Shown one piece after another: positions 1-64,000 of a stretch of DNA of 64,000 nucleotides. Position 1 is the stretch's first letter. Each line of letters starts with the position of its first letter. Below the pieces are notes generated by a model. The model was not told the origin of the DNA and made no database searches. It saw nothing but the letters and a program-made list of their open reading frames with translations. A program made the position numbers and the translations under genes. This stretch comes from Erysipelatoclostridium sp. An173. GTDB taxonomy: Bacteria > Bacillota_I > Bacilli_A > Erysipelotrichales > Coprobacillaceae. Where the stretch lies: positions 1 to 64,000 of the forward strand of contig NZ_NFKR01000014.1 of assembly GCF_002160495.1 (NCBI RefSeq), in the 5' to 3' direction.

Positions 1-41
1 AGTTTCAAGACTACACTTTTTTAGCTTGAATAAAAATATAA

Positions 42-75
42 CCAGGAGAAAATATATTTTCTATATAGCTCCTGG
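42..75 (-). terminator. Terminator ending the queH transcript
   Basis: A 7-bp stem CCAGGAG/CTCCTGG encloses a long AT-rich, partly self-complementary loop. Read on the minus strand it is followed by an interrupted T-rich stretch. It lies just past the stop of the membrane protein gene and probably ends that transcript. Confidence 0.6.
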
Positions 76-121
76 CTAAAAATTTGTCATCTTAACTTAA
101 TGACATTGGGTTAAGCCAGGT

Positions 122-712
122 TTATTGTGTCTTTTTCAAATATTCTGTTAATCTTAACGGCTGGTAGATACCATCAACTAAATCATAGGGATCATCAATA
201 TAAACATTATAATTTAAAAATGGTGTTAAAAACTTTTGATAAGCTTCTTTGGTATCTTCAGGACGAAAATTAAAGCATTTTTGATCATTGAATATTAGTT
301 GAAATTCAGCTTCAACCCCTTTTTCTTCTGTTAAAATAGCATCAATATTTTTAATATAAATTTTTAAACAATTAATATTAATATAATTACGTTTATCAAA
401 AAAATCATCAATTAAATCAGATCTATTTTTAATCAACATTAATTTAATAATATCAATAATTCCCATATTTTCTCGATATAGCATATAGCTGTTATAAAAC
501 AGAAAAATTTTTCGCCCCTTACAATAAAAAAGTAAAATAACACTAACCAAAGTAATAAATAATAGAATAATTAAATAAGTAATTAGTGATTCAATATGCA
601 AATTAGAAGTTATCACCCAAGCGAAAAAAGCAGCAAAAAGTAAACAACCTGCAAAATCGCTTTTAGAAAAAGGTTTGCTGCCATAAATATTAAGTGGCTT
701 CATCATTTTCAC
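122..712 (-). CDS. Two-helix membrane protein of unknown function, coupled to queH
   Basis: I do not recognise this 196-residue protein. About residues 20-40 and 42-63 are two hydrophobic segments with a very short turn, so it is probably an integral membrane hairpin. The rest (about 65-196) is soluble, charged, rich in Ile, Asn, Asp and Tyr, and likely cytoplasmic. Its start lies 23 bases inside the end of queH, so the two genes are translationally coupled and share a transcript. The architecture resembles small PH-like/YcxB-type membrane proteins only in outline. A role in queuosine metabolism is suggested by position alone. Confidence 0.7.
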   Translation of the reverse strand: MKMMKPLNIYGSKPFSKSDFAGCLLFAAFFAWVITSNLHIESLITYLIILLFITLVSVILLFYCKGRKIFLFYNSYMLYRENMGIIDIIKLMLIKNRSDLIDDFFDKRNYININCLKIYIKNIDAILTEEKGVEAEFQLIFNDQKCFNFRPEDTKEAYQKFLTPFLNYNVYIDDPYDLVDGIYQPLRLTEYLKKTQ

Positions 713-1337
713 GCTCCTTTTTTCTTTTCAACATATCTTGATAAGAATACACACAGCCACAATAACTTTGGCGATATAAATTATAACTGCTTGCCATCTG
801 GACTGATTTTAAGTAGCCATTATTCTTTTTAAAATCACTAAATAAAAATTTAGTTTGCTCTTGGGGATAAGTAGCACCAATTTCATTGATCCATTGACTA
901 TTTTTATGTGGTGATACACTTAAAACGGTAGTCCAGTAATCAAAATTATGGCTAATAGCATAATTATAAGCGTCATCCATTCTTTTTTGATAACAAAGAT
1001 AACAACGTTTACCTCCTTCTGGTTCATCTTTGTATTTGCTGATATCATTTAAATATTCTTTAGGCTGATATGTTTTTTCGATTACAGTAATATTTTGATT
1101 GAAATCATTATTGAATTTAGTAATAAAATCTAATAATTCATGATATCGACGATAATATTCTTCACTAGGATAAATATTAGAGTTTGAATAGTAAATAGTA
1201 ATATCAAAAAGATTGCAGATTTCTTTTAAAACATTACTGCTGCAAGGTCCACAGCATACATGTAGTAATAATGTAGGACGTGTGTTTCCTATTTTTTTTA
1301 GTTCTTCTTTAAATTTTAAGTCATAATTAATTTTCAT
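690..1337 (-). CDS. queH: Epoxyqueuosine reductase QueH
   Basis: QueH (former DUF208) carries out the last step of queuosine synthesis, reducing epoxyqueuosine to queuosine in tRNA; it is the non-homologous replacement for QueG. The 215-residue protein has the family's cysteine signatures: CCGPCS at about residues 28-33, a CYLCY pair near the middle and YCGC near the C-terminus, which bind an Fe-S cluster and a second metal. It follows tgt and queA on the same strand but is separated from queA by a terminator, and has its own promoter. The ATG lies only 6 bases after a TATAAT box and has no Shine-Dalgarno sequence, so the mRNA may be leaderless. Confidence 0.93.
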   Translation of the reverse strand: MKINYDLKFKEELKKIGNTRPTLLLHVCCGPCSSNVLKEICNLFDITIYYSNSNIYPSEEYYRRYHELLDFITKFNNDFNQNITVIEKTYQPKEYLNDISKYKDEPEGGKRCYLCYQKRMDDAYNYAISHNFDYWTTVLSVSPHKNSQWINEIGATYPQEQTKFLFSDFKKNNGYLKSVQMASSYNLYRQSYCGCVYSYQDMLKRKKERENDEAT

Positions 1338-1343
1338 GATAAC

Positions 1344-1352
1344 ATTATAACA
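1344..1352 (-). promoter_or_regulatory. Extended -10 promoter of queH
   Basis: On the minus strand TATAAT (1349-1344) is preceded by TG one base upstream, an extended -10. The expected transcription start falls at or within a base or two of the queH ATG at 1337. No good -35 is seen; that position lies in the queA terminator. Confidence 0.6.
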
Positions 1353-1361
1353 TAATAAAAA

Positions 1362-1381
1362 GGAAGTTTCTAAAAACTTCC
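1362..1381 (-). terminator. Terminator after queA
   Basis: The stem GGAAGTTT/AAACTTCC with a 4-base loop is followed on the minus strand by TTTTTATT. It begins directly after the queA stop codon and separates tgt-queA from queH. Confidence 0.8.
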
Positions 1382-1382
1382 C

Positions 1383-2408
1383 TTAAATAATAAACATGCT
1401 ATCACCAAAACTAAAGAAACGATATTTTTTATCAATTGCTTCTTGATAAGCTTTAAAGATAAATTCTTTAGATGCAAAAGCACTAATTAACATTAATAAA
1501 GTAGATTTTGGTAAATGGAAATTAGTGATTAAACAATCAATAGCTTCATATTGATATCCAGGATAAATAAAGATATCAGTATTTTCATGAGTTGCTGTGA
1601 ATTTTCCATATTTTTTAATGTTGGCTTCAAGAGTTCTAGTTGAAGTTGTTCCAACAGCGATTATTCTTTGACCATTAGCTTTAGCTTGATTAAGTTTTTT
1701 TGCAACATCAGGTTCAATCATATAAAATTCACTATGCATATGATGGTCTAAGATATCATCAACTTTTACTGGTCTAAATGTTCCTAGTCCAACATGAAGA
1801 GTAACATCTAAGATTTCAATGCCTTTAGCTTTGATTTTTTCAATTATTTCATCAGTAAAGTGTAGCCCAGCTGTAGGAGCGGCAGCACTTCCTTCGATTT
1901 TAGCATATACAGTTTGATAACGATTTTGATCATTTAATTTTTCTTTAATATAAGGTGGTAATGGCATTGTACCTAATTGATCAAGAATTTCAAAGAAAAT
2001 TCCTGTATAGATCATTTTAAATACTCTAATTCCTTCATCTTTAATTTTAATACATTTAGCTTTAAGTAACCCTTCGCCAAAAGTAATTACAGTATCAATT
2101 TTTACAATTCGCGCATTTCCCACTAAACATTCCCAAGTATCATCACCAAGATCTTTTAATAATAATACTTCAACATGTCCATTAGTTTCTTCTTTAATAC
2201 CAAATAAACGGGCTGGGATAACTTTAGTATTATTTCTAACTAAAATATCACCAGGTTGTAAATAATCAATAATGTCATAAAAATGTTTATGTTCAATAGT
2301 TTGTTTTTCGCGGTTTAAAACCATTAATCGTGAAGTGTCACGTTTATCAAGAGGTCGTTGAGCAATTAATTCTTCAGGTAAGTTAAAATCAAATTCACTT
2401 AATTTCAT
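1383..2408 (-). CDS. queA: tRNA preQ1(34) S-adenosylmethionine ribosyltransferase-isomerase QueA
   Basis: QueA transfers and isomerises the ribosyl group of S-adenosylmethionine onto preQ1 in the tRNA anticodon, giving epoxyqueuosine. The 341-residue length and family blocks fit: the N-terminal [21 protein letters not shown] region, the [13 protein letters not shown] block in the middle, [10 protein letters not shown], and the [18 protein letters not shown] block near the C-terminus. Its ATG follows the tgt stop codon with no spacer, so the two are one operon with translational coupling. It makes the substrate that QueH, the next gene downstream, reduces. Confidence 0.97.
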
Positions 2409-3557
<1,149 letters not shown>

Positions 3558-3608
3558 TTAAAAGCAAGACCTATTATACATTAAACATAGATTAAAAACA
3601 ATTTAAAA

Positions 3609-3632
3609 AGCGCTATGATTATCCATAACGCT
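3609..3632 (-). terminator. Terminator of the HAD gene
   Basis: On the minus strand AGCGTTATG and CATAGCGCT pair (one G-T pair) and are followed by TTTTTAAA. The stem overlaps the TAG stop codon of the HAD gene. Confidence 0.8.
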
Positions 3633-4422
3633 AGATTAATTCTAATTTTTTCAAAGCATAATAAATGCCGTCATCATCAATGTTTTTGGTTACTAAGTAA
3701 GCTAAGTCAAATAACTCAGGATTGCCATTTCCCATTACAATAGCGTATTTTACATATTCAAGCATTGCCAAATCATTAAAACTATCGCCAAAGACATAAG
3801 CATCTTCTGATTCGAGATTAAAATAATCTAATAAAAACTCAATCCCAGTTGCTTTTGAACATCCTTTAGGAACAATTTCTCCAAAGTCATGATCTCTAGT
3901 TATATATTGGAATTCTTCACTGATTTCTTTTTTAAAAGTTTCAATATCACTATTTTGATCAAACCAGATTGCAAATTTATCAAATGAGAGATTTTCATCA
4001 TCAAATGTAGAAACTTTAAATGTTGGAACGGCTTGATAATTTTCTTTTATATTTTGTAAGAAAGGATGACGAATAGAATTATCAAAATAGACCCCATCTT
4101 TCCCTTCAAGAACGCCTTCGACATTTGTTTTTCTAAGTAGATCACGAATTTCTTTACATTTTTGTAAACTAAGAGTTTTTGAAAATAAAACTTGATCATG
4201 GTAGCGAATATATGTTCCACAACCACAAATATAACCATCAGGGTTTAAATCTTTAATACAATCATCGATAGTAGTATAAGGTCTACCGGTATTGATAAAA
4301 ATTAAGTGATTATTTTCTTTAGCTTGTTTTAACCCGTCAATAGTACTTTGCGGGATGGTATGAGTAGTTTCTGATAGCAATGTACCGTCAATATCAAAGA
4401 ATAAAATTTTATTTGTTTTCAT
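3631..4422 (-). CDS. Cof-type HAD-IIB sugar-phosphatase-like hydrolase
   Basis: A 263-residue haloacid dehalogenase superfamily hydrolase of the Cof/IIB type, whose members dephosphorylate sugar phosphates, pyridoxal phosphate or flavin precursors. Motif I FDIDGT (about residues 9-14) carries the nucleophile and acid/base Asp; the C-terminal GDSFNDLAML is motif IV that binds magnesium; a C2-type cap domain lies between. An AGGAGG ribosome site and a TATAAT box lie just upstream. It is transcribed alone, with its own terminator. The substrate cannot be read from the sequence. It is one of six such genes in the window. Confidence 0.9.
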   Translation of the reverse strand: MKTNKILFFDIDGTLLSETTHTIPQSTIDGLKQAKENNHLIFINTGRPYTTIDDCIKDLNPDGYICGCGTYIRYHDQVLFSKTLSLQKCKEIRDLLRKTNVEGVLEGKDGVYFDNSIRHPFLQNIKENYQAVPTFKVSTFDDENLSFDKFAIWFDQNSDIETFKKEISEEFQYITRDHDFGEIVPKGCSKATGIEFLLDYFNLESEDAYVFGDSFNDLAMLEYVKYAIVMGNGNPELFDLAYLVTKNIDDDGIYYALKKLELI

Positions 4423-4476
4423 GCTTGCCTCCTAGTTGCATTATACAACAAACATTTTTTGCAACAAAGAAAAATA

Positions 4477-5151
4477 TTATCTAGTAATAAGATATTTTTG
4501 ATATGAGGCAATAGCTTGTTTATACTTACGCCTGCTGATATGTAAAATAGTGCCGTTTGTTAAGAAAACATCTTTGTTTTTTATTTGATAAACAAAATGC
4601 CAATTTATTAAATATGACTGATTAATTAAGTGAAAATCTTTTGAATTTAACATTGTTTCTAATTGTGAAAGTTTATATCGGGTAGTTAATGTTGTTTTAG
4701 TTGTATAAATATAACTAGTATGCCCCTGACTTTGACAATAAATAATCTGGTTATGTTTGATGGTAATTAAATCACTTTTTGTTTGAATAAGTAAAACGTT
4801 ATTATGATGATTTGTTTTATGAGTTAAATGATTAATAATAGGATAACAATCTGATTGTAAATGATTTTGTTTGATTTCATTTATAGGCTGAATATAAAGA
4901 AAATCATGATTATTAGAAATAAATATAATATGGGTATTTAAATGTTTTTGACGATATTTTTTTGCAAAAGTGATATTTCGATAGTTATCGATTATAAGCA
5001 TATCATAATGGGTATTTAAATTAAGTGGTTGAATATCATTATAAGTTGTGATTTTTGGATCAACGCTATGATTATTGAATGCTTTAAGTATTTTTGTTGT
5101 TATTTTTTTTACAGTTATTGAATCATTAGTAATAATTGCAATTTTGTACAT
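4477..5151 (-). CDS. LytTR-type response regulator with a degenerate receiver
   Basis: The start at 5151 is chosen over an upstream in-frame start at 5184 because AGGAG sits 6 bases before it, giving 224 residues. Residues 1 to about 110 look like a receiver domain: the acidic pair at the N-terminus is Asn-Asp instead of Asp-Asp, a possible phosphoacceptor Asp lies at about 55, and the conserved Lys-Pro near its end is not seen. Residues about 120-220 form a LytTR DNA-binding domain (an IYCQSQGHTSYIYT block, then FHLINQSYLIN). The protein is rich in His, Thr and Asn. No histidine kinase is adjacent, so it is an orphan, perhaps phosphorylation-independent. Confidence 0.8.
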   Translation of the reverse strand: MYKIAIITNDSITVKKITTKILKAFNNHSVDPKITTYNDIQPLNLNTHYDMLIIDNYRNITFAKKYRQKHLNTHIIFISNNHDFLYIQPINEIKQNHLQSDCYPIINHLTHKTNHHNNVLLIQTKSDLITIKHNQIIYCQSQGHTSYIYTTKTTLTTRYKLSQLETMLNSKDFHLINQSYLINWHFVYQIKNKDVFLTNGTILHISRRKYKQAIASYQKYLITR

Positions 5152-5243
5152 GATAATTCTCCTAAAAGATAAATATAAGTGCATTTATTATAACATTAAA
5201 TTAACAAAGTTGTAATTTATTTGTGATTTTATGAAAAATAAAA

Positions 5244-5260
5244 TGACCCATAACGGGTCA
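5244..5260 (-). terminator. Terminator of the RpiR-like gene
   Basis: The stem TGACCC/GGGTCA with a 5-base loop lies 15 bases past the stop of the broken RpiR-like gene. Read on the minus strand it is followed by TTTTATTTTT. Confidence 0.75.
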
Positions 5261-5275
5261 AAATCATTATAGTTT

Positions 5276-6051
5276 TTAAATAACATATTTGTTGTAATAT
5301 CGATTAATTAAACAATCAATGAAAAATAATAACTTATATTTACCTAAGCTTTCATCATCATGACTACCTAATACAATAGTATCACTAAATTGTTGTGAAA
5401 ATTTAATTTGACTATTTTGAGTAATTAAAACAATATTAGCTAATGAAATAATAGCAGGAATTGTAATTGCTTTTTCCATTAATAAAGTACCCTCTAAAGA
5501 AATAAAAATACAAAGATCGTTAGGACGAATTTGTTTAACTAATTCCATTTGATGTTCCTTTTGAGGATAAAATTCAACATTTTTACTTGCTGTTAATAAA
5601 GCTCTTTGTAAAATGCTAGCTAAATCACCAGGAATATGAGTGGCAAATATAAACACGCGCTGTGCTTCATAGATCATATCACATAGTTTATCTATTGATT
5701 TTTCTAGTTTATCAGTTTCGATTGCTAAAAAGCTAGCATTGATATTATTTAAAAATGTAAATGTATCGATTTTTTTAAAAGCTTTATTATCTAAAATCAT
5801 TTCATCGAGTTCTTCTTGGACATCTAAACAGTCAGCTTTAAAATCATTAAAACTTGAATAGCCCATTTTATGACAAAAACGGCTAATACTTGATGGAGAT
5901 GTATAACAAAGTTCTGATATGTCTTGTAAAGATGTTTTCTTTTTTATTTTACCAACATTTTTTAATAAGCATCTTGCAATATTTATATCAGTGTTATTGT
6001 TATTTGGGTAATATTGACAATATTTTGTAGTTTATAAATAAAGCCAGCCAT
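5276..6051 (-). pseudogene. MurR/RpiR-family regulator, apparently frameshifted near its start
   Basis: The open frame from the internal ATG at 5866 encodes 196 residues with a SIS sugar-phosphate-binding domain (FIFATHIPGDLAS block). The same frame stays open upstream to 6031 and encodes a good N-terminal RpiR helix-turn-helix (LQDISELCYTSPSSISRFCH), but it has no start codon. A different frame starts at an ATG at 6051 (MAGFIYKLQNIVNI) and would join this frame at about 6010 if one T were added. Repaired, the protein is about 258 residues, normal for the family and close to its two paralogues at 46-47.5 kb. It is a recent frameshift, a sequencing error or a true recoding site. Confidence 0.75.
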
Positions 6052-6555
6052 AAATTATTGCTAGTAAATTAACTAGCTATCCCTCCTTTTTATTGGTTGG
6101 TTTTTTCATTATATTATGAATTTTTTTCTTTTTAAAGATTGTGAAGAAAAAAGTAAAAAAGTTACATTTTTTTATAAAGATTTGAAAAAAATATGAAAAA
6201 TGTTTCCAAAAAATGCAAAATATTTCATTTTTTGACATGCTTTTTAAAATATGAATACAGTATCTATTTCGTGTGTTGAAACGGGATATGGGCCATTTTA
6301 AAATAAAAATAGACATGGGACAGGAAGGAGGATCGGTTGATAAATCCCAAAGACAAATTTATTTTTAGAGAAAGGAAAAAAGTGTGAAAATAAAATTTGT
6401 TATTAATCGAAAAAAATAAAGACATAGTAGATATTGCTTATGAAAAAAGTAAATCGAATAGTAATATCCTAAATTTATTTAGGTTAATGATAAATTAAAA
6501 TTTTTATTGTATGTTTGTGTCCGACCGACGAAGGCGGACGGAAATGGAGGAAAAT
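6052..6555. other. Divergent control region between the RpiR-like gene and the GH20 gene
   Basis: The 500-bp region carries the minus-strand promoter and hairpin of the regulator gene, a plus-strand TTGACA (6232-6237) with a weak TACAGT 18 bases later, and a chain of very short plus-strand frames: TTG 6337-6387 after an AAGGAGG site, then GTG 6384-6419, which overlaps it. A hairpin with stem GTCCG/CGGAC plus two more pairs (6519-6539) lies directly before the ribosome site of the GH20 gene. No full gene is visible. The divergent layout suggests that the RpiR-like protein controls the hexosaminidase. Confidence 0.55.
6060..6077 (-). promoter_or_regulatory. Hairpin between ribosome site and start codon of the RpiR-like gene
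   Basis: A perfect 6-bp inverted repeat, GCTAGT/ACTAGC with a 6-base spacer, separates an AAAGGAGGG ribosome site (about 6080-6088) from the ATG at 6051. Unfolded, the spacing is about 30 bases, too long for initiation; folded, it drops to about 12. It could equally be an operator. A TATAAT box on the minus strand lies at 6113-6108. Confidence 0.5.
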
Positions 6556-9318
6556 ATGAAAAAGACAAAAATATTTGCATCAATGCTTGCTTGTGCGATG
6601 ACTATTGGTATGTTTAGTCAAATAACCTATGCACAAGGTAACGAATATATGACAAATCCATCTTTTGAAAATGAAATTGATAGAAATGCAATTCAACTTT
6701 ATAAAGCTGAAAGAACTTCAGAAAAAGCTTATGATGGAAACTGGTCTATTAAGGTTGGAAATTATAAACCAGAAAATGAACATGAAATACCAATCTGGTC
6801 TTATAATTATGGTAAGGGAAGTGTTAATGTCATTATTGATAATGTAAAACCTAATACAACATATGAAGTAACTACACATTATTATAATGAAACTGGCGTA
6901 AAAATGTCGACAGGTGTTCTTGATGTTGATGGTGATTATTCAGCTGAATATCCATGGAAATTAGCATCTAATATTAAGACAAATGCACAAAAAAGTGCTG
7001 AATGGCAAACTAATGTTCATACAATCACTACTGGACCAAGAACAGATGAAATTTATGCATTTGCATACATGGAATGGACAGGTAATGAAAGTGGAGCAGG
7101 TGTTTTCTATTTTGATGATGTTGAAATAAAAGAAGTAGAAACAGTTCAAAAAGATGTTCAAACAATAGCTTATAACGGCGAAACTACTGGATTCCCTGAT
7201 ACTGTTCCAGCGATTCAAAATTTTGAACAAACAAGTGGTGTTTACAAATTGACAAAGAGAAATCAAGTATTTTCTACTGATGAATTCTCTAAAGCTAAAA
7301 CTGAATATTTAGCAAAGTCAATGAAAGAAAAGGGAATTATTGAAAATTATACTATAAATGTTATTGATAATATTAGTAATGCAAAAGGAATTACTCTTTA
7401 TAAACAACCAGTATCTTTTGAATTAAATGATATGGTTAAAGGTAGAGAATGTGAAAAAGATGCATATCAAATTGATATCACTGAAAATGCAGTAACTATC
7501 TACTCTGATTACATTGAAGGAATTCAAAATGGTTCAATGACTATTTTACAAGCTTTTGTTCAAAGAGATAGTCTAAATTGTGGTGTTGTTCAAGACTATA
7601 CAGATCAAAATATTCGTGGATTACAAGTTGACTCTGGTAGACGTTATTATTCAATCGATTGGTTGAAAAAACAAGTTGAACAAATGGCATATTACAAACA
7701 AAATGTATTGCAATTAAGACTTAAAGATAATGAAGGGATTCGTTTTGATTCTAAAGTAGCTCCTGAATTAGTTGACCGAAAAGGTGGTTTCTGGACTCAA
7801 GAAGAAATTGATGAATTAGTAAATTATGCTGCTAAGTTTAATATCGAAGTAATTCCAGAAGTAGACTTCCCTGGTCACTCAGGTCAAGAAGCTGATTATC
7901 ATAAAGAATGGAAAATTACTGAGAATTGTTCAAATTTAGATTTTTCAAAACCTGAAGTTAGAGAATATATATTTGCAATTTATCAAGAAGCAGCTAATAT
8001 GTTCCATGCCAAAACTATCCATATCGGTGGTGATGAATATTTCCAAACATCAGGATGGGGTGTTGAAGGTAATCAAAAATTATCAGCTTGGGCTCAAGAA
8101 CAAACTGGAAATCCTGCTGCTGATCAAAGAGATGCTTTGAAATTATTCTTTAATGAAGCAGCCAAACCTTTCTTAGATAAAGGAACGAAAGTATTAGTAT
8201 GGAATGATAATATCTTCTCATTTGATAGTGTTGTTGATTTAGATAAAAGAATTGTAGTTGACGTTTGGGGTGGCGGAATTTATGGTTCTGTAATGGCTTC
8301 TGATGCAATTAAAGCTGGATATAATGTAATGTCAAGTTCTTCATCAAACTATCATGATTTATGGCCACAACAAGGTCAAAATAAATTAGATCGTCCAGCA
8401 CCAAAGAATTTATATGAAAACTTTACTAGATATACTTATTCAGGTAGTGCATTTAATTACCCATTCTACAATCAAGATGAAGTATTAACAGAAAACTTAG
8501 ATCAAGCTCAAGGACAAGTTTTCCCAATTTGGGATGATGCTCATGGTTATGTTCCTGAATACATACTTTCAAGAACATTATTCCCAAGATATGCTGGATT
8601 TGCATACAAAACTTGGGGTGCTGAATATGACAGCGGACTTTCATATGAAGAATTTGAACGTTTAGCATACGCTGTTGAATCACCAAGACCAGAATTATTA
8701 GGTAGCCAAGTTGCTAAAAAATACACAGCAACAGATTATCAAGCAGTAGTTAAAACTATCAAAGATGGACTAGCTAATATCAAAACAGATGATATAAACG
8801 TACAAAAGAATATTGATGAATTAAACGCTTTGTTAGATACACCTAATGACAAAACATTATATACTGTTCAAGAAATTGAAACATTAATTCATAAATATGA
8901 AAATGTAGAATATGTAGCTGATAAAGGAAAAGTAACAATTAAATATGTTGATGAAACTAATAAAGATTTATGCGATCCAATAGTTATCGAAGATGAAGTT
9001 GGCATGGCATATACTTCTACTGCAAAAGAATTTGAAAATTATACATTAGTACAAGCACCTGCAAATGCTAATGGCGTTATCGAAAAAGGTGAATTAGAAG
9101 TAGTATATGTATATCAAAAGAATCAAGTGCCTCCAACACCAGAAGATCCAGATAAAAATGATCCTGTAAAAGATAATGGAAACCAAAATGGACAAAATAA
9201 TTCAAAAGGTTCAGTTGAAACTGGTGATCAAACTGCCCTTCTAGCAACTGTATTTGTCAGTGCAATATCTCTTTTAGGAATATACGCTAGTATTAAAATG
9301 AGAAAAAGAAAAAATTAA
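6556..9318 (+). CDS. Secreted, wall-anchored GH20 beta-N-acetylhexosaminidase with MucBP domain
   Basis: The start at 6556 is chosen because GGAGG lies 5 bases upstream and a signal peptide follows directly (cleavage near TYA-QGN); this gives 920 residues. In order: a jelly-roll carbohydrate-binding-like region (about 30-200), a GH20 N-terminal domain (about 205-345), the GH20 catalytic barrel with HIGGDEY and the catalytic Asp493-Glu494 pair, a linker, a MucBP-like domain (about 790-856), a Pro/Asp/Asn-rich stretch and a C-terminal VETGD motif, hydrophobic helix and RKRK tail. It should release terminal GlcNAc/GalNAc or lacto-N-biose from mucin-type glycans at the cell surface. Chitobiose or peptidoglycan substrates are less likely given the MucBP domain. 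Confidence 0.92.
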   Translation: MKKTKIFASMLACAMTIGMFSQITYAQGNEYMTNPSFENEIDRNAIQLYKAERTSEKAYDGNWSIKVGNYKPENEHEIPIWSYNYGKGSVNVIIDNVKPNTTYEVTTHYYNETGVKMSTGVLDVDGDYSAEYPWKLASNIKTNAQKSAEWQTNVHTITTGPRTDEIYAFAYMEWTGNESGAGVFYFDDVEIKEVETVQKDVQTIAYNGETTGFPDTVPAIQNFEQTSGVYKLTKRNQVFSTDEFSKAKTEYLAKSMKEKGIIENYTINVIDNISNAKGITLYKQPVSFELNDMVKGRECEKDAYQIDITENAVTIYSDYIEGIQNGSMTILQAFVQRDSLNCGVVQDYTDQNIRGLQVDSGRRYYSIDWLKKQVEQMAYYKQNVLQLRLKDNEGIRFDSKVAPELVDRKGGFWTQEEIDELVNYAAKFNIEVIPEVDFPGHSGQEADYHKEWKITENCSNLDFSKPEVREYIFAIYQEAANMFHAKTIHIGGDEYFQTSGWGVEGNQKLSAWAQEQTGNPAADQRDALKLFFNEAAKPFLDKGTKVLVWNDNIFSFDSVVDLDKRIVVDVWGGGIYGSVMASDAIKAGYNVMSSSSSNYHDLWPQQGQNKLDRPAPKNLYENFTRYTYSGSAFNYPFYNQDEVLTENLDQAQGQVFPIWDDAHGYVPEYILSRTLFPRYAGFAYKTWGAEYDSGLSYEEFERLAYAVESPRPELLGSQVAKKYTATDYQAVVKTIKDGLANIKTDDINVQKNIDELNALLDTPNDKTLYTVQEIETLIHKYENVEYVADKGKVTIKYVDETNKDLCDPIVIEDEVGMAYTSTAKEFENYTLVQAPANANGVIEKGELEVVYVYQKNQVPPTPEDPDKNDPVKDNGNQNGQNNSKGSVETGDQTALLATVFVSAISLLGIYASIKMRKRKN

Positions 9319-9327
9319 TTTTAATAG

Positions 9328-9352
9328 AAACTGGGATTAAATAACCCAGTTT
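9328..9352 (+). terminator. Terminator of the GH20 gene
   Basis: The stem AAACTGGG/CCCAGTTT with a 9-base loop is followed by TTATTATA. It lies 10 bases after the stop codon. Confidence 0.9.
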
Positions 9353-9393
9353 TTATTATATGTAAAAGCAATCTTTGTTTCTACGAGGCTACA

Positions 9394-9516
9394 TGCTATA
9401 ATAATGATACATGGGCGATGTGGTATATGAATAAAAAACATGGTATTAAAAAGAAGTTATTAAAGGAATAATTTTTTTAAAATACCATTGTTTCTTTTAT
9501 TCAAGAAAGATATAAT
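9394..9516 (+). promoter_or_regulatory. Two promoters and a long hairpin upstream of nfnA
   Basis: An extended -10, TG-C-TATAAT (9394-9402), has TTGTTT 16 bases before it. About 110 bases on, TTGTTT (9488-9493) and TATAAT (9511-9516) form a 17-bp-spaced promoter directly before nfnA. Between them ATGGTATT (9440-9447) and AATACCAT (9481-9488) can pair, so a transcript from the first promoter would fold just ahead of the second. A 14-codon frame (9427-9471) lies in the loop without a good ribosome site. Confidence 0.5.
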
Positions 9517-9549
9517 ATTACAAGAATAAGAAAGTAGGGGAATTTAAGC

Positions 9550-10398
9550 ATGTATAAGATTATACGAAAAGAAGTATTAAATGATGTTGTAGAACTTATG
9601 GAAATTCATGCTCCTTATGTCGCAAAAAAATGCGAACCTGGTCAATTCATTATTCTTCGTGTTGGTGAAGATGGTGAAAGAATTCCATTAACGATTGCAG
9701 ATTTTGATCGTGAAAAAGAAACAATTACTATCATTTATCAAATTGTAGGCTATTCAACAAAAGAATTATCAAAATTAAATGAAGGTGATGAACTAACTGA
9801 TTTTGTTGGTCCGTTAGGTGTTCCAACTACATTCCACGAAGTTAAAAGAGTTATTGGGGTAGCTGGAGGTGTTGGAAGCGCTCCACTATATCCACAACTT
9901 CGTGAACTAGCTGCTCGTGGAGTAGAAGTAGATGTTATCATTGGTGGTCGTGAAGCTCAATATGTATTAATGGCAGATGAGTTTAAAAAATTCTGTAAAA
10001 ATGTTTATATTGCAACAGATGATGGATCACTTGGAACTAAAGGTTTTGTAACTACTGTTTTAACTGATTTATTAGAAAAAGGTGAAACATATGATGAAGT
10101 TATCGCTATTGGTCCTGTACCAATGATGAAAGCTGTTGTTGGTGTTACTAAGCCAAGAAATATTAAAACTTCAGTTTCATTAAATCCAATTATGATTGAT
10201 GGAACAGGAATGTGCGGTTGCTGTCGTGTAACAGTTGACGGTAAAGTTAAATTTGCTTGTGTGGATGGTCCTGATTTTGATGGATTACAAGTTGATTTTG
10301 ATGAATTAATGATGCGTCAAAGAATGTTTAAAGAAGAAGAACATGTAGTAAGTGAAAATGCTAATAGAATGTGTAATTTAATGGGAGGTGTCAAATAA
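9550..10398 (+). CDS. nfnA: NADH-dependent ferredoxin:NADP+ oxidoreductase subunit A (NfnA-like)
   Basis: The small subunit of the electron-bifurcating NfnAB complex, which couples reduction of NADP+ to reduced ferredoxin and NADH. The 282-residue protein has a ferredoxin-reductase FAD domain (about 1-100, with the RIPLTIADFD block), a NAD-binding domain (GVAGGVGSAPLYPQ at about 100) and the C-terminal four-cysteine [2Fe-2S] site in GMCGCCRV...FACVDGPDFDG (about 220-240). It overlaps the next gene by one base (TAATG), so the two subunits are made together. Such proteins are often annotated as sulfide dehydrogenase or dihydroorotate dehydrogenase electron-transfer subunits; the partner favours Nfn. 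Confidence 0.88.
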   Translation: MYKIIRKEVLNDVVELMEIHAPYVAKKCEPGQFIILRVGEDGERIPLTIADFDREKETITIIYQIVGYSTKELSKLNEGDELTDFVGPLGVPTTFHEVKRVIGVAGGVGSAPLYPQLRELAARGVEVDVIIGGREAQYVLMADEFKKFCKNVYIATDDGSLGTKGFVTTVLTDLLEKGETYDEVIAIGPVPMMKAVVGVTKPRNIKTSVSLNPIMIDGTGMCGCCRVTVDGKVKFACVDGPDFDGLQVDFDELMMRQRMFKEEEHVVSENANRMCNLMGGVK

Positions 10399-11792
10399 TG
10401 GCTAAACCAAATATGTCACCTACAAAGGTTCAAATGCCTGAACAAGAACCTGATGTAAGAAATAAAAACTTTAAAGAAGTTGCTTTAGGATATACTAAAG
10501 AAATGGCAATGGAAGAAGCAACTAGATGTTTAAACTGTAAACATCAGCCATGTAAAACAGGATGTCCAGTAGGAGTTCCAATTCCTGAATTTATAAAAGA
10601 AGTTGCTGCTGGAAATTTTGAAGAAGCATATAAAATCATTACAAGTGAAAATGCTTTACCAGCTATTTGTGGACGTGTTTGCCCTCAAGAAAATCAATGT
10701 GAAGGAAAATGTGTTCGTGGTATTAAAGGTGAAGCAGTTGGTATTGGTCGATTAGAACGTTTTGTTGCTGATTACCATATGGCTCACGGTAAACCTGCTA
10801 CTTTAGATATTAAACCAAATGGTAAAAAAGTAGCGATTGTAGGTTCTGGACCTGCAGGAATTACTTGTGCTGGTGAGTTAGCTAAAAAAGGATATGATGT
10901 AACTGTTTTTGAAGCACTTCATAAAACAGGTGGAGTTCTTTCTTATGGAATTCCTGAATTCCGTTTACCAAAAGATTTAGTTCAAAAAGAAGTTGACAGC
11001 GTTGCTGCTTTAGGTGTTGACTTTGAAACAAATGTTGTTGTAGGACGTTCAATTACAATTGATGAATTACAAGAACAAGGATATCAAGGTATCTTCATTG
11101 GTAGTGGTGCTGGATTACCTCGATTCCAAAATATTCCTGGTGAAAACTTAAACGGTGTTTATGCAGCAAATGAATTTTTAACACGTGTTAACTTAATGAA
11201 GGGATATGAATTCCCTAATCATCCTACACCTGTTAAAATTACTGATACAGTTTGTGTAATTGGTGCTGGTAACGTAGCAATGGATGCGGCAAGAACAGCT
11301 AAACGTTTAGGGGCTAAAAATGTTTATATTGTTTATCGTCGTGGTGTTGATGAAATTCCAGCTCGTGCTGAAGAAGTACATCATGCTAAAGAAGAAGGAA
11401 TTATCTTTAAATTATTAACTAACCCAGTTAAAATCGAAGGTGAAGATGGATGGGTTAAATCAATGGAATGTGTAGAAATGGAACTTGGTGAACCTGATGA
11501 ATCAGGACGTAGAAGACCAGTTGTTATTGAAGGTTCAAACTTTGTTATTGAAACTGGAACTGTAATTGTAGCAATTGGACAAAGTCCAAATCCATTGATT
11601 AGACAAACTACTCCTGGTCTAGATACTCAAAGATGGGGTGGAATTATTGTTGATGAAGACACTATGAAAACAAGTAAAGAAGGTGTCTTTGCCGGTGGCG
11701 ATGTTGTAACTGGTGCGGCAACAGTAATTTTAGCTATGGGTGCTGGTAAAACAGCTGCTAAAGCAATGGACGAATATTTATCAAAATTATAA
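10398..11792 (+). CDS. nfnB: NfnB-like subunit (glutamate synthase small-subunit family)
   Basis: The large subunit of NfnAB, from the GltD-like flavoprotein family. At the N-terminus (about residues 45-110) are the cysteines for two [4Fe-4S] clusters: CLNCKHQPCKTGCPVG and CGRVCPQENQCEGKC. A first dinucleotide-binding motif GSGPAG (about 150) binds FAD and a second, GAGNVAMD (about 290), binds NAD(P)H; a GGDVVTGAATV block closes the FAD domain. The length, 464 residues, is normal. With no glutamate synthase large subunit nearby and nfnA directly upstream, transhydrogenase function is more likely than glutamate synthesis. Confidence 0.88.
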   Translation: MAKPNMSPTKVQMPEQEPDVRNKNFKEVALGYTKEMAMEEATRCLNCKHQPCKTGCPVGVPIPEFIKEVAAGNFEEAYKIITSENALPAICGRVCPQENQCEGKCVRGIKGEAVGIGRLERFVADYHMAHGKPATLDIKPNGKKVAIVGSGPAGITCAGELAKKGYDVTVFEALHKTGGVLSYGIPEFRLPKDLVQKEVDSVAALGVDFETNVVVGRSITIDELQEQGYQGIFIGSGAGLPRFQNIPGENLNGVYAANEFLTRVNLMKGYEFPNHPTPVKITDTVCVIGAGNVAMDAARTAKRLGAKNVYIVYRRGVDEIPARAEEVHHAKEEGIIFKLLTNPVKIEGEDGWVKSMECVEMELGEPDESGRRRPVVIEGSNFVIETGTVIVAIGQSPNPLIRQTTPGLDTQRWGGIIVDEDTMKTSKEGVFAGGDVVTGAATVILAMGAGKTAAKAMDEYLSKL

Positions 11793-11805
11793 GATAGTTA
11801 GATTG

Positions 11806-11830
11806 ATCAACTCTATTATTTAGAGTTGAT
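11806..11830 (+). terminator. Terminator of nfnAB
   Basis: The stem ATCAACTCTA/TAGAGTTGAT (10 bp) with a 5-base loop is followed by TTTTATTTTT. Confidence 0.9.
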
Positions 11831-11878
11831 TTTTATTTTTAGTAACACTTTATGTTAAAATGGAGATGAGGTGATTGA

Positions 11879-12463
11879 ATGGAGGTATTAATAATATATT
11901 GTCATCCTAGCGATAATAGTTTTACAGCACGGGTTAAAGATGAATTTATTAAGGGACTAGTGGCAGCAGGACATCAATATACTTTAGTGGATTTATATCA
12001 AGAAAATTTTAATGAGACTTTTAGTGAACAAGAATATACAAGAGAAGCTTTTTATAATGATGAGATGTCAATTAGTGAAGATGTGAAAGCTTATCATAAG
12101 CTAATTAATGAGGCTGATATTTTAACTTTTATTTATCCGGTATTTTGGACTGAAGCGCCAGCTAAGCTAGTAGGATGGTTTCAAAGAGTTTGGACTTATG
12201 GCTTTGCCTATGGTAATCATGCAGCAATGAAACAATTAGATAAAGCATTGTTTTTGGTTACAATGGGCGGTGATCTTAATGAATTAGTGCGTCAGGAGCA
12301 ATTAGAGGCAATGAAAACAGTTATGCTTGAAGATCGTATCAATGAACGAGCTAAAGAAAAAGAAATGATTGTTTTTGATCGAATGTCTAGAGATTATCCT
12401 AATCGAGAAGCTAATTTTGAACGTTTTTTAAAAATGGCTTATCAAATAGGAAATAATTTGTAG
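11879..12463 (+). CDS. NAD(P)H dehydrogenase (quinone)-like flavodoxin-fold protein
   Basis: A 194-residue protein of the KefF/MdaB/NQO family, which reduces quinones or other electrophiles by two electrons with FMN or FAD. The N-terminal EVLIIYCHPSDNSFTARV block binds the flavin phosphate, and FIYPVFWTEAPAKLVGWFQRVWTYGFAY matches the family's WPxxW-like loop, shown here as FIYPVFW. The ribosome site is GAGGTG, 5 bases from the ATG. It is a single gene between nfnAB and a YheO-like regulator. Whether it serves detoxification or redox balance cannot be told. Confidence 0.85.
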   Translation: MEVLIIYCHPSDNSFTARVKDEFIKGLVAAGHQYTLVDLYQENFNETFSEQEYTREAFYNDEMSISEDVKAYHKLINEADILTFIYPVFWTEAPAKLVGWFQRVWTYGFAYGNHAAMKQLDKALFLVTMGGDLNELVRQEQLEAMKTVMLEDRINERAKEKEMIVFDRMSRDYPNREANFERFLKMAYQIGNNL

Positions 12464-12475
12464 TTTGTATTTAAG

Positions 12476-12555
12476 TGATAAAAAAGTTATAAATTATTGA
12501 ATTAATTATTATCATGATAAAAAAGCTATTAATTTTTTATCATTTCGTGTATAAT
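12476..12555 (+). promoter_or_regulatory. Repeated TGATAAAAAA sites overlapping the promoter of the YheO-like gene
   Basis: TGATAAAAAAG occurs directly at 12476-12486 and 12515-12525, and its inverse at 12533-12542. The last two form a perfect 11-bp inverted repeat, ATGATAAAAAA/TTTTTTATCAT (12514-12543). A TATAAT box at 12550-12555 places the -35 inside this repeat. The site looks like an operator, probably for autoregulation. Confidence 0.5.
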
Positions 12556-12580
12556 TGACATAAAGGAGTGATAATAAAAA

Positions 12581-13246
12581 ATGTATAAATTTTTGGAACC
12601 ATATGCTGCAATGGTTGAATTTCTAGGAAAAGCATTAGGGGACAATGTCGAAATTGCTTTACATGATTTAACTTCAAAAGATCAAGAAATTGTCGCAATA
12701 ATCAATAACCATAACTCAGGAAGAGAAATTGGGGCTAAGTTATCGAATTTATCATTACATTACTTAGAAGAAAAACAATATCTTGATCATGATTATGTAG
12801 TTAATTATAAAACTACCGGACCTGACGGTAAATTAATGCGAGCTGCTACTTATTTTATTAAGGAATCCGATAAAGAAATGCCAGTAGGAATGCTTTGTAT
12901 TAATGTTAATATTTCTGATTTTGAGTATTTAACAGCAACAATTAAAAAAATCTTAGGGATTAAAGATGAAAAAGATATTGAATTTAAAATGGATAATCCA
13001 GTCGAAATCTTATCTTCACCTTTAGATGAAATGATTGATATGTATATTAAAGAATGTCTAGAAAAAATGGGCTTCCCAAGTTATTTCTTGGCAGAACGAT
13101 TAAATGTTGATGAAAAGATCAAAGTAGTTAAATATCTACAAGAAAAAGGTACCTTTAAAGTTAAAGGAGCAATTGTTTTAGTTGCTGAAAAACTAGCGGT
13201 TTCCGAACCAACAGTATATCGTTATTTAAAGAAAATGGAAAAATAG
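12581..13246 (+). CDS. YheO/DauR-like transcriptional regulator (PAS_6 + HTH_22)
   Basis: A 221-residue regulator. Residues 1 to about 120 are a YheO-like PAS domain (LGDNVEIALHDLTS near the start, then GMLCINVNISDF), expected to bind a small ligand. The C-terminus (about 165-221) is a helix-turn-helix with the block FKVKGAIVLVAEKLAVSEPTVYRYLKK split over two helices. Relatives regulate amino-acid catabolism or redox genes; the ligand here is unknown. Its start follows an AAAGGAGTG site. It reads into the pyrophosphatase gene 9 bases downstream, so the two are probably cotranscribed. Confidence 0.85.
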   Translation: MYKFLEPYAAMVEFLGKALGDNVEIALHDLTSKDQEIVAIINNHNSGREIGAKLSNLSLHYLEEKQYLDHDYVVNYKTTGPDGKLMRAATYFIKESDKEMPVGMLCINVNISDFEYLTATIKKILGIKDEKDIEFKMDNPVEILSSPLDEMIDMYIKECLEKMGFPSYFLAERLNVDEKIKVVKYLQEKGTFKVKGAIVLVAEKLAVSEPTVYRYLKKMEK

Positions 13247-13255
13247 GAGGTTAAA

Positions 13256-14896
13256 ATGAAAGAAGTCGTATATGTTAGTGGACATAGAAATCCAGATACT
13301 GACAGTATTTGTTCAGCGATTGCTTATTCATATTTATTAAAAGCTATTAATCGCTATAATGCAATGCCGGTTAGATTAGGAAAAGTTAATCGGGAAACTG
13401 AATATGTTTTAAAAAGATTTGATGTTGAGATACCGGTTTTATTGAAAACAGTAAAACAAAAAGTAGAAGATTTAAACTATGATAAAGTAACTGTTTTTTC
13501 TAAAGAATTAACATTAAAAACAGCATGGGATCTAATGAAACAACAAAATGTAAAATCAGCACCAATATTAGATGACCATGGGCAATTATTAGGTTTACTT
13601 TCAACATCAAATATTGTTGAAGGATTCATGGAAAAATGGGATAGTAGTTTATTAAAAGATGCGCATACACCAATTGAAAATGTTATCGATACTCTTGAAG
13701 CTTCAATTCTTTATTTGAACCATGATTTAAAAATAATCAGTGGTGATCTTCATATCGCTGCAATGCGTGGTGAAGAAGCTAAAAAAAGAATTAAACCAGG
13801 GGATATTGTTATTGTTGGTGGTGACCGTGATGATGCTGTTAATTCATTAATTGAAGCACAAGTATCTTTAATTATTTTGACAGGTTCTCTTGAACTTGAA
13901 AAAGATATGCTTGATAAATTGAAAGATAAGGGGATTAGTGTTATTTCTACACCATTTAATACATATTTAACTTCACAACAAATTATTCAAGCTATTCCAG
14001 TTGAATATATTATGCAAAAGGGTGATTTGAAAATTTTCACTACTGATGATACTTTGGATCATGTAAAAGAAGTCATGAGTGAAACTCGTTTTAGAAGTTA
14101 TCCAGTATTAGATTTAAATAATAGATGCGTAGGAAGTATTTCACGTTTTGCTCTGTTAAAAGGATTAAGAAAAAAAGTTATTTTAGTCGACCATAACGAA
14201 CGTGGTCAATCAATTCCTGGAATTGAAGAAGCTGATATTTTAGAAATTGTCGATCACCATCGTGTTGCTGATATTCAAACAGTTGGACCATTATTATTTA
14301 GAGGGGAACCACTTGGATCAACAGCGACAATTGTTACTAAAATGTTTGAAGAATTTGATGTTGAAATTCCACAAGCAATTGCAGGAATTTTACTTGGAGC
14401 AGTTGTTTCTGATACATTGTTGTTTAAATCACCAACATGTACACCAACAGATACAAAAATAGCTCGCAAATTAGCTAAAATTGCTCAAGTTGATATTCAA
14501 GAATTTGCAATGGATATGTTTAAAGCTGGAACATCTTTAGCTGGAAAAACAGTGGAAGAAATCTTTAATCAAGATTTCAAAAAATTCTTATTTGAAAATG
14601 GAACAGTTGGTGTTGGGCAAGTAAACACTATGGATATTGAAGGTTTTGCGGAATATAAAGCAGAAATGCTTGAATATATGACAAAATTCGCTCAAGATAA
14701 TAATTTAGACTTTGTGGCATTATTATTGACAGATGTAATTAATGCTAATAGTGAAATTTTTGCAGCTGGACCAAAAGCATATTTAGTTGAACAAGCATTT
14801 AATATTAAATTAAATGATAGTCAAGCAACTTTAAAAGGTGTTATTTCTCGTAAAAAACAAGTAGTTCCTGCAATTACTGCAGTTATGAGTGATTAA
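13256..14896 (+). CDS. ppaC: Manganese-dependent inorganic pyrophosphatase with CBS and DRTGG domains
   Basis: A DHH-family pyrophosphatase of the regulated, CBS-containing type (546 residues against about 310 for the plain enzyme). The catalytic half is split: the N-terminal GHRNPDTDS (His10, Asp14, Asp16) and VDHNE / VDHHR in the middle bind manganese, and SRKKQVVP near the C-terminus binds pyrophosphate. Inserted between are one CBS motif (about 75-125), a DRTGG-like region (about 130-240, with GDIVIVGGDRDDA) and a second CBS motif (about 245-305). In this family CBS domains bind adenine nucleotides and tune activity. It ends one base before the ATG of rqcP. Confidence 0.93.
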   Translation: MKEVVYVSGHRNPDTDSICSAIAYSYLLKAINRYNAMPVRLGKVNRETEYVLKRFDVEIPVLLKTVKQKVEDLNYDKVTVFSKELTLKTAWDLMKQQNVKSAPILDDHGQLLGLLSTSNIVEGFMEKWDSSLLKDAHTPIENVIDTLEASILYLNHDLKIISGDLHIAAMRGEEAKKRIKPGDIVIVGGDRDDAVNSLIEAQVSLIILTGSLELEKDMLDKLKDKGISVISTPFNTYLTSQQIIQAIPVEYIMQKGDLKIFTTDDTLDHVKEVMSETRFRSYPVLDLNNRCVGSISRFALLKGLRKKVILVDHNERGQSIPGIEEADILEIVDHHRVADIQTVGPLLFRGEPLGSTATIVTKMFEEFDVEIPQAIAGILLGAVVSDTLLFKSPTCTPTDTKIARKLAKIAQVDIQEFAMDMFKAGTSLAGKTVEEIFNQDFKKFLFENGTVGVGQVNTMDIEGFAEYKAEMLEYMTKFAQDNNLDFVALLLTDVINANSEIFAAGPKAYLVEQAFNIKLNDSQATLKGVISRKKQVVPAITAVMSD

Positions 14897-14897
14897 A

Positions 14898-15164
14898 ATG
14901 AGATTAGATAAATTTTTAAAAGTATCCAGAATCATTAAGCGTCGGACTTTATCAAAAGAAATTAGTGAAAGTTCTCGAGTTAAAGTTAATGGGAAAGTAG
15001 CTAAACCAAGTACTCGTTTAAAAGTAGGCGATGAAATTGAAATTGAGTTTGGACGTAGTCTATTAACGGTTCGAGTAAAAGAATTAAAAGAACATGTATT
15101 AAAAGAAGATAGCACGATGCTTTATGAGATAATTAAGGAAGAAAGAATTCAACGAGATATCTAG
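14898..15164 (+). CDS. rqcP: S4-domain RNA-binding protein RqcP (YabO)
   Basis: RqcP works with RqcH in ribosome-associated quality control, adding alanine tails to stalled peptides on split 50S subunits. The 88-residue protein opens with the S4 fold (MRLDKFLKVSRIIKRRT) and includes the conserved VNGKVAKPS turn. ATG 14898 is preferred over the GTG at 14889 because the family starts at this Met. There is no clear ribosome site, so it is probably coupled to the pyrophosphatase gene. In Bacillus it directly precedes yabP-yabQ-divIC; here those lie 3 kb downstream, behind three unrelated genes. Confidence 0.92.
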   Translation: MRLDKFLKVSRIIKRRTLSKEISESSRVKVNGKVAKPSTRLKVGDEIEIEFGRSLLTVRVKELKEHVLKEDSTMLYEIIKEERIQRDI

Positions 15165-15178
15165 TTAGCTAGATATCT
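15155..15178 (+). terminator. Terminator after rqcP
   Basis: The perfect 10-bp stem AGATATCTAG/CTAGATATCT with a 4-base loop is followed by TTTTG. It includes the rqcP stop codon. Confidence 0.9.
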
Positions 15179-15264
15179 TTTGTTTATAATAATTATATAT
15201 GTAAATTGTTTGATAGATATTGCAATTTGGTATACTATATATAAAGAAGTGAAAGGAGATTTTT

Positions 15265-16632
15265 ATGTACGCAAAATTAGCTTGGGAAAAATATACTGAT
15301 GAACAAATAAAAGATGTTATGGCTTTTAATGAAGGCTATAAAAACTTTATTACTAATGGAAAAACAGAAAGATTATGTGTTAAACAAAGTATTGAGTTAG
15401 CCAAAGAAAAAGGTTTTAAAGAATTAAGTGAATATGAAACTTTAAAACCAGGTGATAAAGTATATGTTAATAATATGAATAAAAATATCGCATTGTTTGT
15501 AGTTGGAAAACAACCAATAGAAACAGGGATGCGTATTTTAGGGGCTCATATTGATTCTCCAAGAATGGATTTAAAGCAAAATCCTTTATATGAAAGTGAA
15601 GGGTTTGCTTTGTTAGATACTCATTATTATGGTGGGGTAAAAAAATATCAATGGGTAACAATTCCTTTATCTTTAATTGGGGTTGTTGTAAAAAAAGATG
15701 GTACTGTAATTGATGTAAATATTGGTGAAGATGAAAATGATCCAGTAGTAGGAATTTCTGATTTATTAATTCATTTATCTGCTGATCAAATGAAAAAAGA
15801 TGCTTCTAAAGTTATTGAAGGTGAAGATTTAGACGTTACAATTGCTAGTATTCCTTTAAAAGATAGTGAAAAAGAAGCTGTTAAAGCCAATGTTTTAAAA
15901 ATCTTAAAAGAAAAATATGATTTTGAAGAAGAAGATTTTTTAAGTGCTGAAATTGAAGTTGTTCCTAGTGGAAAAGCACGTGATTATGGAATTGACCGTA
16001 GCATGGTAGCTGGATATGGACATGATGATCGTGTCTGTGCTTATACTTCATTGATGGCATTATTACAAGTAAACAATCCTGAATATACTAGCTGCTGTAT
16101 CTTAGTTGATAAAGAAGAAATCGGTAGTGTTGGAGCTACTGGAGCCCAATCACTATTCTTTGAAAACACAGTGGCTGAATTACTTGCAAAACAAGGAACT
16201 GATAGTTTTGTAAAAACTCGTCAAGCTTTAGCTAATTCAAAAATGTTATCTAGTGACGTTAGTGCTGGTGTTGATCCATTATATTTAAGTGTTAATGATA
16301 AGAAAAATGCTGCTTATTTAGGTAAAGGTATTGTTTTTAACAAATATACTGGATCACGTGGTAAGAGTGGTTCTAATGATGCTAATGCTGAATATATGGC
16401 AGAAATTAGAAATGTTTTAGATAGTAAAAATGTATATTATCAAACTGCTGAATTAGGTAAAGTTGATCAAGGTGGTGGGGGAACCATCGCATATATTTTA
16501 GGAAACTATAATATGAATGTTATTGATGCTGGTGTTGCTGTATTAAATATGCATGCGCCAATGGAAATTGTAAGCAAAGTAGATGTTTATGAAGCTTATG
16601 TAGCTTATTTAACATTCTTAGAAAATATTTAA
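15265..16632 (+). CDS. M18-family aminopeptidase
   Basis: A 455-residue zinc aminopeptidase of family M18, which removes N-terminal residues from peptides in the cytoplasm. Metal-binding and catalytic blocks are present: GAHIDSPRMDL (about residues 93-103), GYGHDDRVCAYTSL in the middle, DKEEIGSVGATGA, and the C-terminal NMHAPMEIVSK with the last histidine ligand. The ribosome site AAAGGAG lies 6 bases before the ATG. It is a monocistronic gene between two terminators, inserted between rqcP and the yabP cluster. Confidence 0.93.
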   Translation: MYAKLAWEKYTDEQIKDVMAFNEGYKNFITNGKTERLCVKQSIELAKEKGFKELSEYETLKPGDKVYVNNMNKNIALFVVGKQPIETGMRILGAHIDSPRMDLKQNPLYESEGFALLDTHYYGGVKKYQWVTIPLSLIGVVVKKDGTVIDVNIGEDENDPVVGISDLLIHLSADQMKKDASKVIEGEDLDVTIASIPLKDSEKEAVKANVLKILKEKYDFEEEDFLSAEIEVVPSGKARDYGIDRSMVAGYGHDDRVCAYTSLMALLQVNNPEYTSCCILVDKEEIGSVGATGAQSLFFENTVAELLAKQGTDSFVKTRQALANSKMLSSDVSAGVDPLYLSVNDKKNAAYLGKGIVFNKYTGSRGKSGSNDANAEYMAEIRNVLDSKNVYYQTAELGKVDQGGGGTIAYILGNYNMNVIDAGVAVLNMHAPMEIVSKVDVYEAYVAYLTFLENI

Positions 16633-16657
16633 GATATTTGGTTTTTCCAAATATCTT
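16631..16657 (+). terminator. Terminator of the M18 gene
   Basis: The 11-bp stem AAGATATTTGG/CCAAATATCTT with a T5 loop is followed by TTTTTT and begins at the stop codon. Confidence 0.92.
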
Positions 16658-16702
16658 TTTTTATGTCATAATATAATTATTATAAAGATGGGAGGTTAGA
16701 TT

Positions 16703-17512
16703 ATGTCGGAGGCAGATGTTATAAAACAAAGTAACAAGCCCCAAAGTAAAACAAGCATAAAAAAAGATTTACAGGCATTAGGATTGAAATCTGGCGATAT
16801 AATATTAGTACATTCTTCAATGTCTAAAATTGGCTGGATTGCTGGGCGAGAAATAGCAGTTATTGAAGCATTATTGGAGGTAGTAGGCTTACAAGGGACA
16901 ATTGTCATGCCTAGTTTTACTGGTGAAAATAGTCAACCTGAGCTTTGGCAAAATCCACCAGTACCAGCTAGCTGGGTAGACCAGATTAAAAATGAAATGT
17001 TACCGTTTGATCCTTTGACAACACCAACTAGAGAAATGGGATTAATAGCTGAGGCTTTTTGGCACTATCCTGGAACGTTACGTTCTAACCATCCTCAAGT
17101 TTCTATGAGCGGACATGGTAAATTGGCTAAGTCAATTATTGAAAATCATCAATTATCACCAGGTTTTGGACGGTTTTCGCCATTACAGCGGGTATATGAT
17201 TTAAATGGTAAGGTATTATTACTAGGGGTTGATTATAATCGTTGTACTTGTATGCACTTAGCTGAAGTTTGGTTGAATAAAGAAAACCAGTGGTATTTAG
17301 ATGGGGCTTGTATTAAAGAAAATGGTCAAGATATTTGGAAAGAGTTTCTAGAAATTGCTTATGATGAAAGTGATTTTTTAGAAATTGGAAGAAAATATGA
17401 ACAGGGAAATAATGTGATCAATGGATTAGTTGGGCAGGCATCAGCAAAACTTATTGGCGTTAAATCTTTGTGTGATTTTGCTTTTGAATGGATGTTAGTA
17501 AATAGAAAATAA
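16703..17512 (+). CDS. AAC(3)-family N-acetyltransferase-like protein
   Basis: A 269-residue member of the Antibiotic_NAT family, whose best-known members acetylate the 3-amino group of aminoglycosides with acetyl-CoA. Family blocks are clear: LKSGDIILVHSSMSKIGWI (about 30-48), GTIVMPSFTGENSQP, and RSNHPQVSMSGHG with the histidine usually linked to catalysis. Many chromosomal members have other substrates (the family also includes YokD and FrbF), so resistance should not be assumed. The ribosome site is GGGAGG. Codon use does not look foreign. Confidence 0.85.
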   Translation: MSEADVIKQSNKPQSKTSIKKDLQALGLKSGDIILVHSSMSKIGWIAGREIAVIEALLEVVGLQGTIVMPSFTGENSQPELWQNPPVPASWVDQIKNEMLPFDPLTTPTREMGLIAEAFWHYPGTLRSNHPQVSMSGHGKLAKSIIENHQLSPGFGRFSPLQRVYDLNGKVLLLGVDYNRCTCMHLAEVWLNKENQWYLDGACIKENGQDIWKEFLEIAYDESDFLEIGRKYEQGNNVINGLVGQASAKLIGVKSLCDFAFEWMLVNRK

Positions 17513-17627
17513 AGATATTATTAAAGATTTTGGTGTTTTTTACTGATGATTATATTTAATTGTAAAAAAATAAATAAGTAGCTTGTATTATGATGTTTAA
17601 ATCTAGTACAATTAAACAAAGGCGGTG

Positions 17628-18161
17628 ATGAAGGTGGATAAAGTTGAAGTAGTTGATTATAATGAACAATGGCCACGAAAATATGTTTATGAGGCTAATG
17701 TAATTAGAAATATTCTTGTTAGCGAATTGATTACTATTACTCATATTGGATCTACCGCGGTTCCTGGTTTGAAAGCAAAGCCAACAATTGATATATTGGC
17801 TTTTGTAAAAGATGTAAAAAAATTAGATGATTTAAATAAAAAGTTTGAAGCAGCAGGATATCGTTGTTTGGGAGAAGATGGTATTAAAGGCAGAAGATTC
17901 TTTATGAAAAGTGATAACTCAGTACATGTGCACGCTTATGATGATAATAATCGTGATCGAATTGAGGCTTTACTAGCTTTTTATGATTATCTAAAAGATA
18001 ATCCAGAGGTTGCTAAAGAATATGAAGATTTGAAAGTTAAATTAGCTAAAAAGTATCCAAGAAATATTAAGAAGTATACGCAAGGTAAAGCGGCATTTAC
18101 AAAGGAAATAGAAACTAAAGCGGTGAATCGATATCGTCATAAGGATATTGAACAAATTTAG
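17628..18161 (+). CDS. GrpB/UPF0157-family nucleotidyltransferase-fold protein
   Basis: A 177-residue protein of the GrpB family, which has a nucleotidyltransferase fold and no settled function. The family signature HIGSTAVPGLKAKPTIDIL is at about residues 40-58, with the two acidic residues of the fold in the IDIL region. The start is uncertain among GTG 17625, ATG 17628 and GTG 17634; the ribosome site GGCGG best fits the last. Its neighbours give no functional link. Confidence 0.85.
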   Translation: MKVDKVEVVDYNEQWPRKYVYEANVIRNILVSELITITHIGSTAVPGLKAKPTIDILAFVKDVKKLDDLNKKFEAAGYRCLGEDGIKGRRFFMKSDNSVHVHAYDDNNRDRIEALLAFYDYLKDNPEVAKEYEDLKVKLAKKYPRNIKKYTQGKAAFTKEIETKAVNRYRHKDIEQI

Positions 18162-18210
18162 TGGTTCTTAATTTCTCCATTTTGCATAATTTATTAATGG
18201 AGGTAATTAT

Positions 18211-18513
18211 ATGGACAACAACAGTAATGGTATACGTTTTGAACATACTCCTTATCATAACGTGTATTTAAAAGATCGTAAAAATATTGAATTAACCGGG
18301 GTGAAAAGAATTGAAAGTTTTGATTCTTTAGAATTTTTGATAGAAACTTCGTTAGGTTTTTTAAATATCAAAGGAACCGAACTTTCTTTAACACGATTAG
18401 ATCAGGAAAAAAATGAAGTAAGCATTAAAGGAAATATTGATGCTATTTCATATGTTTCTAGTAAAAAAAGTCCCAAAAGTAAAGAAAGTGTTTTTAATAA
18501 ATTGCTTAAATAA
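18211..18513 (+). CDS. yabP: Sporulation protein YabP
   Basis: A 100-residue YabP/YqfC-family protein needed for spore formation in Bacillus, probably a forespore-surface or coat-related component. The core about 15-75 (LKDRKNIELTGVKRIESFDS, then ETSLGFLNIKGTELSLTRLD) is the typical beta-rich domain; the C-terminal Ser/Lys tail is less conserved. Its stop overlaps the yabQ ATG by one base (TAATG). The ribosome site is GGAGG, 7 bases before the ATG. Confidence 0.92.
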   Translation: MDNNSNGIRFEHTPYHNVYLKDRKNIELTGVKRIESFDSLEFLIETSLGFLNIKGTELSLTRLDQEKNEVSIKGNIDAISYVSSKKSPKSKESVFNKLLK

Positions 18514-18923
18514 TGGATTTAATAAAGCAGCTTCAAGGGATCAGCTATTCACTGGTATTTGGCTTTCTCTTTACTTTTGTTTATAGTCTTATCAATCGTG
18601 TGTTTTATAAATACCACAAAAGTATATTTAGATATTTTATACAGATTATTGTTGGTATTGTTTTTGGGTATTGCTATTATCTTGGTTTGTTAGTGATTAA
18701 TAATGGTGTGATAAGAGGATATTTTATTATTAGTTTATTAGTAGGATATGTTCTTTATCTCAATTATTATAGCTATTATATGTTTTTTGTAATTGAAGCG
18801 ATTGTGAAAATGTTAAAATATATTTTATCCCCAATTATATTCATTTTTAGAAAAATAAATGGTATAATAAGACGCATGAAGAAGGTGATTAGATGGCTAA
18901 TAAAAGAAAAGTTTTCAAATTAA
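18513..18923 (+). CDS. yabQ: Spore cortex biosynthesis membrane protein YabQ
   Basis: A 136-residue integral membrane protein with about four hydrophobic helices (about 14-32, 42-62, 66-88, 92-115), in the place and size of YabQ, which is needed for spore cortex formation in Bacillus and localises to the forespore membrane. Recognition rests on hydropathy, size and position between yabP and divIC more than on motifs. It overlaps yabP by one base and divIC by 31 bases, so all three are made from one message. Confidence 0.85.
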   Translation: MDLIKQLQGISYSLVFGFLFTFVYSLINRVFYKYHKSIFRYFIQIIVGIVFGYCYYLGLLVINNGVIRGYFIISLLVGYVLYLNYYSYYMFFVIEAIVKMLKYILSPIIFIFRKINGIIRRMKKVIRWLIKEKFSN

Positions 18924-19180
18924 TTAAAGGTTTTTCCTTTATGATCATTGGATGTGCTTTGATGATTGTTTTATTTAGCAGCGCTATGAACGTTCTTCAG
19001 CGTCAGGATGAAATAGCAGTTTTAGAAAAACAAAAAAAAGCTGTTGAAAAAGAAAAGGCCGAATTACAAAATGAAGTAGAATTATTGAATGATGAAGATT
19101 ATGTTGCTCGTTATGCTCGTGAAAATTATATATTTTCTCGTGATGGCGAACAAGTATCTATCATTCCTGGAGTAGAATAA
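18893..19180 (+). CDS. divIC: Septum formation initiator DivIC/FtsB family
   Basis: A 95-residue bitopic division protein. A basic N-terminus is followed by one membrane helix (about 14-33), then a coiled coil with heptad charge pattern (about 38-68, including EKQKKAVEKEKAELQNEVELL) and the short conserved C-terminal region ARYARENYIFSRDGE. DivIC/FtsB joins FtsL and DivIB/FtsQ in the divisome. The start lies 31 bases inside yabQ with the ribosome site GAAGGTG. Confidence 0.92.
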   Translation: MANKRKVFKLIKGFSFMIIGCALMIVLFSSAMNVLQRQDEIAVLEKQKKAVEKEKAELQNEVELLNDEDYVARYARENYIFSRDGEQVSIIPGVE

Positions 19181-19196
19181 GCACTAAGTGCTTATT
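19176..19196 (+). terminator. Terminator of yabPQ-divIC
   Basis: The 8-bp stem AATAAGCA/TGCTTATT with a 5-base loop overlaps the divIC stop codon and is followed by TTTGTTTT. Confidence 0.8.
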
Positions 19197-19224
19197 TTTG
19201 TTTTAGTTTTTTAGGGGGTAAAAG

Positions 19225-20004
19225 ATGTTTATTGAAAAAAATATCTATATGCGTTCATTGCGACGGTGGCGAAAAATCACTATTTATGCACCAGATGATT
19301 ATCAAACTAGTAATAAAAGATATCCAGTTCTATACATAAATGATGGCCAAAATGCCTTTTTTGATGAAGAGTCTTATATGGGTGTTAGCTGGGGCTTTTT
19401 TGATTATGTTAAAGAGAATAATTTAGATATTATTATGGTTGCTATTCCATGCAATTTTAAATTAAATAAGCGTGAAGATGAATATGGGCCATGGCCAATA
19501 AAAAAAGAAGTATTGTTAATGGAATATGGTGATGATAGTATTAAAGTTGGTGGTGAAGGCGATAAATATATGCGTTTTATCATAAAACAGTTAAAACCAT
19601 ATATTGATAAAAACTTTCCCACAATAGTTGATGATTGTGCGATGGTAGGAAGCTCAATGGGTGGTATAATTACTAGCTATGCGGGTATTAAATATAGCCA
19701 TATTTTTAAAAAGACAGCTTCACTTTCGACGGCTTATTGGTTTTATGTAGACGAATTTATTGATTTGATTAATAAAAGCGATTTAAGTCCAATAGAATGT
19801 TTTTATTTGGATTTAGGTGGTAATGAAGGTAATGGTGATGAAAACATCAGCCGTATATACTATGAAAGCAATGAAAGAATATTTAATGAGTTAATTAAAA
19901 AAAGTGACAAGATTGAAGCACGCTTTTTTGAAGATGCTGTTCACAATGAATTTGAATGGCGAAAACGAGTGCCGATTTTTATGGAACTTTTTTATCGTCG
20001 GTAG
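19225..20004 (+). CDS. Alpha/beta-hydrolase, esterase D/Fes-like family
   Basis: A 259-residue hydrolase of the putative esterase family (PF00756 type). The nucleophile elbow GSSMGG carries the catalytic Ser (about residue 142); an AVHNEFEW block near the C-terminus supplies the His. The strand-1 motif RYPVLYINDGQNAFF is typical. No signal peptide is seen, so it is cytoplasmic. Relatives cleave siderophore esters, S-formylglutathione or carbohydrate esters; the substrate is unknown. GGGGG is the ribosome site. Confidence 0.85.
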   Translation: MFIEKNIYMRSLRRWRKITIYAPDDYQTSNKRYPVLYINDGQNAFFDEESYMGVSWGFFDYVKENNLDIIMVAIPCNFKLNKREDEYGPWPIKKEVLLMEYGDDSIKVGGEGDKYMRFIIKQLKPYIDKNFPTIVDDCAMVGSSMGGIITSYAGIKYSHIFKKTASLSTAYWFYVDEFIDLINKSDLSPIECFYLDLGGNEGNGDENISRIYYESNERIFNELIKKSDKIEARFFEDAVHNEFEWRKRVPIFMELFYRR

Positions 20005-20021
20005 AGGTCGATTAAGACCTC
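20004..20021 (+). terminator. Terminator of the esterase gene
   Basis: The stem GAGGTC/GACCTC with a 6-base loop is followed by ATTTTTTT, directly at the stop codon. Confidence 0.85.
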
Positions 20022-20117
20022 ATTTTTTTATTTTTGTTTTCTATTTTGCAAAAAAGGAAAAAGCAGGTAGTAATTTATGTTATTATTTATTAAAATAAAT
20101 AACAGAGGGGTTTGAAT

Positions 20118-20939
20118 ATGTATGAATTAATGTTATCTGATTTGGATGAAACTTTATTAGTTAATCATCATGTTCCTGAATTTAATGTTGAAGCGATAAA
20201 AAAGGCGCGTAAACATGGGTTGAAATTTGTTCCAGCAACAGGACGTGCTTTTAATATGATACCAGAAATTTTAAAAGAAATTGGTACATATGATCAAGAA
20301 GACGAATATTCGATTTGTTTTAACGGGGCATTAATTGTAGAAAATAAAAATAGTAAAATCTTGAACTTTAAGGGGTTATCATTTGATGTTGCTAAGATGT
20401 TATTTGATAAAGCCCGTGATTATGATGTTTGTGTATTGGTATTTACGGTTGATATGTGTTATATCTATAATGCTGATCCTGATGAAGTGCAAAGAAAAAA
20501 GGATCAAAAAGCACCGTTTGTTGTAGTTGAAGATTATAATATCGATAATTTAAAAAATGATCGAATAGCTAAAATTTTATATCAAAAAAAAGATATGAAC
20601 TATTTAAAGAAAATAGCAGCTGATCTTAAAGATGATATTGAAAATAAAGCTTGTGCTAGTTATTCATCAAATCGTTATTTGGAATTTAATGCACCTGGAG
20701 TAAATAAAGGATATGGGCTTAAATGGTTAGCTAGTTATTTAAATATTGATTTAGATAAAACAATTGCCATTGGTGATAACTATAATGATGTTGAGATGAT
20801 AAAACAGGCCAAACTTGGTGTTTGTGTAGCTTGTGGTGATGATGAAATAAAGAGTATTGCCAATTATGTAACTAAACTTGATTACAATCAAGGAGCAGTA
20901 AAAGAAGTAATTGAAAAATTTATTTTGGAGGAAGAATAA
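20118..20939 (+). CDS. Cof-type HAD-IIB hydrolase (first of a tandem pair)
   Basis: A 273-residue Cof/IIB phosphatase. Motif I is LSDLDETLL, in which the usual Gly is Glu (DLDET); motif IV is GDNYNDVEM. ATG 20118 follows AGAGGGG by 7 bases and is preferred over TTG 20112. The gene overlaps the next by one base, and the two proteins are clearly similar along their length (PATGRAF/PATGRGF, SYSSNRYLEFNA/SYSSNRYMEFNA), so they arose by tandem duplication. Substrate unknown. Confidence 0.9.
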   Translation: MYELMLSDLDETLLVNHHVPEFNVEAIKKARKHGLKFVPATGRAFNMIPEILKEIGTYDQEDEYSICFNGALIVENKNSKILNFKGLSFDVAKMLFDKARDYDVCVLVFTVDMCYIYNADPDEVQRKKDQKAPFVVVEDYNIDNLKNDRIAKILYQKKDMNYLKKIAADLKDDIENKACASYSSNRYLEFNAPGVNKGYGLKWLASYLNIDLDKTIAIGDNYNDVEMIKQAKLGVCVACGDDEIKSIANYVTKLDYNQGAVKEVIEKFILEEE

Positions 20940-21769
20940 TGGGTTATAAATTAATAGCATGTGATTTGGATGAAACTTTATTAAATGACCAGCATCATGT
21001 TGGTAAGCGTAATGTTGAAGCGATTCAAAGAGCGCGTAAAGAATATGGGGTTAAATTTGTTCCAGCAACAGGAAGAGGCTTTATGCAAATTCAGCCTGAG
21101 TTAAAAGAATTACAATTATATGATTTACCAGAGGAGTATGTTATTTCGTTTAATGGAGGAGCTTTAACTGAAAATAAGGGTAATCGTCTTATTGAATTTA
21201 AAGGCTTAGAATTTGAAAAGATGAAACAGATTTTTGAAGCAGGGTTGAATTTTGATGTTTGTATCCATGTTTATACCCCTGAGCATTTATATGTGTTTAA
21301 TTTAAGTGAATCAGAACGACAAAGATTATTGGAACAAAGATTGGAAGTAATCTATCCTGAGGAAAATAGTGTTGATTTCTTAAAAGATACACCAATTTCT
21401 AAAATATTGTATCAAAATACTGATGTGCCATATTTAATGAGTTTGGAAGATGGTTTAAAACCAATTACTGATGGATGTTGTGCGGTTAGTTATTCATCTA
21501 ATCGTTATATGGAATTCAATGCTTTAGGTGTTGATAAAGGACAAGGTTTAATAGATCTTGCCGACAAATTATCAATTGCAATTGAAGATACAATTGCTGT
21601 TGGAGATAATTATAATGATATGGCAATGTTAAAAGTAGCAGGATTAGCAGTAGCAGCTAATAATGCTGTTGATGAAGTAAAAGCAGCTTGTGATTATACA
21701 ACAAAAGCTAATAATAATGAAGGCGTTGTAGCCGAATTAATAGAGAAGTTTATTTTCAATGAGATTTAA
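20939..21769 (+). CDS. Cof-type HAD-IIB hydrolase (second of a tandem pair)
   Basis: The 276-residue paralogue of the preceding gene, with motif I CDLDETLLND and motif IV GDNYNDMAML. The DLDET variant of motif I is shared, so it predates the duplication. GGAGG within the end of the upstream gene is the ribosome site. It overlaps ung by 11 bases, which places two phosphatases, ung and folC in one tightly packed transcript. Confidence 0.9.
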   Translation: MGYKLIACDLDETLLNDQHHVGKRNVEAIQRARKEYGVKFVPATGRGFMQIQPELKELQLYDLPEEYVISFNGGALTENKGNRLIEFKGLEFEKMKQIFEAGLNFDVCIHVYTPEHLYVFNLSESERQRLLEQRLEVIYPEENSVDFLKDTPISKILYQNTDVPYLMSLEDGLKPITDGCCAVSYSSNRYMEFNALGVDKGQGLIDLADKLSIAIEDTIAVGDNYNDMAMLKVAGLAVAANNAVDEVKAACDYTTKANNNEGVVAELIEKFIFNEI

Positions 21770-22418
21770 AGATATTGCACAAGCTGAATTTCAAAAAGAT
21801 TATTATAAAAAACTTCATGATTTCGTTGAAAACGAATATAAACATAAAACAATATTTCCACCTAAGCAAAATATTTTTAGAGCTTTAAATTTATGTGACT
21901 ATGATGATGTAAAAGTAGTTATTTTAGGTCAAGATCCTTATCATGAATTACATCAGGCTAATGGCTTGGCGTTTAGCGTATCGCCTGGAGTTAGAGTTCC
22001 GCCTAGTCTAGTAAATATTTATAAAGAATTACATAATGATTTAAATACTACTATTCCTAATCATGGTGATTTAACGAAATGGGCTAAGCAAGGGGTGTTG
22101 TTATTAAATAATGTTTTAACTGTTGAACAAGGTCGAGCTAATAGTCATGCAGGTATTGGTTGGGAAACTTTTACCTTAAATATTGTTAAAGCATTAAACG
22201 AACGAGAAAAACCGCTTGTTTTCATTTTATGGGGTAATAATGCTCGTGCTAAAAAGCAATATATTGATACTTCTAGACATCTTGTTTTAGAAAGTGCTCA
22301 TCCATCGCCATTATCTGCTAGTCGTGGCTTTTTTGGATCGCGTCCGTTTAGTAAAGCAAATCAGTTTTTAGTTAAAAATGGCATTGAGCCAATCGATTGG
22401 CAAATTGAAAACATTTAA
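21759..22418 (+). CDS. ung: Uracil-DNA glycosylase, family 1
   Basis: Ung removes uracil from DNA in base-excision repair. The 219-residue protein has the water-activating motif GQDPYHE (about residues 61-67), the NNVLTVEQGRANSH region, and the DNA-intercalation loop AHPSPLSA near the C-terminus with the catalytic His. Normal length. The start overlaps the upstream HAD gene; the C-terminus overlaps folC. Confidence 0.97.
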   Translation: MRFKDIAQAEFQKDYYKKLHDFVENEYKHKTIFPPKQNIFRALNLCDYDDVKVVILGQDPYHELHQANGLAFSVSPGVRVPPSLVNIYKELHNDLNTTIPNHGDLTKWAKQGVLLLNNVLTVEQGRANSHAGIGWETFTLNIVKALNEREKPLVFILWGNNARAKKQYIDTSRHLVLESAHPSPLSASRGFFGSRPFSKANQFLVKNGIEPIDWQIENI

Positions 22419-23565
22419 AGAAATTGATGAAGCGTTAGTTTATATTGAATCTAAACGGGCTAAAAGAACGCTAGATCAATTTAAAGCAACTATAAAGAAA
22501 TATGGATTTAATGTTAATCAAAAAAACATGATTCATATTGCCGGAACTAATGGTAAGGGTTCTACAACAAATTATCTAAAAGAAATTTTAATGGCTCACG
22601 GTTATAATGTTGGGACATTTACTTCTCCTTATTTAATTTGTCATAATGATCGTATTTGTATTAATGGTAAAATGATCGACGATGATCGTCTTTTAAAGAT
22701 AATCAATGAATTAGTACCGATAATTGAAAATGATCAATTATCAATGTTTGAAATCGATACATTAATCATGCTTAAGTATTTTAATGAATCTGATTTGGAT
22801 TTTCGAATTATTGAAACTGGTATTGGTGGTTTGAATGATAAAACTAATGTAATAACAAGTCGTTGTAGTGCTATTACTAATATTGGTTATGATCATCAGT
22901 TTATGCTAGGAGATACTTTAGAAAAAATCGCTGTTCATAAAGCCGGAATTATTAAAGATAATCAAAAATGTTATACAACTGAAAAGAATCCGGGATTATT
23001 AAATATTTTTGAAGATGTATGTAATTTAAAAAGAAGTGAATTAATAAAGGTAGCTGTTCAATGTGACTATCAATATCCTTATGTTTTTACTTGTTTAAAT
23101 CAGCAGTATGTTTTAAAAAACTGTGGCAGTTATCAAGTTGCTAATGCTTCATTAGCGATAACGATTGCAAATGATTTAATTGAATTGAAGCCAAGTTTGT
23201 TACAACAAGCCTTAAACAAGGCTAGCTGGCCAGGACGTTTTGAAAAAATTGATAAGGTTTATTTAGATGGGGCTCATAATGTAGATGGTATTAAATCGTT
23301 GATAAAAACTTTGATCGATCAAAATATTGATGATGTATTGATTATCTTTAGTGCTTTGCAAGATAAAGATACAAAAATTATGAAAGACTTACTTTGTCGC
23401 TATTCAATTATAGAAGCTAGTTTTGATGATGAACGTTTAAAATCTGATGCGCCGGATTTTAAAAAAGTATTAAAAGATAATTGGAATAATCACAAAAATA
23501 TTGTTGTCACTGGATCGCTGCATTTTATTAGTGCGGTTAGAAAATATTTGGTAGCTAAAAAATAG
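22378..23565 (+). CDS. folC: Folylpolyglutamate synthase / dihydrofolate synthase
   Basis: FolC adds glutamate residues to folates, and in many bacteria also makes dihydrofolate. The P-loop GTNGKGST is at about residue 57, the second family signature ITNIGYDHQFMLGDTLEKIAVHKAGIIK lies in two parts near 165-190, and SWPGRFE and DGAHN mark the C-terminal Rossmann domain. ATG 22378 lies 41 bases inside ung and has no ribosome site; a TTG at 22405 gives the family-typical N-terminus (KTFKEIDEAL) and may be the true start. 395 or 386 residues, somewhat short but complete. Confidence 0.93.
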   Translation: MALSQSIGKLKTFKEIDEALVYIESKRAKRTLDQFKATIKKYGFNVNQKNMIHIAGTNGKGSTTNYLKEILMAHGYNVGTFTSPYLICHNDRICINGKMIDDDRLLKIINELVPIIENDQLSMFEIDTLIMLKYFNESDLDFRIIETGIGGLNDKTNVITSRCSAITNIGYDHQFMLGDTLEKIAVHKAGIIKDNQKCYTTEKNPGLLNIFEDVCNLKRSELIKVAVQCDYQYPYVFTCLNQQYVLKNCGSYQVANASLAITIANDLIELKPSLLQQALNKASWPGRFEKIDKVYLDGAHNVDGIKSLIKTLIDQNIDDVLIIFSALQDKDTKIMKDLLCRYSIIEASFDDERLKSDAPDFKKVLKDNWNNHKNIVVTGSLHFISAVRKYLVAKK

Positions 23566-23580
23566 TATAGTTATATATTG

Positions 23581-23628
23581 CCAGCATTTAATCAATAAGG
23601 GGAAATCCCTTATTGATATGGATGCTGG
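23581..23628. terminator. Long hairpin between convergent folC and gerQ
   Basis: CCAGCAT and ATCAATAAGGG pair with CCCTTATTGAT and ATGCTGG around a 5-base loop, with small internal loops. It covers the last codons of gerQ. Neither side has a T-run, so it is not a textbook intrinsic terminator, but its place between convergent genes suggests two-way termination or 3'-end protection. Confidence 0.55.
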
Positions 23629-24020
23629 TAATTTATTGGTTCATCAAACTCTGCCCAATTAAAATATACTAATTGTAATAAATACTCATGATTGGTTTTA
23701 CTATCGCGAATGATGAAGTGATCACGTCCTGCTTGTTGAATAATTCCACGATAAACTTTATCGCGCCATTCGTTGCTATTTGAGTAAGTAAAATAAAAAG
23801 TACCTAGTTTACCGATATTTAATCTTAAAATGTTTTCGATATAAGTTTGATCAATTACTGGAGCAGGAACCATTGTAGTACCAGTACCAGGAGTATTACT
23901 TGTATTAGGAGGAGTAGTTATAGGTGGAGGATTAGTTGAAGAATCGCTGGGATTTTCAGCAGATGAATTGTCATTTTCTTGACGTACTAAAAAAGGATTT
24001 AAATCATTAAAATAATTCAT
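23610..24020 (-). CDS. gerQ: Spore coat/germination protein GerQ
   Basis: GerQ is an inner-coat protein needed to place the cortex hydrolase CwlJ. Residues 1-25 and a Ser/Thr/Pro-rich linker (about 18-58) precede the conserved C-terminal domain (about 60-136): a LRLNIGKLGTFYFTY block, EWRDKVYRGIIQQAGRDHFII and YLLQLVYFNWAEFDEPI. The 136-residue length is slightly below Bacillus GerQ. It lies 24 bases downstream of cwlJ, the reverse of the gerQ-cwlJ order usual in Bacillus. Confidence 0.9.
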   Translation of the reverse strand: MNYFNDLNPFLVRQENDNSSAENPSDSSTNPPPITTPPNTSNTPGTGTTMVPAPVIDQTYIENILRLNIGKLGTFYFTYSNSNEWRDKVYRGIIQQAGRDHFIIRDSKTNHEYLLQLVYFNWAEFDEPINYQHPYQ

Positions 24021-24044
24021 ATGCAGTCTCCTTGTTAAAAATTT

Positions 24045-24464
24045 TTATAAGTCACATCTTAAATCATGCCCTGGATTATAAAAACAATGTTGTTTATACC
24101 GACCAGAAAGATTGCCATAAAATTCTGGCGGGCAAGCAACATTGGCACCAGGATTTTTGAACCAGAGTGCATTTGTAGCTGGTTCATTACGATAACCGTT
24201 AATACAGCGAAGGGCTAGACTCCTAACTAGACTATTAACAGGTTCGTTAAATAATGGAGTATCTACTCCAGAAAAAGCATTTTTTTGATAAATAACTTCA
24301 GTAATGGAACGTGTATTTCTAAATACATCACAGTTGGCAACGACACGATTAATTACTACATTACCAACTAATAACATTCCTTGTTCGCCTTCTCCAAGTG
24401 CTTCCGATTGAATCAATCGTGCCAGTAATTCGACTTCTTCGTTAGAATATTTAACTCGTGCCAA
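24045..24464 (-). CDS. cwlJ: Spore cortex-lytic enzyme CwlJ (SleB-type hydrolase)
   Basis: A 139-residue hydrolase_2 domain with no signal peptide, as in CwlJ, which degrades spore cortex during germination. The catalytic Glu is in LARLIQSEALGEGEQGMLLVG (about residues 20-30), and VVINRV, WFKNP and HCFYNP are family blocks. The start is TTG at 24464, 5 bases after a GGGGTG ribosome site; no ATG fits. A promoter resembling the mother-cell sigma-E type precedes it. It is cotranscribed with gerQ, whose product localises it. Confidence 0.92.
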   Translation of the reverse strand: MARVKYSNEEVELLARLIQSEALGEGEQGMLLVGNVVINRVVANCDVFRNTRSITEVIYQKNAFSGVDTPLFNEPVNSLVRSLALRCINGYRNEPATNALWFKNPGANVACPPEFYGNLSGRYKQHCFYNPGHDLRCDL

Positions 24465-24479
24465 ATTATCACCCCGTTA

Positions 24480-24509
24480 TAATATATGTATTAAAAAAAA
24501 TAAAATACC
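24480..24509 (-). promoter_or_regulatory. Sigma-E-like promoter of cwlJ-gerQ
   Basis: On the minus strand GGTATTT (24509-24503) and CATATATTA (24488-24480) are 14 bases apart. They resemble the -35 and the CATANNNT-type -10 of mother-cell sigma-E/K promoters. Bacillus cwlJ is sigma-E dependent, which agrees. Confidence 0.5.
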
Positions 24510-24700
24510 TTTATTATTGTTTAAATCGTTTTGTTTATGGTTTTGTGGAATAATTTGGTGTTTTTTAAATAAAACATAATAAAAAATTTACAAGAATGCA
24601 TTTATTTATAGTTTAATAAAAAAATAAAAGAGAGTATAATTAATGACAAGATATAATACTTATATTTTATATAATAAATCTCGTATTTAGTTTTATTTTA

Positions 24701-24733
24701 TGCTAAAATAGTATTATAGGTAAAGCGCTTACA
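24701..24733 (+). promoter_or_regulatory. Promoter and cre-like site of the glg operon
   Basis: An extended -10, TG-C-TAAAAT (24701-24709), precedes GTAAAGCGCTTACA (24720-24733), which matches the CcpA cre consensus except at its first two bases. The site covers the expected start of transcription, a position where CcpA represses. The rest of the cwlJ-glgC gap is AT-rich and otherwise featureless. Confidence 0.6.
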
Positions 24734-24757
24734 TTAGACAAGGAGGTATTTTAAAAA

Positions 24758-25885
24758 ATGGGAAGAGAGATTGTCGCAATGATTTTAGCTGGAGGACGTG
24801 GAACTCGTCTAGAAGCACTAACAGCTAAAGTAGCTAAGCCAGCAGTGCATTTTGGGGGTAAATATCGTATTATCGATTTTCCTTTAAGTAACTGTGCAAA
24901 TTCTGGAATTGATGTTGTAGGTGTGTTAACTCAATACGAATCTGTATTATTGGGTACTTATGTTGGTGCCGGAACTAAATGGGGCCTTGATGGTAAACAA
25001 TCATTGGCAGCAATTTTACCAGCACGTGAACGTGGTGAAGTTGGAGCTACTTGGTATGCTGGAACAGCGGATGCAATTTATCAAAATATTAGTTTCTTAG
25101 ATCAATATGATCCTGAATATGTTTTAATCTTATCAGGTGACCATATTTATAAAATGGATTATGATAAGATGCTTACTGCTCATAAACAACGTAAAGCAGA
25201 TGCTACTATCGCAGTATTAAATGTATCTTTAAAAGAAGCTAGTCGTTTTGGAATTATGAATACTAATGAAGATGGTACGATTTATGAATTCGAAGAAAAA
25301 CCTGCTAAACCTAAATCTACATTAGCTTCAATGGGTATTTATATTTTCACATATAAAGAATTAAGAAAATATTTAATTGATGATGCAAAAGATGAAAATA
25401 GTAAACATGACTTTGGTATGAATATCATTCCAAGTATGTTGAATGATAACAAAAAATTATATGCATATGAATTTAGCGGATACTGGAAAGACGTTGGAAC
25501 AGTTGAAAGCTTATGGCAAGCTAATATGGACTTATTAAACGATAAAGAATTAGATCTTTACAATATTAAAAGAGATTGGAAAATCTATACTGAAGATACT
25601 TTGGAAAAACCTCAAATTATTGGTGACAAAGCAAGTATCAAAAATTCAATGGTTACTCAAGGATGTTTGGTTAACGGTACTGTTGAAGGATCTGTATTAT
25701 TCAACAATGTAAATATTGGTGAAGGTGCAAAAGTCGTTGATTCTGTATTAATGCCAGGCGTATTAGTAGAAGAAGGTGCTGAAGTCTATAAAGCTATTGT
25801 AGATGAAGGTGTTGTAATTCGCGCTAATACAAAAGTTAATGAAGAAGCCAAAGATGTAGCTTTGATTAGTGATAATAGTAAGTAG
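24758..25885 (+). CDS. glgC: Glucose-1-phosphate adenylyltransferase, catalytic subunit
   Basis: GlgC makes ADP-glucose, the donor for glycogen. The 375-residue protein has the N-terminal nucleotide-binding signature [21 protein letters not shown] (shown here split over residues 9-29), the substrate loop [23 protein letters not shown] with the catalytic Asp, EEKPAKPKS for glucose-1-phosphate, and a C-terminal left-handed beta-helix. The start follows AAGGAGG. It heads glgC-glgD-glgA with a cre at the promoter. Confidence 0.97.
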
Positions 25886-25899
25886 GGGAGGAAATAGAG

Positions 25900-27009
25900 A
25901 TGGTTAAAGTAATTGGTGTAGTAAATTTACATTCAGATGTAGATTTTGTAGGTCTTACAGAAAGAAGACCAGCAGCGTCTGTTAGTTTTTTAGGACGTTA
26001 TGCGTTGATTGACTTTGTTTTATCAAACATGTCTAATTCAACTATTGATGCAGTTGGAGTATTAATTCAAAAGAAACCAAGATCATTATTAAAACATTTA
26101 GGTAATGGTAATTCTTGGAATTTCAACTCTAAAGCCGGTGGTGTATCTTTGTTATATAACGAAAAATACGCTAATAACCCTAATTATAATCATGATATTA
26201 ATAACTTAATTGAAAATATTGCATTTTTAGAAAGCAATAAAGCTGATTATGTAGTTGTTGCTCCTGCTCATATTATTACTACAATGAATTACAATGATGC
26301 TATTGAAAGTCATGAAAAATCTGGTGCTGAGATTACTATGGTTTATAAAAAAGTTCATGATGCTAATGAAGCATACATTGGATGTGATTGTTTAACTGTA
26401 AAAAATAAAACAGTAACAGCAATTGAAAAAAATAGAGGTAGCCGTAAAGATTGTAGTATTTCAATGGAAACATATGTTTTCAATACAAAAACTTTATTAA
26501 AAGTAATGAAACAAGCTCAAAAAATTAGTTCATTCTTTAGTTTAAGAGATGTATTAGCATATTTATGTGATGAAAAACAAATTAATGCTTATGAATATAA
26601 AGGATATGCACGTTGCATGGATTCATTAGAACATTATTATCAATATTCATTAGAATTCTTGGATCTTGATGTTTCATCTGCAGTATTTAAAAGCAACTGG
26701 CCAATTTATACAAATACTAATGATACACCTCCTGCAAAATACTTATCTGAATCAGAAGTTGTTAGTTCATTTGTAGCTAATGGTGCAATGATCAATGGTA
26801 CTGTTGAAAATAGTATTATTGGACGTGATGTTACAATTGGAACAGGTGCAGTAGTTAAAAATAGTATTTTATTCTCAGGATCTGTTGTTAGCCCAGGGGC
26901 TCACTTAGAAAATGTAATTATGGATAAACATTCTAAGGTTAAACGTCAATTAGACTTAAAAGGGGATTCTAAAACACCATTATATATTAAAGAAGGAGAT
27001 GTAGTTTAA
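25900..27009 (+). CDS. glgD: Glucose-1-phosphate adenylyltransferase regulatory subunit GlgD
   Basis: GlgD is the non-catalytic partner of GlgC in Firmicutes and raises its activity in the GlgCD complex. The 369-residue protein has the same fold, but the N-terminal nucleotide loop is degraded (NLHSDVDFVGLTERRPAAS instead of the GGRGTRL signature) and the catalytic Asp block is altered (VVAPAHIITTMNY). The C-terminal beta-helix is kept. It starts 14 bases after glgC and overlaps glgA by one base. Confidence 0.95.
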   Translation: MVKVIGVVNLHSDVDFVGLTERRPAASVSFLGRYALIDFVLSNMSNSTIDAVGVLIQKKPRSLLKHLGNGNSWNFNSKAGGVSLLYNEKYANNPNYNHDINNLIENIAFLESNKADYVVVAPAHIITTMNYNDAIESHEKSGAEITMVYKKVHDANEAYIGCDCLTVKNKTVTAIEKNRGSRKDCSISMETYVFNTKTLLKVMKQAQKISSFFSLRDVLAYLCDEKQINAYEYKGYARCMDSLEHYYQYSLEFLDLDVSSAVFKSNWPIYTNTNDTPPAKYLSESEVVSSFVANGAMINGTVENSIIGRDVTIGTGAVVKNSILFSGSVVSPGAHLENVIMDKHSKVKRQLDLKGDSKTPLYIKEGDVV

Positions 27010-28439
27010 TGCGAGTTTTATTTGCTACATCAGAAGCTACTCCATTTATTAAATCTGGAGGATTAGCTGATGTATTAGGTTCTTTACCAAAAGAAATGGT
27101 AAAAAAAGGTGTCGAAAGTATTGTTGTTTTACCAAAATACCAAGATATGAAATTGGCAGACAAAATTGAATATGTAACTAATTTCGATATTTGGGTTGGA
27201 TGGCGTAAAGTATATTGTGGTGTATTTACCTATGTATTAGATGGTGTTCGTTTCTACTTTATTGATAATGAACAATACTTTAAAAGACCTGGATTATATG
27301 GATATGATGATGACAATGAAAGATTTGCATATTTTGATTTTGCAGTCTTAGAATTGATTTCTCATTTAGATTTAAAACCAGATATCTTACATTTACATGA
27401 TTGGCAAACTGCGATGATTGCTATGTTGTATAAGGAAAGATATTGTTATTATGAACATTATGAAAATATTAAAATTGTCTTTACGATTCATAATATTGCT
27501 TTCCAAGGAAAAGCAGACCCTAATTTATTAAGTGAATTATTTGGGTTAGATAATTATCTATATTATAATGGAAATTGTCGTAATGATGGATGCTTTAATA
27601 TGATGAAAGCAGCTATTTTCTATAGTGATATCGTAACAACAGTTTCTCCAACTTATGCAAAAGAAATTTTAACACCTGAATATGGTGAAGGATTACAAAA
27701 TATCCTTGAAATGCGTAAATATGATTTATATGGTATTTTAAATGGGGTAGATTATGATGTAATCAATCCTGCTACTGATCCAGAAATTGTTAAAAATTAC
27801 GATATCAATACAGTATTTGAAGACAAAGTGGCTAATAAATTAGCACTTCAAAAAGAAGTTGGATTACCAGAAAATAAAGATGTACCATTAATTGGGGTAG
27901 TAACTCGTTTAACTAAACAAAAAGGGTTGGATTTGATTTTAAATCAATTCAGTGAAATGTGCAGCCGTGATGTTCAAATTATAATTTTAGGTGCTGGGGA
28001 TCACGTATATGAAGATGCTTTAAAAGGTATCGCTTATCATCATCCTGATAAAGTATCATTACAGTTAAAATATGACTTTGGATTATCTTGTCGTATTTAT
28101 GCTGGATGTGATATGTTCTTAATGCCTTCATTATTTGAACCTTGTGGATTATCACAAATGATGTCACTTCGATATGGAACAATTCCAATCGTTAGAGAAA
28201 CTGGTGGTTTAAAAGACAGTGTTCAACCATATGATGAATATGCACACACTGGAACTGGATTTAGCTTTGCAAACTTCAATGCTCATGAAATGATGAGAAC
28301 AATTGATTATGCTTTAAAAGTATATAATGAAGATCCCGAAGCATGGAAAGGTATCATGACAAGAGCGATGAGTGCAAAACTTGACTGGGATGCTAGTGCT
28401 GATCAATATTTAAAAGTTTTTAATTCATTGTTAGGATAA
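27009..28439 (+). CDS. glgA: Glycogen synthase (ADP-glucose)
   Basis: GlgA, a GT5 glucosyltransferase, elongates glycogen with ADP-glucose. The N-terminal EATPFIKSGGLADVLGSLP contains the KxGGL donor-binding motif (about residues 15-19), HDWQTA lies at about 130, FTIHNIAFQG in the middle, and SLFEPCGLSQMMSLRYG (with the catalytic Glu) near 380. The length is 476 residues, normal. No branching enzyme or phosphorylase gene is in the window, so those are elsewhere. Confidence 0.97.
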   Translation: MRVLFATSEATPFIKSGGLADVLGSLPKEMVKKGVESIVVLPKYQDMKLADKIEYVTNFDIWVGWRKVYCGVFTYVLDGVRFYFIDNEQYFKRPGLYGYDDDNERFAYFDFAVLELISHLDLKPDILHLHDWQTAMIAMLYKERYCYYEHYENIKIVFTIHNIAFQGKADPNLLSELFGLDNYLYYNGNCRNDGCFNMMKAAIFYSDIVTTVSPTYAKEILTPEYGEGLQNILEMRKYDLYGILNGVDYDVINPATDPEIVKNYDINTVFEDKVANKLALQKEVGLPENKDVPLIGVVTRLTKQKGLDLILNQFSEMCSRDVQIIILGAGDHVYEDALKGIAYHHPDKVSLQLKYDFGLSCRIYAGCDMFLMPSLFEPCGLSQMMSLRYGTIPIVRETGGLKDSVQPYDEYAHTGTGFSFANFNAHEMMRTIDYALKVYNEDPEAWKGIMTRAMSAKLDWDASADQYLKVFNSLLG

Positions 28440-28453
28440 ACTCGAAACCTCAT

Positions 28454-28476
28454 AAGGGCAGTTAGTAGCTGCCCTT
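28454..28476 (+). terminator. Terminator of the glg operon
   Basis: The stem AAGGGCAG/CTGCCCTT with a 7-base loop is followed by TTTT. Confidence 0.92.
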
Positions 28477-28572
28477 TTTTAACGTATTAACGATTGAATG
28501 TTAACATTTTTTTGTTTACAATATAAACGATTAAAAAATTTTTTTCTGGTAATTTTATAAGGGAGACTATAT

Positions 28573-29355
28573 ATGATAAAAGCAATTTTTTTTGATATCG
28601 ATGAAACTTTAATTTCTAAAAATCATCCGCAAATAAGTGATGGTGTAGTTAATGCTTTAAAATGCTTAAGAGAAAAAGGGATAAAATTATTTATTGCTAG
28701 TGGACGCCATGCTTTAGAGATTGAGGAGTTAGGGATTAATGATAAATTTATTTTCGATGGTTATTTAACTTTAAATGGCGGTTATTGTTATAATCAAAAA
28801 GAAGTTATTTATAAAAATCCAATCAATAAAGAAGATATAGCAAGAATAGTATCTTATATTAGTGAGCATAATTTAGCGTGCAGTTTTGTAGAAAGTAATG
28901 ATTTATATGTTAATTTAGTTAATGATTATGTCGTTGAAGCACAGAAATCTATTAATACGTCAATACCGCCAGTTAAAGATGCTAAAAGAGCTTTAGAAAA
29001 TGATGTTTATCAAGTTAACCCATTTGTAGGTGAAGAGGATGTTATTAAATTAACTGCTGAGTTAGAAAATTGTAAATATACTAAATGGCATGATGGTGCA
29101 TATGATTTAATTGCCAAAAATGGTGGAAAACAAGAAGGAATTAAAGCGGTTCTTAAGTATTATGGTATCAAATTAGAAGAAACTATGGCTTTTGGCGATG
29201 GTCATAATGATGTTGATATGTTAAAGCTAGTTGGCATTGGAGTGTGTATGGCTAATGGGCATCCAGAAACCATTGCTTGTAGTGACTATGTTACTGACAC
29301 TGTCGAAAATGATGGAATTGTAAGTGCTTTAAAGCATTTTAAATTGATCGACTAA
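28573..29355 (+). CDS. Cof-type HAD-IIB hydrolase
   Basis: A 260-residue Cof/IIB phosphatase with motif I FFDIDETLIS (the DIDET variant) and motif IV GDGHNDVDML. A GGGAG ribosome site is 7 bases before the ATG. It belongs to the same sub-group as the genes at 3.6 and 36.6 kb by length and cap sequence. Its place after the glg operon hints at sugar phosphates, but a terminator separates them. Confidence 0.9.
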   Translation: MIKAIFFDIDETLISKNHPQISDGVVNALKCLREKGIKLFIASGRHALEIEELGINDKFIFDGYLTLNGGYCYNQKEVIYKNPINKEDIARIVSYISEHNLACSFVESNDLYVNLVNDYVVEAQKSINTSIPPVKDAKRALENDVYQVNPFVGEEDVIKLTAELENCKYTKWHDGAYDLIAKNGGKQEGIKAVLKYYGIKLEETMAFGDGHNDVDMLKLVGIGVCMANGHPETIACSDYVTDTVENDGIVSALKHFKLID

Positions 29356-29414
29356 AATTTGGTTGTAATAACTTAGTTAGTTGTGTAAAATGATGATAGC
29401 AAGGAGGGATGATG

Positions 29415-29951
29415 ATGAAAAAATCAATCCTGTTTCTTATCATGGTTTCTTTAATGTGTTTAACTTCAGCTTGTGGTGCCCGTGATAAAGAAGTTAATTT
29501 AACTAAAACGGGGGAATTATATACTACTGAAGATGGTGTGAGCTTTTATTATCCTAAAGATTATGAGATTAGTGTTGTTTCTGATTTAAATGATTTAAAT
29601 GGAGTAAATACAGTAGAATTTACAAAAGATAATAATATGTTGTATTTTACTGTGGTAAATGATAATACTGATAATTTAGTTGAAGATAAAGATGAGTTAT
29701 ATACGGGAATGCTTGAACAAAGTAAAGCATCGGATGTTGAGGTATTAAAGCCGGTTTTAGATAGTGGCTTAGATGTATATGAGTATATATATGAATATAG
29801 TGAAACTGGTGTAAAGAGCAAAGAGATAGTATATTTTTTAGAGGATAAAACTTATATTTATGGTTATCGTACTGTAAAAGATGAATTTGCGGATAATGAA
29901 GAGGAAATGACTGTATATTTGGAAAGCTTTTCAATGGCAGTCGGCAAATAA
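29415..29951 (+). CDS. Lipoprotein of unknown function
   Basis: Three in-frame ATGs follow AAGGAGGG; the third (29415) is spaced best and gives 178 residues. A lipoprotein signal peptide ends in LTSAC-G, so the mature protein is probably lipid-anchored at Cys20 on the outer face of the membrane (the lipobox is slightly off consensus). The rest is acidic; the segment YTTEDGVSFYYPKDYEIS resembles PsbP/DcrB-like or zinc-ribbon-associated lipoproteins, but I cannot name a family. It ends directly before the cysS leader. Confidence 0.75.
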   Translation: MKKSILFLIMVSLMCLTSACGARDKEVNLTKTGELYTTEDGVSFYYPKDYEISVVSDLNDLNGVNTVEFTKDNNMLYFTVVNDNTDNLVEDKDELYTGMLEQSKASDVEVLKPVLDSGLDVYEYIYEYSETGVKSKEIVYFLEDKTYIYGYRTVKDEFADNEEEMTVYLESFSMAVGK

Positions 29952-29952
29952 G

Positions 29953-30151
29953 TTGTATTTTTAGATTGATTTTGGTAAGATATTAAATAGTTAGTGAGCA
30001 GTAATTTATTTGGATATTAATTTAAACTGCTTGATGGTAGAAAATTAAATGGGGATTGATATATGCTTATCGAAATCTATTAAAACATTTAACATTAAAG
30101 CATCTGCTATCGAGAATGTAGCATTATGCTTTTTTATTTATGGAGGTAATG
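29953..30151 (+). promoter_or_regulatory. cysS leader with attenuator-like terminator
   Basis: TTGTAT (29953-29958) and TAAGAT (29976-29981), 17 bases apart, form a likely promoter just past the lipoprotein stop. About 115 bases on, AAGCAT-c-TGCTA (30098-30109) and TAGCA-tt-ATGCTT (30119-30131) form a terminator with T6. It ends only about 10 bases before the cysS GGAGG, leaving no room for another promoter. ATGCTT at 30063-30068 can pair with the same AAGCAT, as an antiterminator. No T-box motif was found. Confidence 0.5.
30098..30136 (+). terminator. Terminator within the cysS leader
   Basis: An 11-bp interrupted stem with a 9-base loop and six T residues. It either ends the lipoprotein transcript or attenuates cysS. 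Confidence 0.85.
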
Positions 30152-31489
30152 ATGAAGTTATTTAATACACTAACAAATAAAAAAGAAGATTTTAAACCGC
30201 TTCGTGAAGGTGAAGTGAGCATTTATGTATGTGGACCAACAGTGTATAATTACGTACACATTGGCAATACACGACCTATGATTGTGTTTGATGTTTTAAG
30301 AAGAACGTTTGAATACTTAGGTTATAAAGTAACTTTTGTATCAAATTTTACTGATGTTGATGATAAAATTATCAAAGCAGCTAAAGAAGAAGGGATTACC
30401 GAAAAGGAATTGACTGACAAATATATCAAAGCATATGAAGATGTTCGCCGTGATTTGAATTTATTATTCCCAACTTACGCTCCAAGAGTTACTAATACTA
30501 TGGATGCTATTATTAATTTTATTGATGGGTTAGTAAAAGATGGGTATGCTTATGAAGTCGATGGTGATGTTTATTTTAGAGTATCTAAAATTAAAGAATA
30601 TGGTCAATTATCAGGAATTAAAATTGAAGATTTAGTGGCTGGTGCTAGTGATCGTGTTGATGAAAATGATAAAAAAGAAGAATCAACTGATTTTGCATTA
30701 TGGAAAAAAACAGATGAAGGGATTCAATTTGATAGTCCATGGTCTAAAGGAAGACCGGGGTGGCATACTGAATGTGTTGTAATGATCAATGATATTTTTG
30801 AAGATGGTAAGATTGATATTCATGGTGGTGGACAAGATTTAAAATTCCCGCATCATGAAAATGAAATTGCTCAATCAATGGCGTGCCATCATCACCCAAT
30901 TGCTCATACTTGGATGCACAATCAAATGATCAATATTGATAATCAAAAAATGTCAAAATCATTAGGTAATGTAATTTGGGCTAAAGATATGATTGCTAAA
31001 TTAGGATGTAATGTTTATAAATGGCTAATGTTATCAAGTCATTATCGCAATCCGTTGAATTTAACTGATGAAGTAGTAGCTACTGTAAAAAAAGAAGTTG
31101 CAAAAGTAGATAATGTTATTAAAACTGTTTCATTATATTTACAAGTAAATCATGTTGCTAAAGGTGAAGTTAATAAGCAAATTGTTGATGATATGGTAAG
31201 TGCTTTAGAAGATGATTTAAATACATCTTTAGCTTTAACAAAGATTTTAAATCAAGTAAAAGTATTGAATCAATTATTTAGACAAAAAGATAAAGATGAT
31301 CAGGCAATTAGTGAGGCTTATCAAACTTTATTAGCGATGGTTAATGTAATTGGTTTTGTTTATGAGCCAAGACAGCTTTCTGACGATGAATTAGAATTAT
31401 ATCAAAGCTGGAATGATGCTAAAGCTAAAAAAGATTTCCAAACAGCTGATAAAATTCGTGATGAGTTAATTGATAAGGGGATAATTTAA
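30152..31489 (+). CDS. cysS: Cysteinyl-tRNA synthetase
   Basis: A class I tRNA synthetase that charges tRNA-Cys. ATG 30152 has GGAGG 5 bases upstream and gives the family N-terminus MKLFNTLTNKKEDF, so the earlier ATG at 30140, which overlaps the ribosome site, is rejected. VCGPTVYNYVHIGN contains a zinc ligand and the HIGH-type motif (about 25-38); HTECVVM and FPHHENE give further zinc ligands; KMSKSLGN (about 268) binds ATP. 445 residues. It heads the cluster ending in nusG. Confidence 0.97.
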   Translation: MKLFNTLTNKKEDFKPLREGEVSIYVCGPTVYNYVHIGNTRPMIVFDVLRRTFEYLGYKVTFVSNFTDVDDKIIKAAKEEGITEKELTDKYIKAYEDVRRDLNLLFPTYAPRVTNTMDAIINFIDGLVKDGYAYEVDGDVYFRVSKIKEYGQLSGIKIEDLVAGASDRVDENDKKEESTDFALWKKTDEGIQFDSPWSKGRPGWHTECVVMINDIFEDGKIDIHGGGQDLKFPHHENEIAQSMACHHHPIAHTWMHNQMINIDNQKMSKSLGNVIWAKDMIAKLGCNVYKWLMLSSHYRNPLNLTDEVVATVKKEVAKVDNVIKTVSLYLQVNHVAKGEVNKQIVDDMVSALEDDLNTSLALTKILNQVKVLNQLFRQKDKDDQAISEAYQTLLAMVNVIGFVYEPRQLSDDELELYQSWNDAKAKKDFQTADKIRDELIDKGII

Positions 31490-31866
31490 TGCGACCAGAT
31501 TTAATTAATCCTAGCGTATTAGCTTATTTAGGAGATAGTGTTTTTGAACTTTTAGTAAGAGATTATTTAGTTAGAGAAAGTGGCCTTGCCAAGACTCATG
31601 AAATTCAAAAAGAAGCTATTAAATATGTAACAGCAACTTCCCATGCTAAGTTTATGCATGATATGTTATCAGAAGGTTTTTTTAGTGAAGATGAAGTAGG
31701 AATTTATAAGCGGGGTCGTAATAATAAAGGTAATAAAAATGAAAGTATTGAGCATTTGCATTCGACTGGTTTTGAAGCAATAATTGGTACATTGTATTTA
31801 CAAAAAGATTTTAAAAGAATGAATGAAATATTTAATCGATATAAAGAATATATAAATTTGAGATAA
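31489..31866 (+). CDS. mrnC: Mini-ribonuclease III
   Basis: MrnC matures 23S rRNA ends in Bacillus. The 125-residue protein is an RNase III domain without the double-stranded RNA-binding domain. The signature LAYLGDSVFELLVRDYLV (about 11-28) holds the catalytic Asp, and EAIIGTLYL near the C-terminus holds the second acidic site. It overlaps cysS by one base (TAATG), the usual partner order. Confidence 0.95.
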   Translation: MRPDLINPSVLAYLGDSVFELLVRDYLVRESGLAKTHEIQKEAIKYVTATSHAKFMHDMLSEGFFSEDEVGIYKRGRNNKGNKNESIEHLHSTGFEAIIGTLYLQKDFKRMNEIFNRYKEYINLR

Positions 31867-31892
31867 ATTTGAGACGAAAATAGGTGAAAAAT

Positions 31893-32618
31893 ATGAAACA
31901 ATATATATATGGTAAAAACACGATATTAGAAGCTTTAAAGGGAGAAAAACGTGTATATACTGTGTATGTCCAAAACAATTTTAAAGACAATAAAATTATT
32001 GAACTATGTAAAAAAACGAAAGTTCCATATCGCCAGGTTGATAAGTCGGAATTTATCAAGAAAGTTGGCAATGTTACTCACCAGGGAATTATGGCAGAAG
32101 TAGAGGGATATCGCTACTATTCTCTTGATGAGATATTAGATGCTATTCCAGAGGGCAAACAACCATTGCTATTAATGTTAGATGGACTAGAAGATCCTCA
32201 TAACTTAGGGGCTATTTTAAGAACATGTGATGCAATAGGCGTTGATGGTGTAATTATTGGTAAAAATCGTAGTGTTGGATTAAATGGTACGGTAGCTAAA
32301 GTATCAACTGGGGCTATTGATCATGTTAAAGTAGCTCAGGTTACGAATTTATCAAGAACATTAGAAGAATTAAAGAAACGTTCTTTTTGGGTAGTAGGCT
32401 GTGATTTAAATCAATCTCAGGATTATCGAGCTATTGATTATAACATGCCTTTAGTAATTGTGATTGGTTCTGAAGGTTTTGGAATATCACGACTAGTGAA
32501 AAAAAATTGTGATTTTAATGTAGTTTTACCAATGGTGGGGCATGTAACATCGCTAAATGCCTCAGTAGCAACTGCTGTAATTTTATACCAGGTATATAAT
32601 TCTCGTAACCCTTTATAA
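31893..32618 (+). CDS. rlmB: 23S rRNA (guanosine-2'-O)-methyltransferase RlmB (TrmH family)
   Basis: A SPOUT methyltransferase. ATG 31893 is 6 bases after AGGTG and gives 241 residues; the GTG at 31884 would overlap the ribosome site. An N-terminal substrate-binding domain (about 1-75) precedes the knotted catalytic domain with LDGLEDPHNLGAILRTCDA (about 95-113), VIGSEGFGISRL and LNASVATAVILY, which are the three SPOUT motifs. It matches YacO in the Bacillus cluster. Confidence 0.94.
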   Translation: MKQYIYGKNTILEALKGEKRVYTVYVQNNFKDNKIIELCKKTKVPYRQVDKSEFIKKVGNVTHQGIMAEVEGYRYYSLDEILDAIPEGKQPLLLMLDGLEDPHNLGAILRTCDAIGVDGVIIGKNRSVGLNGTVAKVSTGAIDHVKVAQVTNLSRTLEELKKRSFWVVGCDLNQSQDYRAIDYNMPLVIVIGSEGFGISRLVKKNCDFNVVLPMVGHVTSLNASVATAVILYQVYNSRNPL

Positions 32619-32635
32619 GCAGAAGGGAGGTAACC

Positions 32636-33241
32636 ATGGATGGTTACGATGTTGAAGAATTGTATTATTTATATTTGCAGGATTGTCCGGAAGCAAAACG
32701 ATATTTAATGAAATTTTGTTATAAACAAATAGAAATCATTTTACCTAAGTATTATATAAGTACAATTTATAAAGATGAGTATGAAGATTATATTCAGCTT
32801 ATTATGGTAAGAGTGTTTAAATCATTAAATAATTATCGTCCAGATAAAGGGATGAAAATGAGAAGTTTTATTTCCATGCTGATTGAAAATGCGATAAAAT
32901 CAATCGTATTGAAAAATAGTGGCAAAGTAATTAGAGAAAAAAGAGTAGTATATTCATTAGATGATTATTATGATGCAACTCAAAAAATTCGTTATGTTAC
33001 TAATTTGATTGATGAACGAACTCCGAATCCCAATCGATATTGTATTGAACAAGAGCAACAGCAGGAAATTGATAAATATTTATTACAAGTTTGTTCAGAA
33101 CTTGAACAAAAGATAGTAAAGTATCACCAGGCAGGTTATAAAAATCAAGATATTGCCAGGATATTAAATATTGATATTCGCAGTGTTTATAATGCGAACT
33201 ATCGAATCCAAAAAAAGATAGCAAAATTCAAATGTATTTGA
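32636..33241 (+). CDS. sigH: Sigma-70 family sigma factor, SigH-like
   Basis: A 201-residue sigma factor with region 2 at about 40-110 (DEYEDYIQLIMVRVFKSLNNYRPDKG in two parts, then MRSFISMLIENAI) and a region-4 helix-turn-helix near 155-195 (QKIVKYHQAGYKNQDIARIL). Its position between rlmB and rpmG-secE-nusG is that of Bacillus sigH, which controls entry into sporulation, so orthology is likely, although the sequence is divergent. The yacP gene normally between rlmB and sigH is absent. Confidence 0.8.
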   Translation: MDGYDVEELYYLYLQDCPEAKRYLMKFCYKQIEIILPKYYISTIYKDEYEDYIQLIMVRVFKSLNNYRPDKGMKMRSFISMLIENAIKSIVLKNSGKVIREKRVVYSLDDYYDATQKIRYVTNLIDERTPNPNRYCIEQEQQQEIDKYLLQVCSELEQKIVKYHQAGYKNQDIARILNIDIRSVYNANYRIQKKIAKFKCI

Positions 33242-33293
33242 CTATCATTGGTATTTATGATAAATTATTATAGCATAGAAATGAGCTGATAGT

Positions 33294-33443
33294 ATGAAAG
33301 AAAAAGTAATTTTAGTTTGTACAGAGTGTTTATCACGTAATTATACAATTACAAAAAATAAACGAGTTAATGTAGAAAGATTAGAATTAAGAAAATTTTG
33401 CAAAAAATGTGGAAAACACACATTGCATAAAGAAACTAAATAG
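33294..33443 (+). CDS. rpmG: 50S ribosomal protein L33
   Basis: A 49-residue L33 with the two zinc-binding cysteine pairs (CTEC at about 10-13 and CKKC at about 37-40), and the typical [11 protein letters not shown] and [18 protein letters not shown] blocks. The ribosome site GAGCTGAT is weak. It lies between the sigma factor and secE, the standard place for a zinc-type rpmG paralogue. Confidence 0.95.
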
Positions 33444-33454
33444 GAGGTTTAGCT

Positions 33455-33643
33455 GTGAAATTTCGTGATTGGTTTACTCTAAAAGGAATTAGAAGTGAAA
33501 TTAAAAAAATTAGCTGGTTATCGAAAAAAGAATTGGCCCAAAATTCAGCTACTGTATTAGCATTTTGTTTTGTTTTAGGGTTATACTTTTTTGCTGGTGA
33601 TGCAATCATTGCCTTTATATTAAAAGCATTGGGGATGAATTAA
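33455..33643 (+). CDS. secE: Protein translocase subunit SecE
   Basis: The small SecYEG subunit, 62 residues: an amphipathic N-terminal helix (IRSEIKKISWLSKKEL, about 11-26) and one membrane helix (about 33-56). The start is GTG, 6 bases after AGGAGG. nusG begins one base after the stop codon. Confidence 0.95.
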   Translation: MKFRDWFTLKGIRSEIKKISWLSKKELAQNSATVLAFCFVLGLYFFAGDAIIAFILKALGMN

Positions 33644-33644
33644 A

Positions 33645-34202
33645 ATGACAGGAATGAATGATGAAGGAAGACGCTGGTATGTTGTTAATACATACTCAGG
33701 TCATGAAAATAAAGTAAAAGAAAATCTAGAAAAGCGTGTTGAATCAATGGGATTACAAGATGTGTTATTTCAAATTGTTATTCCTGAACATGTTGAAACT
33801 GAGATTAAAGATGGTAAAAAAATTAATAAAACTAAAAACATGTTTCCTGGTTATGTCTTAGTTGAAATGATCATGACAGATGAAGCATGGTATGTTGTAA
33901 GAAATACTTCAGGAGTAACTGGATTTATTGGATCTTCTGGTGGTGGAGCTAAACCATTCCCACTTCCAAAAAGTGAATTAGAACCAATTTTAAAGAAAAT
34001 GGGTATTAGTACTTCAGAAGTATCAGTAAATTATGAACCAGGTGATGAAGTTAATGTAATTTCTGGTCCATTTGCTGGTAAGAGTGGAAAAGTTGAATCA
34101 ATTGATACTGAAAAAGAATCAGCTAAAGTTTTAATAGATTTTTTAGGAAATTTAACACCAATCGAAATCGATTTAGTTCAGTTAGAAAAAGCGGATATTT
34201 AA
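33645..34202 (+). CDS. nusG: Transcription termination/antitermination factor NusG
   Basis: NusG binds RNA polymerase and modulates pausing and termination. The 185-residue protein has the NGN domain (about 8-120: WYVVNTYSGHENKVKENLEKR near the start, MFPGYVLVEM, then TGFIGSSGG) and a C-terminal KOW domain (about 130-185: PGDEVNVISGPFAGKSGKVESID in two parts). No rplK-rplA follows; two terminators end the cluster, unlike Bacillus. Confidence 0.97.
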   Translation: MTGMNDEGRRWYVVNTYSGHENKVKENLEKRVESMGLQDVLFQIVIPEHVETEIKDGKKINKTKNMFPGYVLVEMIMTDEAWYVVRNTSGVTGFIGSSGGGAKPFPLPKSELEPILKKMGISTSEVSVNYEPGDEVNVISGPFAGKSGKVESIDTEKESAKVLIDFLGNLTPIEIDLVQLEKADI

Positions 34203-34276
34203 TATTCGCTTTTTTTTGGGTTAAATGGTGTAATTTTGAAAAAGGATTTAGACAAAATATATGTTTAAGTCCTTTT
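34188..34276 (+). terminator. Tandem terminators after nusG
   Basis: The first stem, AAAGCGGATA/TATTCGCTTT (34188-34212), overlaps the stop codon and runs into T's. The second (34239-34276) pairs AAAAGGATTTAGACA with TGTTTAAGTCCTTTT, using two G-T pairs, followed by TTTT. The remaining bases to 34517 are AT-rich and show nothing else I can identify. Confidence 0.88.
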
Positions 34277-34517
34277 TTTGTGCCTTTTTTTATTAGAAGT
34301 ATAAATGATTACAAAATGGCAATTATTAAAGATATAGGAAATATAAAATATTTTTTTCAAAATATGAAAAAATAAATTTAATAAAATTTAAGGTTTTGTA
34401 ATTTTTATAAAGAGTAAAAAAACGTAGTAAAATAGGGGGTTTAATAAGAAAATTATTGTTTTATATATTAAACAAGTTCTTTAATAATTGAAATTTCTTT
34501 GATTATATCGATAAAAT

Positions 34518-34546
34518 TTGCATTTTGTATCAAAATATGTTATTAT
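34518..34546 (+). promoter_or_regulatory. Promoter of the NlpC/P60 gene
   Basis: TTGCAT (34518-34523) and TATTAT (34541-34546) with a 17-base spacer lie 32 bases before the start codon. Confidence 0.7.
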
Positions 34547-34577
34547 GCAAAGGACGTTCAAGATAGGAAGTGAATTA

Positions 34578-36008
34578 ATGAAAGAAAAACGTAATAAAGA
34601 ACAATTAATTGATTTTATTAATGAAAACATTATCAAAAGACGCGCAATGTTTATCCCAATTTTAGGGGTATCAGTATTTATGTTAGTGGGTTATGCTGCA
34701 ATCGATAAAGAAGCACCAGTAATTGTTTCTAATCGTATTGAAGTTCCATATGGTGAAAAATTGGATTTAGACGTAATTGATATCACTGATAATCAAGATT
34801 CACGCCAAGATTTAGTGGTTGAAGGGAATGTTAACAGTGTAGATGTTGATCAATTAGGTACTTATAGTATGACAGTTTCGGCTACTGACAGTTTTTCAAA
34901 TGTAACTACAAAAACAGTTAGTGTTGAAGTTGTTGATGATGAAGCTCCAGAATTTAAAATTGCCGGAGCAAAAAAAGGTTATGTTGTTCAAGTTCCAATT
35001 AATGGAAGTAGCGATATAACAAGTTATGTCAGCGCTATTGATAACGTTGACGGTGATGTTTCACCTTTTATTGAATCAGATAAAGCCTTGGATGCTAGTA
35101 AAGCTGGAATTCAAGATATTACTTTAAAAGTAACTGATTCTGCTGGTAATGTTAGAGAAAAGACTTTTGAATTTGCTGTTTCAGATTTAACAGCACCTGT
35201 TGTTACTTTATCTCAAGGAAACGATGTTGTTATTGATTATGGTAGCGAATTTAAATTGGAAAACTATTTAACAGCTACAGATGATTTAGGAGTTGTAACT
35301 AATACAGTTTCTGGAACTGTTGATACAACTAAAGAAAATGAAGTGCAAACTATTGAAGTTACTACTCAAGATGAAGCGGAAAATAAAGTGGTTACTACTT
35401 TAAACTTTACTGTAAAAGATATCGGTGGGCCACAAATCAACTTATCTACAACTGCAGTAGAAGTTGTCAAAGATTCTGCTTTTGATCCACGTCAATATTT
35501 AGTATCAGCAATTGACAATAAAGATGGTGATGTAACAGCGAATGTTGCTGTTAGTGGAATTGATACAAGTTCTACTGGAAATAAAACTGTTACTTATTCA
35601 GTAAGTGATAGTTCTGGAAATCAATCTACAGCAACTTTAAGTGTTAAAGTTTATACTCCAGGATCTAAGATTGTAGAAACTGCATATACTAAATTAGGTA
35701 CACCATATGTATATGGTGCAAGTGGACCTAACGCCTTTGACTGTTCAGGATTTACTTCTTGGGTATATCGTCAACACGGTATCTCAATTGCAAGAACAGC
35801 TCAAGGACAATCAAGAGGGGGAACTCCTGTTGATCGTGCTAACTTACAGCCAGGTGATTTAGTATTCTTTGGATCAAGTACAAGCAATATTACCCATGTA
35901 GGCATTTATATTGGTGGTGGGCAAATGGTACATGCACCACATACTGGTGATGTTGTTAAGGTTTCTAGTTTAAACCGTAACTATGTTTGTGCAAGAAGAT
36001 ATTTATAA
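34578..36008 (+). CDS. Membrane-anchored NlpC/P60 endopeptidase with DUF5011 Ig-like repeats
   Basis: ATG 34578 is used: a longer frame from 34518 would start inside the -35 box. The 476-residue protein has a basic N-terminus, one membrane helix (about 24-41), then about four Ig-like DUF5011-type repeats (each opening with an APV/APEF/GPQI turn, with DNxDGDV and SDSSGN loops), and a C-terminal NlpC/P60 peptidase with DCSGFTSWV (catalytic Cys), THVGIYIGGG (His) and HAP. It should cut peptidoglycan peptide bridges outside the cell, tethered at a distance by the repeats. Confidence 0.92.
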   Translation: MKEKRNKEQLIDFINENIIKRRAMFIPILGVSVFMLVGYAAIDKEAPVIVSNRIEVPYGEKLDLDVIDITDNQDSRQDLVVEGNVNSVDVDQLGTYSMTVSATDSFSNVTTKTVSVEVVDDEAPEFKIAGAKKGYVVQVPINGSSDITSYVSAIDNVDGDVSPFIESDKALDASKAGIQDITLKVTDSAGNVREKTFEFAVSDLTAPVVTLSQGNDVVIDYGSEFKLENYLTATDDLGVVTNTVSGTVDTTKENEVQTIEVTTQDEAENKVVTTLNFTVKDIGGPQINLSTTAVEVVKDSAFDPRQYLVSAIDNKDGDVTANVAVSGIDTSSTGNKTVTYSVSDSSGNQSTATLSVKVYTPGSKIVETAYTKLGTPYVYGASGPNAFDCSGFTSWVYRQHGISIARTAQGQSRGGTPVDRANLQPGDLVFFGSSTSNITHVGIYIGGGQMVHAPHTGDVVKVSSLNRNYVCARRYL

Positions 36009-36018
36009 AAATGTAATT

Positions 36019-36042
36019 AAGAAAGGATAAACGTCCTTTCTT
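36019..36042 (+). terminator. Terminator of the NlpC/P60 gene
   Basis: The stem AAGAAAGGA/TCCTTTCTT with a 6-base loop is followed by TTTTT. Confidence 0.9.
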
Positions 36043-36081
36043 TTTTTATATATCGTCATAAGAATATAGGGGAGGTATAAG

Positions 36082-36555
36082 ATGGATACATTTGATATTA
36101 TTAGAGCTTTATGTCAACAAACCCCTAAAGCTTATGCGATTATTAGAGGAGCGATAGTAAATGGGTCGATGCTAGCTTATGAATTTGGACAAGGTACCAT
36201 TATTGTAGTAGAAGCATTTGGTTTGCCAGTAACTGGTTGTGGACTAGGAATACATGCTATGCATATTCATGAAGGTGGTAATTGTTCGGGTAGTGCTGAT
36301 GAACCATTTGCTGATACTGGTGGACATTACAGTACAAATAGTTGCCCTCACCCTTATCATACAGGTGATTTACCACCGCTATTTTCAAATGATGGTTTAG
36401 CTTGGATGGCAGTTTATATTGATAAATTTACACCTGAAGACATTGTTGGTCGTACAATCGTTATTCATGCTGGACTTTATGATTTTACTAGCCAGCCTTC
36501 AGGAAATGCTGGAGCAATTATTGCCTGTGGTGCTATTAGAGAATTATATCAGTAA
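36082..36555 (+). CDS. Cu/Zn superoxide dismutase-like protein
   Basis: A 157-residue SodC-family domain with no signal peptide. Copper and zinc ligands can be placed: HIHEGG (two His), GGHYS (bridging His), PHPYHTGD (two His and Asp) and VIHAG (last copper His); the disulfide cysteines are in GNCSG and IIACGAI. The conserved active-site Arg that precedes the last Cys in SODs is Ile here (GAIIACGAI), so dismutase activity is doubtful. Cytoplasmic location is unusual for this family. GGGGAGG precedes the ATG. Confidence 0.85.
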   Translation: MDTFDIIRALCQQTPKAYAIIRGAIVNGSMLAYEFGQGTIIVVEAFGLPVTGCGLGIHAMHIHEGGNCSGSADEPFADTGGHYSTNSCPHPYHTGDLPPLFSNDGLAWMAVYIDKFTPEDIVGRTIVIHAGLYDFTSQPSGNAGAIIACGAIRELYQ

Positions 36556-36620
36556 TATTTACATTTCTTAAGTAGAAACTTACTATGATTATGTTACAAT
36601 AAAGTAGCGGAGGTAAAAAG

Positions 36621-37412
36621 ATGGGTAAGTTATTGTTTTTTGATATTGATGGAACTTTGATAGAATGTAATCAGGATATTTATGCAATTACTGATAATAC
36701 TAGAATTGCTTTGGATAAACTTAAAGAAAATGGTCATGATGTTTTTTTAGCGACTGGGCGTTGTAAGTGTTTTATTACTGATGGGGTAATGGATTATCCT
36801 TTTAGCGGTTATGTAACATGTAATGGTGGTTATGTTGAATATAAAAACCAACCAATTTATAAAGCTATTGTTTCTAGTGAAGCTATTAAAGCAACGATGG
36901 AACTTTCAAATCAGCATAATTTTAATTATTATTTTGAAAGTAGTGATTATATTTATGTTCGTGACCGTAATGATTCAAGACATCTTGAATTTGCGAATAA
37001 TTGGGGGATGAAAGATAAAACTATTATTGATGATTTTGATCCCGAAAAAATTGAAACTTATATTGGAATGATTGTTGTTAATGATAAAAAAGATATTCCG
37101 ATTCTTGTTGAAAAATTAAGCCCTTATTTTGATGTCCAACGTCATCAAAGCGATTATTCATTTGATTTAACATTAAAAGGAGTTTCTAAAGCAGTCGGAA
37201 TAGAAAAATTAGTTGAGCGATTAGGACGTGATATGGCAGATACAATTGCCTTTGGTGATGGTCGTAATGATATTGAGATGTTAGAAACTGTAGCTATGGG
37301 GGTAGCAATGGGGAATGCGGTCCCAGAAGCTAAGGCTGTTGCCGACTTTGAAACTGATCGAATTGAAAATGATGGAATTGTAAAAGCTTTAAAAGAATTT
37401 AGATTGATTTAG
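36621..37412 (+). CDS. Cof-type HAD-IIB hydrolase
   Basis: A 263-residue Cof/IIB phosphatase with motif I FFDIDGTLIE, motif IV GDGRNDIEML and a C2 cap. GGAGG is 7 bases before the ATG. It is followed 18 bases later by a glycerophosphodiesterase gene, probably on one transcript, so a glycerol- or sugar-phosphate substrate is plausible but unproven. Confidence 0.9.
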   Translation: MGKLLFFDIDGTLIECNQDIYAITDNTRIALDKLKENGHDVFLATGRCKCFITDGVMDYPFSGYVTCNGGYVEYKNQPIYKAIVSSEAIKATMELSNQHNFNYYFESSDYIYVRDRNDSRHLEFANNWGMKDKTIIDDFDPEKIETYIGMIVVNDKKDIPILVEKLSPYFDVQRHQSDYSFDLTLKGVSKAVGIEKLVERLGRDMADTIAFGDGRNDIEMLETVAMGVAMGNAVPEAKAVADFETDRIENDGIVKALKEFRLI

Positions 37413-37430
37413 CTTTACAGGAGAAATGAA

Positions 37431-38117
37431 ATGATAAAATTAGGACACCGGGGATATAGTGATAAATATCCTGAAAATACAATGATGGCTTTTAAAGCGG
37501 CAATAAATGGTAATTTTGATGGTGTAGAAACAGACGTTCAATTAACTAAAGACAATCAACTGGTTCTAATCCATGATGAAACAATTAATCGAACATCTAA
37601 TGGTAGAGGGTATGTTAAGGATCATACTTATCAAGAATTATGTAAGTTTAATTTTAATTATCGCTTTAAAAATGTTGAGGCTAAAATACCATTATTAGCT
37701 GAATTACTGGATTATTGTTATGGTAAAGATGTTATTTTGAATTTGGAAATTAAAACTGATAAGATTCAATATCCTAACATTGAACAAATGACATATGATT
37801 TAGTTAAGGAAAAAGGAATGTTAAAACAAGTGATGTTTTCATCTTTTCATCTAGATAGTTTATTGAAACTACGGTCAATTGATCCTGATTTATATTTAGG
37901 GTATTTATTTGAAGATGATTATCAAAAAAATAAGGAACTTGTTTTAAAGCATCATTTTCATTGTCATAGTAAATATGTGTTTTTAAACGAACAAGAAATT
38001 AAGGATTATTTGAAACATCATTTAGATGTTAATACATGGACTGTCAACGATGAAGAAATTAAAGATTTTCTGCTTGAAGCGGGTGTAAAAACTATTATTA
38101 CTAATAAAGATATCTAG
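37431..38117 (+). CDS. Glycerophosphodiester phosphodiesterase
   Basis: A 228-residue GDPD-family TIM barrel that splits glycerophosphodiesters to glycerol-3-phosphate and an alcohol. HRGYSDKYPENT (about 5-16) holds the first catalytic His and a metal-binding Glu, GVETDVQLTKD the Glu-x-Asp pair, and HDETINRTSNG (about 48) the second His. No signal peptide, so cytoplasmic, like UgpQ. It ends at a strong terminator that abuts the adhE promoter. Confidence 0.93.
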   Translation: MIKLGHRGYSDKYPENTMMAFKAAINGNFDGVETDVQLTKDNQLVLIHDETINRTSNGRGYVKDHTYQELCKFNFNYRFKNVEAKIPLLAELLDYCYGKDVILNLEIKTDKIQYPNIEQMTYDLVKEKGMLKQVMFSSFHLDSLLKLRSIDPDLYLGYLFEDDYQKNKELVLKHHFHCHSKYVFLNEQEIKDYLKHHLDVNTWTVNDEEIKDFLLEAGVKTIITNKDI

Positions 38118-38138
38118 GGTAAAAAGTATTTACCCTAG
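38114..38138 (+). terminator. Terminator after the GDPD gene
   Basis: The 9-bp stem CTAGGGTAA/TTACCCTAG with a 7-base loop is followed by TTTTTTT. Confidence 0.92.
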
Positions 38139-38148
38139 TTTTTTTGTG

Positions 38149-38270
38149 TGGTATAATATTGTAAACGTTTCCATAGGGTGAAGGTGATTTTATTGTGAAA
38201 AAATGCACAATATTGCTTGTGTTTTTTGATAAATTAAGGTACACTAACGGTGGAAACAAATTAAATATTT
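38149..38270 (+). promoter_or_regulatory. adhE control region: cre, Rex-like operator and two promoters
   Basis: P1 is an extended -10, TG-g-TATAAT (38149-38157). TGTAAACGTTTCCA (38160-38173) is a full match to the CcpA cre consensus and covers the P1 start. TTGTGAAAAAATGCACAA (38193-38210) matches the Rex operator TTGTGAA-N4-TTCACAA with one mismatch. It sits 6 bases before P2, TTGTGT-17-TACACT (38217-38245). A lone half-site TTTCACAA follows at about 38267. A 27-codon GTG frame starts within the Rex site (38195). Confidence 0.7.
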
Positions 38271-38294
38271 CACAATGAATCGGAGGAAGAAATA

Positions 38295-40928
38295 ATGGCA
38301 GAAAAGAAAGCTGTTAACAACAAACCAGCAGAAATGACAAATGAAGAAATCGATGCTTATGTCGATCAACTGGTTTCAAAAGCTCAAGTAGCTTTATCAA
38401 AATTTGAAGACTTTACTCAAGAACAAGTAGACTACATCGTAGCTAAATGTTCAGTAGCAGGTCTTGATGCTCACGGTACTTTAGCAGAAGCCGCAGTAAA
38501 TGAAACTGGACGTGGGGTATTTGAAGATAAAGCCGTTAAAAACTTATTCGCTTGCGAATACGTAACTAACAACTTACGTCATTTAAAAACGGTTGGTATT
38601 ATTAACGAAGATCCACTTTTAGGAATTACTGAAATTGCTGAACCTGTAGGTGTTGTTTGTGGTATCGTTCCAACAACTAACCCAACATCAACTACAATCT
38701 TTAAATCATTAATCTGTTTAAAAACAAGAAATCCAATCATTTTCTCATTCCATCCAAGTGCAACTGCATGTTCAATTATGGCAGCAGTAATTATGCGTGA
38801 TGCAGCAGTAGCAGCTGGTGCTCCAGAAGATTGTATCCAATGGTTGGAAACTAAATCAATGTATGCAACTACAGCATTAATGAAACATCCTGGTGTTGCT
38901 ACTATCTTAGCAACTGGTGGTAATGCAATGGTTGCTGCAGCTTACTCTTGTGGTAAACCTGCATTAGGTGTAGGTGCTGGTAACGTTCCTGCATATGTAG
39001 AAAAAACTTGTATTTTACCAAGAGCAGTAAATGATATCGTATTATCAAAATCATTCGACAATGGTATGATTTGTGCTTCTGAACAAGCTGCTATTGTTGA
39101 TAAAGAAATCTATGAAGAATTCAAAAAAGAAATTAGTCGTTTTAAAGTATACTGGGTAAATGCTGAAGAAAAAGCAAAATTAGAAAACTATATGTTCCCA
39201 GATAAAAACAAAGGTGTCTTACCTGCAGTTGTAGGTAAACCAGCAACTTGGATCGCTGAACAAGCTGGAATCAAAGTTCCTGCAGACACTCAAATCCTTT
39301 TAGCTGAATGTAGCGAAGTAGGACCAAATGAACCATTAACAAGAGAAAAATTATCTCCTGTATTAGCTGTATTAAAAGCTGAAAATACTGATGATGGTAT
39401 TGCTAAATCAGCAGCAATGGTTGAATTCAACGGTTTAGGACACTCTGCTGCAATTCATACAGAAGATCATGAAATTTCTAAACGTTTTGGACATGCATGT
39501 AAAGCTATCCGTATCATTGAAAATGCACCATCTACATTCGGTGGAATCGGTTCAGTTTATAATGCATTCATTCCATCATTAACATTAGGTTGCGGTTCTT
39601 ATGGACATAACTCTGTATCTAACAACGTAAGTGCTGTTAACTTAATCAATATTAAGAGAATAGGGAGACGTAATAACAATATGCAATGGGTTAAACTTCC
39701 TCCAAAAATTTATTTCGAAAAAAATTCGATTAAATATTTAAGAGACATGAAAGAAATGGAAAAAGCCATGATTATTACAGACAGAGGTATGTATAATCTT
39801 GGTTATGTAGAAAAAATTGAAGATGTAATCAGAAGAAGAAGAAATAAAGTTGATATCGAATTATTCTTCGATGTTGAACCAGATCCAAGTCTTGACACAG
39901 TTGAAGCTGGAGTTGAATTAATGAGAAAATTCGAACCTGATACAATTATTGCTATCGGTGGTGGATCTCCAATGGATGCTGCAAAAGTTATGTGGTTAAT
40001 GTATGAACATCCAGAAGTATGCTTCGATGATATCAAACAAAAATTCATGGATATCAGAAAACGTGCTTTCAAATTCCCTGAATTAGGTAAAAAAGCTAAA
40101 TTAATCTGTATCCCAACAACTTCAGGAACTGGTTCAGAAGTTACTCCATTTGCCGTTATTACTGATAAGAGAGCAAATAAAAAATATCCATTAACTGACT
40201 ACGCTTTAACACCAACTGTAGCTATCGTAGACCCTGAATTCGTTATGAGTTTACCTGCTTCAATCGCTGCAGATACTGGTATTGACGTATTAACTCATGC
40301 AATGGAAGCTTATGTTTCTATCTTAGCATCAGACTTTACTGATGGATGGGCTAAACAAGCAGTTAAATTAGTATTTGATTACTTAGAAGAATCTGTAAAT
40401 AAAGGTACACCTCTTGCAAGAGAAAAAATGCACAATGCTGCAACAATTGCAGGTATGGCATTTGCTAATGCGTTCTTAGGTATGAACCACTCATTAGCTC
40501 ATAAGATTGGTGGAGAATTCCATGTGCCTCATGGTCGTACTAATGGTATCTTATTACCACATGTAATTAGATATAATGGTTCTATTCCTACTAAATTAAA
40601 CATTTGGCCAAAAATTGAAAACTATAAAGCAGACGTTAAATATATGGAATTAGCTCAATTAATTGGTTTAAAACCAAAGACACCTGCTGAAGGGGTTGAA
40701 ATGTTTGCTAATGCTGTAGAAGAATTAATGGCAAAAGTTCATTTAGCTTCTAACTTCAAATCTCAAGGAATTGATAAGAAAGATTGGGACGAAGCTATTC
40801 ATAGAATTGCAATGAATGCTTATGAAGATCAATGTACTCCTGCAAACCCTAGAATGCCTATGGTTAAAGATATGGAAGAAATCTTAAGAGTATCTTGGGA
40901 TTATGAAAACAAATATGCAAAAAAATAA
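38295..40928 (+). CDS. adhE: Bifunctional acetaldehyde-CoA/alcohol dehydrogenase AdhE
   Basis: AdhE reduces acetyl-CoA to acetaldehyde and then ethanol, recycling two NADH; it forms spirosomes. The 877-residue protein has an aldehyde dehydrogenase half (about 1-440; GVGAGNVPAYVEKTC, and catalytic Cys260 in NGMICASEQA) fused to an iron alcohol dehydrogenase half (about 455-877; GGGSPMDAAK, TTSGTGSEVTPF, GMNHSLAHKIGG and FHVPHGRTN with the iron-binding His residues). GGAGGA lies 8 bases before the ATG. Control by NADH (Rex) and carbon source (CcpA) is suggested upstream. Confidence 0.98.
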   Translation: MAEKKAVNNKPAEMTNEEIDAYVDQLVSKAQVALSKFEDFTQEQVDYIVAKCSVAGLDAHGTLAEAAVNETGRGVFEDKAVKNLFACEYVTNNLRHLKTVGIINEDPLLGITEIAEPVGVVCGIVPTTNPTSTTIFKSLICLKTRNPIIFSFHPSATACSIMAAVIMRDAAVAAGAPEDCIQWLETKSMYATTALMKHPGVATILATGGNAMVAAAYSCGKPALGVGAGNVPAYVEKTCILPRAVNDIVLSKSFDNGMICASEQAAIVDKEIYEEFKKEISRFKVYWVNAEEKAKLENYMFPDKNKGVLPAVVGKPATWIAEQAGIKVPADTQILLAECSEVGPNEPLTREKLSPVLAVLKAENTDDGIAKSAAMVEFNGLGHSAAIHTEDHEISKRFGHACKAIRIIENAPSTFGGIGSVYNAFIPSLTLGCGSYGHNSVSNNVSAVNLINIKRIGRRNNNMQWVKLPPKIYFEKNSIKYLRDMKEMEKAMIITDRGMYNLGYVEKIEDVIRRRRNKVDIELFFDVEPDPSLDTVEAGVELMRKFEPDTIIAIGGGSPMDAAKVMWLMYEHPEVCFDDIKQKFMDIRKRAFKFPELGKKAKLICIPTTSGTGSEVTPFAVITDKRANKKYPLTDYALTPTVAIVDPEFVMSLPASIAADTGIDVLTHAMEAYVSILASDFTDGWAKQAVKLVFDYLEESVNKGTPLAREKMHNAATIAGMAFANAFLGMNHSLAHKIGGEFHVPHGRTNGILLPHVIRYNGSIPTKLNIWPKIENYKADVKYMELAQLIGLKPKTPAEGVEMFANAVEELMAKVHLASNFKSQGIDKKDWDEAIHRIAMNAYEDQCTPANPRMPMVKDMEEILRVSWDYENKYAKK

Positions 40929-40950
40929 TTATTAAAAAATAGTATTTTTT

Positions 40951-40972
40951 GAGATAGTGTACGCACTATCTC
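40951..40972 (+). terminator. Terminator of adhE
   Basis: The stem GAGATAGTG/CACTATCTC with a 4-base loop is followed by T8. Confidence 0.95.
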
Positions 40973-41049
40973 TTTTTTTTGAATTAGTCTTTGTTATTTC
41001 TTTTTATATCAATAATATAATAGTATTATATAAGTGAAGAGGTGATAAT

Positions 41050-42309
41050 ATGCGACGCAATATCTACAGCTCTATTTTTTATTGTATCTTGGGCGTAGTT
41101 TTAATAGTTCTTTCACTATTAGCTTTAATTTACCAGGAAAATTTTTTAATGCGTGTTTTTGATCTTTTGGGTTGGATATTGATTGTTAACGGTCTTCATG
41201 AGCTTAGTAATTATTATCGTAAGCATTTTAAAGGGTCGTTAATAAGTGTCATTTTAAATATTATTGCTGGTATTTTTATCATTGGATATACTGCTATTCC
41301 AATTAGGCTTGTTTTGATTATCTTTGCTTTTTATATAACATGTAATGGAATAATCACTTTAATTTCTTATTTGAATTATAAAAAAGACCGTGTGAGTTAT
41401 CGTTTTCCAGTTTTATGTGGTGCTTTATTATTAATTATTTATGGATTGGCTCTTTTAATTGGACAATATGCTAATGTTAGAAATATGATGATTTTTATTG
41501 GTGCATATGGATTGCTGCTAGGAATCAATTATATTATTGATGGTATATTTATTGCGATTCCTCAACAAAAAAAGGATAGTTTAAAAAGAAGGATTAGAAT
41601 ACCTATTCCTTTGTTGATATCGGCTTTAATTCCAAAGGTAATGATGGATTATATAAATGAGCGTCTACAAATAGAACCCAAAGAACATTTTCTAGATCCT
41701 AAAGAAGTATATAATATTGAAATTTTTATTCATGTAAGTGCTGATGGTTTTGGAACTGTAGGACACTGTGATGTTTGCATCGATGAAAAAGTTATCTCCT
41801 ATGGAAATTACGATCATGATTCAATAAGAATGTTTGAAGCCATAGGTGATGGTGTTTTATTTGTTGCTGATCGTGATCGTTATTTGAATTTTTGTATTCA
41901 AAACTATCGACAAACAATCTTTGCATATGGTTTGAGTTTAACAGCTAAACAATTAGTTAGTGTAAAAAATGAGATAAATAAATTAATGGTTGATACTTAT
42001 CGATGGTTTCCACGTAGTTATTATAATAAAAATGATTGTAAGGATTATGCAAGCAAATTGTTTTTAGTTACAAATGCATTTTTTTATAAATTTAAAAAAG
42101 GGAAATTTAAAACTTACTTTGTTTTAGGTTCGAATTGTGTAAAATTAGCAGAGCGTGTTGTTGGAAAAGGGGGTTTAGATATTATTGATTTAAATGGAAT
42201 AATATCACCAGGAACGTATCAAAATTATCTTGAAAAAGAGTATCAACGTGTTAATGGAGTAGTTGTTTCGAAAAACGTTTATAACAGATTGACTTTTTTT
42301 CAAAAATAA
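41050..42309 (+). CDS. HdeD-like membrane domain fused to a permuted papain-like domain
   Basis: A 419-residue fusion. Residues about 8-170 hold six hydrophobic helices in the pairwise pattern of the HdeD/DUF308 family. After a basic linker the C-terminal half (about 225-419) is soluble, with HVSADGFGTVGHCDVCID, a DCKDYASKL block and LGSNCVKLAERVV. A His in an early strand and a later Asn-Cys at a helix start is the order seen in circularly permuted NlpC/P60-like and DUF4105-type proteins, so it may be a membrane-tethered peptidase, acyltransferase or lipase. I infer this from motif order; the family is not certain. Confidence 0.7.
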   Translation: MRRNIYSSIFYCILGVVLIVLSLLALIYQENFLMRVFDLLGWILIVNGLHELSNYYRKHFKGSLISVILNIIAGIFIIGYTAIPIRLVLIIFAFYITCNGIITLISYLNYKKDRVSYRFPVLCGALLLIIYGLALLIGQYANVRNMMIFIGAYGLLLGINYIIDGIFIAIPQQKKDSLKRRIRIPIPLLISALIPKVMMDYINERLQIEPKEHFLDPKEVYNIEIFIHVSADGFGTVGHCDVCIDEKVISYGNYDHDSIRMFEAIGDGVLFVADRDRYLNFCIQNYRQTIFAYGLSLTAKQLVSVKNEINKLMVDTYRWFPRSYYNKNDCKDYASKLFLVTNAFFYKFKKGKFKTYFVLGSNCVKLAERVVGKGGLDIIDLNGIISPGTYQNYLEKEYQRVNGVVVSKNVYNRLTFFQK

Positions 42310-42324
42310 TACATAATATTTGGT

Positions 42325-42356
42325 GTATTATACTCATGTCAAAATATGACAATAAT
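42325..42356 (+). promoter_or_regulatory. Promoter-like block upstream of the first small RNA
   Basis: TATTAT (42325-42330) and AATAAT (42351-42356) are 26 bases apart, start to start. The same pair with nearly the same spacing precedes the second small RNA (42475 and 42501-42507). TTATAC with AATAAT (17-base spacer) fits a -35/-10 whose start is at the first RNA stem. Confidence 0.5.
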
Positions 42357-42358
42357 AC

Positions 42359-42428
42359 TGCATAGATGACCCCTCTCCCATATTAATCATCTATGCAAAT
42401 TAGGAACATGAAAAATGTTCCTTTTTTT
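42359..42428 (+). ncRNA. Candidate small RNA 1: 11-bp stem, C-rich loop, own terminator
   Basis: TGCATAGATGA (42359-42369) and TCATCTATGCA (42387-42397) pair perfectly around a 17-base loop that opens CCCCTCTCCC. Four bases on, AGGAACAT/ATGTTCCT with a GAAAA loop and T7 (42402-42428) is a textbook terminator. It could be read as the double terminator of the upstream membrane gene, but the second, diverged copy argues for a conserved RNA of about 70 bases. The C-rich loop is complementary to GGAGG-type ribosome sites. Confidence 0.65.
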
Positions 42429-42436
42429 ATACATTT

Positions 42437-42507
42437 TTGACATTAGTTCATATTATGTTCATAATTCTTTTGTATATTATCAAATGTCGTCAAGACAAGA
42501 TAATAAT
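42437..42507 (+). promoter_or_regulatory. Promoters upstream of the second small RNA
   Basis: TTGACA (about 42437-42442) with CATAAT 17 bases later is a good promoter but would give a longer 5' end. Closer in, TTATCA (42477-42482) and GATAAT (42499-42504) occupy the place of the promoter of small RNA 1 and would start the RNA at the stem. Confidence 0.5.
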
Positions 42508-42512
42508 ATATA

Positions 42513-42585
42513 TGTATAGGTCACCCCCTTCTTCCCCAAGTAATGACCTATACAGTAAAGGAAACTCTCCCCAAGTTTCCTTTTT
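42513..42585 (+). ncRNA. Candidate small RNA 2: diverged copy of small RNA 1
   Basis: TGTATAGGTCA (42513-42523) and TGACCTATACA (42544-42554) form a perfect 11-bp stem around a 20-base loop CCCCCTTCTTCCCCAAGTAA. A terminator AAAGGAAAC/GTTTCCTTT follows (42557-42583), its loop TCTCCCCAA again C-rich. Against RNA 1 the stem differs at three pairs, each by changes on both sides (C-G to T-A, A-T to G-C, G-C to C-G), so the fold, not the sequence, is kept. Confidence 0.68.
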
Positions 42586-42612
42586 ATTTTATTAGTATAT
42601 AATAAAAAATTC

Positions 42613-42682
42613 TTGCTTAGATAATAAAAATTTGCTAGAATATAAAAGGGCACCTGCATGTCTTCCTTAGGAAGGCATTTTT
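42613..42682 (+). promoter_or_regulatory. pyrG promoter and CTP-responsive attenuator
   Basis: TTGCTT (42613-42618) and extended TG-c-TAGAAT (42633-42641), 17 bases apart, place the start at GGGC (42648-42651). A terminator follows: ATGTCTTCC/GGAAGGCAT with a TTA loop (42658-42678) and T5. This is the arrangement known from Bacillus pyrG: when CTP is low, polymerase adds extra G residues at GGG before the first C, and the G-run pairs with the pyrimidine-rich left arm (here CTTCC), preventing termination. Confidence 0.8.
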
Positions 42683-42705
42683 ATTTTGTAATAGAAGGAG
42701 AATAA

Positions 42706-44313
<1,608 letters not shown>

Positions 44314-44324
44314 ATAATATTTTT

Positions 44325-44367
44325 AGACATTTAGTACCATAATATGGAACTAAGTGTCTTTTTTTTT
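44325..44367 (+). terminator. Terminator of pyrG
   Basis: AGACATTTAGT pairs with ACTAAGTGTCT (one G-T pair), with further pairing CCATA/TATGG inside, then T8. Confidence 0.9.
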
Positions 44368-44424
44368 ATCTTTTAATTGTATCCGGTTACATTTAAAATG
44401 TGGATAGGAGTTAGGAGGAGAAAA

Positions 44425-45927
44425 ATGAAAAAGTTAAAAAAATTATTTTTGACAGCCATTACTTTATCAATGACATTAGGATTAAGTTTTGGTAGTGTTA
44501 GTGCAACAACTGGCTTAGAAGTACAATCAATTGTAGCTAATACTTTTGTAGGCGATGGTCAAAGAGAAGTGAGTTCTTTTGAAATTGAGGTTAATGATGC
44601 TAGTTTGATTGCTGATTTAACAGCAGATGATTTTGATATTACTAATAATGTTAGTTCTATTCCTTATGATTTAACAACAGGAGAAATGGTAACTGACTAT
44701 GTTGATGATGGTATTAGTATTGCCATTGAAGATAATACTATTGTAATGAATGTAAAATCATTCGATTATACTGGGAAATATAATGCCGATTTTACAAAAA
44801 ATCCATGGCAAATTACTTGTGAAAAATATCCGGAATTAAGCTTCAATAAGGATAATGTAACTGAATTAAAAACAAGAACATTGGATAATGTAATTAGAGG
44901 CGAATATACATATGCCGGTCTAACAAGAGAATATGCTTTATACTTACCAAAAAATAGTAACGGTAGCTATAAAACAGATGTACCATTAGTAGTTTGGAAC
45001 CATGGTGGTGGTGAATATGCTGGTGAAATAGAAAATACATTAGTTGCTAACCGTGGACTTACTGCATGGGTAGAAGCAGGTTATGAAACAGCAGTATTAG
45101 AAGTGCAAATTTCTAATGAAAATTATAGCTATGGAGCTGCCTTTGATGAATCTAAAAAGAAATTAATTGATCAAAATAACGCTTTACAAGCTGATTTGAT
45201 TAAACAATTAATAAACGATGGTTATGTAGATGCTAATCGTGTTTATGTAACTGGTGCATCTAGTGGTGGTGGAGCAACAATGAGATTTGCTATGCAATAT
45301 CCTGAACTTTTTGCTGGGGCTATAGCATGTTGTTCAATGGATCCAATTGTTTGGGTACATTACAATTATCAAGATTCATATGAACAAATAGTTGCTAATT
45401 TTGAAAACGCTTTTCAAGGAAATGTCTATACTTGGGATGAATCACAAGGACAAATGGTTGAAAAAGCAGTTGATACACAATCTTTAATTAATTTACCAAT
45501 ATATTTCACTCATGCTGAAAATGATACAACTTGTTCTGTTACAAGTTCTAAAGCAATGTATGAAGCATTAAATAATTTAGGTGCAAAAAATAATCATTTA
45601 ACAGTATGGAGCGATAGTGAAATGGCTGAAGATGGGATTGCACCACAAATATTACACTGGTCATGGGTAAAAGTGTTGAATCATAATGAAGAAGGTAGTC
45701 CAATGAACTGGTTATTTAAACAATCTAAAGAAGTAACTGAAGTTCCAGAAACTCCAACTGTTCCAGAAACGCCAGTAGTCGATGTACCAGCTGATCAAAA
45801 TCAACCAGTAGATCAAAAAGCAACAGCTGTAAAAACTGGTGATTCAAGTAATTCTGAAATATTTGTATGCTTAGCAGGATTAGCTATATTAGGTGGTTAT
45901 TTATCAACAAGAAAAAGATTTGAATAA
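44425..45927 (+). CDS. Secreted, wall-anchored esterase/depolymerase-type hydrolase
   Basis: ATG 44425 follows AGGAGGAG and opens a signal peptide (cleavage near VSA-TTG); 500 residues. A beta-sandwich N-terminal domain of the esterase-associated Ig-like type (about 28-155) precedes an alpha/beta hydrolase related to PHB depolymerases and CE1 esterases: WNHGGGEY (oxyanion), GASSGGGATM (nucleophile Ser), HAENDTTC (Asp) and QILHWSWVK (His). The C-terminus has Pro/Thr/Val repeats, VKTGDSS, a hydrophobic helix and RKRFE, the same non-LPxTG sorting signal as the GH20 protein. Substrate unknown, possibly acyl groups on glycans. Confidence 0.88.
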   Translation: MKKLKKLFLTAITLSMTLGLSFGSVSATTGLEVQSIVANTFVGDGQREVSSFEIEVNDASLIADLTADDFDITNNVSSIPYDLTTGEMVTDYVDDGISIAIEDNTIVMNVKSFDYTGKYNADFTKNPWQITCEKYPELSFNKDNVTELKTRTLDNVIRGEYTYAGLTREYALYLPKNSNGSYKTDVPLVVWNHGGGEYAGEIENTLVANRGLTAWVEAGYETAVLEVQISNENYSYGAAFDESKKKLIDQNNALQADLIKQLINDGYVDANRVYVTGASSGGGATMRFAMQYPELFAGAIACCSMDPIVWVHYNYQDSYEQIVANFENAFQGNVYTWDESQGQMVEKAVDTQSLINLPIYFTHAENDTTCSVTSSKAMYEALNNLGAKNNHLTVWSDSEMAEDGIAPQILHWSWVKVLNHNEEGSPMNWLFKQSKEVTEVPETPTVPETPVVDVPADQNQPVDQKATAVKTGDSSNSEIFVCLAGLAILGGYLSTRKRFE

Positions 45928-45950
45928 AATAATATCAAAAAATCGATGCA

Positions 45951-45977
45951 AAAAGGTGCTGGCTTGTAGCACCTTTT
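45951..45977 (+). terminator. Terminator of the esterase gene
   Basis: The 10-bp stem AAAAGGTGCT/AGCACCTTTT with a 7-base loop; the T's lie within the stem. Confidence 0.85.
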
Positions 45978-46054
45978 ACTATGGTTATAAAAAATAAGTG
46001 TGATATAATATTATTTAAAGTAATTATAATATCAATTAATTGAGGTGAATAAAT

Positions 46055-46837
46055 ATGATATATACAATGACGATTTTGGATAATGTTTTAGATATTGCAA
46101 ATAATTTTAATATTTCTAGTAATGATCGCTATATAGCTTATAAACTATTTGAATATTGTGATGAAATAGAAAAAATGACATTAACTGAATTTTTAGATAA
46201 GATAAATATAAGTACAAGTCAGTTTAAAAAATTTTACCAAAATTTAAATTGTAACAATTATAATGCTTTAAAAAAAAATATTACACTATGGTGTCAAATT
46301 CGTTTAGAACAATTAACTACACGTTGTAATTGGCAAAATATTATAAAAACTTCAAATATACTAATTAATTTAACTAATTATAAATCAGTAGAAGAATTTT
46401 TGGATATAAAAATAATCGATGATATTTGTTATCAAATAAAAAAATGCAATCGAGTTATATTGTATGGATCAGAGTCAATGGTTAGTTTAACGCATGATTT
46501 TCAAATAGATATGCGTTTGTTAGGAAAATTAGTAGTTAGAAGTTCATTAAATGAAGATAAAGCGATCTTTCCCAATACTGATGATTTTACTTGTTTTTTT
46601 TCTTTAACCGGACGGATAGTTAATGTATTAGGTGAGTCTACTAGAATAAATATTACTAATTCGATAAATAAAAAACTATTAATTACTCAGAATAATTCAA
46701 TAATAACAGCTGATTATATTTTACGGCTGAACATGAAAAATGAGTATTATGAAACATATTATATTGTATTATTTTATTTAGATGTTATTAAAACAAGATA
46801 CTATTATCTATATTATAAAAAGGAATGCGATAAATGA
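46055..46837 (+). CDS. MurR/RpiR-like regulator (first of an overlapping pair)
   Basis: A 260-residue protein with the RpiR outline: an N-terminal helix-turn-helix (about 15-75, TLTEFLDKINISTSQFKKF as recognition region) and a SIS-like domain (about 110-250, RVILYGSESMVSL). The SIS region is diverged; the usual Ser-rich phosphosugar loop is only partly kept. The ATG is 8 bases after GAGGTG. It overlaps the next gene by 4 bases (ATGA), and the two are paralogues. No sugar transporter or enzyme follows, so the targets are elsewhere. Confidence 0.75.
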   Translation: MIYTMTILDNVLDIANNFNISSNDRYIAYKLFEYCDEIEKMTLTEFLDKINISTSQFKKFYQNLNCNNYNALKKNITLWCQIRLEQLTTRCNWQNIIKTSNILINLTNYKSVEEFLDIKIIDDICYQIKKCNRVILYGSESMVSLTHDFQIDMRLLGKLVVRSSLNEDKAIFPNTDDFTCFFSLTGRIVNVLGESTRINITNSINKKLLITQNNSIITADYILRLNMKNEYYETYYIVLFYLDVIKTRYYYLYYKKECDK

Positions 46838-47568
46838 TTTTAGGTAAAATATTAATGATTCAATCAGCAAGTAAATACGGTAGTGTTGATTATCAAATTT
46901 GTAAAAGTGTGTTGAGATTAGGTAAAAATATTGAAAAATATACTATTGATCGATTTGTTCGTGAAATAGGGGTATCTAAAACATCATTAATTAGGTATTT
47001 AGACAATCTAGGAGTAAATACATTTTCTTTGTTTAAAGAAGTCGTTGTTTTAGAGAGTATCAAAGGACTTACAGCTTTAGAACAAAAAAAAGATGCCTCT
47101 CAAAAACAATTTGATTCTACTGTGATTAATCTAGCATATTTAATAAGTGAGGCTAATCGAATCTTGATTTTAGGTGATGGCAATTGTTTTGGTTTGATTT
47201 TGTATTTAAAAGGCTTTATTCATTTAGGCATAGATATGGAAATTCCAATATATTTAGGGAAAGAAGAGACTGTTTTTAAAGAATATGATTTAAAAGATGA
47301 TGATTTAGTTATTTTCGTAAGTTTGCATGAGACTTTTGAAAGTTTTTTAAATAGCCGAACAGTCTATTACAATGATATTAAATATTTTCAATTTGACTGC
47401 CCAAGTAAGGTTGTTTTTATAGGCGAAATTGATTTTTCCAAAACTTGTTTAGTAGATTATCAAATATCAATAGAAACTGACGGACCTTTATATTATCGAA
47501 AAGCAAGATTAGAACGTTTGTTTGAAGATACGTTAAGCTGTTTATGTTTAAATTATGACTATATTTAA
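46834..47568 (+). CDS. MurR/RpiR-like regulator (second of the pair)
   Basis: A 244-residue paralogue: helix-turn-helix at about 35-75 (TIDRFVREIGVSKTSLIRYL) and a SIS-like domain at about 105-235 (ANRILILGDGNCFGLILYLKG across two parts, then DDLVIFVSLHETFESFL). The opening GKILMIQSASKYGSVDYQICKS is alignable with the N-termini of the gene before it and of the broken gene at 5.3-6.0 kb. Heteromer formation with the coupled upstream product is possible. Confidence 0.75.
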   Translation: MILGKILMIQSASKYGSVDYQICKSVLRLGKNIEKYTIDRFVREIGVSKTSLIRYLDNLGVNTFSLFKEVVVLESIKGLTALEQKKDASQKQFDSTVINLAYLISEANRILILGDGNCFGLILYLKGFIHLGIDMEIPIYLGKEETVFKEYDLKDDDLVIFVSLHETFESFLNSRTVYYNDIKYFQFDCPSKVVFIGEIDFSKTCLVDYQISIETDGPLYYRKARLERLFEDTLSCLCLNYDYI

Positions 47569-47640
47569 GCTTATCATTATAATCGGTTGATTCTTATTGA
47601 TAGATTTTGGTATAATACATAGCATATTGGAGGCAATATT

Positions 47641-48345
47641 ATGCTTAAGTTAAATACGGATAAAAGTTTGAAAGTAATAAAGAAAATAATTACGTTGTTT
47701 ACAGCAGCAATGTTATTAACAGCGATTGTCTTTTTGTTTATTGGAAAAAATCCAGATCGTAAAGGACGGTTAATTTTTACTATTGGGCAATTATTGTTAA
47801 TGATGGTAATAATAATTTTACCTGAACAGTTAAAAGAAAGAATTGGGTTAAAAATACCATTATTATTAGAAACGACATTAACGGTATTTGCTTTTTGTGG
47901 CTTTGTTCTTGGTGATGTTTTTGATTTCTATGGCAAGATTCCGGTCTGGGATTCGATTTTACATGCATTTTCAGGCGTTGTTTTATCATATGTTGGGATA
48001 GTTTTATTAGAGTTTTTTGTAAAAAAAGATAATGTGAATATTTCGATGGGAAATATTTGGATCTGTATTAGTGTTGTTTTATTTTCACTATCATTAGGTG
48101 CTTTATGGGAGATTGGTGAATATTTAGTAGATGATGTTTTTAAAACGAACAATCAACAATATATGAAAACTACACGTGGAACGTTATATAAAACAACCGA
48201 TGAGCCTTTAGTTGGTCATGAAGCACTAGCGGATACGATGAAAGATTTAATGCTTGATTTGGCAGGTGCTACTGCCGTTGCTACAATATCATTTTGTAAA
48301 GAAGATTATAAACGTAAAAAGAACAAAAGAACAATAGAAGATTAA
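47641..48345 (+). CDS. Membrane protein, YjdF/DUF2238-like
   Basis: A 234-residue protein with about six hydrophobic helices (about 14-34, 42-60, 68-88, 100-122, 135-160 and a weaker one near 205-220). The motif GDVFDFYGKIPVWDSILHAFSG and the later GALWEIGEYLVDD resemble the DUF2238/YjdF group of membrane proteins of unknown function, with conserved His, Asp and Glu facing the membrane. A GGAGG site precedes the ATG. It has its own terminator. Confidence 0.75.
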   Translation: MLKLNTDKSLKVIKKIITLFTAAMLLTAIVFLFIGKNPDRKGRLIFTIGQLLLMMVIIILPEQLKERIGLKIPLLLETTLTVFAFCGFVLGDVFDFYGKIPVWDSILHAFSGVVLSYVGIVLLEFFVKKDNVNISMGNIWICISVVLFSLSLGALWEIGEYLVDDVFKTNNQQYMKTTRGTLYKTTDEPLVGHEALADTMKDLMLDLAGATAVATISFCKEDYKRKKNKRTIED

Positions 48346-48367
48346 AGCCCCTAGAATATGGGGCTTT
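48344..48367 (+). terminator. Terminator of the YjdF-like gene
   Basis: The stem AAAGCCCC/GGGGCTTT with an 8-base loop overlaps the stop region and is followed by TTT. Confidence 0.9.
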
Positions 48368-48401
48368 TTTGTGTTAGAATATGGCGTGAAGGAGTGAGAA
48401 T

Positions 48402-48884
48402 ATGTATCGAATTGGACAATCAACAGATATTCATCAATTAGTACCAGGTCGAAAGTTAATAATTGGTGGCGTTGAAATTGAATCAGAATTAGGCTTATTA
48501 GGTCATAGTGATGCCGATGTTTTAAGTCATGCCGTAATTGAAAGTATTATCGGTGCTTTAGGCTTAGGCGATATTGGTAAACATTTTAGTGATACTGATG
48601 AACGTTATAAAGGAATTAGTTCACTTGTTTTAATGGAAAAAACCTATGAAATGATGGATGAGCGAGGTTATGAAATCAGTAATCTTGATGCCCTTATTTT
48701 GATTGAAAAACCAAAGATGGCACCTCACATTCCAACAATGAAAGCAAACATTAGCCGGATTTTAAAATGTGATCCAGATAGAATCAATATTAAAGCTACT
48801 CGTGGTGAAAAATTAGGCTTTGTCGGTAAAAGTGAAGGAGCTGTCAGCCAATGTGTAGTAATGTTAAAAAAGAAAGGAATATAA
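48402..48884 (+). CDS. ispF: 2-C-methyl-D-erythritol 2,4-cyclodiphosphate synthase
   Basis: IspF is the fifth enzyme of the MEP isoprenoid pathway. The 160-residue protein has the metal site in GQSTDIHQL (about 5-13), [14 protein letters not shown] (about 34-47) and the [11 protein letters not shown] loop; the C-terminal [15 protein letters not shown] block is typical. ispD does not precede it. It starts 2 bases before gltX's region ends the gene, i.e. gltX follows after one base, as in the Bacillus ispDF-gltX cluster. Confidence 0.97.
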
Positions 48885-48885
48885 G

Positions 48886-50316
48886 ATGGAAAAAGTAAGA
48901 GTAAGATATGCTCCTAGTCCAACTGGACATTTGCATATCGGTGGTGCAAGAACTGCATTATTTAATTATTTATTTGCAAAACACTATGATGGAGATTTTA
49001 TTTTTAGATTAGAAGACACTGATATTGAAAGAAATATTGAAGGTGGTGAAGCTAGTCAGTTAGATAATTTAGCTTGGTTAGGAATTGTTCCTGATGAATC
49101 ACCTTTAAATCCTAATCCAAAATATGCTCCATATCGTCAAATGGAACGTTTGGATATTTATCGTAAATATGCTAACGAATTATTACAGCGTGGTTTAGCT
49201 TATAAATGTTTCTGTACACCAGAAGAATTAGATGCTGAACATGAACGTCAAGTTGCTGCTGGAAAAGCGCCAATGTACAATGGAAAATGTCGTAACTTAA
49301 CAGCTGAAGAAGTGGCTGAAAAAGAAGCAGCTGGAATTCCTTATACAATCAGACTTAGAGTACCAGAAAATAAAACTTATGAATTTGAAGATATGATTCG
49401 TGGCCATGTATCATTTGAATCAAATGATATTGGCGATTGGGTAATTGTTAAAGCAAATGGTATTCCTACATACAATTTTGCAGTAGTTATTGATGATCAT
49501 ACTATGGATATTACACATGTTTTTAGAGGTGAAGAACATCTAAGTAATACTCCAAAACAATTAATGCTTTATGAAATGTTTGGTTGGCAACCACCAATCT
49601 ATGGACATATGACATTAATTGTTAATGAACAAAGAAAAAAATTATCAAAACGTGATGAAAGTATCATGCAATTTGTTTCTCAATATAAAGATGAAGGTTA
49701 TTTACCAGATGCAATGTTTAATTTCATGGCATTATTAGGATGGTCACCAGAAGGAGAACAAGAAATTTTTACTAAAGAAGAATTAATTAAAGAATTTAGT
49801 GAAAAACGTCTTTCAAAATCACCTTCAATGTTTGATAAAAATAAATTAACATGGGTTAATAACCGTTATATTAAAGAAAGATCATTAGAAGATGTAGTAG
49901 CTTTATGTCGTCCTTATTTAGAAGAAGCATATGATCTATCAACAAAAAGTGAACAATGGATCAATGATTTAATTGCTACTTATCATGATCAATTGTCATA
50001 TGGTAAAGAAATTGTAGGATTAGTTGATTTATTCTTTAATGATGAATTAGTATTAGATGATGAAGCTAAAGAATTTATGAAAGATGAAAGTATTCCTAAT
50101 ACATTGGCAGTATTTAAAAAACATTTAGAAGCTGTTGAAGATTTTACTAAAGAAAATGTTCAAGCTTGTATCAAAGCAACTCAAAAAGAAGCTAAAGTGC
50201 GTGGAAAAATGTTATATATGCCACTAAGAATTGCAACTACTGGAATTATGCATGGTCCTGATTTAGCTAGTTCAATTTGTTTATTAGGAAAAGAAAAAGT
50301 ATTATCTCGTTTATAA
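48886..50316 (+). CDS. gltX: Glutamyl-tRNA synthetase
   Basis: A class I tRNA synthetase of 476 residues. The HIGH motif is in [17 protein letters not shown] (about 11-27), and KLSKRDES (about 250) is the KMSKS-type motif. The [11 protein letters not shown] block lies in the insertion that carries zinc cysteines in some GluRS. In bacteria without GlnRS it also charges tRNA-Gln; this cannot be judged here. AAAGGAATA precedes the ATG. Confidence 0.97.
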
Positions 50317-50340
50317 ATATATAATAATTGTATTTTATTA

Positions 50341-50365
50341 AATCCACTAGATTGATCTGGTGGAT
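50341..50365 (+). terminator. Terminator of ispF-gltX
   Basis: The stem AATCCACTAGAT/ATCTGGTGGATT (one mismatch or G-T pair) is followed by TTTTTT. Confidence 0.92.
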
Positions 50366-50678
50366 TTTTTTTAAAACCAAAAATTATTTTTTAATCATAA
50401 ATGTTTGGAAATACTATAGTTTATAAAGTGAGTATATGTGGATATTTTTTTAGATAAATAATCGTAATATTCGATTTAATATTGGTGAGATGGTATAATA
50501 AATATAGAGGGTTTAATCTAAAGTTCATATAGATTAAGTATGATATGTATCGAGCATAATGATTAAAAATTATAAGATATAAAAACTCTTAATTATTGAT
50601 TATTATCATTGATTTTTGTATTGAAAAAGACTAATATATTCCGTGAACAAATTTATTGGAAAAGGAGATGATGATGAC
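50366..50678 (+). promoter_or_regulatory. Promoter and long leader of the DUF5011-rhomboid operon
   Basis: An extended -10, TG-g-TATAAT (50491-50499), starts a leader of about 170 bases. Near its 5' end TTAATCT (50513-50519) and AGATTAA (50531-50537) form a hairpin. The rest is AT-rich; no terminator or known riboswitch is seen. Confidence 0.5.
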
Positions 50679-51479
50679 GTGAAAAATAGAATTGTTGCCG
50701 CAATTTTAGTTTTTTTTATCATCGTTGATACAATGCTGATTGCCTGTGCTTTTGATGTTTCTCCTTTGACAATAAAACGTGATGTTTTTGTCTATGAATA
50801 TGGAAGTGAGATTTCTAATTTGCCACAGGATTATGTTAATGCTAACGAAGAAATATTAAAACAGGTAGAATTGGATTTTTCAGATTTGAAAAATGAAATA
50901 GGAAGATATCAAGTAGCTGCAACATATTTGGGTGTTGAATATCCTTTTGAAATCGAAATTGTTGATACAACTAAACCGGTATTTACTTTAAAAGCAGTAA
51001 CATTCAATGTTGCTTTGAATACTGAAGTTTATGCAATTGACTTAATTGAAACAGTCGAAGATAATTCTGAATATACAGCATATTTTAAAGATAAAAATGG
51101 CGAAATCGCTACTTATAAAATTTTTAGTGAAAAAGGTTCTTATGTTGAAAAAATCTTTGTCGAGGATAGTGCTGGAAATGAATCAGCCCAATTAAGAGTT
51201 AAAATAGTTGTTGGTCAAAATGGTAATAATCCAACATTATCTGGTATTGATGATGTCGAGATTTTAAAAGATACATTGTTTGATCCATTAAACGGTGTAA
51301 CTGCAACAGATGGAAATGGCAATGATATTACAAGTAAAATAAAAATCCTAAAAAATAATGTTGATACCAAAGAAGAAGGAGAATATGAAGTAATCTATTC
51401 GGTTACTAATGATAAAGGAAATACGTTACAAAGAACTAGAAAGGTAACAGTTTTAAAATCAAAAAAGTCAGGTGATTAA
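50679..51479 (+). CDS. Membrane-tethered or secreted DUF5011 Ig-like protein
   Basis: GTG 50679 is 11 bases after AAAGGAG and directly opens a hydrophobic segment; the GTG at 50643 would add a charged DDDD stretch, so it is rejected. 266 residues. One N-terminal helix (about 4-24, ending in LIACAFD) is followed by about three Ig-like domains; the last two (opening TTKPVFTLK and NNPTLSGIDDVEI) are DUF5011-type like those of the NlpC/P60 protein. No catalytic domain is present. A rhomboid protease gene starts 2 bases after its stop codon; the helix has small residues near its outer end, as in rhomboid substrates. Confidence 0.8.
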   Translation: MKNRIVAAILVFFIIVDTMLIACAFDVSPLTIKRDVFVYEYGSEISNLPQDYVNANEEILKQVELDFSDLKNEIGRYQVAATYLGVEYPFEIEIVDTTKPVFTLKAVTFNVALNTEVYAIDLIETVEDNSEYTAYFKDKNGEIATYKIFSEKGSYVEKIFVEDSAGNESAQLRVKIVVGQNGNNPTLSGIDDVEILKDTLFDPLNGVTATDGNGNDITSKIKILKNNVDTKEEGEYEVIYSVTNDKGNTLQRTRKVTVLKSKKSGD

Positions 51480-51481
51480 AG

Positions 51482-52060
51482 TTGATAACAAATGCGATAA
51501 TTATAATATCGATTATAATATTTATCATTATTAATTTTGTTGATAAAAGTGATGATAAAGTTTCATTAGCAATTAAATATGGGGCATTTTACATGCCAAG
51601 GATTGAAATAAAAAAGGAATATTGGCGGTTTATAACTGCCAATTTTGTTCATATTGATATTTTGCATATTTTTATGAATGTGTACTGTATATATAATTTA
51701 GGTCATTTTTTTGAATATATTTTAGGAACAGGTCAATATTTATATTTAATTTTAGTAACTTGTATAGCTACTAGTTTGGCTTGTTATTATCAAGGAAAGC
51801 ATTCTGTATCTAGCTACAACACTGTTACTTTGGGAGCTAGTGGTATTTTTTATGGCTATTTAGGAGCGATGATTGCTTTAGGTTTATTTGTTGGTGGATA
51901 TTTTGAATATATGTTACAACAGTACTTATATATAATTGTTATAAATATAGCTTTTACACTTATGAATCGTCAAGTATCTAAAGCGGGTCATTTAGGTGGT
52001 TTAATTGGTGGCTTTTTAGCAATGATGTTATTGATCTGGTGTATGTCATGGCGATTTTAG
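51482..52060 (+). CDS. Rhomboid-family intramembrane serine protease
   Basis: A 192-residue polytopic protein of about six helices. The catalytic Ser is in LGASGIFYGYLGA (about 120), the catalytic His in GHLGGLIGG (about 170), and HIFMNVYCIYNLG (about 61-73) is the helix-2 block with the His and Asn of the oxyanion hole. WRFITANFVH is the L1 loop motif. The start is TTG, 7 bases after CAGGTGA. Rhomboids cut membrane helices of other proteins; the coupled upstream product is the obvious candidate substrate. Confidence 0.92.
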   Translation: MITNAIIIISIIIFIIINFVDKSDDKVSLAIKYGAFYMPRIEIKKEYWRFITANFVHIDILHIFMNVYCIYNLGHFFEYILGTGQYLYLILVTCIATSLACYYQGKHSVSSYNTVTLGASGIFYGYLGAMIALGLFVGGYFEYMLQQYLYIIVINIAFTLMNRQVSKAGHLGGLIGGFLAMMLLIWCMSWRF

Positions 52061-52479
52061 TTGATGGTGATGCTTGTCCAGATCTTGATTTAATAAAAGA
52101 TGTGGCAATCAAAAAAGCTCAAAAGATGATTGTGTATGTTGATTATAGTCATAATATTTTGGATGATTATTTTGTTACTGTTTTTTGTGAAAATGGTAAA
52201 GATAATGTTGATTTAGCGTTATTTAATGATATTAAAGAAGATGATATTGTTATTACTCAAGATTATGGATTGGCTTCATTAGCATTGACTAGAAAGGCTA
52301 AGGTTTTGCATGTTTCCGGAAAAATAATCGATAATGATAATATTGATGAATTGTTATTGTCACGTTATTTATCAAGTAAAGAAAGAAGGTCTAATGTTCA
52401 TTTGAAAGGGCCTAAAAAAAGAGATAGTGAAGTTCGAAAGTATTTTTTAGAACAATTAGAAAGAGTCTTGGATGTATAA
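52048..52479 (+). CDS. YaiI/YqxD-family protein (DUF188)
   Basis: A 143-residue PIN-like domain of the UPF0178 family, possibly a nuclease, function unproven. VDGDACP (about 5-11) and DIVITQDYGLASLAL (acidic residues of the PIN site) are the family blocks. ATG 52048 matches the family start; GTG 52039 is less likely. It overlaps the rhomboid gene by 13 bases, so it is in the same operon. Confidence 0.9.
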   Translation: MAILVDGDACPDLDLIKDVAIKKAQKMIVYVDYSHNILDDYFVTVFCENGKDNVDLALFNDIKEDDIVITQDYGLASLALTRKAKVLHVSGKIIDNDNIDELLLSRYLSSKERRSNVHLKGPKKRDSEVRKYFLEQLERVLDV

Positions 52480-52494
52480 ATGATTTTATACATC
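52471..52494 (+). terminator. Terminator of the rhomboid operon
   Basis: The 10-bp stem GATGTATAAA/TTTATACATC with a 4-base loop overlaps the stop codon and is followed by TTTTTT. Confidence 0.92.
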
Positions 52495-52615
52495 TTTTTT
52501 GTATAATAACAACTTTTAAGTTAACAATAATAATATTAATTATCACATTGATTGATATAAAAGAATATATCTTATATAATTGCAATATTATGGTAATAAG
52601 GAGAAAAGTATCGGT

Positions 52616-53806
52616 ATGGATTTCAATGTTTATTTTAAAGAGGTATTAGATCATATTCATTCAGGGGTGCTTTATTGTAAAAATGATCCCTATTCAACAA
52701 TAATCTATGCTAATGATTACTTTTATAAAATGATTGGTTATACTGCTAAAGAGATTAAAGATAATTTTGATAATCGTTTTGCTGATTTAGTAGTTGATGA
52801 TGTATCGGCAATATTAATTGCTATTGATGAAAAGATTTCTAAAAAAGAAGATTTGGATTTTGAATTTAGATTAAGAAAGAAAAATGGCGAAATTTTTTGG
52901 GTTCATGATACTGCTAAATATGATCGTGATAATAATTGCTGGTATGTAACTATTATGGATATTACTGAAATGAAAAGTCTGGATTATGAACGCGAACGAT
53001 TAGAATTTTATTTAAATAGTATTCCTAATAAAATAGTAATTAGTAATGCCCAAGGTGAAATCATTTATAAAAATAAACGAGCTCAAAACTGTGATTATTA
53101 TAATCAAGAAGCTAAGACATTTAAAGAATTAATTGGTAGTCATGTTTTAGGGCAAAGTTATGATGATATTTTTAATGCTGTAATTCATGGACAAACTATT
53201 AATTATGAAACAAGATTTCGCAGTCAGTTTGAATTTATTGGTCATGATAAGAATTATTTAATTCCAATTACTACTAAAGATAAAAAAGGTGTTAATTATA
53301 TGCAGGTTAGTAAAAACTTGTTGAAATATAGTGATAGTTTGACATTGTTTCCGACCAGGTTAATGTTTGAATACTATTACAAAAAGTATTTTCAAATTAA
53401 TCAGAATAAAGATGGTTATCTTTGTATTGTTGATCTTGATGATTTTAAAGCAATAAATGATAATTATGGTCACAATGTTGGTGATGAAGTTATTTGTGCA
53501 ACAGCCTCAAGAATTGTTTTGTTGTTAGAACGTGAGGATTATGTTTGTCGTTATGGTGGGGATGAGTTCGTCATTTTATTTTTAAATTGTGATAAAGAAA
53601 AAGTTGTTCAAAAAATAGAACGGCTTTTAAAGATGAGTAAAAAAACATTGGTCTTAAAGGGAAATAAAATTTGTTTAGGATATAGTGTTGGAGTAACAGC
53701 TGTGGATAATACAATTGATTTTAATCAGGCTTTCCAAAAAGCTGATCAAGCTTTGTATGAAGTTAAGCAAAGTGGTAAAAATCAAGTCATGTTTTTCAAA
53801 AATTAA
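52616..53806 (+). CDS. PAS-GGDEF diguanylate cyclase
   Basis: A soluble 396-residue protein. A PAS domain (about 8-115, with IIYANDYFYKMIGY and FWVHDTAKYD) is followed by a second, less clear PAS-like region (about 125-225) and a GGDEF domain (about 240-396) with VDLDDFKAINDNYGH and an intact CRYGGDEFVILF. The I-site RxxD upstream is not kept (RED-Y), so product inhibition may be absent. No membrane helix. ATG 52616 is 12 bases from GGAG; a TTG at 52580 is an alternative. It is the only c-di-GMP gene in the window. Confidence 0.9.
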   Translation: MDFNVYFKEVLDHIHSGVLYCKNDPYSTIIYANDYFYKMIGYTAKEIKDNFDNRFADLVVDDVSAILIAIDEKISKKEDLDFEFRLRKKNGEIFWVHDTAKYDRDNNCWYVTIMDITEMKSLDYERERLEFYLNSIPNKIVISNAQGEIIYKNKRAQNCDYYNQEAKTFKELIGSHVLGQSYDDIFNAVIHGQTINYETRFRSQFEFIGHDKNYLIPITTKDKKGVNYMQVSKNLLKYSDSLTLFPTRLMFEYYYKKYFQINQNKDGYLCIVDLDDFKAINDNYGHNVGDEVICATASRIVLLLEREDYVCRYGGDEFVILFLNCDKEKVVQKIERLLKMSKKTLVLKGNKICLGYSVGVTAVDNTIDFNQAFQKADQALYEVKQSGKNQVMFFKN

Positions 53807-53817
53807 AACACCAAAAT

Positions 53818-53853
53818 AAAACTTCTCTAAGTAATCTTAACTAGAGAAGTTTT
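53818..53853. terminator. Bidirectional terminator between the GGDEF gene and asnB
   Basis: The perfect 12-bp stem AAAACTTCTCTA/TAGAGAAGTTTT has T-rich ends on both strands and sits between two convergent genes. Confidence 0.93.
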
Positions 53854-53863
53854 ATTATTAAGT

Positions 53864-55450
53864 TTATTTACCACTATCACCATAATTTTTTAAAACTCGA
53901 GCACTTGGGTCGTTTACATCACAGTTTTCCCAGTTTTTATTTGGCATCCAGAAATCTTTTACCCATTTAGCTTGATTAGGATAAAAAGATTCAAAAATGT
54001 CACGATATAGCAAAGATTCTTTTGTAAATGGTGTTGCAAAAGGATATTTCTTTTTAGCAGCAATAACATCGTCATCGCTATAAATACTTTCAGCATATTC
54101 TTTAAGATAATCAACCATAGAATGACCTACCGCATCAGAAAATGCCGCTTTTTCTCTAAATAAAATTTCATCTGGTAAATATCCCTGGTCTTTAAAAGCC
54201 TTGCGCAGTAGATATTTTCCTTTATTATAAGTATTCATTTTTTTAGCTGGATCAATGCTCATAGCATAATCGACAAAATCAATATCCGCGAAAGGTACTC
54301 GTCCTTCTAAAGCATGAGCAGAAATGCAACGATCAGCTCTTAAAACATCGTACATATACAATTCTTTGATTCTTTTTTTAGCTTCATTTTGGAATTCGAA
54401 AGCATTAGGTGCAAAATCAGTATACTTATAACCAAATAGTTCATCGCTTACTTCACCAGTCATTATTACTTTAATATCAGTATGTTCATGAATATATTTG
54501 CATAAAAGATACATTCCCATACTTGCTCTAATTGTAGTAATATCATAAGTTTCTAAATGGAAGATAACTTCTTTTAAATTGGTTAGAATATCTTCTTTGC
54601 TCATAACAACCTCAGTATGTTCAGTACCTAAAAAATCAGCTACTTGTCTTGCGTATTTCAAATCAATTGGATCAGTTTCCATTCCAATAGCGAAGGTTCT
54701 AATTGGTCTGCTGTTTAAACGAGCTGCAATAGCACATACTAGTGATGAATCTAAACCGCCACTTAATAAATACCCAATTGGGGCATCAGACATAAATCTT
54801 TTTTTAACGGCTTTTTCTAGTTTGGTTTTTAAATTAATCGCAATAGTATCCAAATCATCAGTGTTAATTGTTTTAGGATCACTTAAATCATTAAAACAAA
54901 TAAATTTACCATCTAAATAATAATGACCTGGTGGAAAAGGCATAATATCATCACATAATGAAATTAAGCTTTTAGCTTCTGAAGCAAAGCAAATATCACC
55001 ACTTGTTTTACTATAACCATAAAACATAGGGCGAATCCCCATTGGATCACGAGCAGCCATGATCTTTTTTTCTTTAACATCATATAAAACCATCGCAAAC
55101 TCAGCATCAAGAAATTTACATAAAATCTCAATACCGTATTTATCATATAAAGGAATTAAAACTTCACAATCACTACCAGATTTAAAAGTATATTCATTTT
55201 CTAATTCCTTTTTCAAGATTGGATAATTGTATATTTCCCCATTACATACTAATACACAATCTTTATAAACAAAAGGTTGATTACCTTTAGATGATAAGTC
55301 CATAATTGATAAACGATTAAATCCCCAAGTGATTCCTTCGTTAACACTTACATGCTGATGATCAGGGCCGCGATACGCCGCCTGGTCTAGTGCATCATTA
55401 AAAACTTGTAGTTCGATATCGCTACTACCGACAACTAAAAATCCACACAT
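53864..55450 (-). CDS. asnB: Asparagine synthase (glutamine-hydrolysing)
   Basis: AsnB amidates aspartate with glutamine and ATP. The 528-residue class II enzyme begins MCGFL, whose Cys2 (Cys1 after Met removal) is the glutaminase nucleophile; RGPDHQHV and FNRLSIMDLSSKGNQPF are class II blocks. The synthetase domain has the pyrophosphate loop LSGGLDSSLVCA (about 230) and TGEVSDELFGYKY. GGGGG precedes the ATG. The gene is controlled by an upstream Asn-specific T-box. Confidence 0.96.
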   Translation of the reverse strand: MCGFLVVGSSDIELQVFNDALDQAAYRGPDHQHVSVNEGITWGFNRLSIMDLSSKGNQPFVYKDCVLVCNGEIYNYPILKKELENEYTFKSGSDCEVLIPLYDKYGIEILCKFLDAEFAMVLYDVKEKKIMAARDPMGIRPMFYGYSKTSGDICFASEAKSLISLCDDIMPFPPGHYYLDGKFICFNDLSDPKTINTDDLDTIAINLKTKLEKAVKKRFMSDAPIGYLLSGGLDSSLVCAIAARLNSRPIRTFAIGMETDPIDLKYARQVADFLGTEHTEVVMSKEDILTNLKEVIFHLETYDITTIRASMGMYLLCKYIHEHTDIKVIMTGEVSDELFGYKYTDFAPNAFEFQNEAKKRIKELYMYDVLRADRCISAHALEGRVPFADIDFVDYAMSIDPAKKMNTYNKGKYLLRKAFKDQGYLPDEILFREKAAFSDAVGHSMVDYLKEYAESIYSDDDVIAAKKKYPFATPFTKESLLYRDIFESFYPNQAKWVKDFWMPNKNWENCDVNDPSARVLKNYGDSGK

Positions 55451-55487
55451 AATTAATTTCCCCCTTAAAAATTAATGTTATAAATAT

Positions 55488-55740
55488 AAAAACTCGCTAA
55501 GTAGCGAGTACCTTATAACCTATATTTTTCCTAGTTACATGGTACGGAAAATACTTCATAGAGTACTCGATACCCGCCAATGGTAACGTCATTGGTAACG
55601 TTCTAGCCTACTTGCAAAAGCTTTCGGTAGACGGCTCTTAGGTGTTCTTGGTAATCTACTCCACTATCAGGCTTGCACCAATCCCTGACTCGCTTTAGTT
55701 TTGATAGAAAACTACTCTCCTCGTCAATGCCTTTGTTTAT
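55488..55740 (-). promoter_or_regulatory. T-box riboswitch (asparagine, AAC specifier) of asnB
   Basis: The minus-strand leader has the T-box Stem I landmarks in order: GACGAGGAGAGTAG near the 5' end, AGCGAGTCAGGGATTGGTGC with AAGCCTGA (the distal loop region), and GAACACC, in which AAC (55646-55644) is an Asn specifier codon. Then comes a stem-loop region rich in GTTACCA repeats. The terminator ACTCGCT/AGCGAGT + T5 (55509-55492) competes with an antiterminator CGAGTAC/GTACTCG. UGGC for pairing to a GCCA tRNA end is present (TTGGCGGG). The T-box sequence itself is divergent from GGTGGNACCGCG. Confidence 0.75.
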
Positions 55741-55747
55741 TGAAGTT

Positions 55748-55776
55748 AGTATATACTATTTTATTATTAAAAGCAA
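55748..55776 (-). promoter_or_regulatory. Promoter of the asnB T-box transcript
   Basis: On the minus strand TTGCTT (55776-55771) and TATACT (55753-55748) with a 17-base spacer. Transcription should start near 55740, just before the T-box. Confidence 0.75.
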
Positions 55777-55910
55777 TAAAAAATAATTAATATAAATAAA
55801 ATTTTTTATTAAAGAGTAGAAAAATTTTCAAAAAATGATAATAATTATAAATCAATTGACAATAATGGGTGTTTTAGCATAAACTAGTGGCAAAATAGTG
55901 AGGTATGAAA

Positions 55911-56738
55911 ATGAAGTATAAAATGATTGCGTTAGATTTAGATGGTACATTAAAAAGTAGTGATGCTACGGGAAGAATAATCTTGCCCAAAACCAAAAAA
56001 ATCTTAATTGAGCTTGCTAAAAAAGGAATTGTAATAGTTTTAGCATCAGGGCGACCTACTGCAGGTTTATATGCAGAAGCTAATGAGTTGCAATTAAATG
56101 ACTTTGGTGGTTATTTGTTATCATTTAATGGAGCTAAAGTTGTTAATTATCAAACTAAAGAAGTTATTTTTCAAAAAATATTCGATGCCACAACTGCTCA
56201 TTTAGTTTATGATCGAGCTAAAAAATATAATTTGGCAGTTATGACATATACTGATCAGGAAATTATTACTGAAGATAGTGCTGATCAATATGTACAAATT
56301 GAATCTAAAATAAATAATATGCCATTAAAACAGGTAGATGATTTCAAAGCGGTTGTTGATTATCCGGTAAATAAAGTATTATTGACAGGTAAACCAGAAT
56401 ATGCAGCTAAAATTGAAGATGAGTTTAAAGCGCCGTTTAAAGATTCATTAAGTATTTATCGTTCAGCAGCGTATTTTATTGAAGTTATGGCTAAAAATAT
56501 TGATAAAGCGGCATCGTTAAAAGTATTGGCTGATTCGTTAAATATTAGACCAGAAGAAATTATTAGTTTTGGTGATGGTTATAATGATCTTAGCTTAATA
56601 GAATTTTCAGGATTAGGTGTTGCTATGGGAAATGCTGTTGATGAAGTTAAACAGCGTGCTAATTATATTACTTTATCTAATGATGATGAAGGAATTTATG
56701 ATTGTTTAAATAAGTTAGTAGAAAGAGGTGAAATTTAA
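55911..56738 (+). CDS. Cof-type HAD-IIB hydrolase
   Basis: ATG 55911 is 7 bases after GTGAGG and is preferred to 55905. 275 residues; motif I ALDLDGTLKSS (the standard DLDGT form), motif IV GDGYNDLSLI. Closer to the YidA/sugar-phosphatase type than the DLDET pair. It overlaps the next small gene by one base. A TTGACA box lies about 50 bases upstream. Confidence 0.92.
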   Translation: MKYKMIALDLDGTLKSSDATGRIILPKTKKILIELAKKGIVIVLASGRPTAGLYAEANELQLNDFGGYLLSFNGAKVVNYQTKEVIFQKIFDATTAHLVYDRAKKYNLAVMTYTDQEIITEDSADQYVQIESKINNMPLKQVDDFKAVVDYPVNKVLLTGKPEYAAKIEDEFKAPFKDSLSIYRSAAYFIEVMAKNIDKAASLKVLADSLNIRPEEIISFGDGYNDLSLIEFSGLGVAMGNAVDEVKQRANYITLSNDDEGIYDCLNKLVERGEI

Positions 56739-56917
56739 TGTTGCCAAATGATATTAATATGTTAGTAAGTATGTTAAATATGAAACTAAGAGATGATGAT
56801 ATGTCATTAGAAACAGTGATTGAAATTAATGATGGAAATAGTGAAGAAATAATGAATAAATTAGAAGCTAATGGTTTTTATTATGATGAAAGTAATAATC
56901 AGATAAAAGCTAAATAA
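56738..56917 (+). CDS. DUF4250 family small protein
   Basis: A 59-residue acidic protein that opens MLPNDINMLVSMLNMKLRDDD, the hallmark of DUF4250 (seen here in two parts, residues 1-12 and 13-21), and ends with a GFYYDESNNQ turn. Function unknown; the family is widespread in gut Firmicutes and Bacteroidetes. Its ATG overlaps the HAD stop (TAATG), so it is translationally coupled. Confidence 0.85.
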   Translation: MLPNDINMLVSMLNMKLRDDDMSLETVIEINDGNSEEIMNKLEANGFYYDESNNQIKAK

Positions 56918-56939
56918 TATTATATGTGGTTGTTAAAAG

Positions 56940-56963
56940 ACGAAGAATTATTATTTTCTTCGT
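56940..56963 (+). terminator. Terminator of the HAD-DUF4250 operon
   Basis: The stem ACGAAGAA/TTCTTCGT with an 8-base loop is followed by TTTTATT. Confidence 0.9.
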
Positions 56964-57008
56964 TTTTATTATTTTCTAAAATGAAATTTTTGCTAAAAAA
57001 TACTCTCT

Positions 57009-57036
57009 TTTACTTTTTAATGATAAATGCTATAAT
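57009..57036 (+). promoter_or_regulatory. Promoter of ilvA
   Basis: TTTACT (57009-57014) with extended TG-c-TATAAT (57028-57036), spacer 16 bases. It is 25 bases before the start codon. Confidence 0.7.
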
Positions 57037-57061
57037 ACGTTTATTAAGGGGGAATAGCCAA

Positions 57062-58264
57062 ATGTTAAAATTAGAAGATTTTAAAGCTGCAAAAAAACGG
57101 GTTGATGAAGTAATTTTAGAAACTCATTTGATTCATAGTGATGCTTTTTCAGAAGAATGTGGCAATGATGTCTATATCAAACCGGAAAATTTACAGCGAA
57201 CTGGCGCTTTTAAAATTAGAGGTGCGTATAATAAAATTGTAAAACTTGATGATGAAGCTAAAAAACGTGGTCTAATTGCATCTTCAGCAGGTAATCATGC
57301 TCAGGGAGTTGCCTATGCTGCTAATAAACTTGGAGTTAAAGCAACTATCGTTATGCCAAGCCATACACCATTAATTAAAGTTGAAGCCACTAAAGCTCAT
57401 GGAGCTGAAGTAGTTTTAGCTGGTGAAGTATATGATGATGCTTACGCAAAAGCAGTAGAATTGCAAGAAAGCGAAGGTTATACTTTTGTTCATCCATTTG
57501 ATGATGAAGATGTCATGGAAGGACAAGGAACAATTGCTTTAGAAATTTTAGATGAATTACCAGATACTGATATGATATTAGTACCAATTGGTGGTGGGGG
57601 ATTGATTTCAGGAATCGCTGCTGCTGCTAAAATGATTAAACCAGATATTAAAATTATTGGGGTTGAACCTGAAGGGGCTGCTAGTGCTTCAGCAGCTATT
57701 CAAGAAGATCAGGTTGTTTTATTAAAAGAAGTAGATACAATTGCTGATGGTACAGCAGTACAACAAATCGGTTCTAAAACATTTAAATACATTAAAGAAT
57801 ATGTTGATGATATTGTTTTAGTTAATGATTATGAATTAATGGAAGCGTTCTTAGTATTAGTTGAAAAACATAAGCTTGTTGCTGAGGGGTCTGGAATTTT
57901 AGCGCTAGCTGGGTTGAAAAAATTGGATGTTAAAGGTAAGAAAGTTGTTTCATTAATTAGCGGTGGAAATATTGATGTGTTGACTATTTCTTCAATGATT
58001 AATAAAGGATTGTTATCTCGTGGTAGAATCTTTACATTCTCTGTTCAATTAGCAGATAAACCAGGACAATTAGAAATTATTTCTAAAGTATTAGCACGAA
58101 TGAATGCTAATGTTATTGGTGTTGATCATAATCAATTTAAAAACTATGCTCGTTTTTCTGAAGTGGAACTTCGAGTTACTGCCGAAACTAATGGACATGC
58201 TCATATTCAAAGTATTATTGATGAGTTTACAAAACTTGGATATACAATTACAAAAATCGATTAA
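57062..58264 (+). CDS. ilvA: Threonine ammonia-lyase
   Basis: A PLP enzyme that deaminates threonine to 2-oxobutyrate. ATG 57062 follows AAGGGGGA and an extended -10 promoter, so the longer frame from 56924, which runs through the upstream terminator, is rejected. 400 residues: RTGAFKIRGAYNK holds the PLP lysine (about 50), SSAGNHAQG the phosphate loop, GGGGLISG (about 180) the PLP phosphate site, and the last 75 residues are an ACT-like domain. The ACT domain separates it from the short catabolic TdcB-type enzyme, but a catabolic role cannot be excluded because no other ilv gene is near. Confidence 0.93.
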   Translation: MLKLEDFKAAKKRVDEVILETHLIHSDAFSEECGNDVYIKPENLQRTGAFKIRGAYNKIVKLDDEAKKRGLIASSAGNHAQGVAYAANKLGVKATIVMPSHTPLIKVEATKAHGAEVVLAGEVYDDAYAKAVELQESEGYTFVHPFDDEDVMEGQGTIALEILDELPDTDMILVPIGGGGLISGIAAAAKMIKPDIKIIGVEPEGAASASAAIQEDQVVLLKEVDTIADGTAVQQIGSKTFKYIKEYVDDIVLVNDYELMEAFLVLVEKHKLVAEGSGILALAGLKKLDVKGKKVVSLISGGNIDVLTISSMINKGLLSRGRIFTFSVQLADKPGQLEIISKVLARMNANVIGVDHNQFKNYARFSEVELRVTAETNGHAHIQSIIDEFTKLGYTITKID

Positions 58265-58280
58265 AGGACGCATGTCCTTT
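58263..58280 (+). terminator. Terminator of ilvA
   Basis: The stem AAAGGAC/GTCCTTT with a GCAT loop begins at the stop codon and is followed by TTATTTTTTT. Confidence 0.88.
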
Positions 58281-58352
58281 TTATTTTTTTAAATAAATAG
58301 TTTTCCATTTTTTGTTGGCATGTTTTATAATATAAACATGGAGGTTATCAAA

Positions 58353-59126
58353 ATGAAACAATTGCTAATTCGTGGTGATGATTTGGGATATAGTGAAGGG
58401 GTAACCATGGGAATGCTATCAGCTTATCAAAACGGGATAGTAAATAGTATGGCATTAATGGTTAATATGCCTTTTGCTAAAGAGGCAGTAGTTTTAGCTA
58501 AAAAGCATAAAGGTTTATGTTTAGGGTTACATGTTAATGTAACTAACGGAAAAGCTTTAGCGCCAAAAGATAAAATTCCTAATTTAGTTGATCAAGATGG
58601 CTATTTTATTAAAAGTTCAATTAGAAGAAAACAACTGGCTAATAATGAACAATTATTTAGCGAAGAAGAGGCTTATATTGAGGCAAAGTATCAAATAGAG
58701 CGATATATTGAATTAGTCGGTGAAATTCCAGAATATATTGATGTTCATGTTTTAGAAATTGAACCTTTAATAAATGCGGTATTAAGAATTTATCATGAGT
58801 ATCAAGTACCGGTATGTTTATTTGATCAAACATGTTTTGATAATAATATTTTTAAACAATCTATGGCCCAATATGATTATTATAATGATCATGATTGTGA
58901 TTTTGAAAAAGTGTTTATCGATGGACATTATCAAATTAATGAAGGAATTAATCTTTTAGTTACTCATCCTGGTTTTATTGACTATGATGTTGCAATAACA
59001 TCATCAATGTTAAAACCACGATTATATGATTATGCTTTAGTTACTAGTGCTAAATTAAAAAAATGGTTAACTGATAATCAAATTGAAATTATTTCATTTA
59101 GAGATTTAAAAAAGGTAGGAAAATAA
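58353..59126 (+). CDS. ChbG/YdjC-family carbohydrate deacetylase
   Basis: ATG 58353 is 8 bases after GGAGG and gives 257 residues. The family removes N-acetyl groups from diacetylchitobiose-type sugars. RGDDLGYSEGVTMGM (about 6-20) has the catalytic/metal Asp pair, GLHVNVTNG (about 57) a metal His, and TSLVTHPGFIDYDV-like VTHPGFIDYD a late His. The usual HxH of the middle motif is reduced to one His (DVHVLEIEP), so activity on the standard substrate is uncertain. The GH13 gene starts 2 bases after the stop. Confidence 0.87.
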   Translation: MKQLLIRGDDLGYSEGVTMGMLSAYQNGIVNSMALMVNMPFAKEAVVLAKKHKGLCLGLHVNVTNGKALAPKDKIPNLVDQDGYFIKSSIRRKQLANNEQLFSEEEAYIEAKYQIERYIELVGEIPEYIDVHVLEIEPLINAVLRIYHEYQVPVCLFDQTCFDNNIFKQSMAQYDYYNDHDCDFEKVFIDGHYQINEGINLLVTHPGFIDYDVAITSSMLKPRLYDYALVTSAKLKKWLTDNQIEIISFRDLKKVGK

Positions 59127-59128
59127 AA

Positions 59129-60778
59129 ATGGAAGAAAAATGGTGGCAAAAAGAAGTTGTTTATCAAATTTACCCAAAAAGTTTTAAAGATAGTAATGAT
59201 GATGGAATTGGTGATTTAAGAGGGATTATTGAAAAATTAGATTATTTTAGTGATTTAGGAGTAACTAGTTTGTGGCTTTGTCCGATTTATGCTTCACCAA
59301 TGGATGATAATGGTTATGACATTAGTGATTATTACGATATTAATCCAATGTTTGGAACTATGGCGGATTTAGATGAATTAATTGAAAAAGGTAAAGAGCG
59401 AGGTATCAAGATTATTATGGATTTAGTAGTCAATCATACTTCTGATGAACATGCCTGGTTTCAAGAAGCTTTGAAAAATCCTGATAGTAAATATCGTGAT
59501 TATTATATTTTTAAAAAAGGAGTAGATGGACATGCTCCTTGTAACTGGCGCAGTATTTTTGGTGGTTCAGTTTGGGAAAAAGTAGGGGATGACGAATATT
59601 ATTTCCATGCATTTTCAAAAAAACAACCATGTTTAAATTGGGAAAATCCGACGTTACGTAAAGAAGTATATAAAATGATTAACTGGTGGCTAGATAAAGG
59701 GATTGCCGGATTTAGAGTTGACGCTATTAACTTTATTAAAAAAGATCAACGTTATCAAGATGGTGAGCCTGATGGTGAAGATGGTTTAGTATCTTGCATT
59801 CCATTTGCTCGTAATCAGCCAGGAATTGAAGTGTTCTTTAAAGAATTAAAAGAAAATACTTTTGCAAAATACGATTGTATGACAATATCAGAAGCTTATG
59901 GAGTATCATATGACAAATTAGGTATTTATATTGGAAAAGATGGCTGCTTCGATTCAATGTTTGATTTTAACTATTCTAATTTTGATATCGGAGATAATGA
60001 AGAATGGTTTATTAGAAAAGATTGGACTGTTAAACAATTCCGTGATTTAATTTTTACTTCACAAACTGAAGTTAATAAGATCGGTTGGGTTGGGACTTTT
60101 CTAGAAAATCATGACCAGCCTCGCTCGTTAGATAAGTTAATCGTTAATAAAGCCGATCATGGTTATCATAGTGCAACAATGATTGGTTCTATGTATTTCT
60201 TTTTAAGAGGAGTGCCATATATTTATCAAGGTGAAGAATTAGGTATGGCTAATTGTGTTCGTCATTCAATTGATGAATATGATGATATTAGTACACATGG
60301 TCAATACGCTAGAATGCTTGAAGAAGGATTTAGTGAAGAAGAAGCATTAGAATTAGTTAATAAACGTAGTCGTGATAATGCTAGAACACCAATGCCTTTT
60401 GATGATAGTAAATATGCTGGTTTTTCTAATGTTGAACCTTGGTTAGCGTTAAATGAAACATATAAAACAATTAATGTTAAAAATCAATTTAATGATCCTG
60501 ATTCAGTTTATAGTTTTTATAAGAAAATGATTGCTTTAAGACAAAAAAGCGAATATAGTGATGTATTAACATTTGGTGATTTCATTCCAGTAGAACATGA
60601 AAATGATTTGTTAATTGTTTATAAACGTAGTTATAAAGGTCAAACAGTAGTAAATGTATGTAACTTCTCTAATCAAGAACAATCATATTCTACTGATAAA
60701 CAAATTATACTAAATAATTATCATGAATATGACCAAAAGACTTTAAAACCATATCAAACAATTATGTATGTAGAATAA
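59129..60778 (+). CDS. GH13 alpha-glucosidase (oligo-1,6-glucosidase type)
   Basis: A cytoplasmic 549-residue GH13 enzyme of the subfamily 31 type, cleaving glucose from the ends of isomalto- or malto-oligosaccharides. It opens WWQKEVVYQIYPKSFKDS; the catalytic residues are in GFRVDAI (nucleophile Asp, about 198), ISEAYG (acid/base Glu, about 255) and ENHDQPR (Asp, about 329); DLVVNHTSDEHAWF is conserved region I. The Val in region II versus Thr, which discriminates alpha-1,4 from alpha-1,6 preference, was not resolved. It is coupled to the ChbG-like gene. Confidence 0.95.
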   Translation: MEEKWWQKEVVYQIYPKSFKDSNDDGIGDLRGIIEKLDYFSDLGVTSLWLCPIYASPMDDNGYDISDYYDINPMFGTMADLDELIEKGKERGIKIIMDLVVNHTSDEHAWFQEALKNPDSKYRDYYIFKKGVDGHAPCNWRSIFGGSVWEKVGDDEYYFHAFSKKQPCLNWENPTLRKEVYKMINWWLDKGIAGFRVDAINFIKKDQRYQDGEPDGEDGLVSCIPFARNQPGIEVFFKELKENTFAKYDCMTISEAYGVSYDKLGIYIGKDGCFDSMFDFNYSNFDIGDNEEWFIRKDWTVKQFRDLIFTSQTEVNKIGWVGTFLENHDQPRSLDKLIVNKADHGYHSATMIGSMYFFLRGVPYIYQGEELGMANCVRHSIDEYDDISTHGQYARMLEEGFSEEEALELVNKRSRDNARTPMPFDDSKYAGFSNVEPWLALNETYKTINVKNQFNDPDSVYSFYKKMIALRQKSEYSDVLTFGDFIPVEHENDLLIVYKRSYKGQTVVNVCNFSNQEQSYSTDKQIILNNYHEYDQKTLKPYQTIMYVE

Positions 60779-60800
60779 AAGCCACGATTTCGTGGCTTTT
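60777..60800. terminator. Bidirectional terminator between GH13 and GH25 genes
   Basis: The perfect 10-bp stem AAAAGCCACG/CGTGGCTTTT with a 4-base loop has T's on both strands between convergent genes; it overlaps both stop regions. Confidence 0.93.
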
Positions 60801-61683
60801 ACCAGTATTTATTAGTAATTAAGTTTAAATCAACGTTAGTATTAATACCTTTAACATTGCCAGTTTCACTATATTGCAGGATGCTAAAACCATCTTCTAA
60901 AACTTTATTGTCATTATAACGAGCTTTCCATTTTATATAGTTATCTAATCTTGAATCTGTTAATTTAGTTGACCACCAGTGATGATTAGCATAAATTCCT
61001 TTTTTATTTTCATTTTGAATATTATCAAGAAAAGAAACAGCAACATTAGCTAATTGTTGATTTGAAAGATTACCTTGATATTCTTCATCCTCTAAGTCGA
61101 TAAAAACACCTAATTCTGGAATACGACCATTTAATTTAGAGGTTACAAAATCAGCTTCTTTTTTTGCTTGGGTTTCATCACGAGCTAGTGAGTAATAATA
61201 AACACCATATGGTATTGATAACTGAATACATTGATTGATATTTTGTTCAAATAAAGGATCTTCTTTGATAGTTGTACCATCTGATAAAGAGGTATAGCCA
61301 CATCTAATAATTACAAAATCAATTTCTTGTTTAGCTAATTGCAAATTAATGTTGCCATTCCATTTAGAAACATCAATACCAATGTATTGTCCTTCACTAG
61401 CTAGACGGTCGTTATGATTATAGATTGTAATACCACTGGTTATTAATGCTATTGATAATAATATAGTTATAATTTTAAGTAATTTTTGTTTCTTTTTATA
61501 TTTTTTAAAAATAAAGGGCAGTATCGCCACTAACATTATTAGTAAAATGACGATACTGTGAATTATGTAAATGGCTAAATATTGTTTATAATAAAGTGAT
61601 AATGAAAAAATAATGGCACTAATAGTAAAAAGAAGCCAAATTTTATTAAGACTTAAAATGGGTAACTTTTTTTTCTTTGTCAT
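60799..61683 (-). CDS. Membrane-anchored GH25 lysozyme-like muramidase
   Basis: ATG 61683 is 8 bases after GAGG; the GTG at 61692 is less likely. 294 residues. A lysine-rich start is followed by three hydrophobic helices (about 14-34, 37-58, 70-88), then a GH25 barrel with IGIDVSKWNG (first catalytic Asp), FVIIRCGYTS, PYGVYYYSLA and FIDLEDEEY (the Asp-x-Glu pair). It should cut the glycan strand of peptidoglycan on the outer face. Three helices are more than the usual single anchor. Confidence 0.92.
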   Translation of the reverse strand: MTKKKKLPILSLNKIWLLFTISAIIFSLSLYYKQYLAIYIIHSIVILLIMLVAILPFIFKKYKKKQKLLKIITILLSIALITSGITIYNHNDRLASEGQYIGIDVSKWNGNINLQLAKQEIDFVIIRCGYTSLSDGTTIKEDPLFEQNINQCIQLSIPYGVYYYSLARDETQAKKEADFVTSKLNGRIPELGVFIDLEDEEYQGNLSNQQLANVAVSFLDNIQNENKKGIYANHHWWSTKLTDSRLDNYIKWKARYNDNKVLEDGFSILQYSETGNVKGINTNVDLNLITNKYW

Positions 61684-61744
61684 TAAAATCACCTCGATGA
61701 CACAATTTTATCATACTGATTAAATATTGTCGAATTGATGATTG

Positions 61745-62215
61745 TTAATCTTGATTGTTCTTTTTTAATTCTTCGATAATTTCATCAAGTTTACTATGTA
61801 AATCTTGAATGATAATTTCAGTTTTTAGATTTACTTTATAATCATTTTCATTTCGTAAACGATCTTTTTGTTCTTGGCGGTTTTGTGACATCATAATTAT
61901 TGGGGCCTGAATAGCGGCAACGCAAGATAAAATTAAATTTAATAAGATAAATGGATAGGGATCGATACTATTTTTAAAAATGAGATTAAAGATCATCCAG
62001 GTCGCTAATAAAATAACGAAAATAATTATAAAAGTCCAGCTTCCAGCAATTTTGGCTATTATATCTGCTAGTTTCTGCCCTTTAGTTGTACTGCTTTTAT
62101 CCGGCAGGGAAACTGTTTTTTCTAAGACTAGATGAATGATTTCTTCATCGTCCATATCATCACGGACATTTTCTAAAATTTCGTTGATTATTTTTGTATG
62201 TGTTAGCTTTTTCAT
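61745..62215 (-). CDS. DUF1003 membrane protein
   Basis: A 156-residue DUF1003 protein. Two helices (about 58-78 and 86-108) enclose the family signature; IDPYPFILLNLILSCVAAIQ and PIIMMSQNRQEQKDRLR are characteristic. The C-terminal 30 residues form a coiled coil. The function is unknown; some relatives are linked to cyclic-nucleotide or stress control. It lies divergent from carB. Confidence 0.92.
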   Translation of the reverse strand: MKKLTHTKIINEILENVRDDMDDEEIIHLVLEKTVSLPDKSSTTKGQKLADIIAKIAGSWTFIIIFVILLATWMIFNLIFKNSIDPYPFILLNLILSCVAAIQAPIIMMSQNRQEQKDRLRNENDYKVNLKTEIIIQDLHSKLDEIIEELKKNNQD

Positions 62216-62292
62216 TGAATCACCTTAGTTATATTATTTACATTTAAATTTGTTTTAAACTAATGATTATTTAATGAAAAAAATGTTGAAAT

Positions 62293-62339
62293 AAGGAGGA
62301 GTTATTATCGTGATAACTTATTTTAAAATTATTGAATAG
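62293..62339 (+). promoter_or_regulatory. Near-palindrome and 9-codon frame before the carB promoter
   Basis: AGTTAT/ATAACT (62300-62318) forms a near-perfect palindrome around TATCGTG. AAGGAGG at 62293-62299 is followed by a GTG frame of nine codons (62310-62339). It is probably an operator for the divergent DUF1003 gene or for carB; the frame may be chance. Confidence 0.35.
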
Positions 62340-62360
62340 TTGTTCTAGGTTATGTATACT
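62332..62360 (+). promoter_or_regulatory. Promoter of the carB leader
   Basis: TTGAAT (62332-62337) and TATACT (62355-62360) with a 17-base spacer. The start of transcription is expected near 62367, giving a leader of about 158 bases. Confidence 0.75.
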
Positions 62361-62389
62361 GGAGTAGATAAAAAGTAAAAGGAGTGATA

Positions 62390-62455
62390 ATGATGAAAAA
62401 AGTAATTTTAGCTATGTTTAATCATTTTCAATTCTTTTATATTTCTGTTTTTTAA
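62390..62455 (+). CDS. U-rich (Phe/Tyr-rich) leader peptide before carB
   Basis: A 20- or 21-codon frame (ATG 62390 or 62393) with an ideal AAAAGGAG site; the product is MKKVILAMFNHFQFFYISVF. The last 14 codons (with the stop) contain 26 T among 42 bases. The stop lies three bases before the left arm of a terminator. This is the layout of E. coli pyrL before pyrBI, where slow polymerase movement in a U-rich tract at low UTP lets the ribosome block the terminator. Classic amino-acid attenuation on Phe is the alternative, but carB is not a Phe gene. Confidence 0.7.
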   Translation: MMKKVILAMFNHFQFFYISVF

Positions 62456-62458
62456 ATT

Positions 62459-62487
62459 AACATATCATTTTATTGATATGTTTTTTT
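62459..62487 (+). terminator. Attenuator hairpin in the carB leader
   Basis: The perfect 9-bp stem AACATATCA/TGATATGTT with a 6-base loop is followed by five more T's. It ends about 25 bases before the carB ribosome site, with no promoter between. Confidence 0.9.
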
Positions 62488-62524
62488 GTGGGTAAGATAA
62501 AATTTATAGATGGAGGAATAAAAG

Positions 62525-64000
62525 ATGCCAAAAAGAGAAGACATTAACACTGTATTAGTAATTGGTTCAGGACCAATCGTTATTGGTCAAGCATGTGAAT
62601 TTGACTATTCAGGGACACAAGCATGTAAAGCATTAAGAAGTTTAGGTTATAAGATTGTTTTGGTAAACTCAAATCCAGCAACAATCATGACAGATCCGGA
62701 AACTGCTGATGTTACATACATTGAACCATTAAATGTAGAAAGATTAACACAAATCATTGAAAAAGAACGTCCAGATGCTTTACTTCCTAACTTAGGAGGA
62801 CAATCTGCTTTAAATTTATGTTCTGAATTAAATGAAGCCGGAGTATTAGATAAGTATAACGTTAAAGTATTAGGTGTTCAAGTTGATGCAATTGAACGTG
62901 GTGAAGACCGTTTAGAATTCAAAAAAGAAATGGATAAATTAGGAATTGAAATGGCTCGTAGTGAAATTGCAACTACTGTCGATGAAGCATTAGCTATCGC
63001 TGATAAATTAGGTTACCCAGTTGTTGTTAGACCTGCTTATACAATGGGTGGAGCCGGAGGCGGTTTAGTCTATAATGTTGAAGAATTAAAAACAGTTGTT
63101 TCTAGAGGATTACAAGCTAGTTTAGTAAATCAATGTTTAATTGAAGAATCTATTTTAGGTTGGGAAGAATTAGAAGTTGAAGTTGTTCGTGATGCTAATA
63201 ACAATATGATTACAGTATGTTTCATTGAAAACATTGACCCAATGGGAGTTCATACTGGAGATTCATTCTGTAGTGCACCAATGTTAACTGTACCTCAAGA
63301 AGTTCAAGATCGTTTAAAAGAACAAGCATTTAAAATTGTTGAATCAATTGGTGTAATTGGGGGAACTAATGTTCAATTTGCTCATGATCCAGTAAGTGAT
63401 CGTATCGTAGTTATTGAAATTAACCCAAGAACTTCTCGTTCATCAGCTTTAGCAAGTAAGGCAACAGGATTCCCAATTGCTTTAGTATCAGCAATGTTGG
63501 CAGCGGGTCTTACAATGGAAGATATTCCATGTGGTAAATATGGAACATTAGATAAATATGTACCTGATGGTGATTATGTAGTTATTAAATTTGCACGTTG
63601 GGCATTTGAAAAATTCAAAGGTGCTGAAGATAAACTTGGTACTCAAATGAAAGCTGTTGGGGAAGTAATGAGTATTGGAAAAACATACAAAGAAGCTTTC
63701 CAAAAAGCAATTCGTTCTTTAGAAATCGGACGTTATGGTTTAGGTTATGCTAAAAACTTTAATGAATTATCAAAAGATGAGTTAATTAAATTATTAGCTA
63801 ATCCTACTAGTGAAAGACAATTTATTATGTATGAAGCATTACGTAAAGGTGCTACTGTTGAAGAATTACATGAGCTAACACAAATCAAAACTTATTTCAT
63901 TGAACAAATGAAAGAATTAGTTGAAGAAGAAGAAATGATTAAAACATACAAAGGTAAAGAATTACCAGTAGATGTTTTAAAACACGCTAAACAAAATGGT
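62525..64000 (+). CDS. carB: Carbamoyl-phosphate synthase large subunit (partial, runs off the window)
   Basis: The first 492 codons of CarB, which makes carbamoyl phosphate for pyrimidine and arginine synthesis. It opens with VLVIGSGPIVIGQACEFDYSG, then ALRSLGYKIVLVNSNPATIMTDP, and the first ATP-grasp domain with RPAYTMGGAGGG (about 170-182), ENIDPMGVHTGDS and VIEINPRTSRSSALASKATG (about 298-317). The second half is beyond the window. carA does not precede it here. GGAGG is 7 bases before the ATG. Confidence 0.97.
   Translation, partial: MPKREDINTVLVIGSGPIVIGQACEFDYSGTQACKALRSLGYKIVLVNSNPATIMTDPETADVTYIEPLNVERLTQIIEKERPDALLPNLGGQSALNLCSELNEAGVLDKYNVKVLGVQVDAIERGEDRLEFKKEMDKLGIEMARSEIATTVDEALAIADKLGYPVVVRPAYTMGGAGGGLVYNVEELKTVVSRGLQASLVNQCLIEESILGWEELEVEVVRDANNNMITVCFIENIDPMGVHTGDSFCSAPMLTVPQEVQDRLKEQAFKIVESIGVIGGTNVQFAHDPVSDRIVVIEINPRTSRSSALASKATGFPIALVSAMLAAGLTMEDIPCGKYGTLDKYVPDGDYVVIKFARWAFEKFKGAEDKLGTQMKAVGEVMSIGKTYKEAFQKAIRSLEIGRYGLGYAKNFNELSKDELIKLLANPTSERQFIMYEALRKGATVEELHELTQIKTYFIEQMKELVEEEEMIKTYKGKELPVDVLKHAKQNG

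Follow-up and report, generated by a model that had tools for sequence, protein, structure and literature searches.

Two tandem units upstream of pyrG represent a predicted multicopy family of C-rich small RNAs in the Coprobacillaceae

In the 64,000-nt stretch of Erysipelatoclostridium sp. An173 DNA that was analysed (hereafter the window), two tandem units, u1 and u2, most likely give rise to short RNAs with C-rich loops able to mask ribosome-binding sites. Sequence comparison strongly supports that both belong to a new, lineage-restricted and multicopy small RNA (sRNA) family of the Coprobacillaceae. It is quite probable that this is a response-regulator-driven family of anti-Shine-Dalgarno sRNAs similar to the csRNAs and to LhrC, with u1 being transcribed from a housekeeping-type promoter. 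The gene anatomy, the conservation, the covariation and the promoter box with its spacing are shown by the sequences; transcription, the regulator, the base-pairing mechanism and the targets are inferred.

Both units are located on the + strand (u1 at 42325-42430 and u2 at 42473-42590, read directly from the sequence), between an ORF encoding a 419-aa DUF308 membrane protein (41050-42309) and pyrG (encoding CTP synthase, 42709-44313). In agreement with a preliminary description of the region, each unit contains a perfect 11-bp hairpin (H2) with a C-rich loop of 17-20 nt and has a terminator of its own (Table 1), the loop of the second terminator is C-rich as well, and the H2 arms of u1 (TGCATAGATGA at 42359-42369 and TCATCTATGCA at 42387-42397) and u2 (TGTATAGGTCA at 42513-42523 and TGACCTATACA at 42544-42554) differ at three positions that are all compensated. 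Compared with shuffled sequences, the folds had z-scores of -8.3 (u1) and -6.1 (u2), with none of 200 shuffles equally good, and three terminators were found in a 2.1-kb stretch versus 0.6 expected. The terminator of u1 was read at 42402-42422 and that of u2 at 42557-42583. The TATTAT/AATAAT blocks, 26 bases apart, that had been described as promoter-like do exist, but the label was only partly right: in u1 they pair with each other as a 7-bp hairpin that is unchanged in nine of nine orthologs, and in u2 the first block (TATATTAT) does overlap the likely -10 hexamer, whereas the second sits in the transcribed linker. The likely promoter of u2 consists of the direct-repeat box followed by N9-TATATT (42447-42478). 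For u1, the genus orthologs that extend this far retain TTGAC(A/T) and, some 17 bases later, a hexamer resembling a -10. Further downstream, the pyrG leader (42640-42690 of the window, after u2) contains AAAGGGC and then a terminator (ATGTCTTCC TTA GGAAGGCAT TTTT); leader and terminator are shared by most of the genus and by Faecalibacillus, and the arrangement looks like a CTP-sensing attenuator of the Bacillus subtilis type with reiterative G addition.

Table 1. Features of u1 and u2 with their positions in the window
Feature	Position	Strand	Basis or remark
u1 likely promoter TTGACT-17-CATAAT	42289..42317	+	TTGACA-N17-TATAAT type; overlaps 3' end of upstream ORF
u1 5' hairpin H1 GTATTAT...ATAATAC	42325..42358	+	fold; 7 outer pairs identical in 9/9 sequences
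u1 hairpin H2, 11-bp stem, 17-nt loop CCCCTCTCCCATATTAA	42359..42397	+	read directly, fold, double changes (orthologs, family)
u1 intrinsic terminator	42402..42430	+	compensatory changes at two pairs (ortholog alignment)
u2 direct-repeat box TTCATATTATGTTCATA (TTCAYA-N5-TTCATA)	42447..42463	+	
u2 -10 hexamer TATATT	42473..42478	+	exactly 9 nt downstream of box; start expected at about 42484-42485
u2 5'-terminal mini-hairpin TGTC-GTCAA-GACA	42485..42497	+	motif position common to family members
u2 hairpin H2, 11-bp stem, 20-nt loop CCCCCTTCTTCCCCAAGTAA	42513..42554	+	read directly, fold, ortholog alignment
u2 intrinsic terminator, loop with CTCTCCCC	42557..42590	+	CCCC in terminator loop of every genus ortholog

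The genus concerned is Thomasclavelia, represented by nine genomes including the window's own. A DNA search of 60 relatives recovered the u1/u2 stretch in all eight other genomes of the genus with 77-83% identity (in G007 it is divided between two contigs). The alignment of these orthologs revealed paired changes in H2 of u1 (G-C to A-U in four sequences and C-G to U-A in one) and of u2 (U-A to C-G in three sequences), with loops that are almost invariant and terminators that drift and are partly compensated. Missing stems or changes in one arm only had been named beforehand as evidence against an sRNA family; H2 showed neither, except at a few of the outermost or innermost base pairs. In u2, TGTC and GACA do not vary in the alignment, so these pairs neither support nor refute the mini-hairpin.

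A covariance-model search over relatives, as had been suggested in the preliminary description, recovered members in eleven genera of the Coprobacillaceae (e.g. Faecalibacillus, Longibaculum, Massilimicrobiota and Stoquefichus), often two in tandem; the model contained the H2 pairs only and no promoter information. Among 395 genomes sampled over the class, no members were found in any other family. The covariance-model search over relatives gave one match outside the family, in G262; it closely resembles u3 of the genus (see below), its contig is short and the assembly is 79% complete, which makes contamination likely. In 28 distinct H2 hairpins, aligned after trimming to the stem, which favours structure (the ortholog alignment was not so trimmed), 92.1% of the cells were paired, compared with 45% at most in slid controls. 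Double changes occurred at nine of ten pairs, and covariation was 0.484 versus 0.202 for shuffled alignments, a level that none of 500 shuffles reached. While the arms covary, the H2 loop CCCCTCTCCC is near-invariant across the family, the C-rich loop of paralogs being of the form CCCCTCTCCC or CCCCCTTCTTCCCC, and a second UCCC-type motif follows within 45 nt of H2 in 37 of 43 members (in u2, not in u1). The window's genome itself has at least three copies, which makes the duplicated family larger than the two units originally claimed: the third, u3 (G000:C30:39454-39630), lies between genes for a HAD hydrolase and a PHP-type protein and holds UCCCC in its terminator loop, as does u2. Because members are found at unrelated loci across the eleven genera (the one in G010, for instance, is not adjacent to pyrG), there is no fixed cis gene.

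The box also drives sRNA-like units whose stems differ and whose loops are of the UCCC type (L015 1506, L223 388, L224 394 and L230 302), and since some of such units occur in genera that the model missed (g4, g15 and g18), the family is probably wider than the covariance model shows. An Rfam scan of the window (cmscan, Rfam 15) yielded no matches at the gathering threshold, and the sole match in a permissive scan of six member loci, to ar14 (E 0.86), was at chance level. No sRNA family or sRNA-controlling response regulator of the Coprobacillaceae was found in Rfam or in the open literature searched.

Members other than u1 are preceded by TTCAYA-N5-TTCAYA, nine bases and then TANNAT. As one member list had been selected by the box pattern itself, the fair test is on the members from the promoter-free model: the exact box and -10 pattern was present in 38 of these 53 (38 of the 44 non-u1 members), the 15 exceptions being nine u1 orthologs, L068 at a contig end, L020 with TTTACA in the first half, and four diverged further copies. 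The absence of the response-regulator box from u1 and its orthologs means that co-regulation of the u1/u2 pair is not supported. Further copies in g7 (G034:C31, G029:C22, G075:C316 and G014:C83) have a diverged box (TTCAAATTCCGTTAACA or similar) with the N9-TANNAT spacing kept, which perhaps reflects a changed regulator preference. If u2 starts about 6 nt past its -10, its RNA would open with UGUC...GACA. Of 43 box-driven members, 42 have TGTC at the same place (offset 5-6 from the -10), and nearly all of them have GACA another 4-9 nt downstream; this variable spacing (loop of 4-9 nt) would be more in keeping with an RNA hairpin than with a protein operator of fixed geometry.

In the window's genome TTCAYA-N5-TTCATA occurs five times, three times within genes and twice between genes, the latter two being those of u2 and u3; the u2 form GTTCAYA-N4-GTTCAYA was found once per genome in six genomes of the genus, always at u2 (reversed control 0), and GTTCAYANNNAATTCATA gave 12 matches in 14 genomes versus 0 in the control, all 12 preceding a C-rich unit with a terminator and including a subtype missed by the covariance model. 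In 43 genomes of the family, box plus -10 gave 70 matches versus 2 in the control, and some of the 70 precede protein genes, like those for an MreB-like protein (PF06723), a zinc metallopeptidase (PF04298), small lipoproteins and membrane proteins (Pfam). In 1.2 Mb of the close relative G006, whose genome is complete, the three highest box scores belonged to u3, to u2 and to a new sRNA candidate that is C-rich and ends in a terminator. This fourth candidate (G006:C1 near 184934, - strand, L311) was found via the promoter score alone and has the box, TATTAT, a short 5' hairpin, CCCCTCCC and a terminator. Upstream of groES in G012 we observed the direct repeat TTCATATTCAGTTCATA, without the family -10, and the same box in G032 (L142, L167 and L168), which may link the regulon to protein-folding stress.

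An 11-bp direct repeat adjoining the -10 is typical of response regulators of the OmpR/PhoB type. In G013, a gene encoding an OmpR-type response regulator is preceded by TTCATATCTTTTTCATA-N9-TATAAT, and the orthologs of this regulator are 75-88% identical and partnered with histidine kinases of 630-700 aa. An OmpR-type operon with the box was found in g5, g6, g7 and g19, and with variants in g11 and g17; the box is kept before the regulator operon in g5, g7 and g19 (one g5 copy reads TCCATATCTTTTTCACA), the g17 operon has variants of one or two bases (e.g. TTCATATTTTTTCCATA) and in Faecalibacillus, with an ortholog that is 59% identical, 11 of the 12 box letters are kept. These upstream sequences are good evidence for a putative autoregulation of the OmpR-type two-component operon in those sister genera. 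In the window's genome no clear ortholog of the sister-genus regulator was found (the best match is 37% identical and lacks the box), and neither the sister-genus regulator nor this best match reached the NCBIfam equivalog cut-offs. Another regulator of the window's genome (G000:C68:31259), with 11 of the 12 box letters and N9-TATGAT, lies within an ABC-transporter cassette; it is no ortholog, and its box is probably there by chance. Membership in the PhoP (phosphate) regulon is unlikely as well, the pst upstream regions reading TTTACA-N5-TTAACA and not TTCAYA, although pst box and sRNA box have a related response-regulator architecture. The pst leaders (L086-L103, upstream of pstS) contain (A/G)TGTCTTAAGA just past a -10-like sequence, the very sequence with which the sRNAs of g5, g6, g7, g17 and g19 begin. 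A link to phosphate control is possible from this shared 5' sequence, and since it is GTGTCTTAAGA that the pst leaders share with the sister-genus sRNAs, phosphate control is kept as a weak lead only.

We propose that an OmpR-type response regulator would bind the TTCAYA-N5-TTCATA repeat by the -10 and thereby switch on u2 and u3, and that u1 would be transcribed from its housekeeping-type promoter. The stable stems would hold the C-rich loops open, and these loops, together with UCCCC in the terminator loops of u2 and u3, could then pair with G-rich Shine-Dalgarno regions of mRNAs, the likely sites being GGGAG/GGAGG start regions, so that translation would be blocked or the mRNA exposed to decay. 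By computation each unit is a predicted RNA gene that is conserved, supported by its structure and equipped with a promoter and a terminator; its product would act in trans on ribosome-binding sites. A duplex scan of 844 start regions of the relative G006 (1.2 Mb, 47% of its genome) gave no clear excess of strong duplexes over shuffled loops (50 versus 13-61 for u1, 81 versus 32-135 for u2 and 44 versus 37-61 for u3). The best predicted site for both u1 and u3 was AUAUGGGAGAGGAGU (G006:685708, -23.5 kcal/mol), preceding the gene of a 241-aa protein without a Pfam match; the runner-up for u1 was a LytTR regulator, and the start of a GH25 lysozyme gene pairs too.

This lack of a statistical excess, together with a loop that is near-invariant over many genera, would also fit a role of the C-rich loops in binding a protein (as a sponge or with an RNA-binding regulator) and not mRNA. 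We consider this unlikely, for the loop varies in length and sequence among paralogs, including the single-stranded CCCCTCCC of the fourth copy in G006, as expected if it pairs to variable G-rich sites, and pairing is how the UCCC-bearing sRNAs known from Gram-positive bacteria act (PMC4132741). Less probable still is a stack of transcription terminators that insulates pyrG from upstream transcription, without a trans-acting RNA. The region does lie between two same-strand genes and each unit does end in a good intrinsic terminator, but H2 has no U-run of its own, no part is better conserved than its large loop, u1 and u2 are each preceded by a conserved promoter, and paralogs with the same box and loop are found beside other genes (u3, G010). 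The kept synteny and promoters, the covarying stems, the near-invariant loop and the paralogs at unrelated loci bear out the preliminary choice of a duplicated sRNA family over such a stack. That u1 and u2 are a cis-acting leader or attenuator of pyrG is very improbable: members precede pyrG in the genus and in Faecalibacillus, as does one copy in G020, but others (G010, u3) are found elsewhere, and pyrG has a GGGC leader and terminator of its own after u2 (42646-42685). Least probable of all are short peptides: a 52-aa TTG frame spans u2, but the loop lengths of orthologs shift by 1-3 nt, including non-multiples of three, and the stem changes are compensatory, which is not a coding pattern.

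Among the sRNAs to which the trans-acting family can be compared, FsrA and RsaE/RoxS have C-rich unpaired motifs aimed at Shine-Dalgarno sites, with a hairpin architecture and a promoter that are unlike those of the u1/u2 family. No match to LhrC, FsrA, RsaE/RoxS or other Rfam sRNA models was found in the window or in the six member loci. The role of UCCC in pairing of the FsrA and RsaE/RoxS type is cited in the description of LhrC (PMC4132741), which has UCCC motifs in a loop, in a single strand and in the terminator loop, and which is under control of a two-component system. Like the u1/u2 family, LhrC1-5 of Listeria monocytogenes (LisR) are multicopy with redundant UCCC motifs, also in the terminator loop (PMC4132741), whereas one paralog here (u1) has a housekeeping-type promoter; no LisR-box consensus was known to the authors of that paper, and thus none is at hand for comparison. 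The csRNAs of streptococci (CiaR), in common with the u1/u2 family, occur in several copies that are sometimes in tandem, are preceded by a direct-repeat box with a 5-bp spacer just upstream of the -10, are short and terminator-ended, and have sequence complementary to start regions (PMC3091779, PMC8186281). Their box, TTTAAG-N5-TTTAAG, which the -10 follows at a distance of ten bases (PMC3091779), has only the spacer and the near-identical -10 distance in common with the family box TTCAYA. Moreover, their C-rich motif is mainly located between two stem-loops and not in a large H2 loop, and their hosts belong to another bacterial order. By these sequence features, the u1/u2 family is of the csRNA/LhrC kind in its predicted design, and by the features tested it is a member of neither, with no detected sequence relation.

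A further reading, which we put forward tentatively and hold to be somewhat doubtful, is that in Thomasclavelia the regulon of one response regulator consists almost exclusively of C-rich sRNAs (u2, u3 and the fourth copy of the relative), that in sister genera this box additionally controls genes for the envelope and for proteostasis as well as the regulator operon, and that u1 arose by duplication and came under a constitutive promoter. If true, a basal and an inducible anti-ribosome-site sRNA would exist side by side. The family would add one more instance, seemingly of independent origin, of the csRNA/LhrC design, in which the promoter motif alone finds sRNA genes and, together with the candidate two-component system, makes the circuit directly testable.
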